This document shows positions 1-64,000 of a stretch of 64,000 nucleotides of DNA, piece by piece. The notes beneath the pieces were generated by a model. It was given only the letters and a program-made list of their open reading frames with translations. It was not told where the DNA came from and did no database searches. Each line of letters opens with the position of its first letter. The stretch's first letter is position 1. Source of the DNA: Sediminibacterium sp. (GTDB lineage: Bacteria > Bacteroidota > Bacteroidia > Chitinophagales > Chitinophagaceae); assembly GCA_017537025.1 (NCBI GenBank), contig JAFWCB010000005.1:248001-312000 (forward strand), given 5' to 3'. The position numbers were made by a program, and so were the translations under genes.

Positions 1-924
1 TATATCAGCCATATCAGCTCCCATAGAAGACATGCTCACATGTTGCATTCGATTCTCAATATCATCTATAAATGTTCCGTTTTTTTGATTGATATATAAA
101 TAATCTCTTTCAAAAAAATCGTTTGATACGTATATATCGGGATATCCATCTCCATTTACATCTCCAACGGTTACGCCGAGACCAAAACCTATTAAACTTC
201 CATGAATTCCTGATTCGTAAGTAACTTCTTTAAATTTACCATTATCGTTTCTATACAAATGATCACCCCCACCTTTTAAAAAATCTGCAACCGCAGCTTT
301 AGCAGCAGGCTGGTTACGAACATTAGCATAGTTAAGCGTATTAACAGGAATAGGGCTATTATTAACGATAAAACAATCCAGGTCCCCATCAAGATCATAA
401 TCAAAAAAAGAAGCATGGGTAGTATAGCCATCATTATCTAAACCATATTCGGCTGCTTTTTCGGTGAATGTAAGATTATGATTATTGATGAATAATTGGT
501 TCTTCCGTAAAGCTGCGTTGCCCATGTTACCGGCATTACACACATAAATATCTAACCAACCATCTGCATTTATATCAACTAACACAACACCGGTACTCCA
601 TTGTTTTTTATTTGGATCGAAGCCGGCTTTTTCTGAAATATCTTCGAATTGAAAATTACCCTTATTGAGATATAATTTATTCGCAGTTTGGTTACCGGTA
701 AAAAATAAGTCGGTTAACCCATCATTATTCAGATCTCCGGAAGCAACACCACCACCGTTATAAAAATTTCGGTATCTAAAAACATTAAAAGTATCAGATT
801 CTGTGATATTGTTAACGAAGCTGATATTCGTATTCTCTACCTCTGTAAAAAGCGAATTTCGGGCTTTGTTTTGGCAAGATAAAATCAGCAATAGAAGGGC
901 AGTGGAGATAATCGTTAAACGCAT
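1..924 (-). CDS. FG-GAP/VCBS repeat lipoprotein, 3' end cut by window
   Basis: About 308 residues are visible, running from an ATG at 924 off the left edge with no stop. The N-terminus is a lipoprotein signal with lipobox Cys17 (LILSC), so the mature protein should be anchored in an envelope membrane. At least four calcium-binding FG-GAP/VCBS motifs follow (DLNNDGLTD, DINADGWLD, DYDLDGDLD, DVNGDGYPD), the pattern of a beta-propeller. Bacteroidota relatives with this start (YRNFYNGGGV) are usually over 1000 residues and often end in an ASPIC/UnbV domain; that part would lie outside. The gene follows susD on the same strand but is separated from it by a strong terminator, so it probably has its own promoter. 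The role is unknown; surface binding next to a SusCD pair is inference. Confidence 0.85.
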   Translation of the reverse strand, partial: MRLTIISTALLLLILSCQNKARNSLFTEVENTNISFVNNITESDTFNVFRYRNFYNGGGVASGDLNNDGLTDLFFTGNQTANKLYLNKGNFQFEDISEKAGFDPNKKQWSTGVVLVDINADGWLDIYVCNAGNMGNAALRKNQLFINNHNLTFTEKAAEYGLDNDGYTTHASFFDYDLDGDLDCFIVNNSPIPVNTLNYANVRNQPAAKAAVADFLKGGGDHLYRNDNGKFKEVTYESGIHGSLIGFGLGVTVGDVNGDGYPDIYVSNDFFERDYLYINQKNGTFIDDIENRMQHVSMSSMGADMADI

Positions 925-955
925 ATGCTAAAATAAGCCAATCGATTAAGAACAT

Positions 956-988
956 AAAAAAAGCCCCAACTAAAACGTTGGGGCTTTT
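956..988 (-). terminator. Rho-independent terminator after susD
   Basis: A perfect 8-bp stem (GCCCCAAC at 963-970 with GTTGGGGC at 977-984) closes a 6-nt loop. On the minus strand it is followed by seven T (956-962). It sits 23 nt after the susD stop. A shorter T run on the other side could make it act in both directions. Confidence 0.85.
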
Positions 989-1010
989 AAAATATTAACC
1001 AAATATTGGA

Positions 1011-2609
1011 TTAGTATCCAAAGTTTTGTTTAAGATTAGGATTTGAAGCTAAGGCTTCTGTAGGGATAGAGAATACTACACGAGATTTATCAGATGGGTT
1101 TGGTCTTTCTTCAACAGGAGCGTTGAATGCACCAAAACGTACCAAGTCGTTTCTTCTCCAGCCTTCCATGTATAATTCACGGCTACGCTCAGCTAGTAGA
1201 GAAGATAATGTTACAGAGGTAACAGCACCAACTCTTCTTTGAGCACGTAAACTATTTACTATCGCTAATGGTGTTTCAGCATCAGTACCACCTCTTAAAA
1301 TGGCTTCTGCTTTCATTAAACGAAGATCAGAAAAACGGAATAATGGGAATTCGTTATTACTACCCCAACCACCGTCATTAATAGTAGAAGGATCTAATGG
1401 GAATTTGTTGAAACGAATACCAGATGCTTCTCCATTGAAGAAGATACTTGCATTTCTAGTAAATACCAATGGGTTACCAGAACGATCTTTCAAATTACCC
1501 ACAGTACCACCGATGGTTCCATTTAATGGACCACGAGCTTGGCCAACTAATAGACCCGCAGTAGCTCCTACACGGTCTGTAAAGCCGGCTAAGGTATCAC
1601 TTCTTCTAACATCAGTTGGATCGAAAGCATCATACAAAGTAGATAGTGCCACGAAGCCATTCCAGCTAGATGGAGTTTGATTATAGTGCCAGCTTTGAGA
1701 AGTCTGCCAACGCAATCCGGTACCATTACCAGTACGACCATTAGGGTCTCCATTGTTATGACGTACAAATATATTTTCTGTAGATTTTGTACCATTATCC
1801 CACTTAAAGTTATCCCAGTAGTAAGAACTAACTTGTATTAGTGGATTAGCAGCAACCAAATTTGCATATTGTATAACCTTGTTCATATCTGCTGCTTGGA
1901 ATGTATAAGGACCAGCGGGATTATTTGGATCTTGCTTATACACTGCTTTATTTAAATAGCATTTGGCTAACAAGAACCAAGCAGCTTCTTTTGTTGCGGC
2001 TGTTCTGTTAGTTCGTGTAAATGATGGTAAGTTAGCCACAGCGCCCTCTAACTCAGCGATGATAGTATCAATTACAGCTGTTCTTGACAATACTTTGGGA
2101 ATCTCAGAGGCTCCGGCTGTCGCTGGTCTACTTTGAACCTGACCATACAAATCACACACTAAATAGCGGAAATAAGAGCGTAGAAATTGACCCTCAGCTT
2201 TTACTTGAGCCGTGGCTGTTGTACTTTCTGCAACTAAAGTAGTTTGGAATAATGCACCATTTAAACCATTCCAAGTATCACGGAGCTGATTATGATCTGG
2301 TCCCCAAGTGTGAAGGTGTAACCTACGCCATGTACCGAAATCATCCCAGTCGGTTCCACGTGTTGGCCCCATTACTTCATCAGTAGTATGTTCTTCCATA
2401 CCAAACCAGTTACCCTGACCACCTGTTAATTGGTTTAGTTGCTCATAAACCGCAGATATCGACGGAGCAGTAATCGCTCCGCCATTATCAACCGGTGCTA
2501 TTGAATTAGGATCTTTTAATTTGGGATCCAGTTTTGTACAGGAAGCCATGCTAAGCATACCAATACCCGCTGCAATTGGCAACATGTAGTTTTTGATTAT
2601 CTTTTTCAT
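1011..2609 (-). CDS. SusD/RagB-family outer-membrane lipoprotein
   Basis: The protein has 532 residues with a lipoprotein signal whose lipobox Cys is residue 24 (SMASC). The remainder fits the SusD/RagB fold: TPR-like helices in the N-terminal half and, near the end, the family hallmark in which a helix with LRLMKAEAIL is followed by a segment with RSRELYMEGWRRNDLVRFG. SusD proteins sit on the cell surface as the lid of the SusC channel and bind the ligand before import. The gene lies 27 nt downstream of susC in the same transcript and is closed by the terminator at 956-988. The ligand cannot be read from the sequence; glycan or oligosaccharide is the usual case and the divergent LacI regulator agrees with it. 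Confidence 0.95.
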   Translation of the reverse strand: MKKIIKNYMLPIAAGIGMLSMASCTKLDPKLKDPNSIAPVDNGGAITAPSISAVYEQLNQLTGGQGNWFGMEEHTTDEVMGPTRGTDWDDFGTWRRLHLHTWGPDHNQLRDTWNGLNGALFQTTLVAESTTATAQVKAEGQFLRSYFRYLVCDLYGQVQSRPATAGASEIPKVLSRTAVIDTIIAELEGAVANLPSFTRTNRTAATKEAAWFLLAKCYLNKAVYKQDPNNPAGPYTFQAADMNKVIQYANLVAANPLIQVSSYYWDNFKWDNGTKSTENIFVRHNNGDPNGRTGNGTGLRWQTSQSWHYNQTPSSWNGFVALSTLYDAFDPTDVRRSDTLAGFTDRVGATAGLLVGQARGPLNGTIGGTVGNLKDRSGNPLVFTRNASIFFNGEASGIRFNKFPLDPSTINDGGWGSNNEFPLFRFSDLRLMKAEAILRGGTDAETPLAIVNSLRAQRRVGAVTSVTLSSLLAERSRELYMEGWRRNDLVRFGAFNAPVEERPNPSDKSRVVFSIPTEALASNPNLKQNFGY

Positions 2610-2636
2610 TTTTATTAAATATTGCGTTTTTTATAA

Positions 2637-5600
2637 TTAGAAACCAACATTTACACCGATAGTAACCAATCTTGGACGAGGATATTGCGTATAATCAAAC
2701 CCTCTAGATGGAATACCATTCAATGCTTTATTAACATTTACTTCAGGGTCTATACCAGAGTATTTAGTCCATAAAGCAAGGTTCTGTCCAGATAGAAACA
2801 CATTAAGTGTCTTAATTGTTTTGCTCTTAATGTTAACTGAGTAGCTCAAATTCACGTTAGAAAGGCGGATGAAGTCTCCTTTCTCTAAGAAACGAGTAGA
2901 CACTGAACCCGGGTTGAATGGATTCTCATTGCTGTTACCCACTTCATAAGTGACATTACGAGCATTTCTCAAACTACCTTTCAAGAACAAAGCATTCGCT
3001 GTATTATTATATACGTAGAAACCCGAAACTGCGTTCAAAAATAAACTCAAACTCCATCTTCCATATGTAAAGTTATTTGTTACCCCCCCGTAAAAGTTGG
3101 GAAGCGCAGAACCCTGTAATTGGTTAGCTGCCCCTGACGCATAACGAGCATTGCCATTACCATCAAGCCCTTGATATGTTGGCATATACCAGCTAAAAAT
3201 CGGCGCACCATTTGTTATTACTTGTGCAAAAGCACCTGTTAAACCTTGACCACTTACTTCTCCAGTACTAAATGGAGCATCTAACTTTGAAACATTATTT
3301 TGTATGAAAGTTAAATTTGTACTAACATCCCAAGTGAATTTTTTACTTTCAATAATTTTATAGCTTACTCCTAACTCCCATCCTTTATTTGTTACATTTC
3401 CATTCATATTTTGAAAATAATTAGACGTAGGTGCAAAGCCACCAGGTGTTGGAACAAACAAAGCCATATCTTTTCTAACAGAGTTAAAATAATCTACTGT
3501 GATATTTAATCTCCTATCTTTCGTTGCTAGATCTATGCCTACTCCAGTAGTAGTAATTGTTTCCCATTTTAGATTTGGGTTTCCGTTAAAAATAACGCGG
3601 CTTACAGACCCAGTACCAGGGTCAAAAGTTTGTCTTATCGCCAAAGATGAATATGATCCTAAAACATCTTGGCTACCTAAAATACCGTAATTGGCACGTA
3701 CTGAAACATCACTAAACCATTTACCAAGTGCTTTTTCTGCCCAACCTTCTTGCATTACTCTCCATTTCAAAGCAAATGCTGGGAAGGTACCATATCTATT
3801 ATTAACACCAAACTTAGAAGACCCGTCTACACGAATAGTTCCAGTTAGATAATATTTATCATTGAAGGTGTAGTTAACCCGTCCAAATACTGATTGTAAC
3901 TCGTTCCTATTATAATCAGGGACAAAAGTTGCGTAGTTTTTAAAATTGTTAAAGTTTTTAACAAAGATATCAGTGGGATTAACTACGGGTGTATTTAAGC
4001 CCCAACCTACTTTACCGGTATATTGTGTTTCAAAGTTTTGGTAAGAATAACCTGCAATGGCATTAAAATTGTGTTTACCTCCAAAAGTATGATCATACGT
4101 AAAATAATGCTCAATTAGGAATGATTTGGATTCTAAATTTTGTTTTGTTGTTCTACCATTTCCAAATATTTGGTTTCCTAGATCTCTACCAAAAATATTT
4201 GTGGTACCACCATATGCATTAGTTCCTAATCTAGGGTCTGCAAAGGAAATTCTTTCTGATTTACTATTATCAATACCAACAACGGCCTTATAGGATAAAT
4301 CCTTAGTAATCTGATAAGTAAAAGAAAGATTCGTTAGCATTCTATCAATTTTATCATTATCATCGAAGTAAGCTAACATTTGAGCAGGGTTACGTTGATC
4401 TCCCGGTTGGAAGAAAGAACCATCTTTATTGTAGATAGGATTGGTAGGGTTAAACTGCAAAGCAGCACCTAACAAACTACCCTGATAACCTGCATTATTG
4501 GATAATGGAGGATATTGGTTGCGTGTATTTGAATACGTAATATTCGCATCAAAACGTGCTTTATCTTTAAAGAATTTCTGAGAGAAATTAACACGACCCG
4601 TAACACGTTTTAAGCTACTGTTTCTCACAACACCTTGTTGATCATCATAAGAACCGCTTAAACGAAGCGTAGTTCCTTTATTATTGTAACCCCAACTTAA
4701 ATTGTAAGCTTGAGATATAGCGCGACGGAAAATCTGATCTTGCCAGTTCGTGTTAGCACCACCATCGATAAGCTTAACCGCGTCGGCAGCAGCAATAGGA
4801 TCAGCGCCACCATCGATATTAGCTTTTTTAGCTGCTGCTAAGAAATCTGATGCTCCCATTAAATTATAGCGCCTTGCAGTTTCGGCAACGCTTGTGTTAG
4901 CTGAAAATTGGAAGCTTCCTTTACGACCACCTCTACCTTGCTTGGTGGTAATAAGGATCACCCCATTCGCACCCCTAGATCCGTAAATAGCAGCTGCAGA
5001 AGCATCTTTAAGTACCGTGATATTTTCAATATCATTAGGGTTTAAGAATATAAGCGGATTTTTCGGTGTTGAACCACCTTCAACACCACTACTGTTTGTT
5101 CCCAAAGTACCCCCTGTAATGAGTGGCACTCCATCAACTACATAAAGTGGCTCTTGTGAACCACCTATGGAACTGGTACCTCTAATATTAATAGTGGCAG
5201 CAGCACCAGGTTCACCACTAGCAGGTGTTACAAGAACGCCAGGAGCGCGACCCTGTAATAGCTGATCAGGAGAAGCAATTTGTCCTTTGTTAAAATCTTT
5301 TTCAGTGATTTTCGCAACAGAACCTGTTACGTCTTTAGCTTTTCTGGTACCATAACCTACTACTACTACTTCGCTAAGCGCATCCGCAGCAGCAGTTAAT
5401 GCTACATCTACAGATCCACTGGCACTCACTTCTTTGGTACCAAAACCAACAGAAGAAATTACCAAAGTGGTAACATTAGATGGAACAGATAATTTAAAGG
5501 TACCATCGGCACCAGTTTGGGTACCTGTTTTGGTTCCTTTAGCAACAACAGAGGCACCAACTAAGGGTGATCCGTCTTTTGAATCGGTTACCTTACCGGA

Positions 5601-5690
5601 AACCGTTTTCGTTTGCGCATGCGAGAAGATCGCAAACAGGCAAGCGAACGAACCCATCATAATGGGCTTGGCAAGCTTCATTAAATTCAT
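2637..5690 (-). CDS. SusC/RagA-family TonB-dependent outer-membrane transporter
   Basis: The protein has 1017 residues, normal for the family. A signal peptide (about 1-25, ending SHAQ) is followed by a CarboxypepD-regulatory-like domain (about 28-110), the SusC-type segment SEVVVVGYGTRKAKDVTGSV, a plug domain (about 120-240, with IRGTSSIGGSQEPLYVVDG) and a long beta-barrel ending in Phe (VTIGVNVGF). It imports the ligand captured by SusD using energy from TonB-ExbBD, and that machinery is encoded in this window at 17.6-21.6 kb. It is the first gene of a susC-susD operon divergent from the LacI regulator. No sigma/anti-sigma pair or hybrid two-component regulator is adjacent, so the LacI protein is the best candidate controller (inference). 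Confidence 0.96.
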   Translation of the reverse strand: MNLMKLAKPIMMGSFACLFAIFSHAQTKTVSGKVTDSKDGSPLVGASVVAKGTKTGTQTGADGTFKLSVPSNVTTLVISSVGFGTKEVSASGSVDVALTAAADALSEVVVVGYGTRKAKDVTGSVAKITEKDFNKGQIASPDQLLQGRAPGVLVTPASGEPGAAATINIRGTSSIGGSQEPLYVVDGVPLITGGTLGTNSSGVEGGSTPKNPLIFLNPNDIENITVLKDASAAAIYGSRGANGVILITTKQGRGGRKGSFQFSANTSVAETARRYNLMGASDFLAAAKKANIDGGADPIAAADAVKLIDGGANTNWQDQIFRRAISQAYNLSWGYNNKGTTLRLSGSYDDQQGVVRNSSLKRVTGRVNFSQKFFKDKARFDANITYSNTRNQYPPLSNNAGYQGSLLGAALQFNPTNPIYNKDGSFFQPGDQRNPAQMLAYFDDNDKIDRMLTNLSFTYQITKDLSYKAVVGIDNSKSERISFADPRLGTNAYGGTTNIFGRDLGNQIFGNGRTTKQNLESKSFLIEHYFTYDHTFGGKHNFNAIAGYSYQNFETQYTGKVGWGLNTPVVNPTDIFVKNFNNFKNYATFVPDYNRNELQSVFGRVNYTFNDKYYLTGTIRVDGSSKFGVNNRYGTFPAFALKWRVMQEGWAEKALGKWFSDVSVRANYGILGSQDVLGSYSSLAIRQTFDPGTGSVSRVIFNGNPNLKWETITTTGVGIDLATKDRRLNITVDYFNSVRKDMALFVPTPGGFAPTSNYFQNMNGNVTNKGWELGVSYKIIESKKFTWDVSTNLTFIQNNVSKLDAPFSTGEVSGQGLTGAFAQVITNGAPIFSWYMPTYQGLDGNGNARYASGAANQLQGSALPNFYGGVTNNFTYGRWSLSLFLNAVSGFYVYNNTANALFLKGSLRNARNVTYEVGNSNENPFNPGSVSTRFLEKGDFIRLSNVNLSYSVNIKSKTIKTLNVFLSGQNLALWTKYSGIDPEVNVNKALNGIPSRGFDYTQYPRPRLVTIGVNVGF

Positions 5691-5911
5691 AAATGGCAGT
5701 TTACTGGTTATTAAGCGTGTACAAAATACACATTTTTATACTAAAAAAAATTTTTTGTTATTTTTTTCTAAAAAGAATGCTAAAAAAACTCAACAAAACC
5801 CTTTTTTCCGCACAAAAACGATTGTTAGACCACAACCATCTTCAAAACGATGCATTCTTTGTTAAATTATTTGTAACAATTCTTTTTCTAAAATAATGGT
5901 GATTTACATAC

Positions 5912-5919
5912 CAAAAATA
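5912..5919 (-). promoter_or_regulatory. Candidate -7 box for susC
   Basis: On the minus strand this reads TATTTTTG, an exact TAnnTTTG match to the Bacteroidota -7 element. No TTTG -33 element is found at the usual 17-23 nt distance; the nearest is 32 nt upstream. The match could be chance in AT-rich DNA. Confidence 0.25.
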
Positions 5920-5951
5920 GTTTTACCGCAAAAAATCATGGAAAAAAATAA

Positions 5952-5973
5952 CAAACGATTGCGAAAACATTTG
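5952..5973. promoter_or_regulatory. Candidate LacI-type operator
   Basis: The 22-bp element CAAACGATTGC/GAAAACATTTG matches its own reverse complement at 8 of 11 positions and has a central C-G step, as LacI-family operators typically do. It lies 35 nt before the regulator's start codon and upstream of the candidate susC -7 box, so it could serve autoregulation and susC control. No binding data exist. Confidence 0.35.
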
Positions 5974-6008
5974 ATGTGAAAATGTAATACCTTTCTAAAA
6001 AATTTGGG

Positions 6009-7001
6009 ATGAACAATACCACGTTGAAAAAAATTGCGGAAACCATGGGTTGCAGTATCTCTACCGTTTCCCGCGCGCTCAAACACCACCCCGATATATC
6101 CATTAAAACCAGGGAAAAAGTATTGGAATTGGCAGCGGCCTTAGATTATGAGCCCAACGCCTTTGCCGTACATCTTAGAACCAAACACAGTAAGCTTATT
6201 GGTCTATTAGTACCTGCTATCTCCAATCATTTCTATGAAAGCTTTATTTCATCTGTAGAAGAAGAAAGTAGAAGGAACGGTTATTCTCTCATGATCCTTC
6301 AAAGTGCAGACGATGCCGATATTGAATCCGATAATTTACGCTTATTCCGTCAAAACAGAGTTACCGGCTTATTCGCCTGCATAACTGCCGATACCAAAGA
6401 TTTACGACATTATAATAAAATGAAAGAGCTCGATATTCCGGTTGTATTCTTTGATAAGGTGCCGGATGAAAAAGGCTTGAATAAAGTTTGTTTAGCCGAC
6501 GAAAGAGCTGCATTCATTGCGGCAGAAGCTATTACTCAAGCCAAAAAAACAAGAATCCTGGCTTTATTCGGTGATCCCAAACTTTCTATCACCCAAAAAA
6601 GAAAAGATGCCTTCGAACGATATATACATAAACACAATAAAGAGGCAACCATTGATATCGTGTTTGCAAAAAATAGTGCCGAGGCAGAAACAGATACATA
6701 CAAAGGATTAGAAAAAACGAAAAAACCGGATGTGATTTTTTGTATGAGTGATGAACTATTGATTGGTGCCATGAAAGCCATTCGCCAAAAACAAATTATC
6801 ATACCCAGAGAGTTGGGTGTAATATCCATTAGTAATGGCTTCATCCCCTCTCTGTATTACCCCGAAATCACCTATGTAGAAACCAGTGGCTATAAACTGG
6901 GTAAACTTGCATTTACACAACTAATGGCTTGCCTATCCGGACAACCCTCTTTACAAGAATTATTTGTTGAGAGTAGTTTGGTGGAAGGCGGGTCATTATA
7001 A
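6009..7001 (+). CDS. LacI-family transcriptional regulator
   Basis: The protein has 330 residues. The N-terminal helix-turn-helix is clear (TLKKIAETMGCSISTVSRAL), followed by the hinge region (DYEPNAFAVHLRTKHSKLIG) and a periplasmic-binding-protein-like effector domain from about residue 62. It should bind a palindromic operator and release or bind it when a sugar-type effector fills the core domain. It is transcribed away from susC-susD, which makes it their likely regulator. The effector is unknown. The start at 6009 puts the recognition helix at the usual distance from the N-terminus. Confidence 0.93.
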   Translation: MNNTTLKKIAETMGCSISTVSRALKHHPDISIKTREKVLELAAALDYEPNAFAVHLRTKHSKLIGLLVPAISNHFYESFISSVEEESRRNGYSLMILQSADDADIESDNLRLFRQNRVTGLFACITADTKDLRHYNKMKELDIPVVFFDKVPDEKGLNKVCLADERAAFIAAEAITQAKKTRILALFGDPKLSITQKRKDAFERYIHKHNKEATIDIVFAKNSAEAETDTYKGLEKTKKPDVIFCMSDELLIGAMKAIRQKQIIIPRELGVISISNGFIPSLYYPEITYVETSGYKLGKLAFTQLMACLSGQPSLQELFVESSLVEGGSL

Positions 7002-7004
7002 TGG

Positions 7005-7054
7005 CTTCGACAAGCTCAGCCTGACATGTATTTGTCAACCTGAGCTTGTCGAAG
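7005..7054. repeat. Inverted repeat of a dispersed family (core CTTCGACAAGCTCAG)
   Basis: Two 21-nt arms (7005-7025 and 7034-7054) pair at 19 of 21 positions around an 8-nt loop. They lie between the convergent ends of the lacI gene and the propeller gene at 7063. The same 21-mer occurs twice more in direct orientation at 56777-56797 and 56834-56854, inside a coding gene. Here the hairpin probably helps end transcription from both sides, although it has no T run. Confidence 0.85.
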
Positions 7055-7062
7055 GGCGACCA

Positions 7063-10000
7063 TTACTTTAATACATTGTAAACTTTCTGTTTCAAACCCT
7101 CAAATTCTTTTTCTAAAATATCAATAGCACCGGCTTTTGAAATACTTAAAGGCTCTATGGCTGTAGCAACCGTTAGATATAAATCGCTTATTCTTTTTCT
7201 GAATTTAGTTTCATCGAAGAAAATAGATTTACGATTTGTTTCGATAAGCTCTTTACGCAAATCGGTCAGTTGCTGTAATTGCTTACTATCTTGTTCATTT
7301 TTTTCTTTTTTAGCAGTAAGCCTGGCTATTGTTTTATCAGTTGTATCTACTAAATAAAATAATTTCTCTTCAAGATTAAATAAACGCGTTGCTTGTTCTT
7401 TTAATGTAATTGCTTCTTGTAAACTAAATCCTTTTTGTGGATTTGGTAATACATCAATATACTGTACATAATCTTTACCATCTGCTTTTATCACAATCTT
7501 GTATTTACCAGGTATTACCCTTGGTCCCACTAGGCCGGCTCTTTGCATGGAACTCTGCGTGATCATACCACCAACTGCCACTTTGGGGGGTCTGCTATTC
7601 AATCCCCAATAAACCTTATTCAATCCTTTCAAACCGGATCCATTAAAATCAATGACTGATTTATTATTGCTATCAAAAATTTCAATTTTCACCGCATCAT
7701 TACTTCGTTGTTTTAGATAGTAATAAAAAGTAGGTGCTAATACTGTATTCTCTCCATACCAACCATATAAATTAGCGGAGGGCTGAGGATATTGTGCGTT
7801 GTAGTCTATTGTAAAAGATTGAACAGGAAAGAATATAAAATCTTTATTGAGATCGGCCTTACTCATTTCTCGTAAGGGCTGTAAATTATCGATAACATAA
7901 ATACCTCTTCCGTGTGTGGCAATTACTAAATCATTTGTTTTCGGATGAATTTTAAGATCTCTTACCAATGCATACCAAGGTATATTTTGATATTTACTAC
8001 GCATCCAAGTAGCTCCGGCATCAAATGAAATGAACAAACCCATTTCCGTTCCAAGGAATAATAATTTTTCATTCACAATATCCTCTCGGATAACATGTGC
8101 GAAACCTGTAAACTCTGGGGAAGTAAATCTTTTCCATGTATTTCCTCCATCTGCACTCATAACCACATAGGTTCCATGATCACCATACATATGATTTTCT
8201 AAAGTAATATAGATTCTCTGCGGATTCAAAGAAGAAATTTCAATACAACTTACCCAGCTATGTTCCGGCACTCCTGTTTTCCAAATTTCGGCGGCTTTAT
8301 TAACCCATGTTTTACCACCATCTTTTGTAAGTTGTACATTTCCATCATCTGTACCAGCCCAAATAATATTTTCGTTTTTAGGATCTTGTGTAATGGTGAA
8401 AATAGTACAATGGTTTTCTGCACTGGTATTATCACCCGTAATACCGCCACTACCTGCAGCCTGTTGTTTATCTTTATTATTGGTGGTTAAATCCGGAGAA
8501 ATACGTTCCCAATTTTTCCCTTCATCTCGCGAACGAAATACATATTGAGCGCCCGTATACAGGTTATATAATTTATTACCGGGCTTTTGTAGTTTGCTGG
8601 CACCAATAACAATCGGTGTATTCCAATTCCATCTATATGCGCTATCACCTTTTTGTAATTGGGGTTGTATATCAAAAGATAATCCTCGCTTCATATCAAT
8701 ACGGTACATTTCTCCACCCTGCGATTCTGCAAAAACACTAGTGCCATCTATTGGATCGGGTTGTACCCAAAAACCATCTCCCCCACCAAGTCCGCGCCAG
8801 TCGGTAGATACTACACCTCCGGGCGATGAGCTGGGTGCTATCCAATTATTATTATCCTGTAATCCGCCATAAATATTATAGGGTTTTTTATTATCTACAC
8901 TTACATGATAAAATTGCCCTACCGGTAAATTATTTAAAAACTGCCAGCTAGTTCCTCTATTCGTACTCAGATATACACCGCCATCGGTACCTAAATACAT
9001 AACATCTGTATTTGCAGGGTTTACCCAGAGCGCATGATGATCGGCATGTGGCGCAACACCACCATAGCCACTACCTGTCCAAGTTAATCCACCATCATTG
9101 GAGAACTCAAAAGAATAGGTTGGGCGATATATTCTTTTCGGATCTTTTGGATCCACAACTAAGGTGCTGAAATAGAAAGGACGAAAAGAGAGCGTATTAT
9201 TCGAGGCTATTTTTTTCCAATTATCTCCTTCATCATCAGAAACATATAAGGCCGATTCTTTTGCCTCTACAATAGCAAATATTTGCGAAGGTTTAGACGG
9301 ATTAATGGTGATTATGATTCTTCCAAAATCACCTTCCGGTAATCCGTTTCTTATTTTATTCCAGGTTTTACCTCCATCTATTGATTTAAACAGCGCACTA
9401 CCGGAGCCCCCTGAATTAAAGGCATAAGGTTTACGGCGAAATTGCCAGAAACTGGCCAATAGAATATTTGATTTTTGTGGATGTACAGCAATATCCGCAC
9501 AGCCTGTTTCATCATTCACATATAAAATCTTATTCCATGTTTTTCCGGCATCAGTAGATTTATATAATCCTCTGTGAGTAGAATTACTCCAAAGAGGACC
9601 CGGAGCCGACACATAAATTGTTTTTTTATCAGCAGGGTCAATAATGATTTTACTAATATGCTCAGTACTATCTAAACCTATCTTTTGCCAGTTCGCTCCA
9701 CCATCCGTTGTTTTATATAAACCATCTCCGATAGACACTGAATTACGCATATTTGATTCACCTGTGCCGGCATATACAACTTTGCCGTTGCCCGGCTCAA
9801 TGGCTAGTGCACCGATACTCTGACAATATTTATCGAATACGGGACTAAACGATTGTCCGCCATTCTGGCTTTTCCAAATACCGCCACCTGCCGTACCCAC
9901 ATAAAGATTAAGTTGATTATCCACTGTTATCCCTTCAATCGCACTGATTCTCCCACTCATGGTAGATGGCCCTAAAGCTCTGGCACTCATAACCTGATAA

Positions 10001-10077
10001 TAAGAAGAGTTTAAGCTCACCTGTGCCTGTGCAGACATGGCGAGAAGCAAGGTTGATAGTAAGAAATATTTTCTCAT
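7063..10077 (-). CDS. Secreted Asp-box (BNR/sortilin-VPS10-like) beta-propeller protein
   Basis: The protein has 1004 residues with a signal peptide (about 1-18, ending AQAQ). At least ten Asp-box motifs of the form S-x-D-x-G-x-T-W are visible (KTTDGGANW, KSTDAGKTW, KSIDGGKTW, VSDDEGDNW, FSNDGGLTW, RSRDEGKNW, LTKDGGKTW, MSADGGNTW, ISFDAGATW and others), spread over residues 40 to 720. That fits one or two large propellers of the sortilin/VPS10 or BNR type. A beta-rich segment follows, then a helical, charged C-terminus (about 880-1000) with coiled-coil character. Such proteins are often labelled glycosyl hydrolase, but Asp-boxes alone do not show catalysis, and I see no sialidase Arg/Asp active-site pattern. 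No T9SS-type C-terminal domain is obvious. The function is unknown; it probably acts outside the inner membrane. Confidence 0.85.
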   Translation of the reverse strand: MRKYFLLSTLLLAMSAQAQVSLNSSYYQVMSARALGPSTMSGRISAIEGITVDNQLNLYVGTAGGGIWKSQNGGQSFSPVFDKYCQSIGALAIEPGNGKVVYAGTGESNMRNSVSIGDGLYKTTDGGANWQKIGLDSTEHISKIIIDPADKKTIYVSAPGPLWSNSTHRGLYKSTDAGKTWNKILYVNDETGCADIAVHPQKSNILLASFWQFRRKPYAFNSGGSGSALFKSIDGGKTWNKIRNGLPEGDFGRIIITINPSKPSQIFAIVEAKESALYVSDDEGDNWKKIASNNTLSFRPFYFSTLVVDPKDPKRIYRPTYSFEFSNDGGLTWTGSGYGGVAPHADHHALWVNPANTDVMYLGTDGGVYLSTNRGTSWQFLNNLPVGQFYHVSVDNKKPYNIYGGLQDNNNWIAPSSSPGGVVSTDWRGLGGGDGFWVQPDPIDGTSVFAESQGGEMYRIDMKRGLSFDIQPQLQKGDSAYRWNWNTPIVIGASKLQKPGNKLYNLYTGAQYVFRSRDEGKNWERISPDLTTNNKDKQQAAGSGGITGDNTSAENHCTIFTITQDPKNENIIWAGTDDGNVQLTKDGGKTWVNKAAEIWKTGVPEHSWVSCIEISSLNPQRIYITLENHMYGDHGTYVVMSADGGNTWKRFTSPEFTGFAHVIREDIVNEKLLFLGTEMGLFISFDAGATWMRSKYQNIPWYALVRDLKIHPKTNDLVIATHGRGIYVIDNLQPLREMSKADLNKDFIFFPVQSFTIDYNAQYPQPSANLYGWYGENTVLAPTFYYYLKQRSNDAVKIEIFDSNNKSVIDFNGSGLKGLNKVYWGLNSRPPKVAVGGMITQSSMQRAGLVGPRVIPGKYKIVIKADGKDYVQYIDVLPNPQKGFSLQEAITLKEQATRLFNLEEKLFYLVDTTDKTIARLTAKKEKNEQDSKQLQQLTDLRKELIETNRKSIFFDETKFRKRISDLYLTVATAIEPLSISKAGAIDILEKEFEGLKQKVYNVLK

Positions 10078-10086
10078 AGCGCATAA

Positions 10087-10130
10087 TTAAAAATGCTTTC
10101 TACCTTACCTATGATAAAGAAGAAAGCATT
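10087..10130 (-). terminator. Terminator after the LolA-like gene
   Basis: Arms AATGCTTTCT (10092-10101) and AGAAAGCATT (10121-10130) pair perfectly over 10 bp around a 19-nt loop and are followed on the minus strand by five T. The element lies between the stop at 10149 and the next gene start at 10077, so the two genes are probably separate units. Confidence 0.7.
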
Positions 10131-10148
10131 CTGAAAAATTATATTAAT

Positions 10149-10865
10149 TTAATTTCCTTTAAAGATAGTTTCGTCGATGGTAGGGTTAAGGGTAACCTTC
10201 TTAACCACCTGTATCATCTGACCCAAATCTGTTTTGAAAGGCATTTTTATACCATTCTCAAGTGTTTGATAATCGAGATACTTGATAGAACTTTTTACTT
10301 CTTGCCCCTGTATTTTTGAAATAGACTCAGTTTTATACGCTAAGCTGGTTTTTATGTCAAAAAAGTAAGTTTTTTCATTCCCATTTTTAGTAGTGATTTT
10401 CACTTTAAAGTATTCATTACCATCTTCTTCATCTTTTCCTAAAAATTCTACTGTAGATCCTTTTGCTTTGTAGTCAACAAAAGCATCCTGAATATCTAAA
10501 TCATCTAATTTAGTTTTCAGTTCATCTTCCGTTAAAGCTGTTAAGCCCGATTTACCACTGAACGGGTCTTGCGACCAACCTGCTGTTGGGGTAACAATAT
10601 CAATAATTTTATTCCCCTGGAACTCTGCATCTATGCGCATTCCTTTCATTTGAACACCCTGCATGGTAAAAGGGATAGCAAAGCCTTGTACTTCAGCCTG
10701 ACCTTCTACTTTTAAAGATTTAATTTGGCGCCATTTATCGGCACCTCCGATGGCAGTAATATATTTAGTAATGATTTCATCTGCTGTTTGTGCAGATACT
10801 GAAAAGCCTAGTGTCAGCAAAACAAAAGCCGATAAGAATAATTTTTTCATAAAACGTTTTTTCAT
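10149..10865 (-). CDS. Secreted LolA-like/outer-membrane lipoprotein-sorting-type protein
   Basis: The chosen start gives 238 residues beginning MKKRFMKKLFLS, with a signal peptide ending SVSAQ. The open frame extends upstream to 10940, but that extension lacks signal-peptide logic; the inner Met at 10850 is also possible. The mature part (ADEIITKYITAIGG at its start) is about 210 residues, beta-rich and without catalytic motifs. It resembles the LolA/LolB-like half-barrel proteins that Bacteroidota encode in many copies. Those of the true LolA type carry lipoproteins across the periplasm, but this branch has no proven role. It lies between a TPR protein and an Asp-box protein and has its own terminator. 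Confidence 0.7.
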   Translation of the reverse strand: MKKRFMKKLFLSAFVLLTLGFSVSAQTADEIITKYITAIGGADKWRQIKSLKVEGQAEVQGFAIPFTMQGVQMKGMRIDAEFQGNKIIDIVTPTAGWSQDPFSGKSGLTALTEDELKTKLDDLDIQDAFVDYKAKGSTVEFLGKDEEDGNEYFKVKITTKNGNEKTYFFDIKTSLAYKTESISKIQGQEVKSSIKYLDYQTLENGIKMPFKTDLGQMIQVVKKVTLNPTIDETIFKGN

Positions 10866-10951
10866 TTGTAATTGATACATGCAATATATTACATGCCCTG
10901 TGATAAAAAATTTCTTTTTAACACTAAAGGCAAAAATCAAGGAAAAGCGTA

Positions 10952-12898
10952 CTATTTACAGGATTTGCTGAGCTCTAACGCAGCTGGTTTACTTCCCAAA
11001 TCAACCGCTTTTTTCAGGTCTGTACAACTTCCGGGAATATCTTTCAAAAAAAACTTGCACAAACCTCTAAAATAATAGGCCTCCGCTCCGGTAGGATGAA
11101 GTGAAATAGCTTTTGTTAAATCTTCCATGGCATTGGTATATTCTTTCTTCATTTCTAACAAAATGCCACGATTTAAATAGATATCTGCATTTTTAGGATC
11201 CTGCTGAATAGCTTTGCCATAATCGATAATAGCTTCATCATATTTTTTTAACTGAGCAAAGGCAATACCTCTGTTAAAAAAAAGATTCGGCAAAGAAGGA
11301 GCGCTTACAATGACTTTATTATAATCAAGTATGGCTAAGTTATATTGTTTTAAAGCTGCTTTAGAAATGCCTCTATTAAAAACCAGATCAGGCTGTTCGC
11401 CTAATATTTGAATGGCTTTATTAAAATCGGCTACGGCGTTCCCATGTTCTCCGGCATGCGCCCTTTCCACCCCTCTATTATACCAGGCATTACCAAAAGA
11501 AGGTTTCAGTTGAATCACTTTACTATAATCAGCCATGGCGCCCTTCGCATCTTTCAAATAACCACGTACAACACCGCGATTAAAATAGATGTCTGCATTT
11601 TTCGGATCTAAATTTATCGCAGTATTGTAATCATCCAGCGCAGATTCGTAATCGCCGGTTTTATCATAATAAATACCCCTGTTAAACCAAGCACTGGTAT
11701 TCGATTTATTAGCTTCTATAGCTTTGGTAAAATCCTTAATAGCATTCAGGGTATCGCCCAGTAATACACGGGTAATCCCTCTGTTTAAATAGAGGTCTGA
11801 ATTATTCGGACTCAATACTAAGGCTTTATCAAAATCTTCTAAAGCCATTTTATACTGCTTACTATCTCTTCGGATAACAGCCCTGTTAAAATAGATATCC
11901 GGGTTGGCCTGGCTAATCTTAAGCGCTTTTTCTAAATCACTTAAAGCTCCGTTATGGTCTCCTAATTTCTCTTTGCTCAGCCCTCTATTGAAATATACAT
12001 TATCGGTTTCCGGTTCTGCTGCAGCTACTTTATCAAAATCCTGTATAGCTCCTCTATGATCATTGATAGCGGCTTTAGCAATCCCCCTATTGAAATAAAT
12101 ATCGGTAGCAGGATCTAATTGAATAGCTTTATCAAAATCACCGATTGCCGATTTAAATTGGTTGAGTTTGGTTTTAGCATAACCTCTATTAAACCAACTA
12201 TTCGGGTCGCTTGCATCCAAGCTGATGGATTTAGAAAAATCATTGATAGCGCCGTTATAATCGTCTTTACTCATTCTTTCCGTACCGCGATTAAACCAAA
12301 CATCTTTATTCTTCGGACTGTATAAAGCGGCTTTGTTATAATCCTGAATAGCTCCCTCTTTATCATTTAATTGACCGCGAACTACGCCTCTATTAAAATA
12401 AACAGCTGTGTTACGTGGGTTCAAGACCAACGCTTTATTATAATCTGCTAGTGCCCCTTGAAAATCTTTTAGTTTCTCTTTTTCAACCCCTCTATTATAA
12501 TATACATTGGCATTATTAGGATTGAGCTCGAGCGCTTTCGTATAATCGTCGATAGCTCCTGCCGCATCTTCCATCAAACCTTTCGCCACACCTCTATTAT
12601 AGTAAAGCATCGCATTATTAGGTTCTATTTCTAGGGCAAAACTTAAGTCTTCAACCGCACCGGCATAATCTTTTAATGATCTTTTAGCAATGGATCTATT
12701 TACATACAAATTAACTTCCTCAGGAAGTTCTTCTAATGCGGCAGTAAAATCTTGGATAGCACCCCGATAATTTTTGGCTGCCATTTTCTTGATTCCATTA
12801 TTGATGATTGTACCGGTATTTTGTGCGGCCAAGAAGAAAACTGTAAATTGAAACAGGCTAAAAATTAAAATGCGAAGGGGGTATTTTGCAAAGTACAT
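10952..12898 (-). CDS. Secreted protein of 18 TPR repeats
   Basis: The protein has 648 residues: a signal peptide (about 1-26, ending LAAQ), then about 18 TPR units of 33-34 residues covering nearly all of the chain. Fourteen units carry NRG at the start of helix A and most carry the pattern GAxxDYxKAL in helix B. Such a solenoid is a periplasmic or envelope scaffold for protein contacts; nothing points to an enzyme. The repeats are similar in protein but diverged in DNA. The last unit contains Cys (SCTDLKKAVDLG) and the protein ends KSCK. The next gene on the strand is LolA-like, 86 nt away. The function is unknown. Confidence 0.88.
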   Translation of the reverse strand: MYFAKYPLRILIFSLFQFTVFFLAAQNTGTIINNGIKKMAAKNYRGAIQDFTAALEELPEEVNLYVNRSIAKRSLKDYAGAVEDLSFALEIEPNNAMLYYNRGVAKGLMEDAAGAIDDYTKALELNPNNANVYYNRGVEKEKLKDFQGALADYNKALVLNPRNTAVYFNRGVVRGQLNDKEGAIQDYNKAALYSPKNKDVWFNRGTERMSKDDYNGAINDFSKSISLDASDPNSWFNRGYAKTKLNQFKSAIGDFDKAIQLDPATDIYFNRGIAKAAINDHRGAIQDFDKVAAAEPETDNVYFNRGLSKEKLGDHNGALSDLEKALKISQANPDIYFNRAVIRRDSKQYKMALEDFDKALVLSPNNSDLYLNRGITRVLLGDTLNAIKDFTKAIEANKSNTSAWFNRGIYYDKTGDYESALDDYNTAINLDPKNADIYFNRGVVRGYLKDAKGAMADYSKVIQLKPSFGNAWYNRGVERAHAGEHGNAVADFNKAIQILGEQPDLVFNRGISKAALKQYNLAILDYNKVIVSAPSLPNLFFNRGIAFAQLKKYDEAIIDYGKAIQQDPKNADIYLNRGILLEMKKEYTNAMEDLTKAISLHPTGAEAYYFRGLCKFFLKDIPGSCTDLKKAVDLGSKPAALELSKSCK

Positions 12899-12981
12899 GG
12901 TTCAAAACTTAGCTGCAAGATACTTAAAAAAGCAAATGGCATAATGACCTTCCTGTAGCCTTTCTTCGCAAATGAATTCCA

Positions 12982-13758
12982 CTAAAACCAATCTGCAAAA
13001 CCCTGACTCAAAAATGTAAAGTAGTTATTTTTATGAAAACTATACAAATAAGGTGCCTTGTGCGGTGTTCCACTGAATAGTTTTTCTCGTTTTATCAAAA
13101 TATCCAAAGACAACATTTTTCGATTAAAATTGGGGCGGTCTAGCTTCTTATTTAAAATCAATTCATAAATGGTCTGCAACTGACGAAGCGTAAATTGTTT
13201 AGGTAAAAGATTATATCCAACGGGCTTATACAATAAATGATAGCGAAGTTGCTCCAATGCTTTTTCTATAATTTCCTGATGATCGAAAATTAATGGCGGC
13301 AGTTGTAATAAGTCATGCCACTCACAGCTAAGGGAAAGCGAATCGGGATTCGGATTAACTTTTGCAAATTCAACCAAAGCATAGTAGCCTATACTCACAA
13401 AACGTTCTTTGATCCAATCGGAATGGGCTTCATCCAGTTGTAATGCCTTCATAGCCGCATTAACCACTTTAGGGGAAGATCTTTCAGTACCTCCAAATAA
13501 CCAAAACTGTTGGAGATATACATTTTTTAGCCCTGTTCTATCCTGTAGAATCCGTTTAGCAGCGTTATCTACGTCTTCTTGGTGTAACACATGACCTCCC
13601 GGTAACATCCAATTTTTTTTATTTCTGCATTGCAACAAAAGCACTTTAAACTGCTCCTCATGAAATCCGAAAATGACATTATCCAAGGATATACCTTTCA
13701 CAAAGTATTCTTCCTTATACTGATTTAAGTTGGGAACTACCTGTTTCTTTAAAGCCAT
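12982..13758 (-). CDS. Nudix-domain transcriptional regulator with C-terminal winged helix (NrtR/AraR-like)
   Basis: With the start at 13758 the protein has 258 residues. The N-terminal two thirds are a Nudix fold (YFVKGISLDNVIFGF onward) and the C-terminal third is a winged-helix domain (KQFTLRQLQTIYELIL, then NFNRKMLSLDILIK). This order is that of the NrtR-type regulators, including the arabinose regulator AraR of Bacteroides. The Nudix box is degenerate: GHVLHQE is kept, but the catalytic REUxEExG core reads RILQDRTG, so it is more likely a ligand sensor than a hydrolase. The open frame extends to 13914, but that would run into the divergent GH3 gene. The palindrome at 13804-13826 is the probable operator, and GH3 the probable target (inference). 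Confidence 0.87.
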   Translation of the reverse strand: MALKKQVVPNLNQYKEEYFVKGISLDNVIFGFHEEQFKVLLLQCRNKKNWMLPGGHVLHQEDVDNAAKRILQDRTGLKNVYLQQFWLFGGTERSSPKVVNAAMKALQLDEAHSDWIKERFVSIGYYALVEFAKVNPNPDSLSLSCEWHDLLQLPPLIFDHQEIIEKALEQLRYHLLYKPVGYNLLPKQFTLRQLQTIYELILNKKLDRPNFNRKMLSLDILIKREKLFSGTPHKAPYLYSFHKNNYFTFLSQGFADWF

Positions 13759-13776
13759 ACTACAAAAAAAAGATTT

Positions 13777-13808
13777 TTTGGCGTATTCGTCAAAAGGGAA
13801 TATTATTG
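13777..13808 (+). promoter_or_regulatory. Promoter of the GH3 gene
   Basis: TTTG (13777-13780), a 20-nt spacer, then TATTATTG (13801-13808), one mismatch from TAnnTTTG. The spacing is normal for Bacteroidota promoters and predicts a start near 13813, inside the palindrome at 13804-13826. Confidence 0.5.
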
Positions 13809-13826
13809 TGTCATAATGACTCAATA
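13804..13826. promoter_or_regulatory. 23-bp palindromic operator candidate
   Basis: Arms TATTGTGTCAT and ATGACTCAATA flank a central A and pair at 10 of 11 positions. The element overlaps the predicted GH3 -7 box and transcription start and lies 46 nt before the start of the Nudix regulator. Binding would block GH3 directly and could also affect the regulator's own gene. Confidence 0.6.
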
Positions 13827-13848
13827 GAAAATCATAAACACTTGCCAT

Positions 13849-16209
13849 ATGAAAAAGCAATTTGTTATCACACTTGTACTTGCCACATTTTTGGATGTGT
13901 TCGGCTATGCCCAAACAGCAGCTCCCCAGCTAGGGAAAGACCCTATTCCTGTAGTTGTAAAAGCGATGACTTTGGATGAAAAAATTGACCTGGTTGTAGG
14001 ACAGGGTATGTTTTTACCCGGTATGCCCATGCCGGGAGCCAACACAAAACCAACACCTGCCCAACAACGGGTACTGGGAGCAGCTGGAACAACGGTTGCT
14101 ATACCGCGGCTCGGTATTCCGGCACTGGTGGTTTGTGATGGGCCAGCCGGTATTCATCCATTCAATACAGGCAAGGGTAGAATGTATTATGCAACCGCTT
14201 GGCCAACCGGCACTTTATTAGCATCGAGCTGGGATACCGCCCTCATTAGAAATTTGGGCGCCAGTTTTGGAAATGAGGCCAAAGAATATGGTATAGATAT
14301 ACTCTTGGGGCCGGGCATGAATATTCATAGGAATCCATTAGGTGGACGAAATTTCGAATATTATTCAGAAGATCCGGTTATTACCGGCAATATTGCAGCA
14401 GCCATGGTTTCGGGAATTCAGAGCGCGGGTGTTGGTACTTCTGTGAAGCATTTTGCTGTGAACAATCAGGAAACAAATCGCAATACAGTTGATGTAAAGG
14501 TTAGTGAAAGGGCACTCCGCGAAATTTATCTCCGCGGATGGCAGATCGCCATAAAAAAATCCAATCCATGGACGGTTATGAGTTCTTACAATAAAATAAA
14601 TGGTACGTACACATCTGAAGAACCGGATTTATTGAATACTATTTTACGTAAAGAATGGGGATATAAAGGATTTGTAATGACCGACTGGTTCGGCGGAAAA
14701 AATGCTGTTGCCCAACAGAAAGCTGGGAATAATCTTCTTATGCCCGGATCAGGTCCACAAAAAGCAGCAATTAAAGAGGCGGTAGCAAAGGGTTTATTAG
14801 ACGAGAAAATACTGGATGAAAATGTTGCCGGGATCCTCAATATTATTTTGAAAACGCCATCGTATAAAAACTATACTTTCAGCGATAACCCTCCTCTCAC
14901 TGCCAATGCACAAGTGGCCAGAAAAGCTGCCGCAGAAAGTATGATTTTGTTGAAAAATGAATCCTTAACACTACCTCTTCTTGCAGGCTCAAAAGTTGCG
15001 GTATTTGGTAATAACGGAATAGAGCTGATTGCAGGCGGAACCGGCAGCGGAGATGTAAGCAAAATGTATACGGTTTCATTGTCGCAAGGATTATTCAATG
15101 CAGGCTTTAGTGTTAATAGCAGATTATTTTCCCTCTATAATCAACATATAGAGACAGAAAAAGGGAAGAAACCAAAAAAATCGCTGTTCGAAGAAATGAT
15201 GAGTCCTTTTGTGCCACTACCTGAAATGGTGGTTTCGGCGGAGGAAATAGAAAAGGCTTCGGCTGTATCAGATATTGCAATTGTATCTATTGGTCGTAAT
15301 GGCGGAGAGGCGAATGATCGCAAACTAAAAGATGATTTTCTACTTACTGAAACAGAGAAAAATTTATTAGAAAAAGTATCTGCCACTTTTCATGCCAAAG
15401 GTAAAAAGGTAGTAGTAGTATTGAATATTGGTGCTCCTGTAGATATGTCGTGGCGCAATCTCGCCGATGCGATACTCCTTACATGGCAACCGGGTATGGA
15501 GGGAGGTAATGCTATGGCCGATGTTCTTTCGGGAAAAGTAAATCCTTCCGGAAGGCTAGCCACCAGTTTGCCTCTGCATTATGAAGACGATGCCAGTGCT
15601 AAAAATTTCCCCGGTAAGACCATTCCCGGAACACAAAAAATGAATATGATGGGACAGCCAGAGTCAGATGCGGAGGTAGTATACGAAGAAGGCATTTATG
15701 TAGGATATCGATATTACTCAACATTCGGTGTGAAAACGGCTTACCCTTTTGGTCATGGATTATCCTATACGCAATTTGCATACGATAATCTGAAATTGAA
15801 CACGCCAGAGTTTAAAGACCAAATCACCATATCTCTAACTGTTCGAAACACAGGAAAACTACCCGGAAAAGAAGTGGTAGAACTTTACTTGGTTGCTCCA
15901 TCAGGTAAACTGGATAAGCCGGCATTAGAATTAAAAGCATTTGCAAAAACGAATCTCTTGAACCCCGGCGATACGCAAGAATTAAGCTTTACCCTTACGC
16001 CCGAGCAATTGGCATCCTTCCAAACAAATACCGGCGCATGGATTGCCGAAGCCGGAAATTATACGATCAAATTTGGTAACGCTGAAAACACCATTACATC
16101 AGCCTCTTTTAAACTAAGTAAAGAATTAGAAGTAGAGAAAGTAAATAAGGCCTTAGTTCCCAAAACGAACATTACTGAACTAAAGCCAACCACTAAAGCC
16201 ATCAAATAG
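13849..16209 (+). CDS. Secreted GH3 beta-glucosidase-type glycoside hydrolase
   Basis: The protein has 786 residues with a signal peptide (about 1-21, ending YAQ). The GH3 N-terminal barrel carries the substrate-binding KHF (GVGTSVKHFAVNNQETNR) and the nucleophile Asp279 in GFVMTDWFGG. The GH3 C-terminal alpha/beta sandwich follows (ILLKNE, then WQPGMEGGNAMADVLSG), and then a fibronectin III-like domain (YPFGHGLSYTQF to about residue 750). A charged tail of about 30 residues ends the protein. GH3 enzymes of this layout release terminal beta-linked glucose or related sugars from oligosaccharides, here probably in the periplasm. Exact specificity (glucoside, xyloside) is not readable. The gene is single, with its own promoter and terminator, divergent from the Nudix regulator. 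Confidence 0.95.
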   Translation: MKKQFVITLVLATFLDVFGYAQTAAPQLGKDPIPVVVKAMTLDEKIDLVVGQGMFLPGMPMPGANTKPTPAQQRVLGAAGTTVAIPRLGIPALVVCDGPAGIHPFNTGKGRMYYATAWPTGTLLASSWDTALIRNLGASFGNEAKEYGIDILLGPGMNIHRNPLGGRNFEYYSEDPVITGNIAAAMVSGIQSAGVGTSVKHFAVNNQETNRNTVDVKVSERALREIYLRGWQIAIKKSNPWTVMSSYNKINGTYTSEEPDLLNTILRKEWGYKGFVMTDWFGGKNAVAQQKAGNNLLMPGSGPQKAAIKEAVAKGLLDEKILDENVAGILNIILKTPSYKNYTFSDNPPLTANAQVARKAAAESMILLKNESLTLPLLAGSKVAVFGNNGIELIAGGTGSGDVSKMYTVSLSQGLFNAGFSVNSRLFSLYNQHIETEKGKKPKKSLFEEMMSPFVPLPEMVVSAEEIEKASAVSDIAIVSIGRNGGEANDRKLKDDFLLTETEKNLLEKVSATFHAKGKKVVVVLNIGAPVDMSWRNLADAILLTWQPGMEGGNAMADVLSGKVNPSGRLATSLPLHYEDDASAKNFPGKTIPGTQKMNMMGQPESDAEVVYEEGIYVGYRYYSTFGVKTAYPFGHGLSYTQFAYDNLKLNTPEFKDQITISLTVRNTGKLPGKEVVELYLVAPSGKLDKPALELKAFAKTNLLNPGDTQELSFTLTPEQLASFQTNTGAWIAEAGNYTIKFGNAENTITSASFKLSKELEVEKVNKALVPKTNITELKPTTKAIK

Positions 16210-16233
16210 ATGGCTTTAGTGGTTGACTTTTTT
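16188..16233 (+). terminator. Terminator overlapping the GH3 stop codon
   Basis: A perfect 16-bp stem (16188-16203 with 16209-16224) closes a 5-nt loop and is followed by six T (16228-16233). The left arm encodes the last codons of the GH3 gene and the stop codon lies in the loop and the first base of the right arm. It also separates GH3 from convergent mnmE. Confidence 0.9.
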
Positions 16234-16236
16234 ACA

Positions 16237-17619
16237 TTATTTCCCGATACAAAACTTACTAAAAATAAAATCAAGTTGATCTTCGTGTGTGATGGTACCC
16301 GTAATCGTTCCTAAATAATGCAATGCCTGCCGTATGTCCAACGCTAATAAATCGCCGGGTATTTCATTATCCAAACCGGTATGAATATCCTTTAAGCTTT
16401 GTTGTAGCTGTTGCAAAGCTGCATGATGCCTAGCATTCGTTACAATGGTGCTTTCCGTATATATATCCCCTGAAACAGTGTGTTGCAGCAGGGCAGTTTT
16501 TAAGGACTCAATACCGGTTTTATCGCGAGCAGAAATAAACAAACAATCTGCTATTCTATGCAAAACAACTTGCTGATCTTCTGTACAACTATCTGCTTTA
16601 TTCGCAACAAGCATATATGAAATATTTTCTTTTTGTAATTGAGCAATATCTGCCTGTAATATTTCCGGTGTAGTAGTGGAAGCATCAAATAAATAAATAA
16701 CCAACTGGGCACTTCGCATTTTTTCTAAACTTTTCGATACCCCAATTTCTTCAATAATATCTGCCGTATGCTCACGTATACCCGCCGTATCTATCAGCCT
16801 AAATAATACCCCACCAATATTCAATACTTCTTCAATAGTATCCCTGGTTGTTCCGGCGATATCACTTACAATCGCTCGGTTTTCATTTAATAGTGTATTT
16901 AATAAAGTAGACTTACCCGCATTCGGTTTACCGATTATTGCTACCTGTACGCCCTCTTTAATTACATTACCTAACTTAAAAGAATCGATCAATTGTTGAA
17001 CCGCCTGCTGTAATTCCACAATGAGTTTTCGAAATGCTGAACGATCTGCAAATGCCACATCTTCCTGTGAAAAATCCAACTCTAATTCTATCAACGCAGA
17101 AAACCGGATCAGCGATTCCCTTAGCTGTGCCAAATCGGAAGAGAAACCTCCTTTCATGGTGTGTAGCGCAGCTCGCTTACTGGCTTCTGTATTACTGGCA
17201 ATTAAATCGGCAACTGCTTCTGCCTGCGCCAAATCTAGCTTTCCTTTTAAAAAAGCACGTTGTGTAAACTCCCCGGGTTTTGCCAATCGCACACCTCGCT
17301 CGGTAATGGCTTCTATAATTTGTTGTTGAATAAAGGGCGAACCGTGACAACTAATTTCAATTACATCTTCCCCGGTATAAGATTTGGGAGATTTATACAA
17401 GGAGAGCACCACTTCATCAAGTACCTGCTCTCCTTTTTTTAATAAGCCAACATGAATGGTATGCGATTTTTGCTCGTGCAAATTTTTGGATGCAAACAAT
17501 TCATTCACTACATCAAAAGTTTTAGCACCACTTACTCTTATCACGCCAATTGCCCCAATACCCGGTGCTGTAGCTAATGCTACGATCGTATCATCCCATC
17601 CCATGAATTGGAAACTCAT
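16237..17619 (-). CDS. mnmE: tRNA uridine-5-carboxymethylaminomethyl modification GTPase MnmE
   Basis: The protein has 460 residues, the usual length. The N-terminal tetrahydrofolate-binding domain (DDTIVALATAPGIGAIGVIRVSG), a helical domain and an inserted G domain are all present: G1 GKPNAGKST, G2 TTRDT, G3 DTAG, G4 NKAD. The C-terminus is the family signature CIGK, whose Cys is needed for modification. With MnmG it installs the (carboxymethyl)aminomethyl group on U34 of certain tRNAs. The start at 17619 is preferred over the inner Met (MGWDD) because a TAnnTTTG box lies exactly 4 nt before it. The gene begins 12 nt after tonB stops, so readthrough from tonB is also possible. Confidence 0.96.
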   Translation of the reverse strand: MSFQFMGWDDTIVALATAPGIGAIGVIRVSGAKTFDVVNELFASKNLHEQKSHTIHVGLLKKGEQVLDEVVLSLYKSPKSYTGEDVIEISCHGSPFIQQQIIEAITERGVRLAKPGEFTQRAFLKGKLDLAQAEAVADLIASNTEASKRAALHTMKGGFSSDLAQLRESLIRFSALIELELDFSQEDVAFADRSAFRKLIVELQQAVQQLIDSFKLGNVIKEGVQVAIIGKPNAGKSTLLNTLLNENRAIVSDIAGTTRDTIEEVLNIGGVLFRLIDTAGIREHTADIIEEIGVSKSLEKMRSAQLVIYLFDASTTTPEILQADIAQLQKENISYMLVANKADSCTEDQQVVLHRIADCLFISARDKTGIESLKTALLQHTVSGDIYTESTIVTNARHHAALQQLQQSLKDIHTGLDNEIPGDLLALDIRQALHYLGTITGTITHEDQLDFIFSKFCIGK

Positions 17620-17623
17620 GCAA

Positions 17624-17631
17624 CAAAGGTA
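17624..17631 (-). promoter_or_regulatory. -7 box 4 nt before the mnmE start (predicted leaderless)
   Basis: The minus strand reads TACCTTTG, then 4 nt, then ATG. The expected transcription start therefore falls at or next to the A of the start codon. The box abuts the tonB stop codon. No clear -33 TTTG is visible. Confidence 0.5.
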
Positions 17632-18459
17632 CTAATCCTCATTCACCATAAATACGATTGATTGACGCTGTCTGTAAATCACATTTTTCCCGTTTTGTAC
17701 TGCCGGTTTCCATGAAGGGCCCTTTTGTATTACGCGTACTGCTTCTGCTTTCGTTCCATAGCCGGGATCATTTTCGGCAACTACATCACTTATGCTTCCG
17801 TCTTTAGCCACAATGAAGGAAACAATAACAGTATATTTTCCGGCAGGCGCGCCATTTTGAACAGGTAGATCGCTATTTAAATTCTTTTGTAAGTATTTTG
17901 TCCAACCCGCTAAACCGCCGGGAAATTCAGCTACCTGCTGCACTGTTGTAAATGGAAGATCATCATCAATATCTTCTCTAATTTTTTTTCCTAACCCTAC
18001 CACTTCTTTTTCAACAGGTGGGGCAACGATATCTGGGTCACCTTTTTCTCCTTTTTCGGTAAACGCTCCAATTTTAGTAGATTCTAATTGTTCGATTGGC
18101 TTAATTTCATTTTGTTCATCAATAACTTCTTCCCTAACAATTTTAGGAACAGTATATGTAATTTGTTCCTGCTTTGGAATTTCTTTTGGTACCGGAGGTG
18201 GTAATTTCTCTTCTGGTGGTTTTTGAATTATATCACTAATAACAATTTCAGGACCTACAAAATCTATCTTTCCATTCTTTCTTCCGCTTGCAAATAATGT
18301 AGCTACAACAAATACTGCAACAAGCGCACCGGTACTTATTAAAGCCACTCTAATTCGTTTAGCGTATGTTTTTCTTAAATCATAGGCACCGTATTGTTTA
18401 TTACGGCCTTCAAAAAGAATATCGAGCAAATCACTGCTCATGATGTTTTTCGTTTCCAT
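17632..18459 (-). CDS. tonB: Energy transducer TonB, second paralogue
   Basis: The chosen start (METKNIMSSDLL) gives 275 residues. The open frame extends to 18543 but that part overlaps the terminator of the upstream gene. The N-terminus has the motif FEGRNKQYGAYDLRKTY shared with the neighbour, one membrane segment (about 36-57), a Pro/Glu-rich periplasmic linker (PPEEKLPPPVPKEIPKQ), and a C-terminal TonB domain (from FPGGLAGWTKYL to the end). TonB spans the periplasm to energise outer-membrane transporters such as SusC. It is a close paralogue of the gene at 18582, separated by a terminator-like hairpin, so its level may be set apart from the exbBD operon. Confidence 0.93.
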   Translation of the reverse strand: METKNIMSSDLLDILFEGRNKQYGAYDLRKTYAKRIRVALISTGALVAVFVVATLFASGRKNGKIDFVGPEIVISDIIQKPPEEKLPPPVPKEIPKQEQITYTVPKIVREEVIDEQNEIKPIEQLESTKIGAFTEKGEKGDPDIVAPPVEKEVVGLGKKIREDIDDDLPFTTVQQVAEFPGGLAGWTKYLQKNLNSDLPVQNGAPAGKYTVIVSFIVAKDGSISDVVAENDPGYGTKAEAVRVIQKGPSWKPAVQNGKNVIYRQRQSIVFMVNED

Positions 18460-18524
18460 GGTGTTTGGTTTTATAAATATGATTCGATAAACCAAAGTTT
18501 TCCATAACCGATATATGACACCAT

Positions 18525-18560
18525 AAAAAAACTCCCACATCAATTGATGCAGGAGTTTTT
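18525..18560 (-). terminator. Terminator between the two tonB paralogues
   Basis: Arms AAAAACTCC (18527-18535) and GGAGTTTTT (18552-18560) pair over 9 bp; the inner CATC/GATG extends the stem. The minus strand ends in a T run. It lies 22 nt after the stop of the first tonB and upstream of the second. Confidence 0.75.
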
Positions 18561-18581
18561 ATTTTTTCTTATTGAATTTAT

Positions 18582-19415
18582 TTATTCTTCAGAAACTACA
18601 AACGTAATACTCTGGCGGTTACGATAAATTACGTTTCTACCATTTTGTACAGCTGGCTTCCATTTAGGACCTTTTGTTATTACACGCATAGCTTCCGCTT
18701 TAGTTCCATAACCGGGGTCGTTCTCTGCAGTAACATCACTAATGCTACCATCTTTAGATACGATGAAGGAAACGATAACAGTGTATTTACCGGGAGGTGC
18801 TCCGTTTTCAACAGGTAAATCTCTGTTGAGGTTACGCTCTAAATATTTACCCCAAGCACTTTGTCCACCAGGGAACTCTGCCGGGTTTTGTACCACAGTA
18901 AATACTTTATCGTAATCTTCTTCTTGTTTGGGTGCTTCAACTACACCAGTACCTTTACTTTCAACAGGAGGCGCTACGATACCTTCATCTTTTGTACCTT
19001 CTTGGTTGATGGTACCGATTTTAGTATCTTCTAGTTTTTCAACCTCTTTAATTTCATCTTCCTGTTTCACTTCCTCATCTTTAACGATCTTAGGAGGTGT
19101 AAACTTGGTGATTTCTACTTTAGGAGGCTCCTGCTTTGGTGGTGGGGGCGGGGGAGGTGGTTCGGGTTTCTTCTCTTCCGTTTTCACATCCTGTAACGAC
19201 ATATCAGCCACAACGATATCCGCTTTACCTTTTTTAGAACTGTTAGCAATTAAAGAACCAACAAGTAAAAGTGCGCAGATCACAAAAGTACCTATCAACG
19301 CATATGTAATACGTTTGTTATAGGTTTTTCGTAACTCATAGGCACCATACTCTTTGTTTCTTCCCTCGAAAAGAAGATCGAGTATATCGGCTGTTTTAAT
19401 TTTATTTACATCCAT
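18582..19415 (-). CDS. tonB: Energy transducer TonB, first paralogue in the exbBD operon
   Basis: The protein has 277 residues: cytoplasmic motif FEGRNKEYGAYELRKTY, one membrane segment (about 37-58), a Pro-rich linker with a run of eight Pro, acidic segments, and the TonB C-terminal domain (FPGGQSAWGKYLERNL to the end, with SFIVSKDGSISDV). It couples the ExbB-ExbD motor to TonB-dependent receptors. It lies 31 nt after the second exbD, and is the expected last gene of an exbB-exbD-exbD-tonB unit, closed by the hairpin at 18525-18560. The C-terminal domain is very similar to that of the neighbouring paralogue; the linker is the part that differs. Confidence 0.95.
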   Translation of the reverse strand: MDVNKIKTADILDLLFEGRNKEYGAYELRKTYNKRITYALIGTFVICALLLVGSLIANSSKKGKADIVVADMSLQDVKTEEKKPEPPPPPPPPKQEPPKVEITKFTPPKIVKDEEVKQEDEIKEVEKLEDTKIGTINQEGTKDEGIVAPPVESKGTGVVEAPKQEEDYDKVFTVVQNPAEFPGGQSAWGKYLERNLNRDLPVENGAPPGKYTVIVSFIVSKDGSISDVTAENDPGYGTKAEAMRVITKGPKWKPAVQNGRNVIYRNRQSITFVVSEE

Positions 19416-19446
19416 TGTAAAAAGTTATTAGGGTTTATTGCTTGAT

Positions 19447-19992
19447 CTATTTAGTGCCGGCGGCATTTTGCTCCGACTTCGCAATCAACTGTTCTTCAAT
19501 ATCTAAGATATCTACTAATGCATATTTTTTTATTACATTAATAGAAACCTCATCTAAAATATCAACGACATTACGATAAGTACACTCCTTCGAAGGTTTA
19601 ATAATCAAAACAAGATCCTTTACATTAGTACGGGATTTTTTATCGATTAAAACACCACGAATGTCTTTGAAATTAGAAGATTTAAAATTTGATGCTGAGT
19701 TATCAAGCTGTCCTTCATAGTAAAAGACGTTATTGTCTTTTCCCAAAAGAACAGTAATTACCCCCGATTCCTTGGCCTTGTTCTGATCTTCCGGCTTATC
19801 AGCATCTTTTGGCAAGAATAAACGCATTGCCGTAGGCTGACTCATCGTTGTGGTGAAGATGAAGAACGTAATCAATAGGAACCCGAGATCCACCATCGGG
19901 GTAAGATCCACCCTGGTTGATAGTTTTTTCCCTTTTTTGACGCCGGGACCTTTTTTGTGGCCACCACCGCCTGAGGTATCCATTTCTGCCAT
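19447..19992 (-). CDS. exbD: ExbD-type biopolymer transport protein (second copy)
   Basis: The protein has 181 residues. A basic, Gly-rich N-terminus is followed by a single membrane segment with the essential Asp in PMVDLGFLLITFF, then a periplasmic ExbD/TolR domain. The Asp carries protons in the ExbB-ExbD motor that energises TonB. It lies between the other exbD and tonB, with 34 nt and 31 nt gaps. Two different ExbD proteins per cluster are usual in Bacteroidota; whether they form mixed dimers is not known from the sequence. Confidence 0.93.
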   Translation of the reverse strand: MAEMDTSGGGGHKKGPGVKKGKKLSTRVDLTPMVDLGFLLITFFIFTTTMSQPTAMRLFLPKDADKPEDQNKAKESGVITVLLGKDNNVFYYEGQLDNSASNFKSSNFKDIRGVLIDKKSRTNVKDLVLIIKPSKECTYRNVVDILDEVSINVIKKYALVDILDIEEQLIAKSEQNAAGTK

Positions 19993-20026
19993 GTCGGTAG
20001 AATTTAATTTTCGTTTATAATATTAT

Positions 20027-20677
20027 TTACTCTGCTCTTTTTTCTCCACTCTGATTAGCTTTCCACAAATCAGTACCAACGGGTACCGCTTCGGGGTTAG
20101 TAATCATTTGGAATTTTAGGAAATCGTTCTTTTTGAAAGCATCAATTACTGCTTTAAAAGAAGGATATTTCGCTAAGTTATCACCCTTCATTAACAAATT
20201 AGGGGCTTTATTACCTTGGTACGCTTCATTCACTAAGCGCATCCAAGTCGTTAACTCATTATTTGCGGTATCCTTCACCGGTATACCCGGTAAATTTCCT
20301 CCTTTACGCTGATCTTCCGGTAAGTTTACAAAAGCGGCAATATTACTCAGAGGCGCCCCAAAAAAGTTTGCTTTTTTGAAGGCTTGAACATTAATGCCCA
20401 GATTTCTGGTATTATTTAGCGCATTGGCAATATATTCTTTCTTATTCTGATCATCCATTGAAAGAAATACTTTGCCATCCTTATCTATAATAATCATTAC
20501 GAAATCCTTATCTGGTGCCACTTTTGCCGCTACCGAATTGGGCGTGGTAACTGCTATGGCTTCGGCAGGCTTAAACTTGGTCGTTAAAATGAAGAACGAC
20601 AACAAGAGAAAGGCCACGTCGCACATCGCCGTCATATCGATACTCGTACTCTTTCGAGGTAATTTGGCTCTACCCAT
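20027..20677 (-). CDS. exbD: ExbD-type biopolymer transport protein (first copy)
   Basis: The protein has 216 residues. The membrane segment carries the conserved Asp in TAMCDVAFLLLSFF. The periplasmic part is longer than in the second copy, with an insert around residues 95-150 that includes the segment ADFVNLPEDQ-like AAFVNLPEDQRKGG. It should be the partner of the ExbB encoded 68 nt upstream. The larger domain suggests a role distinct from the 181-residue copy (inference). Confidence 0.93.
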   Translation of the reverse strand: MGRAKLPRKSTSIDMTAMCDVAFLLLSFFILTTKFKPAEAIAVTTPNSVAAKVAPDKDFVMIIIDKDGKVFLSMDDQNKKEYIANALNNTRNLGINVQAFKKANFFGAPLSNIAAFVNLPEDQRKGGNLPGIPVKDTANNELTTWMRLVNEAYQGNKAPNLLMKGDNLAKYPSFKAVIDAFKKNDFLKFQMITNPEAVPVGTDLWKANQSGEKRAE

Positions 20678-20745
20678 TGTTTATTGTTTAACTGTTCTCA
20701 CAAATTAGATGCATAATGTTTTGATTTCCATAAAGAATCTTTCGA

Positions 20746-21603
20746 TTATTTATAGTTAGCTGCAAAACTTTGTGTTAATGTGAAACCAGACTCATCAATA
20801 CCATATGTGATACCATCAATACGTGTAGTGAACACATTATACATAATGATTGCTACCGCTGAAGTACCAATACCCAAAGCCGTATTAAACAACGCTTCAG
20901 AAATACCTTTTGATAATTCACGAGCAGCATCACCACCACCTTCATCACCTAGGGCAGAGAATGACTTGATCATACCTAATACCGTACCTAACAAACCAAG
21001 AAGGGTTGCTACTGATGCGATAGTTGATAAGAATACCAAGTTTTTCTCGAGCATCGGAAGTTCAAGTGCAGTAGCTTCTTCTACTTCTTTTTGAATATTC
21101 AACACTTTTTGTTCGGTTACCAACTCAGTATTGGTAATCATTTCTTTGTATTTTTTCAAACCTGCTTTCATTACATTACCTACAGATCCTTTTTGCTTAT
21201 CACAAGCTGCGATTGCTTTATCAACATCTTTGTTAGCTAAATGGAATTGTACGGTACGAACAAATTCAGCGATATTACCTGTACCAGCTGCTTTAGAAAC
21301 AGTGAGTAATCTTTCAATTACGAAAGTAAGTACACAAAGGAAAGCACCAATAAGGATAGGCACGATAATACCACCCTCATACATTTTACTTAAACCTGCT
21401 TTTGGTCCTTTGTGGTTAGGCCAGAAACCACCACTTGGATCCGGTGCAGTAAAATTACTATCCGCGCCCAGTACAAAACGCCAGATTACATAACCTAATA
21501 AAATACACGCTAAAGGTGCCATCCATGAAATCGCGTTGCTGCTCTTCTTTGGTTGAACAGAAGTTGCACTCTTTGCTGCAGCGGTTGGTTTTGTTTCAGC
21601 CAT
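20746..21603 (-). CDS. exbB: ExbB/MotA/TolQ-family proton channel protein
   Basis: The protein has 285 residues. A low-complexity Ala/Lys/Ser N-terminus is followed by a membrane segment (about 28-46), a second one (about 78-98) and the MotA/TolQ/ExbB domain with two further membrane helices (VFLSTIASVATLLGLLGTVLGMI is interrupted here only in this description; then ISEALFNTALGIGTSAVAII). It forms the pentameric part of the motor around ExbD in the inner membrane. It is the first gene of the TonB operon and is divergent from the metalloprotease at 21851, with 247 nt between them that holds no other gene. Confidence 0.93.
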   Translation of the reverse strand: MAETKPTAAAKSATSVQPKKSSNAISWMAPLACILLGYVIWRFVLGADSNFTAPDPSGGFWPNHKGPKAGLSKMYEGGIIVPILIGAFLCVLTFVIERLLTVSKAAGTGNIAEFVRTVQFHLANKDVDKAIAACDKQKGSVGNVMKAGLKKYKEMITNTELVTEQKVLNIQKEVEEATALELPMLEKNLVFLSTIASVATLLGLLGTVLGMIKSFSALGDEGGGDAARELSKGISEALFNTALGIGTSAVAIIMYNVFTTRIDGITYGIDESGFTLTQSFAANYK

Positions 21604-21795
21604 GACTCAGTTGATTTTTGGTTTTTTAAATTAACAGTTGATTTAATAATTTTCCTGTAGCCTTCATTCCCAGCTACAAAAGGGGTTACAAAATAGGTAA
21701 TTTATTGAAAGGAACAAATTTGCGTGGAATAATCTTTCGGTAATTTTCTTTTACCGATTGCTAGTAGCCATTCATCCAAACGTTTGCACAAAAAC

Positions 21796-21825
21796 TTGTA
21801 TTCCCTTTTCAGACCACTATCTTTA
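21796..21825 (+). promoter_or_regulatory. Promoter of the metalloprotease gene
   Basis: TTG (21796-21798), a 19-nt spacer, and TATCTTTA (21818-21825), one mismatch from TAnnTTTG. The start codon follows 25 nt downstream. Confidence 0.45.
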
Positions 21826-21850
21826 ACATCCTTAATTTATAATTAAAACC

Positions 21851-24463
21851 ATGAGAAAGATTGCTCTAACTGCCGGCTCCATAGCCATGGCACTCCTGAT
21901 TCAGGCGCAGCAAAGGCCTCAAACACCTTCTCCTACGCCTACTCCGGGCCCCGGCACACCTGCCGGTAGCTCCCAAAACCCTACCTTAAACATGCCCAAT
22001 TTACAGAATTTTCTGGGTAATCAACGTCAAGGCCCCCGAGCTTATAAAGACGTTATTACTGAAAAAGCGGTAACTAAAAAAGGGCTGTTTACCGTTCACA
22101 AAGTAGAAGATAAATATTATTTTGAAATTGCCGACTCTATTTTCGGAAGAGAAATCCTTTCTGTAGTGCGCTTTATTAAAGTGCCTGCCGGTGCCGGTTA
22201 TGGCGGCTCTATGGCAAATGGAAGGGGGCAAATGATCAGCTTTGAAAAGGGTCCGAGTAATACCGTTTTTTTAAGAACGGTTACTTTAGTAAATACAGCC
22301 GAAAAAGACCAAGACATTAACAAGGCCGTGGATCTCTCGAATTTAAATGCTATAGCTCAGGCCTTCCCGATCGCTGCTTTCAACAAGGATTCAAGTGGCG
22401 TAATTATTGATGTTACCGACTTTTTTAAGGGTGATAATCAGGCTGTGAGTATTAGTTCGAATACCAAGCGTGCTTTAAACCTATCGGTATTGGCACAGGA
22501 TCGTTCATTTATTACCAAGATAAATACCTTCCCGATCAATACGGAAATCAAGACCATAAAAACATATACAGCTACCCCGAGTATTGGAGGTGTTTCTATC
22601 CCTGGTATACCCGGAGCCCCATCCAGTATTCAGGCAGCCAATGAGGCCGGAGCAGTAACCGTTGAGCTCAATACTTCTTTACTGTTGCTACCCAAAGAGC
22701 CTATGGAAAGAAGAATAGCCGATCGAAGAGTAGGATTCTTCACCCGCAACTTTGTTCGCTTTAGCGATACCCAGCAAGAAGTTGAAAGAATCAATTTTGC
22801 TGTAAGATGGCGCTTAGAGCCGAAAGATGGCGAATGGGAAAAATGGAAAAAAGGAGAACTGGTAGAACCTAAAAAGCCCATCATCTATTATGTTGATCCT
22901 GCCACACCAAAACAATGGCGTAAACACCTTATTGCCGGTGTAAACGATTGGCAGGTTGCTTTTGAAAAAGCCGGATTTAAAAATGCCATTATGGGTAAAG
23001 AATGGCCTGAAAATGATAGCACCATGAGTTTGGAAGATGCTCGTTTTTCGGTGATCAGATACCTCGCATCTGATATTGAAAATGCCTCCGGCCCCAATAA
23101 TAATGACCCCAGAAGTGGAGAAATTTTAGAAAGCCATATTCAATGGTATCATAATGTGATGAAATTGGTACACGACTGGTATATGATCCAAGCAGGAGCC
23201 ATAGATCCCGGTGCCCGCAAAATGAAATATGATGATGACCTCATGGGCGATTTAATTCGTTTCGTTTCATCCCATGAAGTTGGGCATACACTTGGTCTAT
23301 ATCATAATATGGGCAGCAGTAGCAAAACACCGGTAGAAAAACTACGCGATAAAGCATGGGTTGAAGCAAATGGACATACCGCTTCTATTATGGATTATGC
23401 ACGTTTCAACTATGTAGCACAACCAGAAGATAATATTACACGCAAAGGTATTTACCCACGTATCGGTGATTATGATAAATGGGCAATCAAATGGGGTTAT
23501 GGATATATTCCCGGTAAAGATGAGGAAGAAAGAAAAACCAACAGCACTAAAATGGTTACTGAGGCTTTAAAAGCAAATCCTCGCCACTGGTTTGGAACCT
23601 ATGAATTTGGCAACAATGCCGACCCAAGAAGCCAAAGTGAAGACCTTAGTGATAATGCTGTAAAAGCTTCCGAATACGGTATCATGAACTTAAAAAGAAT
23701 CATGAAGGGTTTACCTGAGTGGACTAAAGAAGAAAATGATCAATACGAAAATATAAGCGTGATGTATGGTCAGCTATTAGCTCAGTTTAGAAGATATGCA
23801 GGTCATGTTTCAGCAAATATTGGCGGTGTGTATGAAACTTTTAAAGCAGCTGAACAAAATGAACCTGTTTATGAGATTACGCCTAAATCAAGACAAAAAG
23901 AAGCAGTTGCTTATTTGAATAAACAAGTTTTTGAAACACCTACCTGGCTTATTGATAGAGAACTCTGGAATAAATTCAATAATCCAATTTCAAATGACCC
24001 TATCATGAGTTTGCAAGATGCAGTTCTTAGCGGATTGATAAGTAGTACCAAATTAGGACGTTTACAGTTATCCGTTAATCGTTTTGGTGCTGATAAGGCT
24101 TATAATGCAATAGAGTTGCTAGACGATGTACAGAATGGGTTGTTTAGTGAATTGAAATCGAAAAAAACAATTGATCAATACCGCAGATTATTACAGATGA
24201 GCTATGTAGATAAATTGGTAGATATCATACTTCCACCAACAACGAATAATGCGGCAGCTATTATTATTGGCGGTGGCGGTCGCGGTGGCGGCGGATCATC
24301 CATTGATCTGAATAAAAGTGATGTTCCTGCTATCGTAAGGGCACAGTTGGTAAGTTTACGCTCCCAGTTGAATGCTTCCCTTGCCGGTTTTACTGACAGA
24401 TTAAGTAAAGCACATTTGCAAGACTTATCAGAGAAAATTAAACAGGCTTTAGATCCCAAATAA
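21851..24463 (+). CDS. Secreted zinc-dependent metalloprotease (metzincin, DUF5117/DUF5118 type)
   Basis: The protein has 870 residues with a signal peptide (about 1-19) and a Pro/Thr/Gly-rich linker (residues 22-45). The N-terminal part matches the DUF5118/DUF5117 regions of Bacteroidota zinc proteases, and the catalytic part has the metzincin motif HEVGHTLGLYH: zinc ligands His475, His479 and His485, with Glu476 as base. A Met-turn follows (ASIMDYARFNYV). The C-terminal third is helical with a Gly-rich patch (GGGGRGGGG). These proteins occur widely in Bacteroidota; the substrates are not established. The gene stands alone, with its own promoter and a strong terminator at 24497. Confidence 0.92.
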   Translation: MRKIALTAGSIAMALLIQAQQRPQTPSPTPTPGPGTPAGSSQNPTLNMPNLQNFLGNQRQGPRAYKDVITEKAVTKKGLFTVHKVEDKYYFEIADSIFGREILSVVRFIKVPAGAGYGGSMANGRGQMISFEKGPSNTVFLRTVTLVNTAEKDQDINKAVDLSNLNAIAQAFPIAAFNKDSSGVIIDVTDFFKGDNQAVSISSNTKRALNLSVLAQDRSFITKINTFPINTEIKTIKTYTATPSIGGVSIPGIPGAPSSIQAANEAGAVTVELNTSLLLLPKEPMERRIADRRVGFFTRNFVRFSDTQQEVERINFAVRWRLEPKDGEWEKWKKGELVEPKKPIIYYVDPATPKQWRKHLIAGVNDWQVAFEKAGFKNAIMGKEWPENDSTMSLEDARFSVIRYLASDIENASGPNNNDPRSGEILESHIQWYHNVMKLVHDWYMIQAGAIDPGARKMKYDDDLMGDLIRFVSSHEVGHTLGLYHNMGSSSKTPVEKLRDKAWVEANGHTASIMDYARFNYVAQPEDNITRKGIYPRIGDYDKWAIKWGYGYIPGKDEEERKTNSTKMVTEALKANPRHWFGTYEFGNNADPRSQSEDLSDNAVKASEYGIMNLKRIMKGLPEWTKEENDQYENISVMYGQLLAQFRRYAGHVSANIGGVYETFKAAEQNEPVYEITPKSRQKEAVAYLNKQVFETPTWLIDRELWNKFNNPISNDPIMSLQDAVLSGLISSTKLGRLQLSVNRFGADKAYNAIELLDDVQNGLFSELKSKKTIDQYRRLLQMSYVDKLVDIILPPTTNNAAAIIIGGGGRGGGGSSIDLNKSDVPAIVRAQLVSLRSQLNASLAGFTDRLSKAHLQDLSEKIKQALDPK

Positions 24464-24496
24464 TTAAATGCATGTAAGAATCAGATTCTTCATTAT

Positions 24497-24530
24497 AAAA
24501 AAGCTCTCCGTTCATACGGGGAGCTTTTTT
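24497..24530 (+). terminator. Terminator of the metalloprotease gene
   Basis: A 14-bp stem with one G-U pair (24497-24510 with 24517-24530) closes a 6-nt loop and ends in six T. It lies 33 nt after the stop codon. Confidence 0.9.
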
Positions 24531-24536
24531 ATTAAT

Positions 24537-24544
24537 TATATTTG
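24537..24544 (+). promoter_or_regulatory. -7 box before the CarboxypepD-regulatory-like gene
   Basis: TATATTTG, an exact TAnnTTTG match, starts 7 nt after the preceding terminator. The ATG at 24554 follows 9 nt after the box, so the leader would be about 5 nt or absent. No clear -33 element is visible. Confidence 0.4.
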
Positions 24545-24553
24545 AAAAAAAAC

Positions 24554-25267
24554 ATGCGAAAAATTGCATTGCTTTTTGTTTTCGTTTGTAGCTGCTATAT
24601 TCTTACTGCGCAACAAAAAAAAATAGTTTGGGGTTATTTAAAAGATAGTATTACCAAAGAACCTATTGCTTTAGCCAGTGTTTCAAATTTGAATACTAAA
24701 CAAACGGTTATGACAAGCCATACCGGTCGCTTTAAAATTCAACTCAGCGAAAACCAACTACTTTCCTTTGCCGCCGTTGGTTACCACTTCGACACATCAA
24801 CTTTTCATGCCATTCATTTACAACAAGATACTTTATGGCTATTTCTTACTCCACTAACAAGATCTTTAGCTAATGTTACCGTTACTGCTAAAGGAATGAA
24901 TGCTTATCAATTAGATAGTATTGAAAGAAGAAAAGATTTTATGGGAGGCCGGGTAAATTATGCTAAGCCAACTTTTGATGTATCAAATAGTGGCGCAGGT
25001 TTAGGTATAAGTATTGATCGTTTTTCCAAACATGAAAAAGATAAAAGGAAAGCATTTGCATTTTTCGAAGCTAATGAGCGTGAAGAATATATCAATTACA
25101 GATTCCCAGCATCACTGGTTACTAAATACAGTGGTTTAAAAAACGAGGCATTAGAAGAATTTATGCAACGTTATCGCCCATCTTATGAATGGCTAAGAGC
25201 ACACCGAACAGAAGAAGATATTAAGTACTATATTAATGAGAAGCTGAAAGAAGACCGTAGACGATAG
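24554..25267 (+). CDS. Secreted CarboxypepD-regulatory-like protein of unknown role
   Basis: From the ATG at 24554 (MRKIALLFVFVCSCYILTAQ) the protein has 237 residues; a TTG 12 nt upstream is also in frame but falls inside the promoter box. After the signal peptide a CarboxypepD-regulatory-like (transthyretin-type) domain covers about residues 25-105 (WGYLKDSITKEPIALASVS), as at the N-terminus of SusC proteins. The second half (about 110-237) is helical and charged, without a barrel, so it is not a truncated SusC. Similar small proteins are common in Bacteroidota and lack a proven role. Confidence 0.75.
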   Translation: MRKIALLFVFVCSCYILTAQQKKIVWGYLKDSITKEPIALASVSNLNTKQTVMTSHTGRFKIQLSENQLLSFAAVGYHFDTSTFHAIHLQQDTLWLFLTPLTRSLANVTVTAKGMNAYQLDSIERRKDFMGGRVNYAKPTFDVSNSGAGLGISIDRFSKHEKDKRKAFAFFEANEREEYINYRFPASLVTKYSGLKNEALEEFMQRYRPSYEWLRAHRTEEDIKYYINEKLKEDRRR

Positions 25268-25304
25268 ACGATGGACAGTAGATCATATTTCTTTCTATCG
25301 TCTA
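25258..25304. repeat. Inverted repeat between convergent genes
   Basis: TAGACGATAG (25258-25267) and CTATCGTCTA (25295-25304) pair over 10 bp around a 27-nt loop. Further degenerate copies of the same word follow (TCTATAG, TCGTCTATT up to 25327). The hairpin starts inside the last codons of the plus-strand gene and lies before the stop of the minus-strand permease, so it may end transcription from both sides. Confidence 0.55.
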
Positions 25305-25322
25305 TAGCCTATAGTCTTTCGT

Positions 25323-26597
25323 CTATTCGTATCTCAACGCCACAATCGGATTAAGTCTTGCAGCTTTCATAGCAGGATAAATTCCTGCGGCAAGGCCTAC
25401 AATAGAACAAATAATAATTCCGGTTAATACCCAACCCCAAGGAACTAAGAATCCTGTTCCTAAAAAAGCACCTACCATATTCCCTATCAATACACCGAGC
25501 ACGATACCAAAAAAGGCTCCCAGTAAGCTAATGATTAAACTTTCAAATAAAAACTGCTGACGTACATTGGCGCTCTTACCCCCAATAGCTTTAATTAATC
25601 CTACTTCCTTGGTTCTTTCATTCACAGCCACCAACATAATATTCATTAAGCCGATAGCCGCTCCAATAAGTGTAATCAAACCAATAGCACTGGCAGCGCC
25701 CGTAATACTACTTAAGAATCCGATAAACAACTCGGCAAACTTATCGCTCTTCTCAATCACAAAATTGTTTTCTTCAGTAGGCTCCAGTTTACGTACAGCC
25801 CTAAACACAGACGTAGCTTCATCCGTAGCTACCGGTAATTGCTTAACATCATTTACAATAACTCCTATGAGATAAGATGGGCTCGCATTGGCAAACCTTC
25901 TTACATTCGTGTAAGATGTGAGTACCATATCATCTTGGCGCATCATAGCACTTGAGCCTTTAGGTTTTAATAGCCCCACAACTCTATAAGGTGCCCCCCC
26001 AATTTTAATCACCTTATCGATACATTTTTCCGGGCGATTACCAAATAATTTACCCGCCACATTACTTCCTAATAAACAAACACTTCTACCACTCTGAACA
26101 TCTAATGCATTCAAATTTCTACCCACATTAATATTGTAACCGTTAACAGGTAAATAATTTTCATCACCACCCCAAACGGTAATTTGTGGATTCGTTTTTT
26201 TATCTTGATAATGTAATTCCTGTGCACTAGGACCTCTTCTATAGATACTGACTGCAGCACCGGGAAAATGATAATTTTCTTTAAAAAGGCTTGCATCTTC
26301 CAACCGAAAAGGCTTTCCTAAATTCGATTTCTTAACCTTCAGCCCGCGTTTTGTTTTGGTAACATCGTTGTTATTATTGGGTCCGCCTACTCTGGATTCT
26401 TTATAGCGAATATTAAAAGCATTGGCACCCATAGAAGAAAAACTCTCTCTTAAACTTTGATTCATAGCTTCAATAGCTGTGATTATTCCTATCAAAGCCA
26501 TAATACCAAAAGCAATTATTGCGATGGTAATACCCGAGCGTAATTTATTACTTCGTACCGTTCTCCAAGCTAGAGAAAATGAGTCGAGCAGGGTCAT
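25323..26597 (-). CDS. MacB/FtsX-type ABC transporter permease
   Basis: The protein has 424 residues: one membrane segment near the N-terminus (about 20-42), a large periplasmic MacB-type core domain (about 45-285), and three membrane segments in the FtsX domain (about 290-420; [20 protein letters not shown] marks the coupling region). MacB-like permeases move lipoproteins, peptides or toxins from the periplasmic side with a cytoplasmic ATPase. No ATPase gene is adjacent, so the partner must lie elsewhere. It follows nuoN by 79 nt on the same strand and may share its transcript or use its own promoter (TACCTTTA at 26618-26625). Confidence 0.9.
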
Positions 26598-26676
26598 ACT
26601 AATTAAACCGATTTACGTAAAGGTAAAGACCCGAAGCCTTTTGTATGTACCTATGACCCTAAAATATGAGGAGTGG

Positions 26677-28065
26677 TTAAAAATAGAACCAATTGAGCAC
26701 TATAGAAGGAAGAGCGCCAACCAATACTATGGCTGCAGCCAATAAAACCAGCAAAGTTCGATACATGGCAGAGCCGGCATTTACTTCCGGATTACCTTCC
26801 TTGAAATACATGGCCTGTATCACTTTGAAATAATAATAAACACTCACTGCTGCAAACAAAACCGCTGTAATAACCAACCATAAAGCGCCACCAGACTTAA
26901 TAACGGAAGCTAACATATAGTATTTCGCAAAAAAACCTGCTGTTAACGGAATACCGGCTAAAGACAGCAAGAATATCGTTGCCGAAAAAGCAAGCAGTGG
27001 TTCTTTCTTCGCTAAACCATTAAAACCTTCGAATGTATAGTCTTTTACCTTTATCAACACTGCGAAGAAACCAATGGTTGCCATACAATAAGCAACTGCA
27101 TAGAGTATGATGCCTTCTCTAGCTAAATCATTATTCGAGAATAAAGCCAATAACATAAAACCTGCTTGCGCTATACTAGAATAAGCTAGCATACGCTTTA
27201 TACTCTGCTGAAATACTGCGGTAATATTACCTGCCAATAAAGTAGCTACCGTTACAAATGATACCAGTATTTTCCAGCTTGGCCCTAGTAAAGCAGCATT
27301 GCTTTCAAACAAATGAATAAAAGCAAAGAACCCTGCAGCTTTCACAATGGTTGCCATAAAAGAAGTGAAAACACTTGGTGCACCATCATATACATCGGGT
27401 GTCCAAAAATGAAAAGGTGCCGCAGATACTTTAAAACACATAGCAGCGAATAATAAAATATAACCGGCAGATTTTAGAAAAGAAGGGATTTCCACCCCTG
27501 CAGATCCTGGTTTATTCATAACCGATACCAAATCGAAACTACCCGTAGCACCGTAAACTAAAGCAATTCCCATGAGCATGATACCGGTAGAGAATGAACC
27601 CATCAAAAAATATTTCAATGCTGCCTCATTACTTTTCAGATTTCTTTTATCTGCACCGGTAAGAATATAAAGTGGAATAGACATGATTTCTATTCCCAGG
27701 AATAACATGAGTAATCCATTGAATGCAGTGAGAATACTTATACCGCAAAGTACAAACATAATAAGGGCATAATATTCGGCTGTATTAACGCTTGTATTTT
27801 CGATCTCTTTACCACTTAATAAAACGAAGATGAGTGTGGCAGCAATTAATATAGAATTAAAGAATAAGCCAAATCGACTAAAACTGAGTAGGTTTTTTGT
27901 ATCAACCGTAATAGCAAACAAGCCATAGTTTTCAGCTATGTTTACGATGAATAATATCAATAAAGAAACTACTGCTATGACAGTGATAGTTGATTTCTTC
28001 GAAAAGAAAATACCACTAAACATAAGCAGTACGCCTAAAACAGCAGAAAAAATAATTGCATTCAT
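26677..28065 (-). CDS. nuoN: NADH-quinone oxidoreductase subunit N
   Basis: The protein has 462 residues and about 14 membrane helices of the antiporter-like family. Conserved Lys and Glu positions sit in helices (GIEIMSIPLYILTG; FKVSAAPFHFWTPDVYDGAP). It is one of three proton-pumping membrane subunits of complex I. It is the last gene of the nuoA-N operon, 28 nt after nuoM. Confidence 0.96.
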   Translation of the reverse strand: MNAIIFSAVLGVLLMFSGIFFSKKSTITVIAVVSLLILFIVNIAENYGLFAITVDTKNLLSFSRFGLFFNSILIAATLIFVLLSGKEIENTSVNTAEYYALIMFVLCGISILTAFNGLLMLFLGIEIMSIPLYILTGADKRNLKSNEAALKYFLMGSFSTGIMLMGIALVYGATGSFDLVSVMNKPGSAGVEIPSFLKSAGYILLFAAMCFKVSAAPFHFWTPDVYDGAPSVFTSFMATIVKAAGFFAFIHLFESNAALLGPSWKILVSFVTVATLLAGNITAVFQQSIKRMLAYSSIAQAGFMLLALFSNNDLAREGIILYAVAYCMATIGFFAVLIKVKDYTFEGFNGLAKKEPLLAFSATIFLLSLAGIPLTAGFFAKYYMLASVIKSGGALWLVITAVLFAAVSVYYYFKVIQAMYFKEGNPEVNAGSAMYRTLLVLLAAAIVLVGALPSIVLNWFYF

Positions 28066-28093
28066 ATCTTATCAGCAGGCTTTGCCCGTTTTG

Positions 28094-29491
28094 TTATTTT
28101 ACTAATTCAATTAAATGTTGCGGTAAAATACCGAATACCACAATCATTAGTACAATAAGTACTAATACTAGCCTCACATTACCGGTAATATCAGTAGCAT
28201 TCGCTGTGATCGCGCTTAATTCTCCATAAATTATTTTTTGCACCATATTCAACGTATATACCGCTGCAAGAATAATACTAGTACCTGCTATCACCATCAC
28301 CCATACATTATATTGGAATAATCCGTTGAACATTAAGAACTCACCTACAAAAGCGTTGGTTAATGGTAATGCTATATTAGCCAAAGAAAGTACTACTAGC
28401 AGTATAGCCATCGCTGGCGCTTTTTGTGCCAACCCACCCAATTCACTCAATTTACGTGTTCCCAATTGTTGTTCTATTACTTCGGCAATAATCCACAATC
28501 CTAAAACATTGATACCATGATTAAACATTTGTATCATTACGCCGGATGTGGCAGCAGCATTATTTGTAAACATAGCAGCACTCATCAAGCCAATATGGGC
28601 AATAGACGAATAGGCTATCAATCTTTTCAGATCATCTTGCTTAATAGCAATTAAAGAAGCATAAACCATACCTATTACAGATAGAATAATAACCAGGTGC
28701 GCATGTTGTGTTGATGCCATTGGCACAACTGGTATTAACCATCTTAATACTGCATAAATACCCATCTTTACCATAATAGCACTTAACACCATCGTTACAG
28801 CAGTAGGTGACTGTTCATAAGCATCAGGCTGCCAAGTATGAAACGGAAAAATGGGCATCTTAATAGCAAAGGCAATAAATAATAAAGCGAAAACAGAAGC
28901 TTGTTCTTTACCGGCTAATGAAACCGACTTAAATGATTCCCAGGCAAAACTTTGATCAGCTGTATGGAAGTAAACATACAATAAACCTGTAAGCATTAAA
29001 ATAGAGCCAACAAATGTGTATATGAAGAATTTAAAAGTAACTGCAATACGTTTCTCTCCCCCCCAAATAGAACAGAGAAAATATACCGGTATCAAAGCTA
29101 GTTCCCAGAAAAAATAAAATAACAAAGCATCAGCAGCCAAAAAAACACCCGTTAATCCAACTTGGGTAAGCAACATCAAACCATAAAAAGCATAGCTATT
29201 TTTATACTGGCGAGCATGAACGGCTGCAAATATTAACGGATAGGCAATTGCCGTTAACAAACAAAGTATTTTAGCCATTCCATCTGCCCGCAAGGCAAAC
29301 CTAGCTCCTATTGAAGGCATCCAAGATGCGTCGTAAACAATGGTAGTTTTATTAATGACCAATAACAAAGCTATGATAGCAGTTGCTGTTGCTGAAAGCA
29401 ATGAAATGGTTTTTACTTGCTGTTCGTTTTTCAACGCAAATAACCCCAAACCGGTAATCAATGGTATCAATAAAAGAAGTAGAACTAACAT
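28094..29491 (-). CDS. nuoM: NADH-quinone oxidoreductase subunit M
   Basis: The protein has 465 residues and about 14 membrane helices. The key Glu is in FFWELALIPVYFL, the pumping Lys region in FAIKMPIFPFHTWQPDAYEQSP, and another Lys/His region in KRLIAYSSIAHIG. It is a proton-pumping antiporter-like subunit of complex I. It lies 22 nt after nuoL and 28 nt before nuoN. Confidence 0.96.
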   Translation of the reverse strand: MLVLLLLLIPLITGLGLFALKNEQQVKTISLLSATATAIIALLLVINKTTIVYDASWMPSIGARFALRADGMAKILCLLTAIAYPLIFAAVHARQYKNSYAFYGLMLLTQVGLTGVFLAADALLFYFFWELALIPVYFLCSIWGGEKRIAVTFKFFIYTFVGSILMLTGLLYVYFHTADQSFAWESFKSVSLAGKEQASVFALLFIAFAIKMPIFPFHTWQPDAYEQSPTAVTMVLSAIMVKMGIYAVLRWLIPVVPMASTQHAHLVIILSVIGMVYASLIAIKQDDLKRLIAYSSIAHIGLMSAAMFTNNAAATSGVMIQMFNHGINVLGLWIIAEVIEQQLGTRKLSELGGLAQKAPAMAILLVVLSLANIALPLTNAFVGEFLMFNGLFQYNVWVMVIAGTSIILAAVYTLNMVQKIIYGELSAITANATDITGNVRLVLVLIVLMIVVFGILPQHLIELVK

Positions 29492-29513
29492 TATATCTTG
29501 TTACTTAAATGAA

Positions 29514-31433
29514 TTAAAATAATTTATTGATAAATCGCATGATATGTAAATCGTTAAACCAAATAATGAAAAATATCACCATCGATAAGATCATGATAAG
29601 TAAGTAGTTTGCTACTTGTCCGCTCTGCACCAAGCGTAATTGTCGAGATCCATATGCTACCAGCTTACCAACACCATTTACTACTCCGTCTATACCGCTT
29701 TTTTCGATAACATTTTTTAAGAATCCTCCAAAACTATTTAATGGGTTCACGATTACTGCATCATATAGTTCGTCGATATACCATTTGTTCTCCAAAAGTT
29801 TACCAATTCCTTTGGCTTCTTCTGTATCCCCTATACCTTTCTTAAATGTATTCACCGCGAAAAGAATAATAGCTATAATGATTGCCGTTACAACTCCCAT
29901 CATTATATACTCCTGACTGCGACTGAGATGATGTGGCTCTACCAAAGCTGTAGATGAAGCAAATATGGGAGATAAATAATGTTCTAACCAATGGCTATTT
30001 GCAGCAAAAGCTTCAGGAATTCCAATAAAGCCACCTAATACAGATAATATAGCTAAAACAATCAGCGGTATCGTCATCGCTGAAGGACTCTCATGAAGAT
30101 GATGCTCTTGCTCATGCGTGCCTCTGAAACTACCCAAGAACGTAAGGGTATATAATCGGAACATATAAAACGCTGTCATCAATGCTCCACCCACCCCTAT
30201 CAAATAATAGATTGGGCTATGAGCAAATGCAGCTGCAAGTATTTCATCTTTAGAAAAGAATCCGGAAAATGGAGGGATACCTGCAATAGCTAAACAGGCT
30301 AATAAAAATGTAATATGGGTAACTGGCATATACTTTCTGAGATTACCCATCTTTCGAATATCTTGTTCATGATGCATGGCATGAATAACAGAACCTGCGC
30401 CTAAGAATAAAAGCGCTTTAAAGAAAGCGTGCGTTATTACATGAAATACGGCTCCTGTGTAAGCACCTACGCCTAAGCCTAAGAACATATAACCTAATTG
30501 GCTTACTGTTGAATAAGCCAGTACCTTTTTTATATCATTTTGTTTGAGCGCAATACTTGCAGCAAAAATAGCTGTTGCCAAACCTACAATAGCCACCACT
30601 GTTTGTGTACTAGGTGCCATAGTATACAAAATATTACTTCTCGCAATCATATAAATACCTGCCGTTACCATGGTTGCAGCATGTATAAGGGCTGATACCG
30701 GCGTAGGACCTGCCATGGCATCCGGCAACCAGGTATACAATGGTATTTGCGCACTTTTACCCATAGCACCTACAAAGAGTAATAATGTAATAGAAACAAT
30801 ATCGGTCTTGCTAAGAGAAGCTACACCTGCAAATACTTCATTATACTCAACTGTACCCAGTTTATATAAAATCCAAAAAACAGCTAATAAGAAACCAAGA
30901 TCACCAATTCTGTTCATGATAAAAGCTTTCTTGGCAGCGTAGTTATAATTGGCATTTTTAAACCAATAACCAATAAGTAAGTAAGAACATAAACCAACTC
31001 CTTCCCAACCAATAAACATGATTACATAGTTGCTACCCATTACCAATAGTAACATGGAGAAAACAAAGAGATTAAGATAGGCAAAATAACGAGCATAATG
31101 ATCTGCTGTTTCTTCTTTCATATAAGCAGCAGAATATACATGTATAAGGAACCCAATACCGGTGATTATAAGTAGAAATAATACAGATAGTTGATCTACC
31201 TGAAAGGAAAATGAAATATTAAAAGTGTTTACTGCAATAAAGTCGAATAGTTTTACAACACCATTTCCGGCAGGTACTAAACTAAATAAATAGCCAGAGA
31301 GTAAAAAAGAACCTAGAATAACTCCGGAACCGATAACAGCCGTTACTTGTTTCGACAAGGATTTTCTACCTAATCCGTTGATCAGGAATCCTAGTAATGG
31401 AAGCAAGGGAACCAAAAAAACAATTTTACTCAT
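29514..31433 (-). CDS. nuoL: NADH-quinone oxidoreductase subunit L
   Basis: The protein has 639 residues. Antiporter-like helices (GWEGVGLCSYLLIG; GKSAQIPLYTWLPDAMAGPTP is the Lys helix; KKVLAYSTVSQLGYM) are followed by a C-terminal extension with the long lateral helix and the final anchor helix (LLIMILSMVIFFIIW). It is the distal proton pump of complex I, and the lateral arm braces NuoM and NuoN. It starts 7 nt after nuoK. Confidence 0.97.
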   Translation of the reverse strand: MSKIVFLVPLLPLLGFLINGLGRKSLSKQVTAVIGSGVILGSFLLSGYLFSLVPAGNGVVKLFDFIAVNTFNISFSFQVDQLSVLFLLIITGIGFLIHVYSAAYMKEETADHYARYFAYLNLFVFSMLLLVMGSNYVIMFIGWEGVGLCSYLLIGYWFKNANYNYAAKKAFIMNRIGDLGFLLAVFWILYKLGTVEYNEVFAGVASLSKTDIVSITLLLFVGAMGKSAQIPLYTWLPDAMAGPTPVSALIHAATMVTAGIYMIARSNILYTMAPSTQTVVAIVGLATAIFAASIALKQNDIKKVLAYSTVSQLGYMFLGLGVGAYTGAVFHVITHAFFKALLFLGAGSVIHAMHHEQDIRKMGNLRKYMPVTHITFLLACLAIAGIPPFSGFFSKDEILAAAFAHSPIYYLIGVGGALMTAFYMFRLYTLTFLGSFRGTHEQEHHLHESPSAMTIPLIVLAILSVLGGFIGIPEAFAANSHWLEHYLSPIFASSTALVEPHHLSRSQEYIMMGVVTAIIIAIILFAVNTFKKGIGDTEEAKGIGKLLENKWYIDELYDAVIVNPLNSFGGFLKNVIEKSGIDGVVNGVGKLVAYGSRQLRLVQSGQVANYLLIMILSMVIFFIIWFNDLHIMRFINKLF

Positions 31434-31440
31434 ACCAATA

Positions 31441-31776
31441 TTAGTTTTTCAACCTATTCAAGAAATTAATGTCAACAGAATGGGTATTACGATACATCAT
31501 AACAATAATAGCTAGCCCTACACTTACTTCTGCAGCAGCAACTACCATAATAAAGAATACGAATAGTTGTCCGTCTATGCCTGCGGTACTTGCAGGATTA
31601 GCAGCCAATGCAGCGCCATGATGCATTTTAGAAAATGCAACCAATAGTAAATTCACGGCGTTCAACATCAGTTCAATACACATGAAAACAATGATGGCAT
31701 TACGGCGTGTAAGTACACCAATAATACCGATGCTAAACAAGGTTAAACAGAAATAAATATAATATTGAATAGGCAT
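31441..31776 (-). CDS. nuoK: NADH-quinone oxidoreductase subunit K
   Basis: The protein has 111 residues and three membrane helices. The conserved Glu is in [16 protein letters not shown] and a second in [13 protein letters not shown], both part of the proton path at the junction with the pumps. It is flanked closely by nuoJ (1 nt) and nuoL (7 nt). Confidence 0.96.
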
Positions 31777-31777
31777 A

Positions 31778-32281
31778 TTAATCTTTTTTACCGATTACAA
31801 CTGCTCCTACCATAGCGCTCAAAAATAGAACACTACTTATTTCAAAAGGAACTACAAAATCACTAAATAATACTTTCCCAAGATTTTTAATAAGTCCGAT
31901 ATTACCTTCTTTCACTAATGCCGTTTTACCGGTAATTTCTACTGTTTGTCTTACTAAAGAAATTAATACCATTAAAAAACAACCTCCTGAAATTACACCG
32001 GCAATTTTCATCCATTGATGCTTACGAGGTTCTGAATCGGCATTTAAATTCATGAGCATGATCACAAACAGAAAAAGAACCATGATGGCACCTGCATAAA
32101 CAATGAGATTCACGATAGCCAGAAACTGGGCGTTTAACAAAATATAATGACCGGATATAGCAAAGAAAACAGCAATTAGCCATAATACACTATGAACGGG
32201 GTTTTTGCTGATCAACACCATAATAGCGCTGAAAATAGCCAGTACACTTAAGAAGAAAAATAATATTTGAATCGTACTCAT
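31778..32281 (-). CDS. nuoJ: NADH-quinone oxidoreductase subunit J
   Basis: The protein has 167 residues and five membrane helices. The third contains the conserved Tyr/Gly stretch ([19 protein letters not shown]) known in complex I for its pi-bulge. It overlaps the end of nuoI by 4 nt (ATGA), which suggests translational coupling. Confidence 0.96.
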
Positions 32282-32844
32282 ATTTTTACCCTCCCTCCTT
32301 GCGCTTTTTCAAAACCTGCGGCATCGGTTACCGGATCTGGAATTAACAAATCATCTTTACCATAAATAAATCCTTTACGTGCAAAATTTGCAGGTGCAAA
32401 GGTTTCACTAAGGTAAATAGCATCTTTAGGACAAGCTTCCTCACATAATCCGCAGAAAATACAACGCAACATATTGATCTCGTATTTAGCGGCGTATTTT
32501 TCTTCTCTATATTTATTTTCTTCTCCCGGTAAGCGCTCAGCAGCTTCCATTGTAATTGCTTCCGCTGGACAAGCAACGGCGCAAAGTCCGCATGCAGTGC
32601 ATCTTTCACGACCTTCTTCATCTCTATTCAACACATGTAATCCGCGGAATACAGGGCTAAATTCTCTTTTTTGTTCCGGATATTGGATAGTGGGTTGTTT
32701 TTTAAAAATATGGCTGAATGTAATAGCCATCCCCTTTAAGATAGAAGGAATATATAAGCGCTCCATGAAAGTCATAGGAGCTCTATTAACCGCCTTACCT
32801 CTATTTGTTAATGCCTGCATAATATTGTCATTGTCGTTGGTCAT
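32278..32844 (-). CDS. nuoI: NADH-quinone oxidoreductase subunit I
   Basis: The protein has 188 residues and two 4Fe-4S ferredoxin motifs (CTACGLCAVACP and CIFCGLCEEACP) that carry clusters N6a and N6b between NuoG/NuoD and NuoB. The N-terminus holds an amphipathic membrane-contact helix. The chosen start gives an N-terminal extension of about 20 residues over typical forms; a later Met (MTFMERLY) is possible. Confidence 0.95.
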   Translation of the reverse strand: MTNDNDNIMQALTNRGKAVNRAPMTFMERLYIPSILKGMAITFSHIFKKQPTIQYPEQKREFSPVFRGLHVLNRDEEGRERCTACGLCAVACPAEAITMEAAERLPGEENKYREEKYAAKYEINMLRCIFCGLCEEACPKDAIYLSETFAPANFARKGFIYGKDDLLIPDPVTDAAGFEKAQGGRVKI

Positions 32845-32847
32845 TCG

Positions 32848-33900
32848 TTAGCCTTGTTTCCACAAAATAAAGGCACCTGTGAGCAACATATTAAATAATG
32901 CCAATGGAATCAATCTTTTCCATCCCAAATTCATCAACTGATCATAACGGAACCGGGGTATCGTCCACCGAATCCACATGAATACAAAAATGAAAATGAT
33001 AATTTTTGTAAACAATGCTAGGAAGCCTAACAAGGCTGCAATATTAGGGGATAGTGTGCTTTCATCAAAGAAAGGAATATCATAGCCCCCAAAAAACAGG
33101 CATGCCATTACTGCACTGCTCATGATCATATTGATATATTCTGAAAATAAGTAGAACCCAAGTTTCATAGATGAGTACTCTTGATGGTACCCAAAGTTCA
33201 GCTCATTCTCCGCTTCCGGTAAATCGAAAGGTGTTCTATTACATTCTGCTAATGCGCAAATAAAGAATATGATAAAACCGAGTGGCTGATAAACAATATT
33301 CCATAAGTTACCAGCTGCCTGCTGCTGTTCTACAATGGCTTTTAAACTTAATGAGCCGGATATCATGAGTACCGCAATGAGTGATAAGCCCATAGCTAAT
33401 TCATAACTAATGGCTTGTGAAGCACCCCGTAGTGCTGCCATCAAAGAGAATTTGTTATTAGAAGCCCATCCCCCGATCATGATACCGTACACACCCAAAC
33501 TAACTACACCAAAAATGTATAATATACCAATATTGATATCCGCAATTTGTAAATCAATCTTACGACCAAAAAACTCCACCGAAGTACTCCAGGGAATAAC
33601 GGCGCAAGTCATAAGTGCTGCCGTCATAGCTAAGCCCGGACCTAAAACAAATAATACCTTATTAGCTGTATTGGGAATAATTTCTTCCTTCATGATGAGT
33701 TTTAATCCATCGGCAAAGGGTTGAAACAAACCGAATGGTCCGGCACGATTAGGACCCGGGCGATCTTGCAAAACAGCAGCCACTTTACGTTCCGCAAATG
33801 TGGTATACAAAGCAATTCCTAAACTTGCAAAAACAATGATTGCAATCAGAATCAATTTCTCTAATAATAATATCCAATCAAAAGCCAGTATCGTAGTCAT
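32848..33900 (-). CDS. nuoH: NADH-quinone oxidoreductase subunit H
   Basis: The protein has 350 residues and eight membrane helices. It carries the conserved loop RPGPNRAGPFGLFQPFADGLK and the acidic quinone-cavity segment AECNRTPFDLPEAENEL. NuoH forms most of the quinone-access chamber and links the peripheral arm to the pumps. It starts 14 nt after the nuoG-like gene. Confidence 0.97.
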   Translation of the reverse strand: MTTILAFDWILLLEKLILIAIIVFASLGIALYTTFAERKVAAVLQDRPGPNRAGPFGLFQPFADGLKLIMKEEIIPNTANKVLFVLGPGLAMTAALMTCAVIPWSTSVEFFGRKIDLQIADINIGILYIFGVVSLGVYGIMIGGWASNNKFSLMAALRGASQAISYELAMGLSLIAVLMISGSLSLKAIVEQQQAAGNLWNIVYQPLGFIIFFICALAECNRTPFDLPEAENELNFGYHQEYSSMKLGFYLFSEYINMIMSSAVMACLFFGGYDIPFFDESTLSPNIAALLGFLALFTKIIIFIFVFMWIRWTIPRFRYDQLMNLGWKRLIPLALFNMLLTGAFILWKQG

Positions 33901-33913
33901 AGCTCAATAAGCA

Positions 33914-35002
33914 TTATTTTGTAAAATCAGTTGAATGTGCCGGCCTATCTAATAAACTCAAGGTTATCTCCGGCTTATTCACTTCACTGATGTTATGAAT
34001 ATCCATTAATAATTTGGGTTGTCGGCCATCATTTACCGCTTCAAAAGTTTCTGTTGGTTTATGTGTACCGATATTACCTGCATAATGCCCTTGTGAAATA
34101 ACGGAGTGACGATCAATCATACGTGGCCCTTCGATGACCCAATCACTTGTTTTCTTTTTCTCAAAGCGACAAGTATTGCAAATCCAGTCTTCAACTTCTC
34201 CCCATTCATCTTTTCTGGCAGTTACGCGAAATACTTCATCACCTCTATTCCATAATGTTACTTTACCGCTACAGGTTGGGCAATCGCGATGCGCATCCAC
34301 AGGTTTTAAAAACCATACCCGATTTTTAAATCGGAATGTTTTATCGGTAAGGGCACCAACCGGACAAACATCAATAACATTGCCGATAAAATCATTATCC
34401 AAACTCTTCTCAATAAATGTTGCAATTTCAGCATGATCTCCTCTGTCTAACACGCCATGCTCTCTCTTCTTCGTAAGTTGATCGGCCGTGAAAACGCAGC
34501 GGTAGCAAAGAATACAGCGCGTCATATGCAATTGAATATACGGACCGATATCATGTTTCTTAAATGTACGACGCTGGAATTCGTAGCGTGTACCTTCTTT
34601 ACCATGATTATAACTTAGGTCTTGTAGGTGACATTCACCTGCCTGATCGCAAATTGGGCAATCGAGTGGATGATTGATCAACAAAAATTCAACGACCCCA
34701 TTTCTGGCATCTATTACTTTTTCACTGGTAATATTTTTTACTTCCATACCATCCATTACCGTAGTACGACAAGAAGCGACAAGTTTAGGCATAGGGCGTG
34801 GGTCTTTTTCGGAACCTTTGCTCACTTCCACCAAACAAGTACGGCATTTACCGCCACTACCTTCCAACTTACTATAATAGCACATGGCAGGAGGTGCTAC
34901 TTCACCACCAATTTTACGTGCCGCATTCAAAATAGTGGTACCGGCAGGCACTTCTATTGTGATGTTATCTATGGTTACTTTAAATAATGGTTGTTCGCTC
35001 AT
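33914..35002 (-). CDS. nuoG: Short NuoG-type 2Fe-2S/4Fe-4S subunit of complex I
   Basis: The protein has 362 residues, while NuoG of Escherichia coli has about 900. What is present: a ferredoxin-like 2Fe-2S domain (cysteines in MCYYSKLEG, KCRTCLVEV and SCRTTV), the His/Cys cluster motif (HPLDCPICDQAGEC), and a 4Fe-4S pair (CILCYRC and DVCPVGALTD). A C-terminal four-Cys segment (CPTCSGKV to CNTCRFEKK) looks like the remnant of the molybdopterin-oxidoreductase 4Fe-4S domain. The large molybdopterin-like domain is missing. Electron clusters N1b, N4 and N5 appear kept, so it should function. Short forms of this kind are known in Bacteroidota. Confidence 0.9.
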   Translation of the reverse strand: MSEQPLFKVTIDNITIEVPAGTTILNAARKIGGEVAPPAMCYYSKLEGSGGKCRTCLVEVSKGSEKDPRPMPKLVASCRTTVMDGMEVKNITSEKVIDARNGVVEFLLINHPLDCPICDQAGECHLQDLSYNHGKEGTRYEFQRRTFKKHDIGPYIQLHMTRCILCYRCVFTADQLTKKREHGVLDRGDHAEIATFIEKSLDNDFIGNVIDVCPVGALTDKTFRFKNRVWFLKPVDAHRDCPTCSGKVTLWNRGDEVFRVTARKDEWGEVEDWICNTCRFEKKKTSDWVIEGPRMIDRHSVISQGHYAGNIGTHKPTETFEAVNDGRQPKLLMDIHNISEVNKPEITLSLLDRPAHSTDFTK

Positions 35003-35009
35003 ATTTCAT

Positions 35010-36362
35010 TTATGCAGGTACATGAATCGGATCGGCATAATGCGCCAAACCATAATTTCTTTTTTGTGATTCTTCGGGGTTCAATACATGCCATTCGAAC
35101 TCATCCCGGAAATGACGAATAGCTGCTGCAACAGGCCATGCGGCTGCATCACCTAACGGACAGATCGTATTCCCCTCAATTTTACGTTGAATATCCCATA
35201 ATAAATCTATATCACTCATCTTTCCTTTTCCGGTATCAATATTTTTCAAGATCTTCTCCATCCATCCGGTTCCCTCGCGACAAGGAGAACATTGTCCGCA
35301 ACTTTCATGACGATAAAAGCGCGCTAAGGTATAGGTGTTTTTTACAATACACTGATCTTCATCTAATATAATAAAACCGCCCGAGCCCATCATAGAACCC
35401 GTTGCAAAACCACCGTCGCTCAGGCTCTCATAATTCATTAAGCGGGTTTCCCCTTTGGCAGTTTTTAATAAAAGATTGGCAGGAAGAATAGGAACAGAAG
35501 AACCACCCGGTATACAAGCTTTTAACTGCTTACCATTGGCAATCCCACCGCAGTATTCATCAGAATAAATAAACTCTTCCACGGAAATAGTCATATCAAT
35601 TTCATACACACCCGGCTTATTGATATTACCACATGCAGAAATAAGTTTAGTACCGGTAGAACGACCCACACCAATTTTTGCATATTCTTCACCTCCCATA
35701 TTGATAATAGGAACAACAGCAGCCAGTGTTTCTACATTGTTAACTACCGTAGGACGATTCCATACGCCTTGTATTGCAGGGAATGGAGGCTTGATACGCG
35801 GGTTACCACGCTTGCCTTCTAAAGATTCTATCAGTGCCGTTTCTTCACCACATATATAAGCGCCGGCGCCACGATGCACATAGATATTACAATCAAATCC
35901 GGAGCCTAAAATATTTTTTCCTAAGAAACCATTGGCTTTGGCTTCTTCAATAGCCTGTTCTAGAATATCTACTATCCAAGCATATTCACCGCGGATATAG
36001 ATATAAGTATCATGGCTGCCTAATGCGAAGCTCGAAACAATTAAACCCTCGATCAATAAGTGAGGGATAAATTCCATAAGATAACGGTCTTTAAAAGTAC
36101 CCGGTTCACTTTCATCTGCATTACATACCAGGTGACGGGGTACACCTTCCGGTTTGGCGATAAAACTCCATTTCATACCCGCCGGGAAACCTGCGCCACC
36201 ACGGCCTCTGAGTCCACTTTTCTTCACTTCTTCCACAATAGTTTCTGGGCTCATTTGCTTCAATGCTTTCTCCACACTTCTATATCCTCCCTCCCGGCGA
36301 TACGTTTCGAAGTAACGAATCCCTTCTACATGTGCTTTATCTAATAATAATTTTACTCCCAT
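35010..36362 (-). CDS. nuoF: NADH-quinone oxidoreductase subunit F
   Basis: The protein has 450 residues. It contains the Gly-rich NADH/FMN site (GLRGRGGAGFPAGMKW), the FMN segment (CNADESEPGTFKDR) and the 4Fe-4S N3 ligands (ESCGQCSPCREGT with the fourth Cys in NTICPLGDAA). It takes electrons from NADH, so this complex keeps an NADH input module. It lies 1 nt after nuoE. Confidence 0.97.
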   Translation of the reverse strand: MGVKLLLDKAHVEGIRYFETYRREGGYRSVEKALKQMSPETIVEEVKKSGLRGRGGAGFPAGMKWSFIAKPEGVPRHLVCNADESEPGTFKDRYLMEFIPHLLIEGLIVSSFALGSHDTYIYIRGEYAWIVDILEQAIEEAKANGFLGKNILGSGFDCNIYVHRGAGAYICGEETALIESLEGKRGNPRIKPPFPAIQGVWNRPTVVNNVETLAAVVPIINMGGEEYAKIGVGRSTGTKLISACGNINKPGVYEIDMTISVEEFIYSDEYCGGIANGKQLKACIPGGSSVPILPANLLLKTAKGETRLMNYESLSDGGFATGSMMGSGGFIILDEDQCIVKNTYTLARFYRHESCGQCSPCREGTGWMEKILKNIDTGKGKMSDIDLLWDIQRKIEGNTICPLGDAAAWPVAAAIRHFRDEFEWHVLNPEESQKRNYGLAHYADPIHVPA

Positions 36363-36363
36363 A

Positions 36364-36879
36364 TTAATTATTTAAGGCAGCTGTTTTTCTACATTCATCA
36401 ATAATCGCATCTACTTTTTCTTTAGTAAGATGCTCACGATAAGTTTTACCCATTTGCATCATGGGCGCATAACCACAGGCACCCAAGCATTCTACTGTTT
36501 TCAATGTAAATAAACCATCTGATGTAGTTTCTCCTGGTTTAATATTTAACTTCTCTCCGATATAAGCAATAATATCATCGCTGCCATTGATCATGCAGGG
36601 CCCTGTTTGGCAAACTTCGAACATGTATTTTCCAACGGGTTTCAAATTATACATGCTGTAGAATGTAGCTACTTCATACACTTCAATAGGTTGTATCTGC
36701 AATAATGCGGCAACGTAATCCAATGTTTCGGAACTTAACCAACCACCAAAACTATTTTGCGCCAAGTGCAATACAGGAAGTAACGCACTTTTTTGTTTGC
36801 CTTCGGGATAATGACTTACGAGCCTGTTAAACTCCGCCATCTGCGATTCTGAAAATTTCTGCGCCATATTGATAAACAT
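36364..36879 (-). CDS. nuoE: NADH-quinone oxidoreductase subunit E
   Basis: The protein has 171 residues with a thioredoxin-like 2Fe-2S domain; ligands are in VCQTGPCM and VECLGACGYAP. It passes electrons alongside NuoF. The start at 36879 has an AGAAGAA stretch just upstream, while an inner Met at 36867 (MAQKF) has none; both fit the family. Confidence 0.95.
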   Translation of the reverse strand: MFINMAQKFSESQMAEFNRLVSHYPEGKQKSALLPVLHLAQNSFGGWLSSETLDYVAALLQIQPIEVYEVATFYSMYNLKPVGKYMFEVCQTGPCMINGSDDIIAYIGEKLNIKPGETTSDGLFTLKTVECLGACGYAPMMQMGKTYREHLTKEKVDAIIDECRKTAALNN

Positions 36880-36897
36880 TTCTTCTATAATGATTTC

Positions 36898-36910
36898 ACC
36901 CCTTCGGGGT
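36898..36910. repeat. Small hairpin ACCCC-TTC-GGGGT in the nuoD-nuoE gap
   Basis: A 5-bp stem with a 3-nt loop lies in the 112-nt gap between nuoD and nuoE. Related hairpins occur in the nuoB-nuoC gap (38731-38743) and before rluB (56558-56570). It may be an mRNA-processing or stability site, or a dispersed repeat. Confidence 0.5.
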
Positions 36911-36960
36911 TCAACACATTTTTTATTAATACCTAACTTCTACAGTTTCGAAAATTATAC

Positions 36961-36989
36961 CCCACTACACACTATTCACTACACACTAA
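36961..36989. repeat. Intergenic GTGTGTAGTG-type repeat before nuoE
   Basis: Read on the minus strand, two copies of AGTGTGTAGTG are separated by AATAGTG-like sequence. The word belongs to the same degenerate family as 39403-39413 and 43605-43615. Confidence 0.5.
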
Positions 36990-36991
36990 TC

Positions 36992-38215
36992 CTACGCATC
37001 CAATTCCCCGGCAATTAAATTCAAACTACTCATGGTTACGATAGCATCACTCAACATTCCTCCTTTGATCAATTCCGGATAGGCTTGGTAATAAATAAAG
37101 CAAGGGCGGCGGAAATGTAGGCGGAAAGGCGTTCTTCCTCCATCACTGATCAAATAGTACCCTAGCTCACCATTACCCCCTTCTACCGATTTATATACTT
37201 CACCTTTGGGCATATCTACTTCACCCATTACAATTTTGAAATGCCAAATCAAGGCTTCCATTTTTGTGTATACATCTTCTTTTTTTGGCAAATAATATTC
37301 AGGAACATCTGCATGATACACTTCTGCATCAGCGCCTGTAAACCCTTGAATTTTTTGATAGGCTTGCTCAATAATGCGCAAACTCTGCCACATTTCCTGA
37401 TTACGAACCAAGAAGCGATCATAGTTATCACCTGTTTTGCCTACGGGAATATCGAATTCAAAATCTTCATAGCTACTATAAGGGCTATGTACACGAACAT
37501 CATAATCTACCCCTGCAGCGCGAAGATTCGGTCCGGTAAAACCATAATTGAGCGCGCGTTCAGCACTAATGGCTCCACCACCTATTGTACGCTCCATAAA
37601 AATACGGTTACGAGAAAATAGGTTCTCAAACTCTTTGAGCACTTTCGGATATTCTTTTAAGAATTTCTCGAGTTTCGTAAACGCTGTATTTGTGAAATTC
37701 CTTTCAAAGCCGCCAATACGCCCAATATTAGTAGTAAGGCGGGACCCACATACTTCTTCATATATTTCATAGATTAATTCACGGTATTGCATTACATATA
37801 AGAACCCGGTATACGCACCTGTATCTACTCCTACGATTGAATTACAAATAAGATGATCAGAGATACGTGCTAACTCCATGATAATAACACGCAGATAGTC
37901 TACCCGTTTTGGCGTTTCAACACCTAATAATTTTTCGCAGGTGAGGTGCCATCCCATATTATTAATGGGGCTGCTACAGTAATTCAATCGGTCGGTGATG
38001 GGTGTAATTTGATACAGTGGCCTACGTTCTGCCAACTTCTCGAATGCACGGTGGATATAGCCTACGGTTTGCTCCGTGCTTACCACGCGTTCTCCATCGA
38101 GCTCCATAATATTTTGAAATACGCCATGCGTAGCAGGGTGTGTAGGCCCTACATTGAGCGTAGTTGTTTGCTGCTCAATCGAATTTTCCGGTAATGTTAT
38201 ATGTTGTTCCATCAT
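36992..38215 (-). CDS. nuoD: NADH-quinone oxidoreductase subunit D
   Basis: The protein has 407 residues. The family signature is complete: GPTHPATHGVFQNIMELDGE, the quinone-site His and the Tyr in CEKLLG-region helices, and the C-terminal DVVMTS-like SDAIVTMSSLNLIAGELDA. It forms the quinone pocket with NuoB. Its start overlaps the end of nuoC by 4 nt. Confidence 0.97.
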   Translation of the reverse strand: MMEQHITLPENSIEQQTTTLNVGPTHPATHGVFQNIMELDGERVVSTEQTVGYIHRAFEKLAERRPLYQITPITDRLNYCSSPINNMGWHLTCEKLLGVETPKRVDYLRVIIMELARISDHLICNSIVGVDTGAYTGFLYVMQYRELIYEIYEEVCGSRLTTNIGRIGGFERNFTNTAFTKLEKFLKEYPKVLKEFENLFSRNRIFMERTIGGGAISAERALNYGFTGPNLRAAGVDYDVRVHSPYSSYEDFEFDIPVGKTGDNYDRFLVRNQEMWQSLRIIEQAYQKIQGFTGADAEVYHADVPEYYLPKKEDVYTKMEALIWHFKIVMGEVDMPKGEVYKSVEGGNGELGYYLISDGGRTPFRLHFRRPCFIYYQAYPELIKGGMLSDAIVTMSSLNLIAGELDA

Positions 38216-38715
38216 CTTCCAAACATTTCATCATCTTTATCAATACGGGTTTGATCCTCTAAAGGATATTCTTTTCGCAATGGGAAATAATCCATTTCAT
38301 CTACATTTAAAATCCTTTTTAAATTAGGATGACCCACAAAGTTGACGCCAAAGAAATCATAGGTTTCACGCTCCATCCAGTTAGCCGAAGCAAATAGTTT
38401 GGTTGCTGTATATACATCCGGTGTTTCTACCGATGTAAATACTTTAAAGCGAATGCGTACATTTTCTTGCAAATTATGCAGATGATATACTACGGCAAGT
38501 TCACGACCTTTATCATCCGGATAATTTACAGCACATAGATCCGTAAGAAATGTGAAACCGAGAGTAGCCTCATCATATAAATACTGTAATACTTTCAGAT
38601 TGTGTTCTTTAGGCGCTTCAAAAGAAAGCATACCATAATTCTCTTCGAAGCCAAATACCTGATCTCCGAATTTCTCGGTTAATTTTTGTTGTATGTATTG
38701 ATTTGTTAAACCCAT
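38212..38715 (-). CDS. nuoC: NADH-quinone oxidoreductase subunit C
   Basis: The protein has 167 residues, with the 30-kDa-subunit signature ERETYDFFGVNFVGHPNLKR followed by PLRKEYPLED. It is a separate protein here and not fused to NuoD as in E. coli. It overlaps nuoD by 4 nt, so the two are likely coupled in translation. Confidence 0.97.
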   Translation of the reverse strand: MGLTNQYIQQKLTEKFGDQVFGFEENYGMLSFEAPKEHNLKVLQYLYDEATLGFTFLTDLCAVNYPDDKGRELAVVYHLHNLQENVRIRFKVFTSVETPDVYTATKLFASANWMERETYDFFGVNFVGHPNLKRILNVDEMDYFPLRKEYPLEDQTRIDKDDEMFGR

Positions 38716-38730
38716 ATTTATTATTATTCA

Positions 38731-38743
38731 ACTCCTTCGGAGT
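38731..38743. repeat. Small hairpin ACTCC-TTC-GGAGT in the nuoB-nuoC gap
   Basis: A 5-bp stem with a 3-nt TTC loop, flanked by TTCA on the left and CAG on the right, as in the related hairpin at 36898. The rest of the gap (to 38795) contains CCTATTCCCTATA (38777-38789), a word that recurs at 55422-55434. Confidence 0.5.
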
Positions 38744-38795
38744 CAGTATTATGCTACCAACAGTCTTACCCCATAACCTATTCCCTATACCCTTT

Positions 38796-39386
38796 CTACT
38801 GTATCCCGTAACTATTCAACAATGCCTTATACTGAACACTGTTTCTGCGACGGATGCTTTCCTGTCCTACCAATTCCTGTATTTTCATAAATCCATCTAA
38901 AATAGCTTCAGGACGAGGGGGGCAACCGGGTACATACACATCTACCGGAATTACCTGATCAATGCCTTGTAATACGCTATATGTATCGAAAATTCCACCG
39001 CTAGATGCACAAGCTCCTACCGCAATTACCCAGCGTGGCTCTGCCATTTGAAGATATACCTGTCTAAGTACAGGTCCCATTTTCTTAGCTATGGTACCCA
39101 TTACCATAAGTAAATCGCACTGACGTGGTGAAAACCCAACACGCTCAGAACCGAAACGAGCTAAATCATAATGAGACCCCATCGTTGCCATAAATTCAAT
39201 ACCACAGCAAGATGTGGCAAAAGGTAAGGGCCATAAAGAGTTTTTACGTGCTAAACCTACCACATCACTCAATTTCGTGGTAAAGAACCCTTCTCCTGAA
39301 TACCCTTCTGGTGCTTCTACTGATGTAATAGCATCTGATGTTTTAGCAACAATAGGGTGAACATTAAATCTTACCGGACGTGACAT
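38796..39386 (-). CDS. nuoB: NADH-quinone oxidoreductase subunit B
   Basis: The protein has 196 residues. The N2 cluster ligands are all there: the tandem Cys in FATSCCGIEFMAT, the Cys in VGACASSGG and the Cys in VPGCPPRPEAIL. NuoB hands electrons to quinone. It is the second gene of the operon, 123 nt after nuoA across a repeat-containing gap. Confidence 0.97.
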   Translation of the reverse strand: MSRPVRFNVHPIVAKTSDAITSVEAPEGYSGEGFFTTKLSDVVGLARKNSLWPLPFATSCCGIEFMATMGSHYDLARFGSERVGFSPRQCDLLMVMGTIAKKMGPVLRQVYLQMAEPRWVIAVGACASSGGIFDTYSVLQGIDQVIPVDVYVPGCPPRPEAILDGFMKIQELVGQESIRRRNSVQYKALLNSYGIQ

Positions 39387-39402
39387 ATTTTATTTAGTTA
39401 TT

Positions 39403-39506
39403 AGTGAGTAGTGATTAGTGGATAGTAATATAACCACCGAATACTCACTTAGTTCTATATTATAATACACTATACACTCCTCACTGCGCACTACCTACTA
39501 CTCACT
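39403..39506. repeat. GTGAGTAGTG-type inverted repeat in the nuoA-nuoB gap
   Basis: AGTGAGTAGT (39403-39412) and ACTACTCACT (39497-39506) form 10-bp arms around about 84 nt of similar low-complexity sequence (TAGTGGATAGT, ACACTATACACTCC). AGTGAGTAGTG also occurs at 43605-43615. No gene or terminator T run lies here. Confidence 0.6.
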
Positions 39507-39509
39507 CTG

Positions 39510-39914
39510 CTAATCCTCCCACTTCAAGGCTCCCTTTTTAATGATATAGGTAAAACCTATCAAGAAAAAAGCAACAAACATTAATACTGCAAAAAAACCA
39601 TTCCACCCTAATTCCCTAAAATTCACGGCATAGGGATAGAAAAAAATCACTTCAACATCAAACAAAACAAATAATATGGCCACTAAAAAGTACTTAATAG
39701 CCATGGGTTGGCGGGCATTACCATGACTTTCGATACCGGAGGCAAAGTTTTCCAATTTATCGGCAGTTTTACGCTTAGGGCCTACTAAAGCCGAAAGCCC
39801 AATCATAGTAGCAACAAAGCCTGCAGCAAAAATGAGTTGAATGCCGATGGGAAAGTAATTGTCAGCCGAACTGCTGGCACTAGCATCTAAAACAGAAACA
39901 GTTAACCAATCCAT
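39510..39914 (-). CDS. nuoA: NADH-quinone oxidoreductase subunit A
   Basis: From the chosen start (MDWLTVSVLDAS) the protein has 134 residues and three membrane helices. It carries NuoA signatures (FASGIESHGNARQPMAIKYF and ILFVLFDVEVIFFYPYA, with the conserved acidic residues). The open frame reaches 39953, but a TAnnTTTG box at 39932-39939 lies inside that part, so the inner start is preferred. It is the first gene of the 14-gene complex I operon. Confidence 0.95.
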   Translation of the reverse strand: MDWLTVSVLDASASSSADNYFPIGIQLIFAAGFVATMIGLSALVGPKRKTADKLENFASGIESHGNARQPMAIKYFLVAILFVLFDVEVIFFYPYAVNFRELGWNGFFAVLMFVAFFLIGFTYIIKKGALKWED

Positions 39915-39931
39915 ATCTTTCTTTGAGTACG

Positions 39932-39939
39932 CAAAAATA
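39932..39939 (-). promoter_or_regulatory. Candidate -7 box of the nuo operon
   Basis: The minus strand reads TATTTTTG, 17 nt before the preferred nuoA start, and just downstream of the terminator of the preceding gene. No clear -33 element is visible. Confidence 0.4.
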
Positions 39940-39956
39940 AGCTTGTGGGGCATATA

Positions 39957-39985
39957 AAAGAAAAACTCCTCGTGAAGAGGAGTTT
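39957..39985 (-). terminator. Terminator of the TPR gene upstream of nuoA
   Basis: AAACTCCTC (39963-39971) and GAGGAGTTT (39977-39985) pair perfectly over 9 bp with a 5-nt loop. On the minus strand a TTTTTCTTTT run follows. It separates the nuo operon from the upstream genes. Confidence 0.85.
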
Positions 39986-39994
39986 ATTTTTCAT

Positions 39995-41830
39995 TTATTT
40001 TTTGGGAGATGGGGTTCCGTTCCCTTTTCCGCCTCCCGCAGGCTGTTTAGCAGGGGGTTTGGAGTAATAATCAACTACTTTTTGGGCTCTGGCTTTTTGC
40101 TCTACCCCTGTTTTATTAATTTCATCTACCGGATCAGGATATAATTGTATCAATTTATCACAAACTTCAACTGCTTTTTGTGCTGTTAATATACACTGAT
40201 CAACCACTGGTGTTTTTGTACCGTCACTTTTGACTTTAAAATCAGGGTCTTTTTGTAGCGTATTATATTTATTGATATAATAAACTAAAGCGTAAATATA
40301 GTTCTGTGAAATTTTGCTTTTGTTCTTAGCAACATCGCTTGCATAAAAATTATTCAAATAATCTAAATGCTCTAATGCCGTTCCTTTAGAAGAATCAGGA
40401 TCTAATGCAATAGCTGCTCGACGGAAAAAGCTAGCTGGCTGGGTTTTATCGGGGTAAGCTTGTAAATAAGCCTTTGCTAACTCAATGGTTTGTAAATAAT
40501 CTTTAGCATTAAATGCGGCACTGGTAAGCGCATAATGATCTGCTTCCGATAAGGAGCCTTTTAACTCTAGCTTACGCTTCATCCATTTTAGCTGCTCAGG
40601 GAAATTTTTCGCTTTACCAAAAATAGCTGCAGCTTGATCCATAAAATCTATTTGATTTTTCTTAACGGTATCGAGCGCAAGTGCTTTCTCTACATAACCC
40701 GAAGCCAAGGCTTCACTACCGGGAAATTTAGAAACTATTTTTAAGGCCAATTCATAATCCGGTAGTCTCAATTTATCTGTAGGTACATTGGCAATATACT
40801 CTTGAATATATTTTTTTGCCGCTACTGAGTCGCCCAAGCGATCATAGTCGTAAGCATAGATCAAACCCAATCCTGGTAAGGCTTTGATACCTACTGAATT
40901 ATCTAATTCTTTCAGTTTATCCAATGATTCCTGATAGCGACCTGCGCGAAATAAATACTCTGCTAAGTAAAGATCGTTTTTAGGGTCTTTTTCTGCATTG
41001 GCAATATACTTATCCAAATATTCTTTTGCTTTATTTACATCGCGGTTAGCATAGTAATCAAACAAGCTGTAATAAACCTGTGGGAAATTAGGGTCGGCCT
41101 GAATGGCTTTATCAAAATATTGATCAAAAATTTCTTTATTATTTTGACTTAAATAAATCTTACCGATACGATAATAAGCTAATGCGTTTTTAGGATCCTT
41201 TGCAATTGCTTCTTCATAAGCTTTTACAGCCTCACCACCATTTTCACCACCTAATTTCAGATAGTTAATACCCATATTGATAAAAATATCCGGAATATTA
41301 GGGTCGGTATTTGCAGGATCATAAGCTTTGGCCATTTTTAGTTTATCAATGGCATATATTGGATCGCCCACTTTACTGCCTCCATCGGCATTAGCTCTAC
41401 CAATGGCGTGTAAAATAAGTGGACTAACCTTCCCTTTATTCTTACCTTTTGTTTCGGTAGTAGCGGTAATAGCTTGTTCAAATTTTTGTTTGGCGCTATT
41501 CAAATCACCGCCCTCTAGCACTTCAATATGACCCATACCAACTACTAACAAAGGATCGCTGCCAACGTCCTGCAAACCCTTCTGGTATAAGGCTTTCGCG
41601 GCAGCAATATTCTGAGCGGCCGGCGTTACACCATCGCCTGCAAGAATGGCTTGACCCAGCCAGTAAATACTTTGCGGGTCTTTGGGATTGGCGTCATAAC
41701 TCTTTTGAAAGAGAGCCCTGGCCGTTTTATTTTTTTCGTAATTCAACAACTTTACGCCCTCGGCAATTTGTGCCGATGCCATCATTCCGGATACTAAAGT
41801 TGCAAACATCAAAGCAACAATCTTCTTCAT
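39995..41830 (-). CDS. Secreted tetratricopeptide-repeat protein
   Basis: The protein has 611 residues with a signal peptide (about 1-20, ending MASAQ). TPR-like helices cover most of the chain, for example NPKDPQSIYWLGQAIL, DPKNALAYYRIGKIYLSQNN and DPNFPQVYYSLFDYYANRD. It ends in a Lys/Pro/Gly-rich tail. A periplasmic scaffold is the likely type. It follows the PstS-like lipoprotein gene by 24 nt, so both are probably made together; a joint role near the TonB system is only inference. Confidence 0.85.
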   Translation of the reverse strand: MKKIVALMFATLVSGMMASAQIAEGVKLLNYEKNKTARALFQKSYDANPKDPQSIYWLGQAILAGDGVTPAAQNIAAAKALYQKGLQDVGSDPLLVVGMGHIEVLEGGDLNSAKQKFEQAITATTETKGKNKGKVSPLILHAIGRANADGGSKVGDPIYAIDKLKMAKAYDPANTDPNIPDIFINMGINYLKLGGENGGEAVKAYEEAIAKDPKNALAYYRIGKIYLSQNNKEIFDQYFDKAIQADPNFPQVYYSLFDYYANRDVNKAKEYLDKYIANAEKDPKNDLYLAEYLFRAGRYQESLDKLKELDNSVGIKALPGLGLIYAYDYDRLGDSVAAKKYIQEYIANVPTDKLRLPDYELALKIVSKFPGSEALASGYVEKALALDTVKKNQIDFMDQAAAIFGKAKNFPEQLKWMKRKLELKGSLSEADHYALTSAAFNAKDYLQTIELAKAYLQAYPDKTQPASFFRRAAIALDPDSSKGTALEHLDYLNNFYASDVAKNKSKISQNYIYALVYYINKYNTLQKDPDFKVKSDGTKTPVVDQCILTAQKAVEVCDKLIQLYPDPVDEINKTGVEQKARAQKVVDYYSKPPAKQPAGGGKGNGTPSPKK

Positions 41831-41854
41831 GTTTCTTTTTTTATAGTTGGTTTG

Positions 41855-42781
41855 TTATTCCTCTTTTATACTACCATTTCTTTTGTGAAAAGCCATTTTT
41901 GCTGGTGCTAGAAAAGCTCTTCTAAAAATGAGTTGCCCACGTTCTAAACTCATGAAATTCATGAATCCGGTTCCTAAGCCAGCTGCATTTTCTTTTAATA
42001 TATAATACAATGGCCGTGCCAAAGGGTATTCGCCATATGTAATGGTTGCTTGCGAGGGTTTTGCAAAAAGTCCTTTTTCCAAACAAGCGGTACATGCTAC
42101 ACGAGCCAGTCTTATTTTTTTAAGATATGCTCGCTGTACAGGATCATAGGAATCGCCTATCCAGCTTAGTCCTACAAAACCAATTACATCTGCCCTTTTA
42201 GATACCAAATCAATGACCTCACTACTATTGTTTACCGCAGCAACATTCGACCCGAATGCAGCTCCTTTCAATATACTATCCTGTAAAAACCGAACCGTAC
42301 TAGTAGCCGATTTCCCATCCATTACCGCAATGATACTATTTCTTCCGCCCAATATATCTCTCAATTTTTCTATCGTAAAAATGCTGTCTTTTGCTTCATT
42401 ATTTACGATAACTGCCACCGCATCATACGCCAAAATTCCATATTGGGGCTTGTAAGATAAGGCGGATTTATAAGATTCTGCTTCTTTTTCGGTTAATCCT
42501 TTGGCAACTATGATCATTCGGGTGCTATCTTTTTGTAAATCTCTAAAACAAGCAGCTTCCGATTTATAACTAACCTGAATATTTGCCTTTGGAAAAGATG
42601 CCTTGTGCACCCTTATTTGCTCTTCTATTACTGGTTTAAAACTCTCATCAACCGAAATGTTAATATTACCCGTTTCAGGGGTATCTCTTGTATCGTTTTT
42701 TTTACTCGCATCACCACAAGCAATTGCTGTAGCTAATACAAAAAACAATAACATTTCTCTCACACAAAAACCCGTTCTCAT
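41855..42781 (-). CDS. PstS-like substrate-binding lipoprotein
   Basis: The protein has 308 residues with lipobox Cys22 (TAIAC). The mature part resembles the PstS/phosphate-type periplasmic binding fold (NINISVDESFKPVIEEQI at the start, FQASFP-like KASFPKANIQVSY, then AVAVIVNNEAKDSIFTIEKLRDIL, and SSEVIDLVSKRADVIGFVGLSWIG). No pstC, pstA, pstB or phoU is adjacent, so phosphate import is doubtful and the ligand unknown. Its ATG overlaps the preceding stop codon by one base (TAATG), a sign of translational coupling with the 77-residue membrane protein. Confidence 0.8.
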   Translation of the reverse strand: MRTGFCVREMLLFFVLATAIACGDASKKNDTRDTPETGNINISVDESFKPVIEEQIRVHKASFPKANIQVSYKSEAACFRDLQKDSTRMIIVAKGLTEKEAESYKSALSYKPQYGILAYDAVAVIVNNEAKDSIFTIEKLRDILGGRNSIIAVMDGKSATSTVRFLQDSILKGAAFGSNVAAVNNSSEVIDLVSKRADVIGFVGLSWIGDSYDPVQRAYLKKIRLARVACTACLEKGLFAKPSQATITYGEYPLARPLYYILKENAAGLGTGFMNFMSLERGQLIFRRAFLAPAKMAFHKRNGSIKEE

Positions 42782-43014
42782 TAGTAATCTTGTTTTATCC
42801 CTCGGTATAAACGAAATGCACCATACAACAAACAGATACCGCCAAAACCGTATTTATAAAGCGGCTCTTCTGTAAATACTAAATTCAACCCTAGCCTGTC
42901 AACACTCATTACACCGATACCTACTAATACAAAAAGTATAGCCATCGTAATGTCGTATACTTTCCTAAAGTTGGTATATCCCTTTCTACTTTGTTCTCTA
43001 AACTTGTTCTCCAT
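42781..43014 (-). CDS. Small two-helix membrane protein
   Basis: The protein has 77 residues: a basic N-terminus, one membrane helix (about 21-39), a short loop with acidic residues and a second helix (about 53-70), and a charged tail. I do not recognise a family. Its stop overlaps the start of the PstS-like gene, which places it at the head of a three-gene operon (membrane protein, PstS-like, TPR protein). The function is unknown; a membrane anchor or accessory for the two periplasmic proteins is inference. Confidence 0.65.
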   Translation of the reverse strand: MENKFREQSRKGYTNFRKVYDITMAILFVLVGIGVMSVDRLGLNLVFTEEPLYKYGFGGICLLYGAFRLYRGIKQDY

Positions 43015-43130
43015 AATTTCAAGATGGGCAATTTAGTAAATATTTTTACTGTGATGCAGCAATTTTTAAATTCCATAATATCCATCTCTCAAAACTAATT
43101 GTTGTTAGCGTATTCCTTCACCCATAACAG

Positions 43131-43138
43131 TATCTTTG
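43131..43138 (+). promoter_or_regulatory. -7 box 4 nt before the phosphatase start (predicted leaderless)
   Basis: TATCTTTG, then 4 nt (CAGC), then ATG at 43143. The same 12 nt TATCTTTGCAG plus one base precedes the rlmN start at 55470. The transcription start should coincide with the start codon. Confidence 0.55.
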
Positions 43139-43142
43139 CAGC

Positions 43143-43613
43143 ATGAAAATTTTAATGGTTTGCTTGGGTAATATTTGTAGAAGTCCGCTAGCTGAGGGGG
43201 TTTTGCAAACGTTGGCGAAAACAAGGGGGTTGAATTGGGAGGTAGCCAGTGCAGGTACTGCCGGATACCATGTGGGAGAGCCCCCGCACAAATTATCTCA
43301 AAAAGTAGCCAAGCTTAACGGAATTGATATTAGCGAACAACGTTGCCGAAAATTTAGCAGAAACGATTTTGCTTATTACGATCAGATTCTGGTAATGGAT
43401 CAACAAAATTTAGCCGAAGTATTAGCCTTAGCACCAGACCCTAATGCCGCTTCTAAAGTATCTTTGCTATTAGATGCACTTTACCCTGGAGAAAACAGAG
43501 AAGTACCCGACCCTTGGTACGGGGAAGAAGATGGATATCATGAAGTTTTTGCATTAATAACCCGAGCATGTGAGGCGATAATCAAAAGCCAGTGTGTGGT
43601 GGACAGTGAGTAG
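43143..43613 (+). CDS. Low-molecular-weight protein-tyrosine phosphatase
   Basis: The protein has 156 residues. The phosphate-binding loop CLGNICRS gives nucleophile Cys7 and Arg13, and the general acid Asp sits in VPDPWYG near residue 120. It removes phosphate from protein tyrosines, or acts on arginine-phosphate in some relatives; the substrate is not readable. It is the first gene before hisS with 49 nt between them, a gap that contains AGTGAGTAGTG repeats. The start at 43143 is fixed by the family N-terminus (MKILMVCLGN). Confidence 0.95.
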   Translation: MKILMVCLGNICRSPLAEGVLQTLAKTRGLNWEVASAGTAGYHVGEPPHKLSQKVAKLNGIDISEQRCRKFSRNDFAYYDQILVMDQQNLAEVLALAPDPNAASKVSLLLDALYPGENREVPDPWYGEEDGYHEVFALITRACEAIIKSQCVVDSE

Positions 43614-43655
43614 TGTATAGTTTACTATCCACTTTACACTAACCACTTTTAACTA
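43605..43655. repeat. GTGAGTAGTG-type repeat after the phosphatase stop
   Basis: AGTGAGTAGTG (43605-43615) is identical to the 11-mer at 39403-39413. It overlaps the last codons and stop of the phosphatase. Reverse-oriented relatives follow (ACTATCCACTTTACACTAACCACT as separate short words, 43624-43647). Confidence 0.5.
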
Positions 43656-43662
43656 AATAAAT

Positions 43663-45015
43663 ATGACTAAACCCAGTTTACCTCAAGGAACCCGCGATTT
43701 TTCCGCTGCCGTTGTACAGAAGCGTAATTATATATTTCAAACGATTCGCAGTGTATTTGAGTTACATGGCTTTCAGCCATTGGAAACACCCGCTATGGAA
43801 AACCTGCAAACATTAATGGGAAAGTATGGGGAAGAAGGAGATAAATTAATTTTTAAAATACTCAACAACGGTCTGGATAATCCTACCAAAAAAGAAACAA
43901 TTACCGAAGCTTTTGAAAAATTACTGGAAGGTAAAAATAGTGCTGCACTTACAGAACGAGCCCTGCGTTATGATCTTACCATTCCCTTTGCGCGTTATGT
44001 GGCTATGAATCATCAACAATTAGCCATGCCCTTTAAACGCTATCAGATGCAGCCGGTTTGGCGAGCAGATAGGCCGCAGAAGGGCCGCTATCGAGAGTTC
44101 TATCAATGCGATGCCGATGTTGTGGGTAGCAATAGCTTATGGAATGAAGTAGAATTAGCCGGTATTTATGCAGCCACTTTTGCTGCCTTACGATTGCCTG
44201 TAGAAATCAGAATTAATAATAGGAAAATATTAGCGGCACTAGCAGAGATATGCGGCGGAGCCGATCAGCTGGTGAATATTACAACGGCTATTGATAAGCT
44301 TGATAAAATAGGGATCGAAAAAGTGAAAGAAGAATTGGCAACAAGAGGATTAGAAAAAGAACAAATACATATTATTGAAAAATATTTATTGATTGAAGGA
44401 ACAAATGAAGAAAAAATAAGCAGTTTAGTAAGCTTATTGGGTAAACATGAAATAGGAAATGAGGGTATTGACGAAATCAAATACATACTCCATCAATCAT
44501 CATCCATAACGCACAATCACTCATTAATTGTTGACCTAACGCTCGCACGTGGGCTCAACTATTATACCGGTACTATTTTCGAAATAAAAGCTATTGGGGT
44601 ACAAATGGGAAGTATTGGCGGAGGTGGCCGATATAACGATCTTACCGGTTTGTTTGGAGTACCCAATATACCCGGAGTGGGTATTAGTTTTGGGGTAGAT
44701 AGAATCTATGACGTTTTAGAAGAGTTGAATTTATTTCCAGCAAGTTTAGTTGCTGCATCGGAATATTTGTTTTTCAACTTAGGAGAAGCAGAGGCAAAGC
44801 AAGCATTTAGATGCGTACAACAACTAAGGGCTAAGGGTATTAGTGCGGAATTGTACCCTGATAATGTTAAGCTTGACAAGCAGTTTAAATACGCAGAGAA
44901 AAAACAAATTAAACAAGTAGTAATCATCGGTAGCAAAGAATTAGCAGAAGGTATTTGTAATATAAAGAATTTAAGTACCGGTGAACAACAAACAGTTAAG
45001 CAAATAGATTTATAA
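43663..45015 (+). CDS. hisS: Histidyl-tRNA synthetase
   Basis: The protein has 450 residues, usual length. Class II motifs: RYDLTIPFARYVA (motif region 1), FKRYQMQPVWRADRPQKGR (motif 2 arginine), the histidine-specific LARGLNYYTG and GGGGRYNDLTGLFG, then motif 3 PGVGISFGVDR, and a C-terminal anticodon-binding domain (ISAELYPDNVKLDKQFKYA). It charges tRNA-His. It lies downstream of the phosphatase gene and 10 nt before a secreted unknown protein. Confidence 0.97.
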   Translation: MTKPSLPQGTRDFSAAVVQKRNYIFQTIRSVFELHGFQPLETPAMENLQTLMGKYGEEGDKLIFKILNNGLDNPTKKETITEAFEKLLEGKNSAALTERALRYDLTIPFARYVAMNHQQLAMPFKRYQMQPVWRADRPQKGRYREFYQCDADVVGSNSLWNEVELAGIYAATFAALRLPVEIRINNRKILAALAEICGGADQLVNITTAIDKLDKIGIEKVKEELATRGLEKEQIHIIEKYLLIEGTNEEKISSLVSLLGKHEIGNEGIDEIKYILHQSSSITHNHSLIVDLTLARGLNYYTGTIFEIKAIGVQMGSIGGGGRYNDLTGLFGVPNIPGVGISFGVDRIYDVLEELNLFPASLVAASEYLFFNLGEAEAKQAFRCVQQLRAKGISAELYPDNVKLDKQFKYAEKKQIKQVVIIGSKELAEGICNIKNLSTGEQQTVKQIDL

Positions 45016-45025
45016 TAGTCGGTGT

Positions 45026-45748
45026 ATGAATAAAGTATTGCTCATCCTATTTTTATCTTTTTCAAAGAGTATGATTGCGCAATACAAGATAGACCCACAG
45101 TTAAAAAAAGAGTTTTTCAATCTTTACAAAAAACTTCAGTCTCTCACAAATTCAGAATTTTTAAATGAATATAAAGATGGGATAAGTCTTTTTTATAAAA
45201 TAAAAGAAGATACGCTAAACAAGCAAGATATTATTAAATCTAAAAATAATATAGAAGTCTATACCATTGATACGGTAACAGGAGAAATTGATACAACAGA
45301 TTCACAATCAACTAACGAACCTGTTCCTAGTAAACAAACACCTTACCCATTTTATTGTGTATGCGAATATCAAAGAGATACACTTGTTATTACAACTGGT
45401 ATTGCGATTTTTGGAGAAATGAAAATTACTTCTAAGCTAATACATAACAAGTTGACTGCAAATTACACTGAGTCGGACTCGAATGATACTCTTTTTAAGC
45501 GAACCCTTTCTGATGATCGTTTATATGGTATTACCATACCTGCAAAAATAAAATCCCTGAATCTAAACGTGAAGCCTCATAAAAACATACCTGAGTTATT
45601 TGGCAAAATGCGTATTGTTACAAACGGTTATTATTACTATGCAAATGTTTATGGATTTAAAAACGACTATATCTATCAGCGAATGAATTTTGAATTTTTA
45701 TTTAGATGCCATTTGAAAAACCCAAAAAAGATAATATCCGGTAATTAG
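45026..45748 (+). CDS. Secreted protein of unknown function
   Basis: The protein has 240 residues with a signal peptide (MNKVLLILFLSFSKSMIAQ). I do not recognise a family. The first half is charged and polar (KIDPQLKKEFFNLYKKLQS), a Thr/Asp/Ser-rich stretch (about 85-105) follows, and the rest is beta-rich. It starts 10 nt after hisS on the same strand. GC content is visibly lower than in hisS (long A/T runs), which fits a fast-evolving accessory gene. It is followed 18 nt later by a pseudogene. Confidence 0.65.
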   Translation: MNKVLLILFLSFSKSMIAQYKIDPQLKKEFFNLYKKLQSLTNSEFLNEYKDGISLFYKIKEDTLNKQDIIKSKNNIEVYTIDTVTGEIDTTDSQSTNEPVPSKQTPYPFYCVCEYQRDTLVITTGIAIFGEMKITSKLIHNKLTANYTESDSNDTLFKRTLSDDRLYGITIPAKIKSLNLNVKPHKNIPELFGKMRIVTNGYYYYANVYGFKNDYIYQRMNFEFLFRCHLKNPKKIISGN

Positions 45749-45766
45749 AAATTCAATTTAAAATAA

Positions 45767-46243
45767 ATGAAAAAAGTATTTTACATAATACTATTATTTA
45801 TTTATGCAAACGGGAGTCCCTTAGGCAGAATTCAATCGACAATAAATCAAAGTCAGGTGAAGGAAACCGAAGAAAAAAATCCGCTATCTGTAGAAGCCGA
45901 TTTTTTATACTGGCAATAAGTAGTAAGAAATAAAAATAGTTTCAACGATTCGCTTGGTTACAGTTTTAGAACTACTTATGATTTCTCCTATCCTCCTATC
46001 AAGTACTTAGTACAACTCAAAATACTCGTTTATATTTGTTATGGTACAAAAGACTATGCAGCCCCTTTTAATAATTATTCAAGAGTCGAAATAATAAGAC
46101 AGCAAAAAGTAAATTTTGATTTCAGGGCATATTTTGGTCTTGAACACAACTTTTTCCCTGTAAAAGAAAATGGTGAAATAGACTATAGTAAGTTCAATTG
46201 GGATAGTGTTATACTCGACTAGGTAAACTGGTTAAAAAAATAG
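45767..46243 (+). pseudogene. Broken secreted alpha/beta-hydrolase-like gene
   Basis: One frame from the ATG at 45767 reads 158 codons with two internal stops, TAA (45917-45919) and TAG (46220-46222), before a final TAG (46241-46243). The first part is a signal-like peptide (MKKVFYIILLFIYANGS). Past the first stop the frame stays coding-like and resembles the end of Bacteroidota hydrolases: ILVYICYGTKDYAAPF (acid loop), AYFGLEHNFFP (catalytic His loop) and, past the TAG, VNWLKK. The body with the Ser nucleophile is absent, so a large internal deletion has probably joined the two ends. The family assignment is by motif resemblance only. Confidence 0.6.
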
Positions 46244-46271
46244 GCTTCAGGAATTAACCTCAAAGCCTATT
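46234..46271 (-). terminator. Terminator of the 121-residue secreted protein gene
   Basis: AATAGGCTT (46239-46247) and AAGCCTATT (46263-46271) pair over 9 bp; on the minus strand a T run (46234-46238) follows. It lies 33 nt after the stop at 46305 and overlaps the end of the convergent pseudogene. Confidence 0.8.
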
Positions 46272-46304
46272 AACAAGTTATTTTATTACCGAATATGTAA
46301 TTAG

Positions 46305-46670
46305 CTATCGCTTCCATAGCGAAGAACGAAGATAAAGGCTACCCTCCTCTTTCGTTCCATCCAAAACATAGCCACCGGCATTAATATTAATACCGATTAT
46401 TTTCTTGGCATCATTGCGTTTAAAAGTTGCTATGCCTTGAAATTGTGTGATTACAAATACATCTTCGGATTGTTTCTCTAAAGAAGAGCTACCCACAGCC
46501 GAAGACATTGTAAGTGCTCCATTATCGAATGTGACTGTTACATCAGATACTACACTGCCTTCAGGAAATTTATATTTACCTACGTATTGTTTCAACGTAG
46601 TATCTATTTGCGCAGATGCGGCGAATGCCAGACCCATCGACAAACAAATAAAAAATAGTATTTTTTTCAT
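46305..46670 (-). CDS. Small secreted DUF3471-like protein
   Basis: The protein has 121 residues with a signal peptide (about 1-20, ending AASAQ). The mature part (LKQYVGKYKFPEGSVVSDV, then ITQFQGIATFKRND) resembles the beta-rich DUF3471-type domain found at the C-terminus of beta-lactamase-related proteins, here standing alone. No catalytic residue is evident. It is a single-gene unit with its own terminator. Confidence 0.7.
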   Translation of the reverse strand: MKKILFFICLSMGLAFAASAQIDTTLKQYVGKYKFPEGSVVSDVTVTFDNGALTMSSAVGSSSLEKQSEDVFVITQFQGIATFKRNDAKKIIGININAGGYVLDGTKEEGSLYLRSSLWKR

Positions 46671-46804
46671 ATGTAATTTTTATAAAACTAAAATACAATT
46701 TTTTATACAATTTCTTAATTATTCAACACATTCTTAATCTAAGGTTCATATGTAGGGTATCAATTTAAGAAAAGGGGGTGAAATAGGCTGCTTCGTTCGC
46801 TTAA

Positions 46805-47875
46805 TTACTGCTTAGTAAAATAGGTAGTTAAGGCTTTATCTACATAAGCATTTTGAAAAATGGAAAGCAATGCCTTATCATTTTCTTCTAAATCTACATA
46901 GTAATTACCATTTATTATTTGAAGCATGATAGAAGATATTTTACGTAATCCCCCTTCCGATTTAAGTGCAATAAACGCAATTTTCTTTTTTTCTGACAGA
47001 TTCACTGTCCCTAGCAGTTCCACTATCGGGGTATATTTCAACATTCCATAAATGCGGTCGTAGGAAAAAGAAATAAAATTTGTTGTATCTGTAATAAATT
47101 TTATTTGTTCGGGTATTAGTATACCTCTGATATTGTCATAGCCGGGCTTCATACATAATTGGTGAAGGCGATTGAGGAAATCGGACTCATTAGACTTCTC
47201 TTTTTTAAGGTTAATATCAAAGTAAAACGTAACAGCGTCATTATTTTTTTCATTAAAGCTATAATCGATATTTTTTTGCATACAATTAAAATGAACAGCA
47301 GTATAATTATTTAATTGTAAGGGCGACTTAGTTCGGTTAGTTAACCAATCTGTAACCCAGGACGAAGCCATAAAAAATGGATTCGACCCATCAATTTTGA
47401 GTGTTAAGTAATATTTTCCTCTATCTTTTATTATCGGCGAAAAATAGGGTCTCAGATTTCCACGCGTATAAAAATCATAATTCATCATTACAAATTCTCC
47501 GGATTGAATTTTACTGTAGAATTGTACGTCAGTATATAAAGACAGTCCATCATACATTTTATTAATATCTGTTGAATTAAGTTTAACGGTATCTAGGAAT
47601 AAACTCTTTAAAAGAAGTAAGTCTTTGTTTTGAATAGCTTTAAACATGGCTTCAATTAAATATTCGGGTTCTTCATGCGGGTTATTTGTCGCTTGTCGTA
47701 AAACATCTTTACCAAAAAAATCTTTATATATGAAAGTCTTAATTGATACAGCGATACCTACCTTTTGACCAACTGAGTAAACCGGGAAAGGTTCATGGTG
47801 ATATTCTCCTCTTATTTGTCCATTACTATAAGAAATGATACAAAACAACCAGAAAGTAGCTACTATTTTTTTCAT
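46805..47875 (-). CDS. Secreted protein of unknown function, last gene of an envelope cluster
   Basis: The protein has 356 residues with a signal peptide (about 1-19, ending SNGQ). It is rich in aromatic and charged residues and has no motif that I recognise. Predicted structure from composition is mixed alpha/beta, with short helices around residues 70-95 and beta segments later. It starts 12 nt after the preceding gene, so it is the third gene of an operon starting at 50271. The role is unknown. Confidence 0.7.
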   Translation of the reverse strand: MKKIVATFWLFCIISYSNGQIRGEYHHEPFPVYSVGQKVGIAVSIKTFIYKDFFGKDVLRQATNNPHEEPEYLIEAMFKAIQNKDLLLLKSLFLDTVKLNSTDINKMYDGLSLYTDVQFYSKIQSGEFVMMNYDFYTRGNLRPYFSPIIKDRGKYYLTLKIDGSNPFFMASSWVTDWLTNRTKSPLQLNNYTAVHFNCMQKNIDYSFNEKNNDAVTFYFDINLKKEKSNESDFLNRLHQLCMKPGYDNIRGILIPEQIKFITDTTNFISFSYDRIYGMLKYTPIVELLGTVNLSEKKKIAFIALKSEGGLRKISSIMLQIINGNYYVDLEENDKALLSIFQNAYVDKALTTYFTKQ

Positions 47876-47887
47876 ATACTCTAATTT

Positions 47888-49393
47888 TTAAAAAGGATAG
47901 GATTTGCCTGGAATAAGCAGAAACTCTTTTTTATAATCATAATTAAATAATGATGTTTTTATTTCCGCGCTAAAAATCATTTTAGTATCCCCCATATTAA
48001 AATTTCCATGAAATCCCTTTATTTTACCATCTATATCAGGGCACTCATCCCCTCTATAGTTGCCACTAAATGCCATACCGACTTGCCCAGCGATCTTAGC
48101 ATTAACTGTTTCTTGAAAAGTCGCATCCTTTGTGATATCAAAATCATAATCTTTATCATCCTCTTTTTTATTTTTATCATCACCTCCGAAGAAACTCTTA
48201 ACAGAAGAAATAAAACCTTTAGCAATACCAGTTAATATATTTTCATTTTTATTTCTAAACATCTTTAGAGATGCTGTGGCTTTCCCTTGTAAAGTTAAAT
48301 CGCCATTTATGCCGACATTATACTCCGTACATGATCTGCATACTTCATTCGAAGGAGTATATTCCAAATTATCTATTCCCAAATTGCACTTTAATTTTGG
48401 AATGAAAGAAATTCCGCACTCAAATTCATATATGCATAAGAAACCATACCCCCGGTAAGAATCTCCAAATCTCGGCACCCCCCATAAAGGAACAGTTAAC
48501 CCTACATCACCACCTACATTTGCTTTTGTTTGAGTATAAGACAACGGATTCCCATATTCAGAGCAGCATTTCTGTCCGGTTTCTTCCTCTACACTTGCTT
48601 TCAATGAAAAACTAAATCTCGGATCTTTTTCTTTTGTTCCTGCATTAACTAATTTTTCTAGCTTATCAGTGATTGGTTTAGAGTCAAACTCTTTCTTGAA
48701 TTTTTTAGGTGTGTCAGAAACTTTACAAACTTTTTGTTTTTCCGGTACATCAGGTGGTGGCAAAGGCCGTTCCCGCGTTCTTGGGATATTATCACAATCC
48801 TTTAACGAAATGTAAATACCAGCACCTACGCGTATATTATTTTTCATTCCCCCGGTTGCGAAAGTGGGGTTATAATCTACTTTTAAAGCAGCCACGGTTT
48901 TAGGTGCAATCGCAAACCGTATATCAGTTCCTGCAGCCACACTAAAGTTGAGGTTATTATTAGAGTAGGTTGTTCCAAAAGCTGAACTCTTTGAACCCAC
49001 ATTGGCCACTCCTGCTAATACATGCGGAACCAATACTATTTTTTGTCCGGGGTTGGGTTTTGCCAAAAAACTAACCCCACCCAATACTTGTGTTTTCGTA
49101 TATTTAATGCCATCCAATGACCCAATAGTTATTCCGGCATCACCTGTTAGGCCAATACGCTTGTTGAGTTTATGTGTGAAAGACGCTTGCAGTCCATAAG
49201 TATTGAATCGCTTATAACTATCTTCAAATATGGTTGAACCACCAATTAATATTTTGGGGCAGTCATCAACAACTGCCGGGGTTATACTTTTATCGCGTGT
49301 TCTTCCGGTTGAAATTTCCTGAGCTGTAGTTTTTTGACAAATTACAACCAAGCAACAAAATAAAATTCTTATAACAATTTTTTTCATACTCAA
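47888..49393 (-). CDS. Outer-membrane beta-barrel protein with Cys-rich C-terminal domain
   Basis: The protein has 501 residues with a signal peptide (about 1-24, ending TTAQ). Residues about 45-200 show alternating strands with aromatic ends and turns, as in small outer-membrane barrels (YGLQASFTHKLNKRIGLTG, VLGGVSFLAKPNPGQK, RVGAGIYISL). A Pro-rich linker (RPLPPPDVPEK, near 210) leads to a second, beta-rich domain of about 280 residues with around ten Cys (QKCCSEY, FLCIYEFEC, EVCRSCTEY, DECPD), probably disulfide-bonded. I know no family with this layout. It is the middle gene of the three-gene envelope operon, 23 nt after the lipoprotein gene. Confidence 0.7.
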   Translation of the reverse strand: MSMKKIVIRILFCCLVVICQKTTAQEISTGRTRDKSITPAVVDDCPKILIGGSTIFEDSYKRFNTYGLQASFTHKLNKRIGLTGDAGITIGSLDGIKYTKTQVLGGVSFLAKPNPGQKIVLVPHVLAGVANVGSKSSAFGTTYSNNNLNFSVAAGTDIRFAIAPKTVAALKVDYNPTFATGGMKNNIRVGAGIYISLKDCDNIPRTRERPLPPPDVPEKQKVCKVSDTPKKFKKEFDSKPITDKLEKLVNAGTKEKDPRFSFSLKASVEEETGQKCCSEYGNPLSYTQTKANVGGDVGLTVPLWGVPRFGDSYRGYGFLCIYEFECGISFIPKLKCNLGIDNLEYTPSNEVCRSCTEYNVGINGDLTLQGKATASLKMFRNKNENILTGIAKGFISSVKSFFGGDDKNKKEDDKDYDFDITKDATFQETVNAKIAGQVGMAFSGNYRGDECPDIDGKIKGFHGNFNMGDTKMIFSAEIKTSLFNYDYKKEFLLIPGKSYPF

Positions 49394-49416
49394 TTATTTT
49401 AGCAGTTCGTCTAAAA

Positions 49417-50271
49417 TCAATCAGTCGCAAGTTTGAGATTTGTGAAATAGTATTTATGGTCATCGGCATTATAGGCTTTCGTAAATAGTGTTAATGCATT
49501 ATAAGTTACACCGTCTGCAATGGCACGCGGCAGGTCAATTATTTTTTCTTTGTTTAGGTAAACACGTAACCGATTGCCGGTTCTCCAAATAGCCAGATGG
49601 GCAGTTAATGAGCCGCCATTACCTCCATACCATTGCTTTTGTATTTTGGTAATAGGTGATACCGGATCTATAAGGTACTCGCCATTATTACAAAAATTAT
49701 AAGAATAGTAACCAGTTTGCTCTGACTGTCCGACCCACGAATAATTAGGATAAAAAACTAATAATGCAGCATTTTTTTCATCGTACCTATAAATATTAGG
49801 TAAACAGCAAGATTCAAACCAATTAGCAAAGTTTTTGTTTGGATTGGAATTGCTTACAATACCAATGTACAAAGCATCAACATTTAAACCACTAAACTTA
49901 TAATCTCGGCGATACGCTTCGCTGCAAGCAATATCCATTTCTAAAGTAAAATTTTCGGGGAAGCGATTAAATTTTTCCGCCAATAACCTTCCTGCTTTGC
50001 TTATTTCTAACCAATGGGTATTGGTTTTATTCATATTTACTACTTGTGCAGATGAGTTTGTGTTCCATCCTTTAGGAAAATCGCCGGCATTGGTTTGCAT
50101 AAAATCTTCTGCTGCAATTATGTTTTTACCTGCAACAAAATCATAGTTTGCAGAAAAATTTACGGGTGTTGGGGGTAATCCCATATCCTTTTTTACTTCA
50201 TTCCCCACTTTTTGAATGGTAGAACAACCAAGCATCTGTAGTACAAGGAAAAGAAATAGATTTGATTTCAT
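49417..50271 (-). CDS. Lipoprotein with lectin-like domain, unknown function
   Basis: The protein has 284 residues with lipobox Cys16 (QMLGCS). After a short linker (TPVNFSANYDFVAGKNII) the main part (about 60-284) is beta-rich with signs of a concanavalin-like jelly roll: LEISKAGRLLAEKFNRFPENFTLEMDI, then an ending GVTYNALTLFTKA and YYFTNLKLA. Such domains bind sugars or act as adhesion modules, but no enzyme residue is recognisable. It is the first gene of the operon 50271-46805, has its own promoter and lies 74 nt after the response-regulator gene. Confidence 0.7.
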   Translation of the reverse strand: MKSNLFLFLVLQMLGCSTIQKVGNEVKKDMGLPPTPVNFSANYDFVAGKNIIAAEDFMQTNAGDFPKGWNTNSSAQVVNMNKTNTHWLEISKAGRLLAEKFNRFPENFTLEMDIACSEAYRRDYKFSGLNVDALYIGIVSNSNPNKNFANWFESCCLPNIYRYDEKNAALLVFYPNYSWVGQSEQTGYYSYNFCNNGEYLIDPVSPITKIQKQWYGGNGGSLTAHLAIWRTGNRLRVYLNKEKIIDLPRAIADGVTYNALTLFTKAYNADDHKYYFTNLKLATD

Positions 50272-50293
50272 GCGGTGTTATTTTAATGAATAA

Positions 50294-50324
50294 CAAACCT
50301 ATCCCGCTTTTTATAGCCATGCAA
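50294..50324 (-). promoter_or_regulatory. Promoter of the three-gene envelope operon
   Basis: On the minus strand: TTG (50322-50324), a 20-nt spacer and TAGGTTTG (50294-50301), an exact TAnnTTTG match. The start codon at 50271 follows 22 nt later. This is the best-formed two-part promoter in the window. Confidence 0.6.
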
Positions 50325-50344
50325 CTACTAAATCTTGCAGGCTG

Positions 50345-50980
50345 CTATACAATGTTTTCTCTGATGGCTTTAGCTACAGCTTCGCTTACCGTATGTACAT
50401 GTAGCTTATGATAGATATTCCGAATATGGAAATTTACCGTATGGTAACTAATATTCAATTCGTCTGAGATCATTTTATAACTTAAGCCCTCTACTAAAAA
50501 AGACAATACCTTTTTTTCTTTCTCACTCAATGCATAAGCCGAAGCCCTTGCCTCTTCTTTATTTCTGAAAAAAAACAGCACTTTACTAGCAATTTCCGGA
50601 GTCATAGGCGCCCCACCCCTATATATATCCTGTATGGCTTCCAATAATTTTTCCGGGGATGTTTTCTTGAGTAAATACCCGGTTGCACCTGCCATTATCG
50701 ACTCAAATATTTTATCGTCTTTATCAAATACCGTTTGCATTAATACCGGCAAATAGGGGAATTCTCGTTTTATTTCTTTCACCGCATCAATACCATTAAC
50801 CGCGGGCAATCCAATATCCATTATTACCACATCAGGTTCGGAGATAACTATTTTTTTAATCACATCTGTTGCATTATCAAACGCTCCGGCACAAGTAAAC
50901 CCATCTGCAGTATTTAATAACAGTTGTAGGCCTTTAAGCCTTACCGTATCATCTTCAAAAATCGCAACTTTTATGCGCAT
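50345..50980 (-). CDS. NarL/LuxR-type response regulator
   Basis: The protein has 211 residues. The receiver domain has the acidic pair Asp10-Asp11, phospho-acceptor Asp55 (VVIMDIGLP), Thr/Ser and Lys switch residues (KKTSPEK). A LuxR-type helix-turn-helix follows at about 145-205 (LSEKEKKVLSFLVEGLSYKMISDEL, HTVNFHIRNIYHKL in pieces). It is the DNA-binding partner of the histidine kinase encoded 54 nt upstream. A TAnnTTTG box 4 nt before the start codon suggests a separate leaderless transcript in addition to readthrough. The three envelope genes at 46.8-50.3 kb are the nearest possible targets (inference). Confidence 0.95.
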   Translation of the reverse strand: MRIKVAIFEDDTVRLKGLQLLLNTADGFTCAGAFDNATDVIKKIVISEPDVVIMDIGLPAVNGIDAVKEIKREFPYLPVLMQTVFDKDDKIFESIMAGATGYLLKKTSPEKLLEAIQDIYRGGAPMTPEIASKVLFFFRNKEEARASAYALSEKEKKVLSFLVEGLSYKMISDELNISYHTVNFHIRNIYHKLHVHTVSEAVAKAIRENIV

Positions 50981-50984
50981 ACAG

Positions 50985-50992
50985 CAAACTTA
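50985..50992 (-). promoter_or_regulatory. -7 box 4 nt before the response-regulator start (predicted leaderless)
   Basis: The minus strand reads TAAGTTTG, then 4 nt, then ATG at 50980. It lies in the 54-nt gap after the kinase gene. Confidence 0.5.
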
Positions 50993-51034
50993 TAACATAT
51001 TTTTTCTCGGTGCACCTGCGAAATATTGCAGGTA

Positions 51035-54025
51035 CTATAGCCCTATTTCTACCCAAATGCGGGTGCCTTCATTGGGGTTAGTTGTAATCGATAGCTTACC
51101 CTTTAATTTATTTATTCTTTCCTGCATGGCCGATAAGCCATGCCCTTTCGAAACCGTTTCTATCTCAAACCCTTTTCCTTCATCGGTTATCGAAAAAAAT
51201 AATTTCGCATTTTTAGCGGAGAAGGAAATGGATATACGTGGCGAATTTGAATATTTTACTGCGTTGTTTACAGCCTCTTTTACAACCATAAAAATGGTAT
51301 TTCTTTGCTCTTGTTGCAGTTTTATTTTCTTCACATTTTCATCTGTAAAAAAAATCAATTCCATTTTTTTAAGGGATGTAGCTTCTACCGAAAAAACCTG
51401 TAGCTTTTGAAGCAATTGCTCCATCGAATCGTTTTTATGATGCAGGCCCCATACTATTTCATGCATACTATCCTGCATTTGCTGACTAATGGTTTTAATT
51501 TTTTGAATGATTGATTTGACTTCGGCAGCAGTATGATCAATTTTCAGGTTAGCTACTTCGCTGTATAAGCTAATAGTGCTTAATGCTGAGCCAACATCAT
51601 CGTGTAAATCATTAGCAATTTTATTTCTTATTTCATACATGTGGTTAATTTGACTTATACGAAAACGGATATAAGCGTATATGGCTGCGCAGATAAGCGC
51701 CGCGCATAAAACATAAAACCACCAGGTCATATAAAAAGGGGCACTAATTTGAATGCTAATTGATTTTATTACAGGATTAAAAATACCGTCTGTATTAGCT
51801 GCTTTTATATTGAAATGATAAATACCTGCTTTAAGGTTTGCATAACGTGCAAACCCGGGATTTATAGCCGGCAGCCAGTTTTTATCAATCCCCTGTAATT
51901 GATATTGCAATTGTACATTTTCAGGTTCATATAGATTGATACCAATAAAATTAAATGAAATGGTATTCGATTGATAATCTAGTTTCAAATTTGCACCGGT
52001 ATCAAGGTTACTTTTCTCGTATACCTCATCATTAACTTTTATCCCGGTAAACTGAATTTGGGGTACAATCACATCTTCCTTAATAGTGGACGGATAAAAG
52101 GCATTAATTCCATTTACACCGCTAAACCATAGTTCTCCATCAGGTGTTTGCAAAAAACCGTTGGTATTAAATTCATTGGATTGTAATCCGTCTTTACTCG
52201 TATAGTTCCTGCATTTACCCGATTGTAGCGAAAACCGGCAAAGCCCATTGTTTGTGCTCAACCACAAATTATTATTTTTATCGGCTGCAATTCCATAAAT
52301 ACAATTATCTGGTAAGCCATTTGCAACTGTTATTACCTGATAGGTAAAATTTGAAGGGTTTATTTTGTAAAGGCCGTTATTTGTACCCATCCACAAAATA
52401 GAATCCGTTTCATGAAAACATTTGATAATACCTGCATTGTTTAATTTATACACTATGCAAGCATTATTAACCGATTGATATACCGTTAAATTTTCCGGGG
52501 TTGAATTTACATATACCCTTCCTTTCTTGTCTTCAAAAAAAGTGCTTCTTTCCCCAATGCATTTACTAAATTTTGTTCGCTGAAATTCGAAACTGCCATT
52601 TTTTTCTATCACTTCTTTTATAAAACCATCTCCACAAGTAAAAAAGAGTTTACCTGTTTTCGATTGTAGCATGGAGCAGTAGGAACTAGAAGTATCTACA
52701 ATATCAAATCGTTTTTTAGATGAATTGTATAGAAAGAGGTAATCTTCCATCAACCAAAGACGCCCCTTAGCATCGAAAGCAATATTATTAGTAGTAGAAA
52801 AGTTTCTGGCATTATTCAACTTTTTAAATTGCCGGATGGGCTGCTTTTGTGCATTCAATACATATACTTCTCCATTCATTGCCCCACACCAAACATTCCC
52901 TTGCTTATCGCGAGCCATACATCGAATAAAATTATCCATATTGAGCTTTTCTGCTTCGGGCCTGCTGAGATAATGAATAAATTTTTTTTGAAATAGATTG
53001 GCATAATCGATACCTTTTCCAAATACACCCAGCCAAATATTCTGATCATCATCAATAAGCATGGTTTCAGAAATATTATTATAAGAAAGGGATGCATTAT
53101 CACTTACATTCGCCTGCCAGTGTTCAAGAAATTTCTTCGTAGCAATATCGAAAAGCCAGAGGCCAGAATTGGTACTAGTAATCCATAATTTATCTTCATG
53201 ATAATATAAAATTGAGAATCCCGTTCTACCCCAAAAATTATCCGGTGCATAAGTAGTAAATTTCCCTGTATGAAGGTTGAGTAAATCCATTCCCTTGATT
53301 GAAATAAGCCATACCATACTATCATTCTGCTGATACATTTGCTTACTGGTTGCATCGAATAGTTTTGATAAATGATTACCGGTTGAAAAAAAAGTTTTTA
53401 TTATTTGCGTATTCGTCTGCTTTTCCAAAATAATAAGTCCATTCTTTTTTGAATAACCCAATACCCACCGTTTTATTGTTTTGGGTTTTACAATATTGTA
53501 CAGCATTTGATATGCTGTTTGGGGATTAATTTTTTGAAAGGTTTTAGAATGTGTATGGAATAGGGTAAAATCCTCGATCAATCCTATCATCATCGTACTG
53601 TCATTTAACCATTCGATCAACCGAGTTGGTATAGAAGAAAGTTCACCGGATAAACTTTTAATAAAGTGAATCTTATTGAGTGATCGTTGATAATAGCAAA
53701 GTGATTTGTTCGTAAAAATCCAAAGATTATTTTTTTTATCCTCTAATATATTATGAATAAAGCTCCCATTAATTTGTACCGAATCTTTATTACCGGTAAG
53801 GTAGTGAACTACATTACTGCCATCAAAACGAGCCAAACCATTATCGGAGCCTACCCATAAAAAGCCTTGTGAATCTTTAAAAAATTTTGTTACATGTCCA
53901 ACGGGCAATCCATTATCAACCGTTAAATGCTTAAACGATAAATGGTATGGTTGTGCTTTAGAATAAGCAACAAACAATAGTACCTGAAGCAGTAAAAAAG
54001 CCAATGCTTTTTTCTTACATTTCAT
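51035..54025 (-). CDS. Propeller-domain sensor histidine kinase
   Basis: The protein has 996 residues: signal peptide (ending SKAQ), then periplasmic two-component-regulator propeller repeats over most of residues 30-680 (FFKDSQGFLWVGSDNGLARF, WMGTNNGLYKINP, NNLWLSTNNGLCRF), a Y_Y_Y beta domain (about 690-760; LQYQLQGIDKNWLP), and a membrane helix (about 768-788). The cytoplasmic kinase core is of the HisKA_3 type with phospho-acceptor His808 (DLHDDVGSALSTI), followed by an ATPase domain (NNAVKYSNSP, ITDEGKGFE, GHGLSAMQERI). Unlike hybrid two-component proteins of glycan loci it has no receiver or AraC domain; the partner is the separate NarL-type regulator 54 nt downstream. The ligand is unknown. 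Confidence 0.95.
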   Translation of the reverse strand: MKCKKKALAFLLLQVLLFVAYSKAQPYHLSFKHLTVDNGLPVGHVTKFFKDSQGFLWVGSDNGLARFDGSNVVHYLTGNKDSVQINGSFIHNILEDKKNNLWIFTNKSLCYYQRSLNKIHFIKSLSGELSSIPTRLIEWLNDSTMMIGLIEDFTLFHTHSKTFQKINPQTAYQMLYNIVKPKTIKRWVLGYSKKNGLIILEKQTNTQIIKTFFSTGNHLSKLFDATSKQMYQQNDSMVWLISIKGMDLLNLHTGKFTTYAPDNFWGRTGFSILYYHEDKLWITSTNSGLWLFDIATKKFLEHWQANVSDNASLSYNNISETMLIDDDQNIWLGVFGKGIDYANLFQKKFIHYLSRPEAEKLNMDNFIRCMARDKQGNVWCGAMNGEVYVLNAQKQPIRQFKKLNNARNFSTTNNIAFDAKGRLWLMEDYLFLYNSSKKRFDIVDTSSSYCSMLQSKTGKLFFTCGDGFIKEVIEKNGSFEFQRTKFSKCIGERSTFFEDKKGRVYVNSTPENLTVYQSVNNACIVYKLNNAGIIKCFHETDSILWMGTNNGLYKINPSNFTYQVITVANGLPDNCIYGIAADKNNNLWLSTNNGLCRFSLQSGKCRNYTSKDGLQSNEFNTNGFLQTPDGELWFSGVNGINAFYPSTIKEDVIVPQIQFTGIKVNDEVYEKSNLDTGANLKLDYQSNTISFNFIGINLYEPENVQLQYQLQGIDKNWLPAINPGFARYANLKAGIYHFNIKAANTDGIFNPVIKSISIQISAPFYMTWWFYVLCAALICAAIYAYIRFRISQINHMYEIRNKIANDLHDDVGSALSTISLYSEVANLKIDHTAAEVKSIIQKIKTISQQMQDSMHEIVWGLHHKNDSMEQLLQKLQVFSVEATSLKKMELIFFTDENVKKIKLQQEQRNTIFMVVKEAVNNAVKYSNSPRISISFSAKNAKLFFSITDEGKGFEIETVSKGHGLSAMQERINKLKGKLSITTNPNEGTRIWVEIGL

Positions 54026-54131
54026 TCTCTAATGTAAGAAAACTAATAGCAATAACATATATCAAGGCCCCAATCACTATAGTGATACATCTCATGATTG
54101 CCCAGTTATGTTATACACAACCTAATAAAAA

Positions 54132-55325
54132 TTATAAGCCTTCATAAACCACCGCCGCTCCTTGTCCCACCCCTACACACATGGTTGCCAAGCCATACTT
54201 TGCCTTTCTTCTATTCATTTCGTGTACCAAAGTAGTAGAAATTCGGGCCCCGCTGCACCCAAGAGGATGCCCTAATGCAATAGCACCGCCATTTACATTC
54301 ACTATCGTAGGATCCAAATTCAGATCGCGCATACAAGCTATGCTTTGTGAGGCAAAAGCTTCATTTAATTCTACCAATGATAATTCCTGAGCGCTCAGCC
54401 CTGCTCGTTTTAGGGCTTTCTGTGAGGCCGGCACAGGGCCAATACCCATAATTCGTGGATCTACACCGGCTACGCCCATGCTAACCACCCTGGCAATTGG
54501 TTGTAGGTTGAATAATTTTATCGCCTCTTCACTAGCTAATAATAAGGCCGCAGCACCATCATTTATCCCTGAAGAATTCCCTGCCGTAACGGTTCCGTCT
54601 TTTGCAAATGCAGGTTTTAAAGCTGCCAATTTTTCCAAACTGGTTTCTCTTGGGTGTTCGTCTTTATTAAACCACGTGATCATCCGATCATTAATCATTT
54701 CTATGGGCGATATTTCATCCTCCCATTTTCCCGCCGCTAACGCGGCGGCATATTTCTCCTGTGATGCCAATGCAAAACGATCCTGTTCTTCCCTACTAAT
54801 ATTCCATTCCCTAGCAACATTCTCTGCGGTTTCACCCATACTATAAGGATGATACATTTCCGCTAGTTTTTTATTGGTAAATCGCCACCCGATAGTAGTG
54901 TCGAAGGTCTCCACCTTTCTACTCCATGCCCCATCGGCTTTTGCCGTTACAAAAGGAGCTCTCGTCATACTCTCTACCCCTCCGGCGATATAAAGCATCC
55001 CTTCTTTACAAATGATCGACCTGGCAGCATCCATAATCGCTTGTAAGCCACTGGCACATAAGCGATTCACCGTATTACCACCAACGCTTATAGGTAAGCC
55101 GGCTAATAAAGCACTCATACGGGCAACATCTCTATTATCTTCTCCAGCCTGATTAGCAGCTCCCGCAATTACATCCTCAATAGCATTAGGATCTATCGAT
55201 TCATTTCGTTTTAGTAAGGTTTGAATTACATGGGCTAATAAATCATCCGGACGAATACTACTCAATCTTCCACCGTACCTGCCTATTGGCGTGCGTACAG
55301 CATCTATTACATAACAAGCGTTCAT
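54132..55325 (-). CDS. Thiolase (acetyl-CoA acyltransferase; 3-oxoadipyl-CoA thiolase-like)
   Basis: The protein has 397 residues. Nucleophile Cys90 is in VNRLCASGLQ, the His in NGGAIALGHPLGCSGAR and the second Cys in ATMCVGVGQG. The N-terminal half (CANQAGEDNRDVARM-like AANQAGEDNRDVARM and FDTTIGWRFTNKK) resembles the PcaF/PaaJ branch that cleaves 3-oxoadipyl-CoA to succinyl-CoA and acetyl-CoA. No other phenylacetate or beta-ketoadipate genes are near, so fatty-acid breakdown or acetoacetyl-CoA use is also possible. It is divergent from rlmN, and its start is 4 nt after a TAnnTTTG box. Confidence 0.93.
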   Translation of the reverse strand: MNACYVIDAVRTPIGRYGGRLSSIRPDDLLAHVIQTLLKRNESIDPNAIEDVIAGAANQAGEDNRDVARMSALLAGLPISVGGNTVNRLCASGLQAIMDAARSIICKEGMLYIAGGVESMTRAPFVTAKADGAWSRKVETFDTTIGWRFTNKKLAEMYHPYSMGETAENVAREWNISREEQDRFALASQEKYAAALAAGKWEDEISPIEMINDRMITWFNKDEHPRETSLEKLAALKPAFAKDGTVTAGNSSGINDGAAALLLASEEAIKLFNLQPIARVVSMGVAGVDPRIMGIGPVPASQKALKRAGLSAQELSLVELNEAFASQSIACMRDLNLDPTIVNVNGGAIALGHPLGCSGARISTTLVHEMNRRKAKYGLATMCVGVGQGAAVVYEGL

Positions 55326-55329
55326 AGGG

Positions 55330-55337
55330 CAAAGATA
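55330..55337 (-). promoter_or_regulatory. -7 box 4 nt before the thiolase start (predicted leaderless)
   Basis: The minus strand reads TATCTTTG, then CCCT, then ATG at 55325. The 8-mer is identical to the ones before rlmN and the LMW phosphatase. Confidence 0.55.
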
Positions 55338-55457
55338 CAGTTTAGACCGAGAGTCGGTAAGTCCGGGAGTCCGTAAGCCAGCATTAATTATCTAAATATA
55401 TACGCTATAAACCTACACCACCTATTCCCTATAACCTTTAACCTCCTACCTATTCCG

Positions 55458-55465
55458 TATCTTTG
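55458..55465 (+). promoter_or_regulatory. -7 box 4 nt before the rlmN start (predicted leaderless)
   Basis: TATCTTTG, then CAGA, then ATG at 55470. The context TATCTTTGCAG is identical to that at 43131. The region 55422-55434 upstream holds CCTATTCCCTATA, also found at 38777. Confidence 0.55.
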
Positions 55466-55469
55466 CAGA

Positions 55470-56513
55470 ATGAACAGTTCTTTACCAAATATCAGGCACT
55501 TGAGCACCGAAGATCTTACGACCTATTTCGAACAAATAGGAGAAAAGAAGTTCCGCTTGCAACAAGTGCAAGAATGGCTTTGGCAAAAACATGCCCATAG
55601 CTTCGAGGCTATGAGTAATTTAAGTAAAGAATTAAGAAATAAACTGAGTACCGATTTCAGCTTACCCGCCCTAAAAGTGGATGCTACCCAGTTCAGTAGC
55701 GATGGCACTATTAAAACCAGATTTAAAACCTACGATAATCATTTGATTGAAGGTGTACTCATTCCTACCGAAGATCGCAAAACAGCCTGTGTATCTTCAC
55801 AAATTGGCTGTAGCCTCAGCTGTAAATTCTGCGCCACTGGTTATATGGACCGCAAAAGAAATTTAACATTCGACGAAATCGTAGATCAAGTAGTACTCAT
55901 CAACAAACAAAGTGAAGAAACTTACCAAAAAAAACTAAGCAATATCGTTTTCATGGGTATGGGTGAGCCCTTACTCAATTATAATAATGTACTAAAAGCC
56001 ATCGAGCGCATTTCAGCAGAAGATGGTTTGTTTATGAGCGCGCGTCGTATTACCGTTTCCACCGCCGGTGTTGCCAAACAAATAAAGAAATTAGGAGATG
56101 ATGGTGTACGATTTAAACTGGCGCTATCGTTACACGCTGCTAATGATGCCAAGCGAAATGAAATAATGCCTATCAATGAAACGAATAATATTAAAGTATT
56201 AATCGACGCCTTAAATTATTTCTATAAAAAAACAGGCAACGAAATAACGCTCGAATATATCCTCTTTAAAAATTTAAATGATTCTCCAAAAGATGCCGAA
56301 GAACTTACTAAAATTTATCGGCAAGTACCTGCGGATCTGATTAATATCATTGAATACAATAGCATCGACGCTTTTAAGTTTACAAAACCGGAAGAGGAAG
56401 ATGTGCAACAGTTCATGAATATTTTAGCCAATAATAAAGTGAATGCTCGCTTGCGCAGAAGCAGGGGTAAAGATATTGATGCTGCATGCGGACAATTAGC
56501 GAATAAGGGGTAA
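55470..56513 (+). CDS. rlmN: 23S rRNA (adenine-C2)-methyltransferase RlmN
   Basis: The protein has 347 residues. The radical-SAM cluster motif CSLSCKFC gives Cys114, Cys118 and Cys121; the family segments FMGMGEPLLNY, ALSLHAAND and LEYILFKNLND follow, and the C-terminal catalytic Cys is in DIDAACGQLA. It methylates A2503 of 23S rRNA and A37 of some tRNAs. The start at 55470 fits the family length and follows a promoter box by 4 nt. Confidence 0.96.
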   Translation: MNSSLPNIRHLSTEDLTTYFEQIGEKKFRLQQVQEWLWQKHAHSFEAMSNLSKELRNKLSTDFSLPALKVDATQFSSDGTIKTRFKTYDNHLIEGVLIPTEDRKTACVSSQIGCSLSCKFCATGYMDRKRNLTFDEIVDQVVLINKQSEETYQKKLSNIVFMGMGEPLLNYNNVLKAIERISAEDGLFMSARRITVSTAGVAKQIKKLGDDGVRFKLALSLHAANDAKRNEIMPINETNNIKVLIDALNYFYKKTGNEITLEYILFKNLNDSPKDAEELTKIYRQVPADLINIIEYNSIDAFKFTKPEEEDVQQFMNILANNKVNARLRRSRGKDIDAACGQLANKG

Positions 56514-56557
56514 ATGGTTAAGGGAATAGGGTATTAGGAATAAGTAATAGTTTTTTA

Positions 56558-56570
56558 ACCCCAAAGGGGT
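56558..56570. repeat. Small hairpin ACCCC-AAA-GGGGT before rluB
   Basis: A 5-bp stem with a 3-nt loop between rlmN and rluB, followed by GACAT. It is related to the hairpins at 36898 and 38731. It may end or process the rlmN transcript, but has no clear T run after it. Confidence 0.5.
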
Positions 56571-56587
56571 GACATATTTTTAGGAAA

Positions 56588-57631
56588 ATGAAAAAGAATC
56601 GTACAGATAATTTTAGCAAGTTTGCCAATCAAAAAAAAGGAGCGGCAATTAAAGAAGCATATAGGCAAGAAAAACGCAAAATAAAAGCGGAAGCTCGGGA
56701 GAAGGGGGAGGCGCTTCGACAGGCGAAGAAAGAGATTCCTCGCTCCGCTCGGAAAGACGATAAACCGGAGACCACCCTTCGACAAGCTCAGGGTGACAGC
56801 CCAAAACCCGCAACTCGTAACTCGAAACCCGCTCTTCGACAGGCTCAGGGCAACAACCCGAAACCTACTGTCATCTCGAGCGAAGCGAGAGAGCAAATGC
56901 CCCTCAATAAATTTATCGCACACTGTGGTGTTTGTGGTAGAAGAGAAGCAGCGGAATTAGTGAAAGAAGGAAAAGTGACCGTGAATGGTGATAAAATTTT
57001 TGAACCGGGTTATAAAGTAAGTGATACCGATAAAGTAATCGTAAAAGGTAAAAGAGTATTTCTACAAAAAAATAGTGTTTATATTTTACTAAACAAGCCC
57101 AAAGATTTTATTACCACTTCGAACGATCCGCAAGGAAGAAAAACGGTACTCGATTTAATTAAAAGTGCAACTACAGAAAGAGTATATCCTGTTGGCAGGC
57201 TCGATAGAAATACAACCGGTGTACTCCTGCTCACAAACGATGGGGAACTGGCGCAAAAACTTACCCACCCATCATTTGAAGTAAAAAAAATTTACGAAGT
57301 AACACTCGATAAACCGGTTGCTAAAACCGACCTTGATCAAATTGCTTCAGGTATTACATTGGAAGATGGTTTTGTAGCAGCCGATTCAGTTGGCTATGCT
57401 AATACGAAGGATAAACACATTGTTGGTATTGAAATTCATAGTGGCAAAAACAGAATCGTTCGCCGCATTTTCGAACACCTGGGTTATGATGTAAAAGCAC
57501 TTGATAGAGTGATGTTTGCTAACCTTACTAAAAAAAATGTAGAACGTAGTAAATGGCGATATCTCAACGAAAAAGAAGTACGTTTATTAAAATTCATGAA
57601 TAATTCTTTTGTACGCAAACAAAAAGGATAG
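56588..57631 (+). CDS. rluB: RluB-type rRNA pseudouridine synthase with repeat-derived linker
   Basis: The protein has 347 residues. Residues 104-347 are the enzyme: an S4 RNA-binding domain (MPLNKFIAHCGVCGRREA) and the catalytic domain with Asp in VGRLDRNTTGVLLLTNDG and the segment KNRIVRRIFEHLGYDV. It turns a uridine of 23S rRNA (U2605 in E. coli) into pseudouridine. Residues 1-42 are a basic helical extension (KEAYRQEKRKIKAEAREK) as seen in relatives, but residues 43-102 are encoded by copies of dispersed repeats: LRQAK, LRQAQGD, LRQAQGN and VISSEARE. No stop is created. A start at Met104 (56897) is possible but less likely because the extension is in frame and basic. Confidence 0.9.
   Translation: MKKNRTDNFSKFANQKKGAAIKEAYRQEKRKIKAEAREKGEALRQAKKEIPRSARKDDKPETTLRQAQGDSPKPATRNSKPALRQAQGNNPKPTVISSEAREQMPLNKFIAHCGVCGRREAAELVKEGKVTVNGDKIFEPGYKVSDTDKVIVKGKRVFLQKNSVYILLNKPKDFITTSNDPQGRKTVLDLIKSATTERVYPVGRLDRNTTGVLLLTNDGELAQKLTHPSFEVKKIYEVTLDKPVAKTDLDQIASGITLEDGFVAADSVGYANTKDKHIVGIEIHSGKNRIVRRIFEHLGYDVKALDRVMFANLTKKNVERSKWRYLNEKEVRLLKFMNNSFVRKQKG
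56714..56892 (+). repeat. Cluster of dispersed repeats inside the rluB reading frame
   Basis: CTTCGACAAGCTCAG-type 21-mers at 56777-56797 and 56834-56854 (18 of 21 identical), a partial copy CTTCGACAGG at 56714, and two copies of another palindromic-type repeat: CCTCGCTCCGCTCGG (56738-56752) and TCTCGAGCGAAGCGAGAGA (56874-56892). The 21-mer is also the arm of the intergenic inverted repeat at 7005-7054. Confidence 0.85.
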
Positions 57632-57635
57632 TCGC

Positions 57636-58346
57636 ATGAAATTAAATATCTTGCTCGAGAATGAAGAATTTGTTGCCCTTAATAAACCAGCAGGATTATT
57701 AAGTATACCCGATAGGTTAGGAATTGAGCGATCTCTAAAAGATATACTCAAAGAAAAATATGGGAATATTTTCACGGTTCATCGCCTAGATAAAGATACC
57801 AGTGGTGTAATCATTTTTGCTAAAACAGAAGAAGCACATGCCGCACTTTCTGAATTATTTAGCAGCAGAGATATGAAAAAATGGTATCTCGGTTTAGTGA
57901 GCGGACAAATGCTAAACATTACCGGAAGTATTGATGCGCCTATTATGGAGCATCCCGGCAAAAACACAAAAATGATGACCCATGCCAAAGGCAAGGCATC
58001 ACTTACAGATTATGAAGTGCTCGAAACCTTTCGCTTATTCACTTGGGTAAAATTTCAGATACACACTGGAAGAACCCATCAAATTAGAGTACATGCCCAG
58101 CATATCGGCCACCCGATTGTATGCGATGATATTTATGGCGATGCTAAACCTGTTTTATTATCTGCCATCAAACGAAATTTTAAACTATCCAAAGTAGCAG
58201 AAGAAGAACGACCCATTCTTTCGCGATTAGCACTTCATTCTTACCAATTAGCTTTTACATTAAATGGTAATAGCTATACTATTGAAGCACCCATACCAAA
58301 AGATATCAGCGCTTTATTACAGCAATTGCGAAAATGGAAGGGCTAA
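57636..58346 (+). CDS. RluA-family pseudouridine synthase
   Basis: From the chosen ATG (MKLNILLENEEF) the protein has 236 residues; the frame opens at 57609, but that overlaps rluB by 23 nt. The catalytic Asp is in VHRLDKDTSGVIIFAK, and the RluA signatures LNKPAGLLSIPD and HTGRTHQIRVHAQHIGHPI are present. No N-terminal S4 domain is seen, so it is a short RluA-type enzyme acting on rRNA or tRNA; the exact uridine is not readable. It starts 4 nt after rluB, which suggests one operon for two modification enzymes. Its last bases overlap the convergent amidohydrolase by 4 nt. Confidence 0.93.
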   Translation: MKLNILLENEEFVALNKPAGLLSIPDRLGIERSLKDILKEKYGNIFTVHRLDKDTSGVIIFAKTEEAHAALSELFSSRDMKKWYLGLVSGQMLNITGSIDAPIMEHPGKNTKMMTHAKGKASLTDYEVLETFRLFTWVKFQIHTGRTHQIRVHAQHIGHPIVCDDIYGDAKPVLLSAIKRNFKLSKVAEEERPILSRLALHSYQLAFTLNGNSYTIEAPIPKDISALLQQLRKWKG

Positions 58347-59617
58347 TTATTCTTATATACGGTTCCGTTTTTCATCACAAATTTAACACGACTCATACTC
58401 GTTATATCTTTAGTTGGGTCCCCATCAACTGCAATAATATCTGCCAGTTTATCTTTTTCAATTATTCCGATTCTATCATCGCCCAATAAATCTGCAGCAT
58501 TTAAAGTAGCACATTGTATGGCTTCTAATATGGGCATTCCTGCTTCGGTCATATATATAAATTCCATCCAATTTTTACCATGACTATATACACCTGCATC
58601 TGTACCAAATGCAATTTTAACTCCGCGCTTATAGGCTTTGGCAAAAGTGGCTTGAATAAAATTTCCAACTACCAATGCTTTTGCTCTTACAATTTCAGGA
58701 TAATAACCCGGCTTTTTTGCGGAATCAGCGGAAGATTTTCCTGCGATAATGGTAGGTACTAAATAAGTGCCTTTCTGTTTCATCAAATCCATAACCTCTT
58801 CTGTCATATAGGTACCATGCTCTATAGAACTTACCCCTCCTAATACAGCACGTTTCATACCCTCGGCAACATGTGCATGCGCAGCAACTTTAAATCCGTA
58901 ATCTTTTGCCGTTGTAACAATGGCTTTTATTTCTTCCTCGGTAAACTGAGCGCCACTTCCATCCTTTGCCATACTCAATACGCCACCGGTAGCTGTAATT
59001 TTGATGAGGTCTGATCCATCTTTATAGCGCTGACGAACAGCTTTAGCGGCATCTTCAGGTCCATTTACAACTCCTTCTTTCGGACCTGGATCACCCATTA
59101 TCTCTTTTCTGTAATTGTTGGTAGGATCGGCGTGCCCACCGGTAGATGCTATCGCTTTTCCGGCAGTATATATACGCGGCCCCTTCGTGAGATTATTATT
59201 AATGGCATTTCTTAGAGAAATATTTACCCCTCTTCCGCCCAAATCGCGAATTGCTGTAAAGCCACTCATCAAAGTTCTTTCAGCATAAACAGCCGCCTGA
59301 AAAGCAATATCAGCATCATTCAACGTAAAACCATTCAAGTATCTGTTAGGTCCTGTTTCTTCCTCTAAATGTACATGCATATCGATCAGTCCGGGCATTA
59401 CCGTTTGCTTTTTCAGGTCAATAATTTTATCATTGGCGCTACCCGCAACATATCCTTTTTGAATATCTATTATTTTGTTTCCATCTATTATAATGGTCAC
59501 TTCATTGAGTAGGGATAATTTTTTTACATCCACGAGGGTACCGCAGTGTAAATATGTTTTTTGGGCAGCAACATGAATAGCAATCAGACTTAAAGTCAGG
59601 TAAAGCAGTTTACGCAT
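58343..59617 (-). CDS. Secreted metal-dependent amidohydrolase
   Basis: The protein has 424 residues with a signal peptide (about 1-18, ending HVAAQ). Metal ligands of the amidohydrolase barrel are visible: HxH in MHVHLEE, Lys in DLIKITATGG, His in AAHAHVAEG, His in SIEHGTYM and Asp in FGTDAGVYSHG. The C-terminal beta sandwich ends DPTKDITSMSRVKFVMKNG. The type is that of imidazolonepropionase-like or Xaa-Pro dipeptidase-like secreted hydrolases of Bacteroidota, which cleave amide or peptide bonds; the substrate is unknown. It is a single gene, 72 nt after the peroxiredoxin gene and its terminator. Confidence 0.93.
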   Translation of the reverse strand: MRKLLYLTLSLIAIHVAAQKTYLHCGTLVDVKKLSLLNEVTIIIDGNKIIDIQKGYVAGSANDKIIDLKKQTVMPGLIDMHVHLEEETGPNRYLNGFTLNDADIAFQAAVYAERTLMSGFTAIRDLGGRGVNISLRNAINNNLTKGPRIYTAGKAIASTGGHADPTNNYRKEIMGDPGPKEGVVNGPEDAAKAVRQRYKDGSDLIKITATGGVLSMAKDGSGAQFTEEEIKAIVTTAKDYGFKVAAHAHVAEGMKRAVLGGVSSIEHGTYMTEEVMDLMKQKGTYLVPTIIAGKSSADSAKKPGYYPEIVRAKALVVGNFIQATFAKAYKRGVKIAFGTDAGVYSHGKNWMEFIYMTEAGMPILEAIQCATLNAADLLGDDRIGIIEKDKLADIIAVDGDPTKDITSMSRVKFVMKNGTVYKNN

Positions 59618-59642
59618 GGTTTATTGTTTGGAGGGAAGATAC

Positions 59643-59668
59643 AAAAAAGCCCCGGTAGAAACCAGGGC
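59643..59668 (-). terminator. Terminator of the peroxiredoxin gene
   Basis: GCCCCGGT (59649-59656) and ACCAGGGC (59661-59668) pair at 7 of 8 positions with a 4-nt loop, and six T follow on the minus strand (59643-59648). Confidence 0.85.
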
Positions 59669-59692
59669 AATACAAGTACAACTATTCAAAAA

Positions 59693-60328
59693 CTATTTAT
59701 TTGGTTGAGGTGTAAACCGTAAATAAGGCTTTACTATATTTAATCCTTTTGGAAATTTTTGTAATGCATCTTCGGTACTTACAGCAGGAACTACAATCAC
59801 ATCTTCACCCTCTTTCCAATCGGCTGGTGTAGCTACACTGTATTGTGCAGTAAGTTGAAGAGAATCGATCACTCGTAATACCTCATGAAAATTTCTTCCG
59901 GTAGAAGCAGGATAAGTAATGGTAAGTTTTACTTTTTTATCCGGACCAATAATAAATAAAGATCTAACCGTAAAGGTTTCAGAAGCATTTGGATGAATCA
60001 TACCATATGCATTAGCGATAGATTTATCGTGATCGGCGATGATAGGAAAATCTACAGATGCACCTTGGGTTTCATTGATATCTTTGATCCAACCTTCATG
60101 GCGCTCAATACTGTCAACACTTAATGCGAGCACTTTTACGTTACGTTTGGCGAACTCCTCTTTAAGTAAGGCAGTTCTTCCCAGTTCAGTAGTGCATACC
60201 GGGGTATAGTCTGCTGGATGCGAAAAAAGGACTCCCCATCCATCTCCCAAATATTCATAAAAATCGATGGTTCCAATACTTGTGGTTGCCGTAAAATTGG
60301 GTGCGATATCCCCTAAACGTATGCTCAT
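59693..60328 (-). CDS. 1-Cys peroxiredoxin (Prx6 type)
   Basis: The protein has 211 residues. The peroxidatic Cys45 is in SHPADYTPVCTTELG and the Arg in VRSLFIIGPD completes the site. There is no second Cys in the whole protein, so no resolving Cys: it must be recycled by an outside thiol. The Prx6-type C-terminal domain (ATPADWKEGEDVIVVP) is present. It reduces hydrogen peroxide and alkyl hydroperoxides in the cytoplasm. A TATATTTG box lies 17 nt upstream of the start, and a terminator follows. Confidence 0.95.
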   Translation of the reverse strand: MSIRLGDIAPNFTATTSIGTIDFYEYLGDGWGVLFSHPADYTPVCTTELGRTALLKEEFAKRNVKVLALSVDSIERHEGWIKDINETQGASVDFPIIADHDKSIANAYGMIHPNASETFTVRSLFIIGPDKKVKLTITYPASTGRNFHEVLRVIDSLQLTAQYSVATPADWKEGEDVIVVPAVSTEDALQKFPKGLNIVKPYLRFTPQPNK

Positions 60329-60345
60329 AAAGTTCTTTTATGGTA

Positions 60346-60353
60346 CAAATATA
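60346..60353 (-). promoter_or_regulatory. -7 box of the peroxiredoxin gene
   Basis: The minus strand reads TATATTTG, an exact TAnnTTTG match, with the start codon 17 nt downstream. No clear -33 element is visible. Confidence 0.4.
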
Positions 60354-60392
60354 GTATTATCCTATTAATTTAGTAGGATAATAGATTAAATT

Positions 60393-61556
60393 TTAATCAT
60401 CCCCCTTCCTCACAGTCCTACCCTTCTGCAAAGCCTTTTTCCCGAACTTATTTTTTACTTCATCGATGGCCTTATATAATTCGTTTTTCTTTCCTCCATC
60501 ATCAAACAAGCTCCCTTGTAATACATGGGATGTAAGTTCGGAAAGTCGCACTCCGATTAATCTTACCGGTTGCCCTTTACGATATAACTTATGAAACAGG
60601 TCGATCGCAACAGGTATCAACTCATCGTCACGTAGGGTATAATCAATGGTTGTTTGCTTAGAAGTAGTTTCGAAATTCGGATACCGGATTTTGACTGCTA
60701 TGCAGCCTGTAAGCTTTTTGTCTTGTCGCAATTCATAGGCTACTCTTTCGGTGAGTCTTACTAATTCACTCAATAAAAAAGAAACATCTGATGAATGTTC
60801 TTCTAAGGTATTTTCTGCCGATATAGATTTGCTCTCATGATAAGGATGTACTTCCCCCTCATGTATACCTTGCGCCTTTGTCCACAAATCTTTTCCCCAC
60901 TTGCCTAAATTTTTTTCTAATAGAACAACTGGTGTTTCGCTCAACTGTTTAATGGTATGAATACCCATAGATTTCAATTTTTGAAAACTATGTTCACCTA
61001 CCCCTGAAAATTTATTTACCGGCAAAGGAGCTAGAAAAGCTTTCTCCATACCCGGCTGTACAAATAAATACCCATTCGGTTTGGCTTCATCAGTAGCAAT
61101 TTTGGCAACCATTTTATTGGATGCGAGACCGAATGAAATCGGCAATTTAGTTGCATCAATTATTTCATTCCTCAAATCGATTGCCCACTGATAAGGGTCA
61201 AAGAATTTATCCATCCCGGTGAGATCTACATAAAATTCATCGATTGATGCTTTCTCAAATAAAGGGGCTTTGGCAGCAATGATATCAGTAACCCAGCGGG
61301 AGTACCGACTATATTCACCTCTGGTACCACGCACTAAAATAGCGTGCGGACAAAGTTTCATTGCCTGCTTCATGGGCATGGCACTTCGTACACCAAATTT
61401 TCTAGCTTCATAGCTGCAAGTAGTAACAACGCCCCTATCGGCTGTGCCACCAACAATCACCGCTTTACCTTTCAAAGAAGGATCATTCAACATCTCCACA
61501 CTCACAAAAAATGAATCTAAATCATAATGGGCTATATAACGCTGAGGGTTACTCAT
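60393..61556 (-). CDS. dinB: DNA polymerase IV (Y family)
   Basis: The protein has 387 residues. Catalytic acidic residues are in HYDLDSFFVSVE and SIDEFYVDLTG; the steric segment GTADRGVVTTCSYEARKFGVRSAMP is shortened here to its ends, GTADRGV and FGVRSAMP. Helix-hairpin-helix (FSGVGEHSFQKLKSMGI) and little-finger domains follow. It is an error-prone polymerase that bypasses DNA damage. Its start overlaps the rimM stop (ATGA), so it is made from the rimM transcript rather than an obvious SOS-type promoter. No C-terminal clamp-binding peptide is clear; QGSLFDD near the end is a good candidate. Confidence 0.95.
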   Translation of the reverse strand: MSNPQRYIAHYDLDSFFVSVEMLNDPSLKGKAVIVGGTADRGVVTTCSYEARKFGVRSAMPMKQAMKLCPHAILVRGTRGEYSRYSRWVTDIIAAKAPLFEKASIDEFYVDLTGMDKFFDPYQWAIDLRNEIIDATKLPISFGLASNKMVAKIATDEAKPNGYLFVQPGMEKAFLAPLPVNKFSGVGEHSFQKLKSMGIHTIKQLSETPVVLLEKNLGKWGKDLWTKAQGIHEGEVHPYHESKSISAENTLEEHSSDVSFLLSELVRLTERVAYELRQDKKLTGCIAVKIRYPNFETTSKQTTIDYTLRDDELIPVAIDLFHKLYRKGQPVRLIGVRLSELTSHVLQGSLFDDGGKKNELYKAIDEVKNKFGKKALQKGRTVRKGDD

Positions 61557-62074
61557 GATCGATAAATATCCAATAATCCATCTGGTAATACAAGATATAC
61601 TTTACCTTCTTTCCGATCAATTTTGTCGAGTGTTTCAGCATGCAGAGGAATCAATGCCTCATTTTTATCGAGCATTATTTTCAAAAGAACTTGATGGGGT
61701 TGTTCAATAATTTCTACGATAGGTCCTAAATCTTCATCTTCGTCTGTAATAATATGATATCCCAGTAATGAAATAGGTGCGTCTTTACCGGCTAGTCTAC
61801 GAAAATCAGCATCTGCGAACCAAACCGGTTTTGTTTGAAAACGAGCTGCCTTCTCTTTAGTATCTATATCTTCTAATTTTACAAAAGTTTCTGTATCGTC
61901 TTTTGCTTTTGCGCTCTCTACGAAATAAGGTATGTAAGCACCTTTGGCCTCTTCCACAAACAAAACTTCCAATCCTTTTAAAGTTGTTTTCTTTCCTAAG
62001 GAATGTTTTAGTATTAATTCTCCTTTTAACCCAAAAGAAGCGACAAATTTTCCGATTTGAATATAATGTTCCAT
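61553..62074 (-). CDS. rimM: 16S rRNA processing protein RimM
   Basis: The protein has 173 residues: an N-terminal RimM domain (YIQIGKFVASFGLKGELILKH) and a C-terminal PRC-barrel (LLGYHIITDEDEDLGPIVEI, then ALIPLHAETLDKIDRKEGKVY in parts). It assists assembly of the 30S subunit head with ribosomal protein S19. It follows rpsP, as in many bacteria, but a terminator and a perfect 18-bp palindrome lie between them. The gene after it is dinB rather than trmD. Confidence 0.95.
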   Translation of the reverse strand: MEHYIQIGKFVASFGLKGELILKHSLGKKTTLKGLEVLFVEEAKGAYIPYFVESAKAKDDTETFVKLEDIDTKEKAARFQTKPVWFADADFRRLAGKDAPISLLGYHIITDEDEDLGPIVEIIEQPHQVLLKIMLDKNEALIPLHAETLDKIDRKEGKVYLVLPDGLLDIYRS

Positions 62075-62081
62075 AAAACCG

Positions 62082-62099
62082 GTCTGACCATGGTCAGAC
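62082..62099. repeat. Perfect 18-bp palindrome just before rimM
   Basis: GTCTGACCATGGTCAGAC ends 7 nt before the rimM start codon. A related shorter palindrome, GCGTCTGACGC, lies 37 nt further upstream. It could be a protein-binding site or an RNA hairpin covering the ribosome-binding region. Confidence 0.6.
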
Positions 62100-62161
62100 G
62101 CTTTTAAAATTTAGATGTAAAAATAATATAAAGGGGCGTCTGACGCTAGCGACAAAATGGC

Positions 62162-62188
62162 AAAAAAAACCCCGACCTTTCGGTCGGG
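62162..62188 (-). terminator. Terminator of rpsP
   Basis: CCCGACC (62171-62177) and GGTCGGG (62182-62188) pair perfectly over 7 bp around TTTC. On the minus strand one G and then eight T follow. Confidence 0.88.
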
Positions 62189-62208
62189 ACCTTTTCAAAA
62201 AAAGTTTA

Positions 62209-62676
62209 TTACGCTTCAGAACTTCCTTCAGCAGCCGGAGCAGCTTCTTCAGTCTTAGTTTCTACTTTCTTTACTACAGGAACATAAGCTTTCTTAGCAC
62301 GCTGTTTACTCCTATGTTCTTCATTCCTACGAGCAACATTTGCTTCGTGTTCATTATGCCATACCTGAAACTTAGTCATCGCAGTGGCATCATCAAACAA
62401 ACCAAGCTTAACACCACGCAATAGATGCTTAAGGTATAATACTCCCTTGAAAGATAAAATTCTGCGTACAGTATCTGTAGGCTGTGCTCCTTTATTCAAC
62501 CACTCCAATGCTTTTTGGCGATCTAACTGAATTGTTGCAGGAACTGTTAATGGGTTGTAAGTTCCAATCTTTTGGATGAACTTACCATCTCTGGGTGCGC
62601 GTCCGTCGGCCACTACAATAAAATAGAATGGGCGCTTTTTACTTCCATGACGCTGAAGTCTCATTTTTACTGCCAT
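62209..62676 (-). CDS. rpsP: 30S ribosomal protein S16
   Basis: The protein has 155 residues. The first 80 are the S16 core ([24 protein letters not shown], here only named by its start [37 protein letters not shown]). About 70 extra C-terminal residues are charged and end in an Ala/Glu-rich tail ([13 protein letters not shown]); E. coli S16 is 82 residues. Long S16 tails are common in Bacteroidota. It lies 99 nt after ffh and is closed by its own terminator. Confidence 0.96.
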
Positions 62677-62775
62677 AAATAGAAATTTAAAGGCGTTTAC
62701 AAATTTGGTTTAAATAGGGGTGCGAAAATAATAATTTCATCAATATCATCCAAAATATACTGCAAATCAATGGCT

Positions 62776-64000
62776 TTAGCGTCTCATTCCCGGAAAACGT
62801 CCCCCCATTGGTATATTATTCATCATTTTCATCATTTGCTTCATTTGTTCAAATTGCTTCATAAATGCATTAACCTCGTTCATATCTTTCCCACTACCCT
62901 TTGCAATCCTTTGCTTTCTGCTGGGGCTAATGGCATCAGGATTGGCACGTTCAAACGGGGTCATTGAGCTGATAATAGCCTCGATTCCCTTAAATGCATC
63001 ATCATTGATATCAACATCTTTTATAGCTTTCCCAACCCCGGGTATCATCCCCATCAAATCTTTAAGGTTACCCATTTTTTTAATTTGTTGAAGCTGGTCT
63101 AAAAAATCCTGAAAATCAAATTGATTTTTCCGAATTTTCTTCTCTAGTTTTTTTGCTTCGGCTTCATTAAACTGTGCCTGTGCTTTTTCTACTAACGTAG
63201 TGATATCACCCATCCCCAATATCCGCTGTGCCATCCTTTCCGGATAAAACACATCGAGTGTATCCATCTTCTCACCACTGCTTATAAACTTAATAGGCTT
63301 ATCCACCGTGTATTTAATAGATAATGCCGCACCGCCTCTGGTATCTCCATCTAATTTTGTTAGCACTACACCGGTAAAATCAAGTCTGTCGTTAAATGCT
63401 TTCGCAGTATTCACAGCGTCTTGTCCGGTCATAGAATCTACTACAAATAAAATCTCTGTAGGATTCACTGCGGCCTTGATATTGGCCACTTCTTGCATCA
63501 TTATTTCATCTACTGCTAATCGGCCCGCCGTATCAATAATAACAACATTTTTATTGGTAGCTTTCGCTTCTTTAATAGCATTTTGCGCAATGGAAACAAC
63601 ATCTTTATTTTCACGCTCACTGTAGATACTCACTCCTATCTGATCTGCCAGTACGGTTAACTGATCAATAGCTGCCGGTCTGTATATATCCGCAGCAACT
63701 ACTAAAGGAGATTTCCCTTTCTTGGTTTTTAAGTAATTTGCCAACTTACCGGTAAATGTTGTTTTACCACTACCTTGTAAACCTGCAATCAATATCACCG
63801 TGGGATTACTATCTAACTTAAAAGCAGATTCCGTGCCTCCCATGAGCTGGGTTAATTCATCCTGCACAATTTTTACCATCAACTGAGAAGGACTAATCGC
63901 ATTAATTACCTTCTCACCAACTGCTTTTTCTTTTACCTTATCGGTAAACTCTTTCGCTATTTTGAAGTTCACATCCGCATCCAATAAAGCGCGACGGATA
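62776..64000 (-). CDS. ffh: Signal recognition particle protein Ffh, 5' end cut by window
   Basis: About 408 codons are visible, starting upstream of the window edge; the first readable residues are IRRALLDADVNF, the usual end of the N domain. The GTPase domain has GLQGSGKTT (G1), DTAGR (G3) and TKLDGDTRGG (G4), and the C-terminal M domain is Met/Gln-rich (MKQFEQMKQMMKMM) and ends GRFPGMRR. Together with 4.5S RNA it delivers nascent membrane proteins to FtsY. Codon 63982-63984 is TTG (Leu), so no true start is in the window. Confidence 0.96.
   Translation of the reverse strand, partial: IRRALLDADVNFKIAKEFTDKVKEKAVGEKVINAISPSQLMVKIVQDELTQLMGGTESAFKLDSNPTVILIAGLQGSGKTTFTGKLANYLKTKKGKSPLVVAADIYRPAAIDQLTVLADQIGVSIYSERENKDVVSIAQNAIKEAKATNKNVVIIDTAGRLAVDEIMMQEVANIKAAVNPTEILFVVDSMTGQDAVNTAKAFNDRLDFTGVVLTKLDGDTRGGAALSIKYTVDKPIKFISSGEKMDTLDVFYPERMAQRILGMGDITTLVEKAQAQFNEAEAKKLEKKIRKNQFDFQDFLDQLQQIKKMGNLKDLMGMIPGVGKAIKDVDINDDAFKGIEAIISSMTPFERANPDAISPSRKQRIAKGSGKDMNEVNAFMKQFEQMKQMMKMMNNIPMGGRFPGMRR

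Follow-up and report, generated by a model that had tools for sequence, protein, structure and literature searches.

The rlmN gene and a thiolase gene diverge from each other in the window (the whole 64 kb stretch of DNA analysed), and each is preceded on its own strand by a TAnnTTTG box that is separated from the ATG by exactly 4 nt (Table 1). The same arrangement, written N4 below with other gaps between box and start codon numbered likewise, was found before three further genes, those for a low-molecular-weight (LMW) protein-tyrosine phosphatase, the GTPase MnmE and a LuxR-type response regulator. The window covers C19:248001-312000 in the host assembly (3.19 Mb in 29 contigs), which represents a member of the Chitinophagaceae near Sediminibacterium, and the closest matches of its rlmN in named genomes, among the best 80 of at least 589 loci, were from Sediminibacterium and other Chitinophagaceae.

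Table 1. Genes of the window with a box 4 nt before the ATG, their predicted −7 boxes and the corresponding pattern matches (window numbering).
Feature	Position	Strand	Details
rlmN, predicted −7 box TATCTTTG	55458..55465	+	4 nt before ATG; predicted transcription start 55470
rlmN, pattern match	55458-55472	+	exact TANNTTTGNNNNATG, ends in ATG of long ORF
rlmN, dual-specificity 23S rRNA/tRNA methyltransferase	55470..56513	+	NCBIfam TIGR00048, 385.3 bits (cut-off 290)
Thiolase, predicted −7 box TATCTTTG	55330..55337	−	4 nt before ATG
Thiolase, pattern match	55323-55337	−	exact TANNTTTGNNNNATG, ends in ATG of long ORF
Thiolase, acetyl-CoA C-acyltransferase family, divergent from rlmN	54132..55325	−	NCBIfam TIGR01930 above cut-off
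LMW phosphatase, predicted −7 box TATCTTTG	43131..43138	+	4 nt before ATG
LMW phosphatase, pattern match	43131-43145	+	exact TANNTTTGNNNNATG, ends in ATG of long ORF
LMW protein-tyrosine phosphatase	43143..43613	+	Pfam PF01451
mnmE, predicted −7 box TACCTTTG	17624..17631	−	4 nt before first ATG
mnmE, pattern match	17617-17631	−	exact TANNTTTGNNNNATG, ends in ATG of long ORF
mnmE, tRNA U34 modification GTPase	16237..17619	−	NCBIfam NF003661 above cut-off
Response regulator, predicted −7 box TAAGTTTG	50985..50992	−	4 nt before ATG
Response regulator, pattern match	50978-50992	−	exact TANNTTTGNNNNATG, ends in ATG of long ORF
LuxR-type response regulator	50345..50980	−	Pfam PF00072 + PF00196

Seven matches to the pattern were present in the window, compared with a mean of 1.46 and a largest value of 5 in 100 dinucleotide shuffles. 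A preliminary description had listed the five genes of Table 1 and considered five exact matches unlikely to arise by chance; all five were recovered on their strands, and the shuffles agree with that judgement. Its remark that the genes are mostly RNA- or signal-related holds for four of them and fails for the thiolase. TAnnTTTG is exact at all five, and the preferred form TAHHTTTG fits four; the box of the response regulator has a G at the fourth position, which is unusual for a −7 element. The two further matches, at 43083-43097 (−) and 53360-53374 (+), do not stand at the start of a called gene. The former opens an ORF of 53 amino acids and lies ∼70 nt upstream of, and with its ORF out of frame with, a membrane-protein-like ORF of 77 amino acids (42781-43014, −) that is divergent from the LMW phosphatase gene; it may be the ordinary promoter of this ORF. 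Genes with N4 were denser in the window (5 of 52 genes) than in the rest of the sample described below (22 of 998).

The gap between box and start codon was counted in a sample of 1.264 Mb (∼40% of the host genome) comprising the window and 1.2 Mb more, in which 1050 genes were called with a simple home-made codon-score caller; exact boxes were counted per gap. For gaps of 0–8 nt before the first ATG, the counts among 1047 sample genes were 0, 1, 2, 5, 26, 7, 2, 0 and 3. The profile is two-humped: beyond the peak at N4 it passes through a partial dip at N7–N12 (0–4 genes per gap, ten in the six gaps) to a broad hump at N13–N28 (65 genes in sixteen gaps), which represents ordinary leadered genes. 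The dip suggests that leaders of ∼3–8 nt are rarer than either class. When the starts chosen by the gene model were used, N4 was found in 24 of 1050 genes (21 of 998 with the window left out) versus a mean of 0.55 at gap 4 for 29 permuted control motifs, whose means stayed at or below 1.03 throughout gaps 0–40, with 5 as the highest single count over the same range. With one mismatch allowed the sample contained 44 genes at N4 and 18 at N5 over a background of 9.8, so that, by arithmetic from these counts, perhaps ∼7% of genes carry a box at N4–N5. Over the whole genome the raw pattern showed a mild excess only (98 matches versus 76 for the reversed pattern) because many raw matches lie away from gene starts; these counts were too diluted to be decisive and the gene-start profile was therefore used. 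A gap profile pooled over named loci also peaked at N4 (22 of 411 genes in Chitinophagia, for example), and was set aside because rlmN itself dominates it and one locus was counted twice. A genome-wide count had been proposed in the preliminary description, with a missing N4 enrichment named as the opposing outcome; on the ∼40% sample the N4 peak is sharp. A promoter core placed such that the predicted +1 falls on the start codon is present in the five window genes and in 26 of the 1047 sample genes (exact N4). Judged by sequence, a few percent of the host genes thus appear to have a promoter so near the start codon that the mRNA should begin there.

N4 and leadered genes of the host share one extended box: the box G is followed by C in 15 of 27 N4 genes and in 43 of 74 leadered boxes, and the next position is A in 14 of 27 and 32 of 74, respectively. 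In the probable promoters of Flavobacterium johnsoniae, as given in the accessible part of the report, the G of the −7 element is at −5 and the distance from box to start is 4–5 nt (PMC6847099), in agreement with the geometry assumed in the preliminary description. Given this distance in mapped Bacteroidota promoters, N4 would therefore put +1 on the A of the ATG. We propose that each TAnnTTTG box acts as the −7 element of a primary (sigma-ABfr-type) Bacteroidota promoter and that RNA polymerase would initiate 5 nt past the box G, so that a gap of 4 nt would make the A of the start codon +1; N4 would then yield a leaderless mRNA and N5–N6 an mRNA with a leader of 1–2 nt, and the ribosome, lacking contacts upstream, would have to recognize a 5′-terminal AUG or, in some relatives, GUG. 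Recognition of this kind has been described for leaderless mRNAs elsewhere. The prediction that the mRNA begins at or next to the start codon, made in the preliminary description, gains support from the N4 peak together with the promoter geometry, and we infer that these boxes are promoters in use, with +1 at the position given and translation from the 5′ end. No clear column corresponding to a −33 element was seen in the 27 N4 genes of the host or in 23 rlmN loci of the family at N4, in which no column from −60 to −13 exceeded 0.41 bits; in the same 23 loci the C at −4 was invariant and positions −10 and −9 carried 1.2–1.3 bits, the six fixed letters of the box being invariant through the choice of rows. 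The predicted structure of the first 45 nt did not distinguish N4 genes (mean −3.5 kcal/mol) from the others (−4.0 kcal/mol; p 0.51).

Conservation was read gene by gene in 40 genomes of the family, one per genus and the host included, using the best 30 loci per gene; a locus was scored when an exact box lay 4–6 nt before a start codon that deviated from the aligned position by no more than 10 residues. The arrangement is conserved in rlmN (26 of 30 loci; 25 of 29 without the host), the SpoU methylase (23 of 30; 22 of 29) and the LMW phosphatase (20 of 30; 19 of 29) and partly in mnmE (15 of 30; 14 of 29), in which seven loci had the box at N10–40. It is not conserved in the thiolase or queA (only three of 30 loci and two of 29 without the host in each case) or in the response regulator (four of 30; three of 29; these loci came from 27 genomes and include paralogs). 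Of the five window genes, only rlmN, the LMW phosphatase and, at every second locus, mnmE retain the arrangement in relatives; the thiolase and the response regulator do not. The controls gpsA, gcvT and def, all with leaders in the host, had N4–N6 in zero, two and one of their best 30 family loci and kept the box at N10–40 in 12, 20 and 21, respectively. Of the best 30 loci each, two additional rlmN loci had the box at N7 and three additional SpoU loci at N3 or N7.

A wider set of rlmN genes from named Bacteroidota consisted of the best 80 of at least 589 confirmed loci; as the best-scoring part of a longer list it hardly samples distant Bacteroidota such as the Bacteroidales. Classes were assigned by record title; MAGs that had none were placed by identity. 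Within these best 80, N4–N6 before ATG or GTG was found at 46 loci, distributed as 24 of 27 in Chitinophagia, seven of nine in Sphingobacteriia (five with GTG), five of 11 in Cytophagia, three of seven in Saprospiria, only four of 17 in Flavobacteriia and three of nine unplaced; three more loci had the box at N2–3 or N7–8 and 23 of the 80 had no exact box within reach. A GTG exactly 4 nt after the box marks the rlmN genes of five Sphingobacteriia loci and two others (L085-L089, L104 and L132) as candidates for leaderless GUG starts. By coordinates, the thiolase gene was divergent from and within 600 bp of rlmN at 19 of the best 30 thiolase loci; this neighbourhood (54132-56513 in the window) is conserved, yet the N4 box is kept only by rlmN. 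The genes for the LMW phosphatase and RlmN are ∼12 kb apart in the host, and 16 other genera have them within ∼8 kb.

The leaderless reading depends on the first ATG being the start. It could be that the promoters are real and a later in-frame ATG is used, giving ordinary short leaders of ∼12–15 nt; a second in-frame ATG does exist in the host in mnmE (gap 19), the LMW phosphatase (gap 16) and SpoU (gap 19), and in the latter two genes it lies 12–15 nt past the first and is conserved in both. Codons 2–5 were compared in 20 LMW phosphatase and 24 SpoU orthologs in which a box precedes the aligned ATG by 3–7 nt. In the stretch separating the two ATGs, amino acids are mostly kept while the codons change silently: in the LMW phosphatase codons 2–4 vary mostly at silent positions across the 20 orthologs and Leu4 (20 of 20 rows) is written with five codons, as is Arg2 of SpoU (23 of 24 rows). 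Silent variation of this kind under a conserved protein identifies the first ATG as the true start in both genes. In rlmN no further ATG occurs ahead of the conserved NIRHLS motif, and its start codon is likewise established; in the thiolase and the response regulator the protein alignment begins at residue 1–3. The start is less certain in mnmE, the second ATG of which is 15 nt downstream, and there the later start is still conceivable for the host gene. A peak at exactly N4 is not predicted by later starts either, and as a general account we regard them as quite unlikely.

Still less probable, in our estimate, is that the box acts in the RNA as an element bound by the ribosome or by S1, with the transcript beginning further upstream. 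Binding of S1 has been suggested for AU-rich signals that precede Bacteroidetes starts, according to the part of that report accessible to us (PMC3160421), and 10 of the 27 N4 genes lie ≤60 nt behind a co-directional gene, so that some of them may also be read in a longer transcript. An RNA element would, however, be expected at a single preferred spacing, whereas the same extended box recurs at N13–N28 with a dip between, and the box is the known promoter consensus. A second exact box 12–109 nt upstream was found in none of 35 N4–N6 genes versus 118 of 1010 others, and N4 genes were divergent from their upstream neighbour more often than other genes (14 of 27 versus 236 of 1023), both of which argue for initiation at the box itself. 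Chance or a compositional artefact, which could appeal to the raw whole-genome counts just above those of the reversed pattern, can practically be dismissed in view of the count at gene starts relative to the permuted motifs and of the conservation of the spacing across genera.

Leaderless mRNAs arising from −7 promoter boxes at N4 are thus the explanation that we hold to be very probable, and both the observation and the way it is interpreted hold up as a sequence-based prediction. As to why certain genes keep the spacing, we can only conjecture that a very compact promoter is favoured by selection where a single gene is to be expressed constitutively at a modest level, as would be fitting for RNA-modification enzymes.

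The host N4 set was completed by adding 54 whole-genome pattern matches from outside the sample and window and applying filters of ORF length and codon score, which gave 56 exact-N4 genes (27 from the sample and window and 29 more). In a second genus (G024), with 68 TAHHTTTG matches, the same filters applied to 75 scanned matches left 34 genes. The two sets have 12 ortholog pairs in common versus ∼0.7 expected (56 × 34/∼2650 genes); a 13th BLAST row, SpoU against RlmB, was a paralog and was dropped. The pairs are RlmN, a SpoU methylase, an RlmI-type methylase, TsaE, Fmt, an ABC-F-type ATPase, the LMW phosphatase, an inositol-monophosphatase-family protein, a heptosyltransferase-type protein, a polysaccharide deacetylase, a TPR protein and one protein of uncertain family, where the RlmI-type, ABC-F, phosphatase-family and heptosyltransferase names denote matches below curated cut-offs. 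The N-termini align in 11 of the 12 pairs, the TPR protein being the exception. Further exact-N4 genes of the host encode MnmE, QueA, MnmG, Tgt and Pth, QueE-like and RnpA-like proteins (matches below cut-off) and TilS-like and RluD-type enzymes (BLAST to E. coli proteins).

E. coli K-12 proteins served as queries to assess whether RNA-maturation genes are enriched. In the unbiased sample, for which the query list did not contain RlmN and SpoU (both in the sample and N4), N4–N6 was found in two of 14 RNA genes versus none of 14 controls (p 0.24; p 0.076 versus all sample genes). The whole-genome exact-N4 set of the host was hit by 12 of 39 RNA queries versus three of 47 controls (p 0.003 with paralogs uncollapsed), or ∼9 RNA genes versus one or two controls after paralogs had been collapsed by hand; in G024 the figures were three of 39 versus two of 47 (p 0.41). 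As these tests are mixed and the query list was compiled after part of the annotation had been seen, the enrichment is graded as suggestive only. A further reading, which we offer as speculative and rather improbable, is that genes whose products finish tRNAs and rRNA and make initiator fMet-tRNA have been selected to be leaderless as a means of regulation; the synthesis of these products would thereby be coupled to 5′-AUG initiation, so that translation quality would feed back on RNA maturation. It draws on RlmN, the RlmI-type and SpoU methylases, TsaE and Fmt in two genera and, in the host, also on MnmE, MnmG, Tgt, QueA, the QueE-like, TilS-like and RluD-type enzymes, Pth and the RnpA-like protein. 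Initiation at a 5′ AUG depends on fMet-tRNA and the state of the ribosome, and the coupling, if real, would operate in a phylum that hardly uses Shine–Dalgarno pairing.

Most Bacteroidota genes are translated without Shine–Dalgarno pairing, and the question at stake is therefore how the ribosomes find the starts. Genes that are leaderless across genera would be natural substrates on which to test Bacteroidota initiation at a bare 5′ AUG; they also raise the question of why rlmN and some RNA-modification enzymes take this route, and the N4 spacing aids the annotation of start codons and start sites purely by sequence. That a minority of Bacteroidota mRNAs is leaderless is already in print: in the accessible portions of the respective reports, leaderless mRNAs make up 5.5% of those of 890 CDSs by RNA-seq in F. 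psychrophilum (PMC9723704), ∼3.7% of 5′ UTRs are under 10 nt in B. thetaiotaomicron (PMC7366714) and 87% of the predicted leaders of F. johnsoniae are above 10 nt (PMC6847099). As far as these portions extend, the mapped mRNAs resemble the class predicted here by sequence in their promoter element, minority fraction and lack of a Shine–Dalgarno site; they are reported as a fraction or as a few example genes, whereas the fixed N4 spacing and its conservation at particular genes across genera are features found here. The promoters predicted here share with sigma-ABfr promoters (−7 TAnnTTTG, −33 TTTG) the −7 box and its distance from the start site; the −33 element is not evident here and, from the accessible text, is much less evident in F. 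johnsoniae too (PMC6847099). Zheng et al. (2011), in the part of their article available, followed the same logic, in which a promoter box at a fixed distance (∼10 bp) before the start marks a leaderless gene, and found leaderless genes in one of 37 Bacteroidetes/Chlorobi genomes with a Pribnow-like box, a limitation that they named (PMC3160421); with the Bacteroidota box used here instead, a leaderless class appears. Other reports (PMC5397173, PMC10783764 and PMC12186496), by their accessible parts, concern non-Shine–Dalgarno initiation generally and ribosomes preferring leaderless mRNAs. Conserved leaderlessness of rlmN or RNA-modification genes in the phylum was not found in open-access titles and the openings of abstracts; the phenomenon itself is known, and the gene-specific conservation of the N4–N6 spacing is the part not found in print.

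In the host, N4 boxes on opposite strands also precede another divergent pair, the genes for an RluD-type pseudouridine synthase and lipB (L477, G000:C6:297292-297343); their start codons are 46 bp apart, which would place the two predicted promoters back to back.
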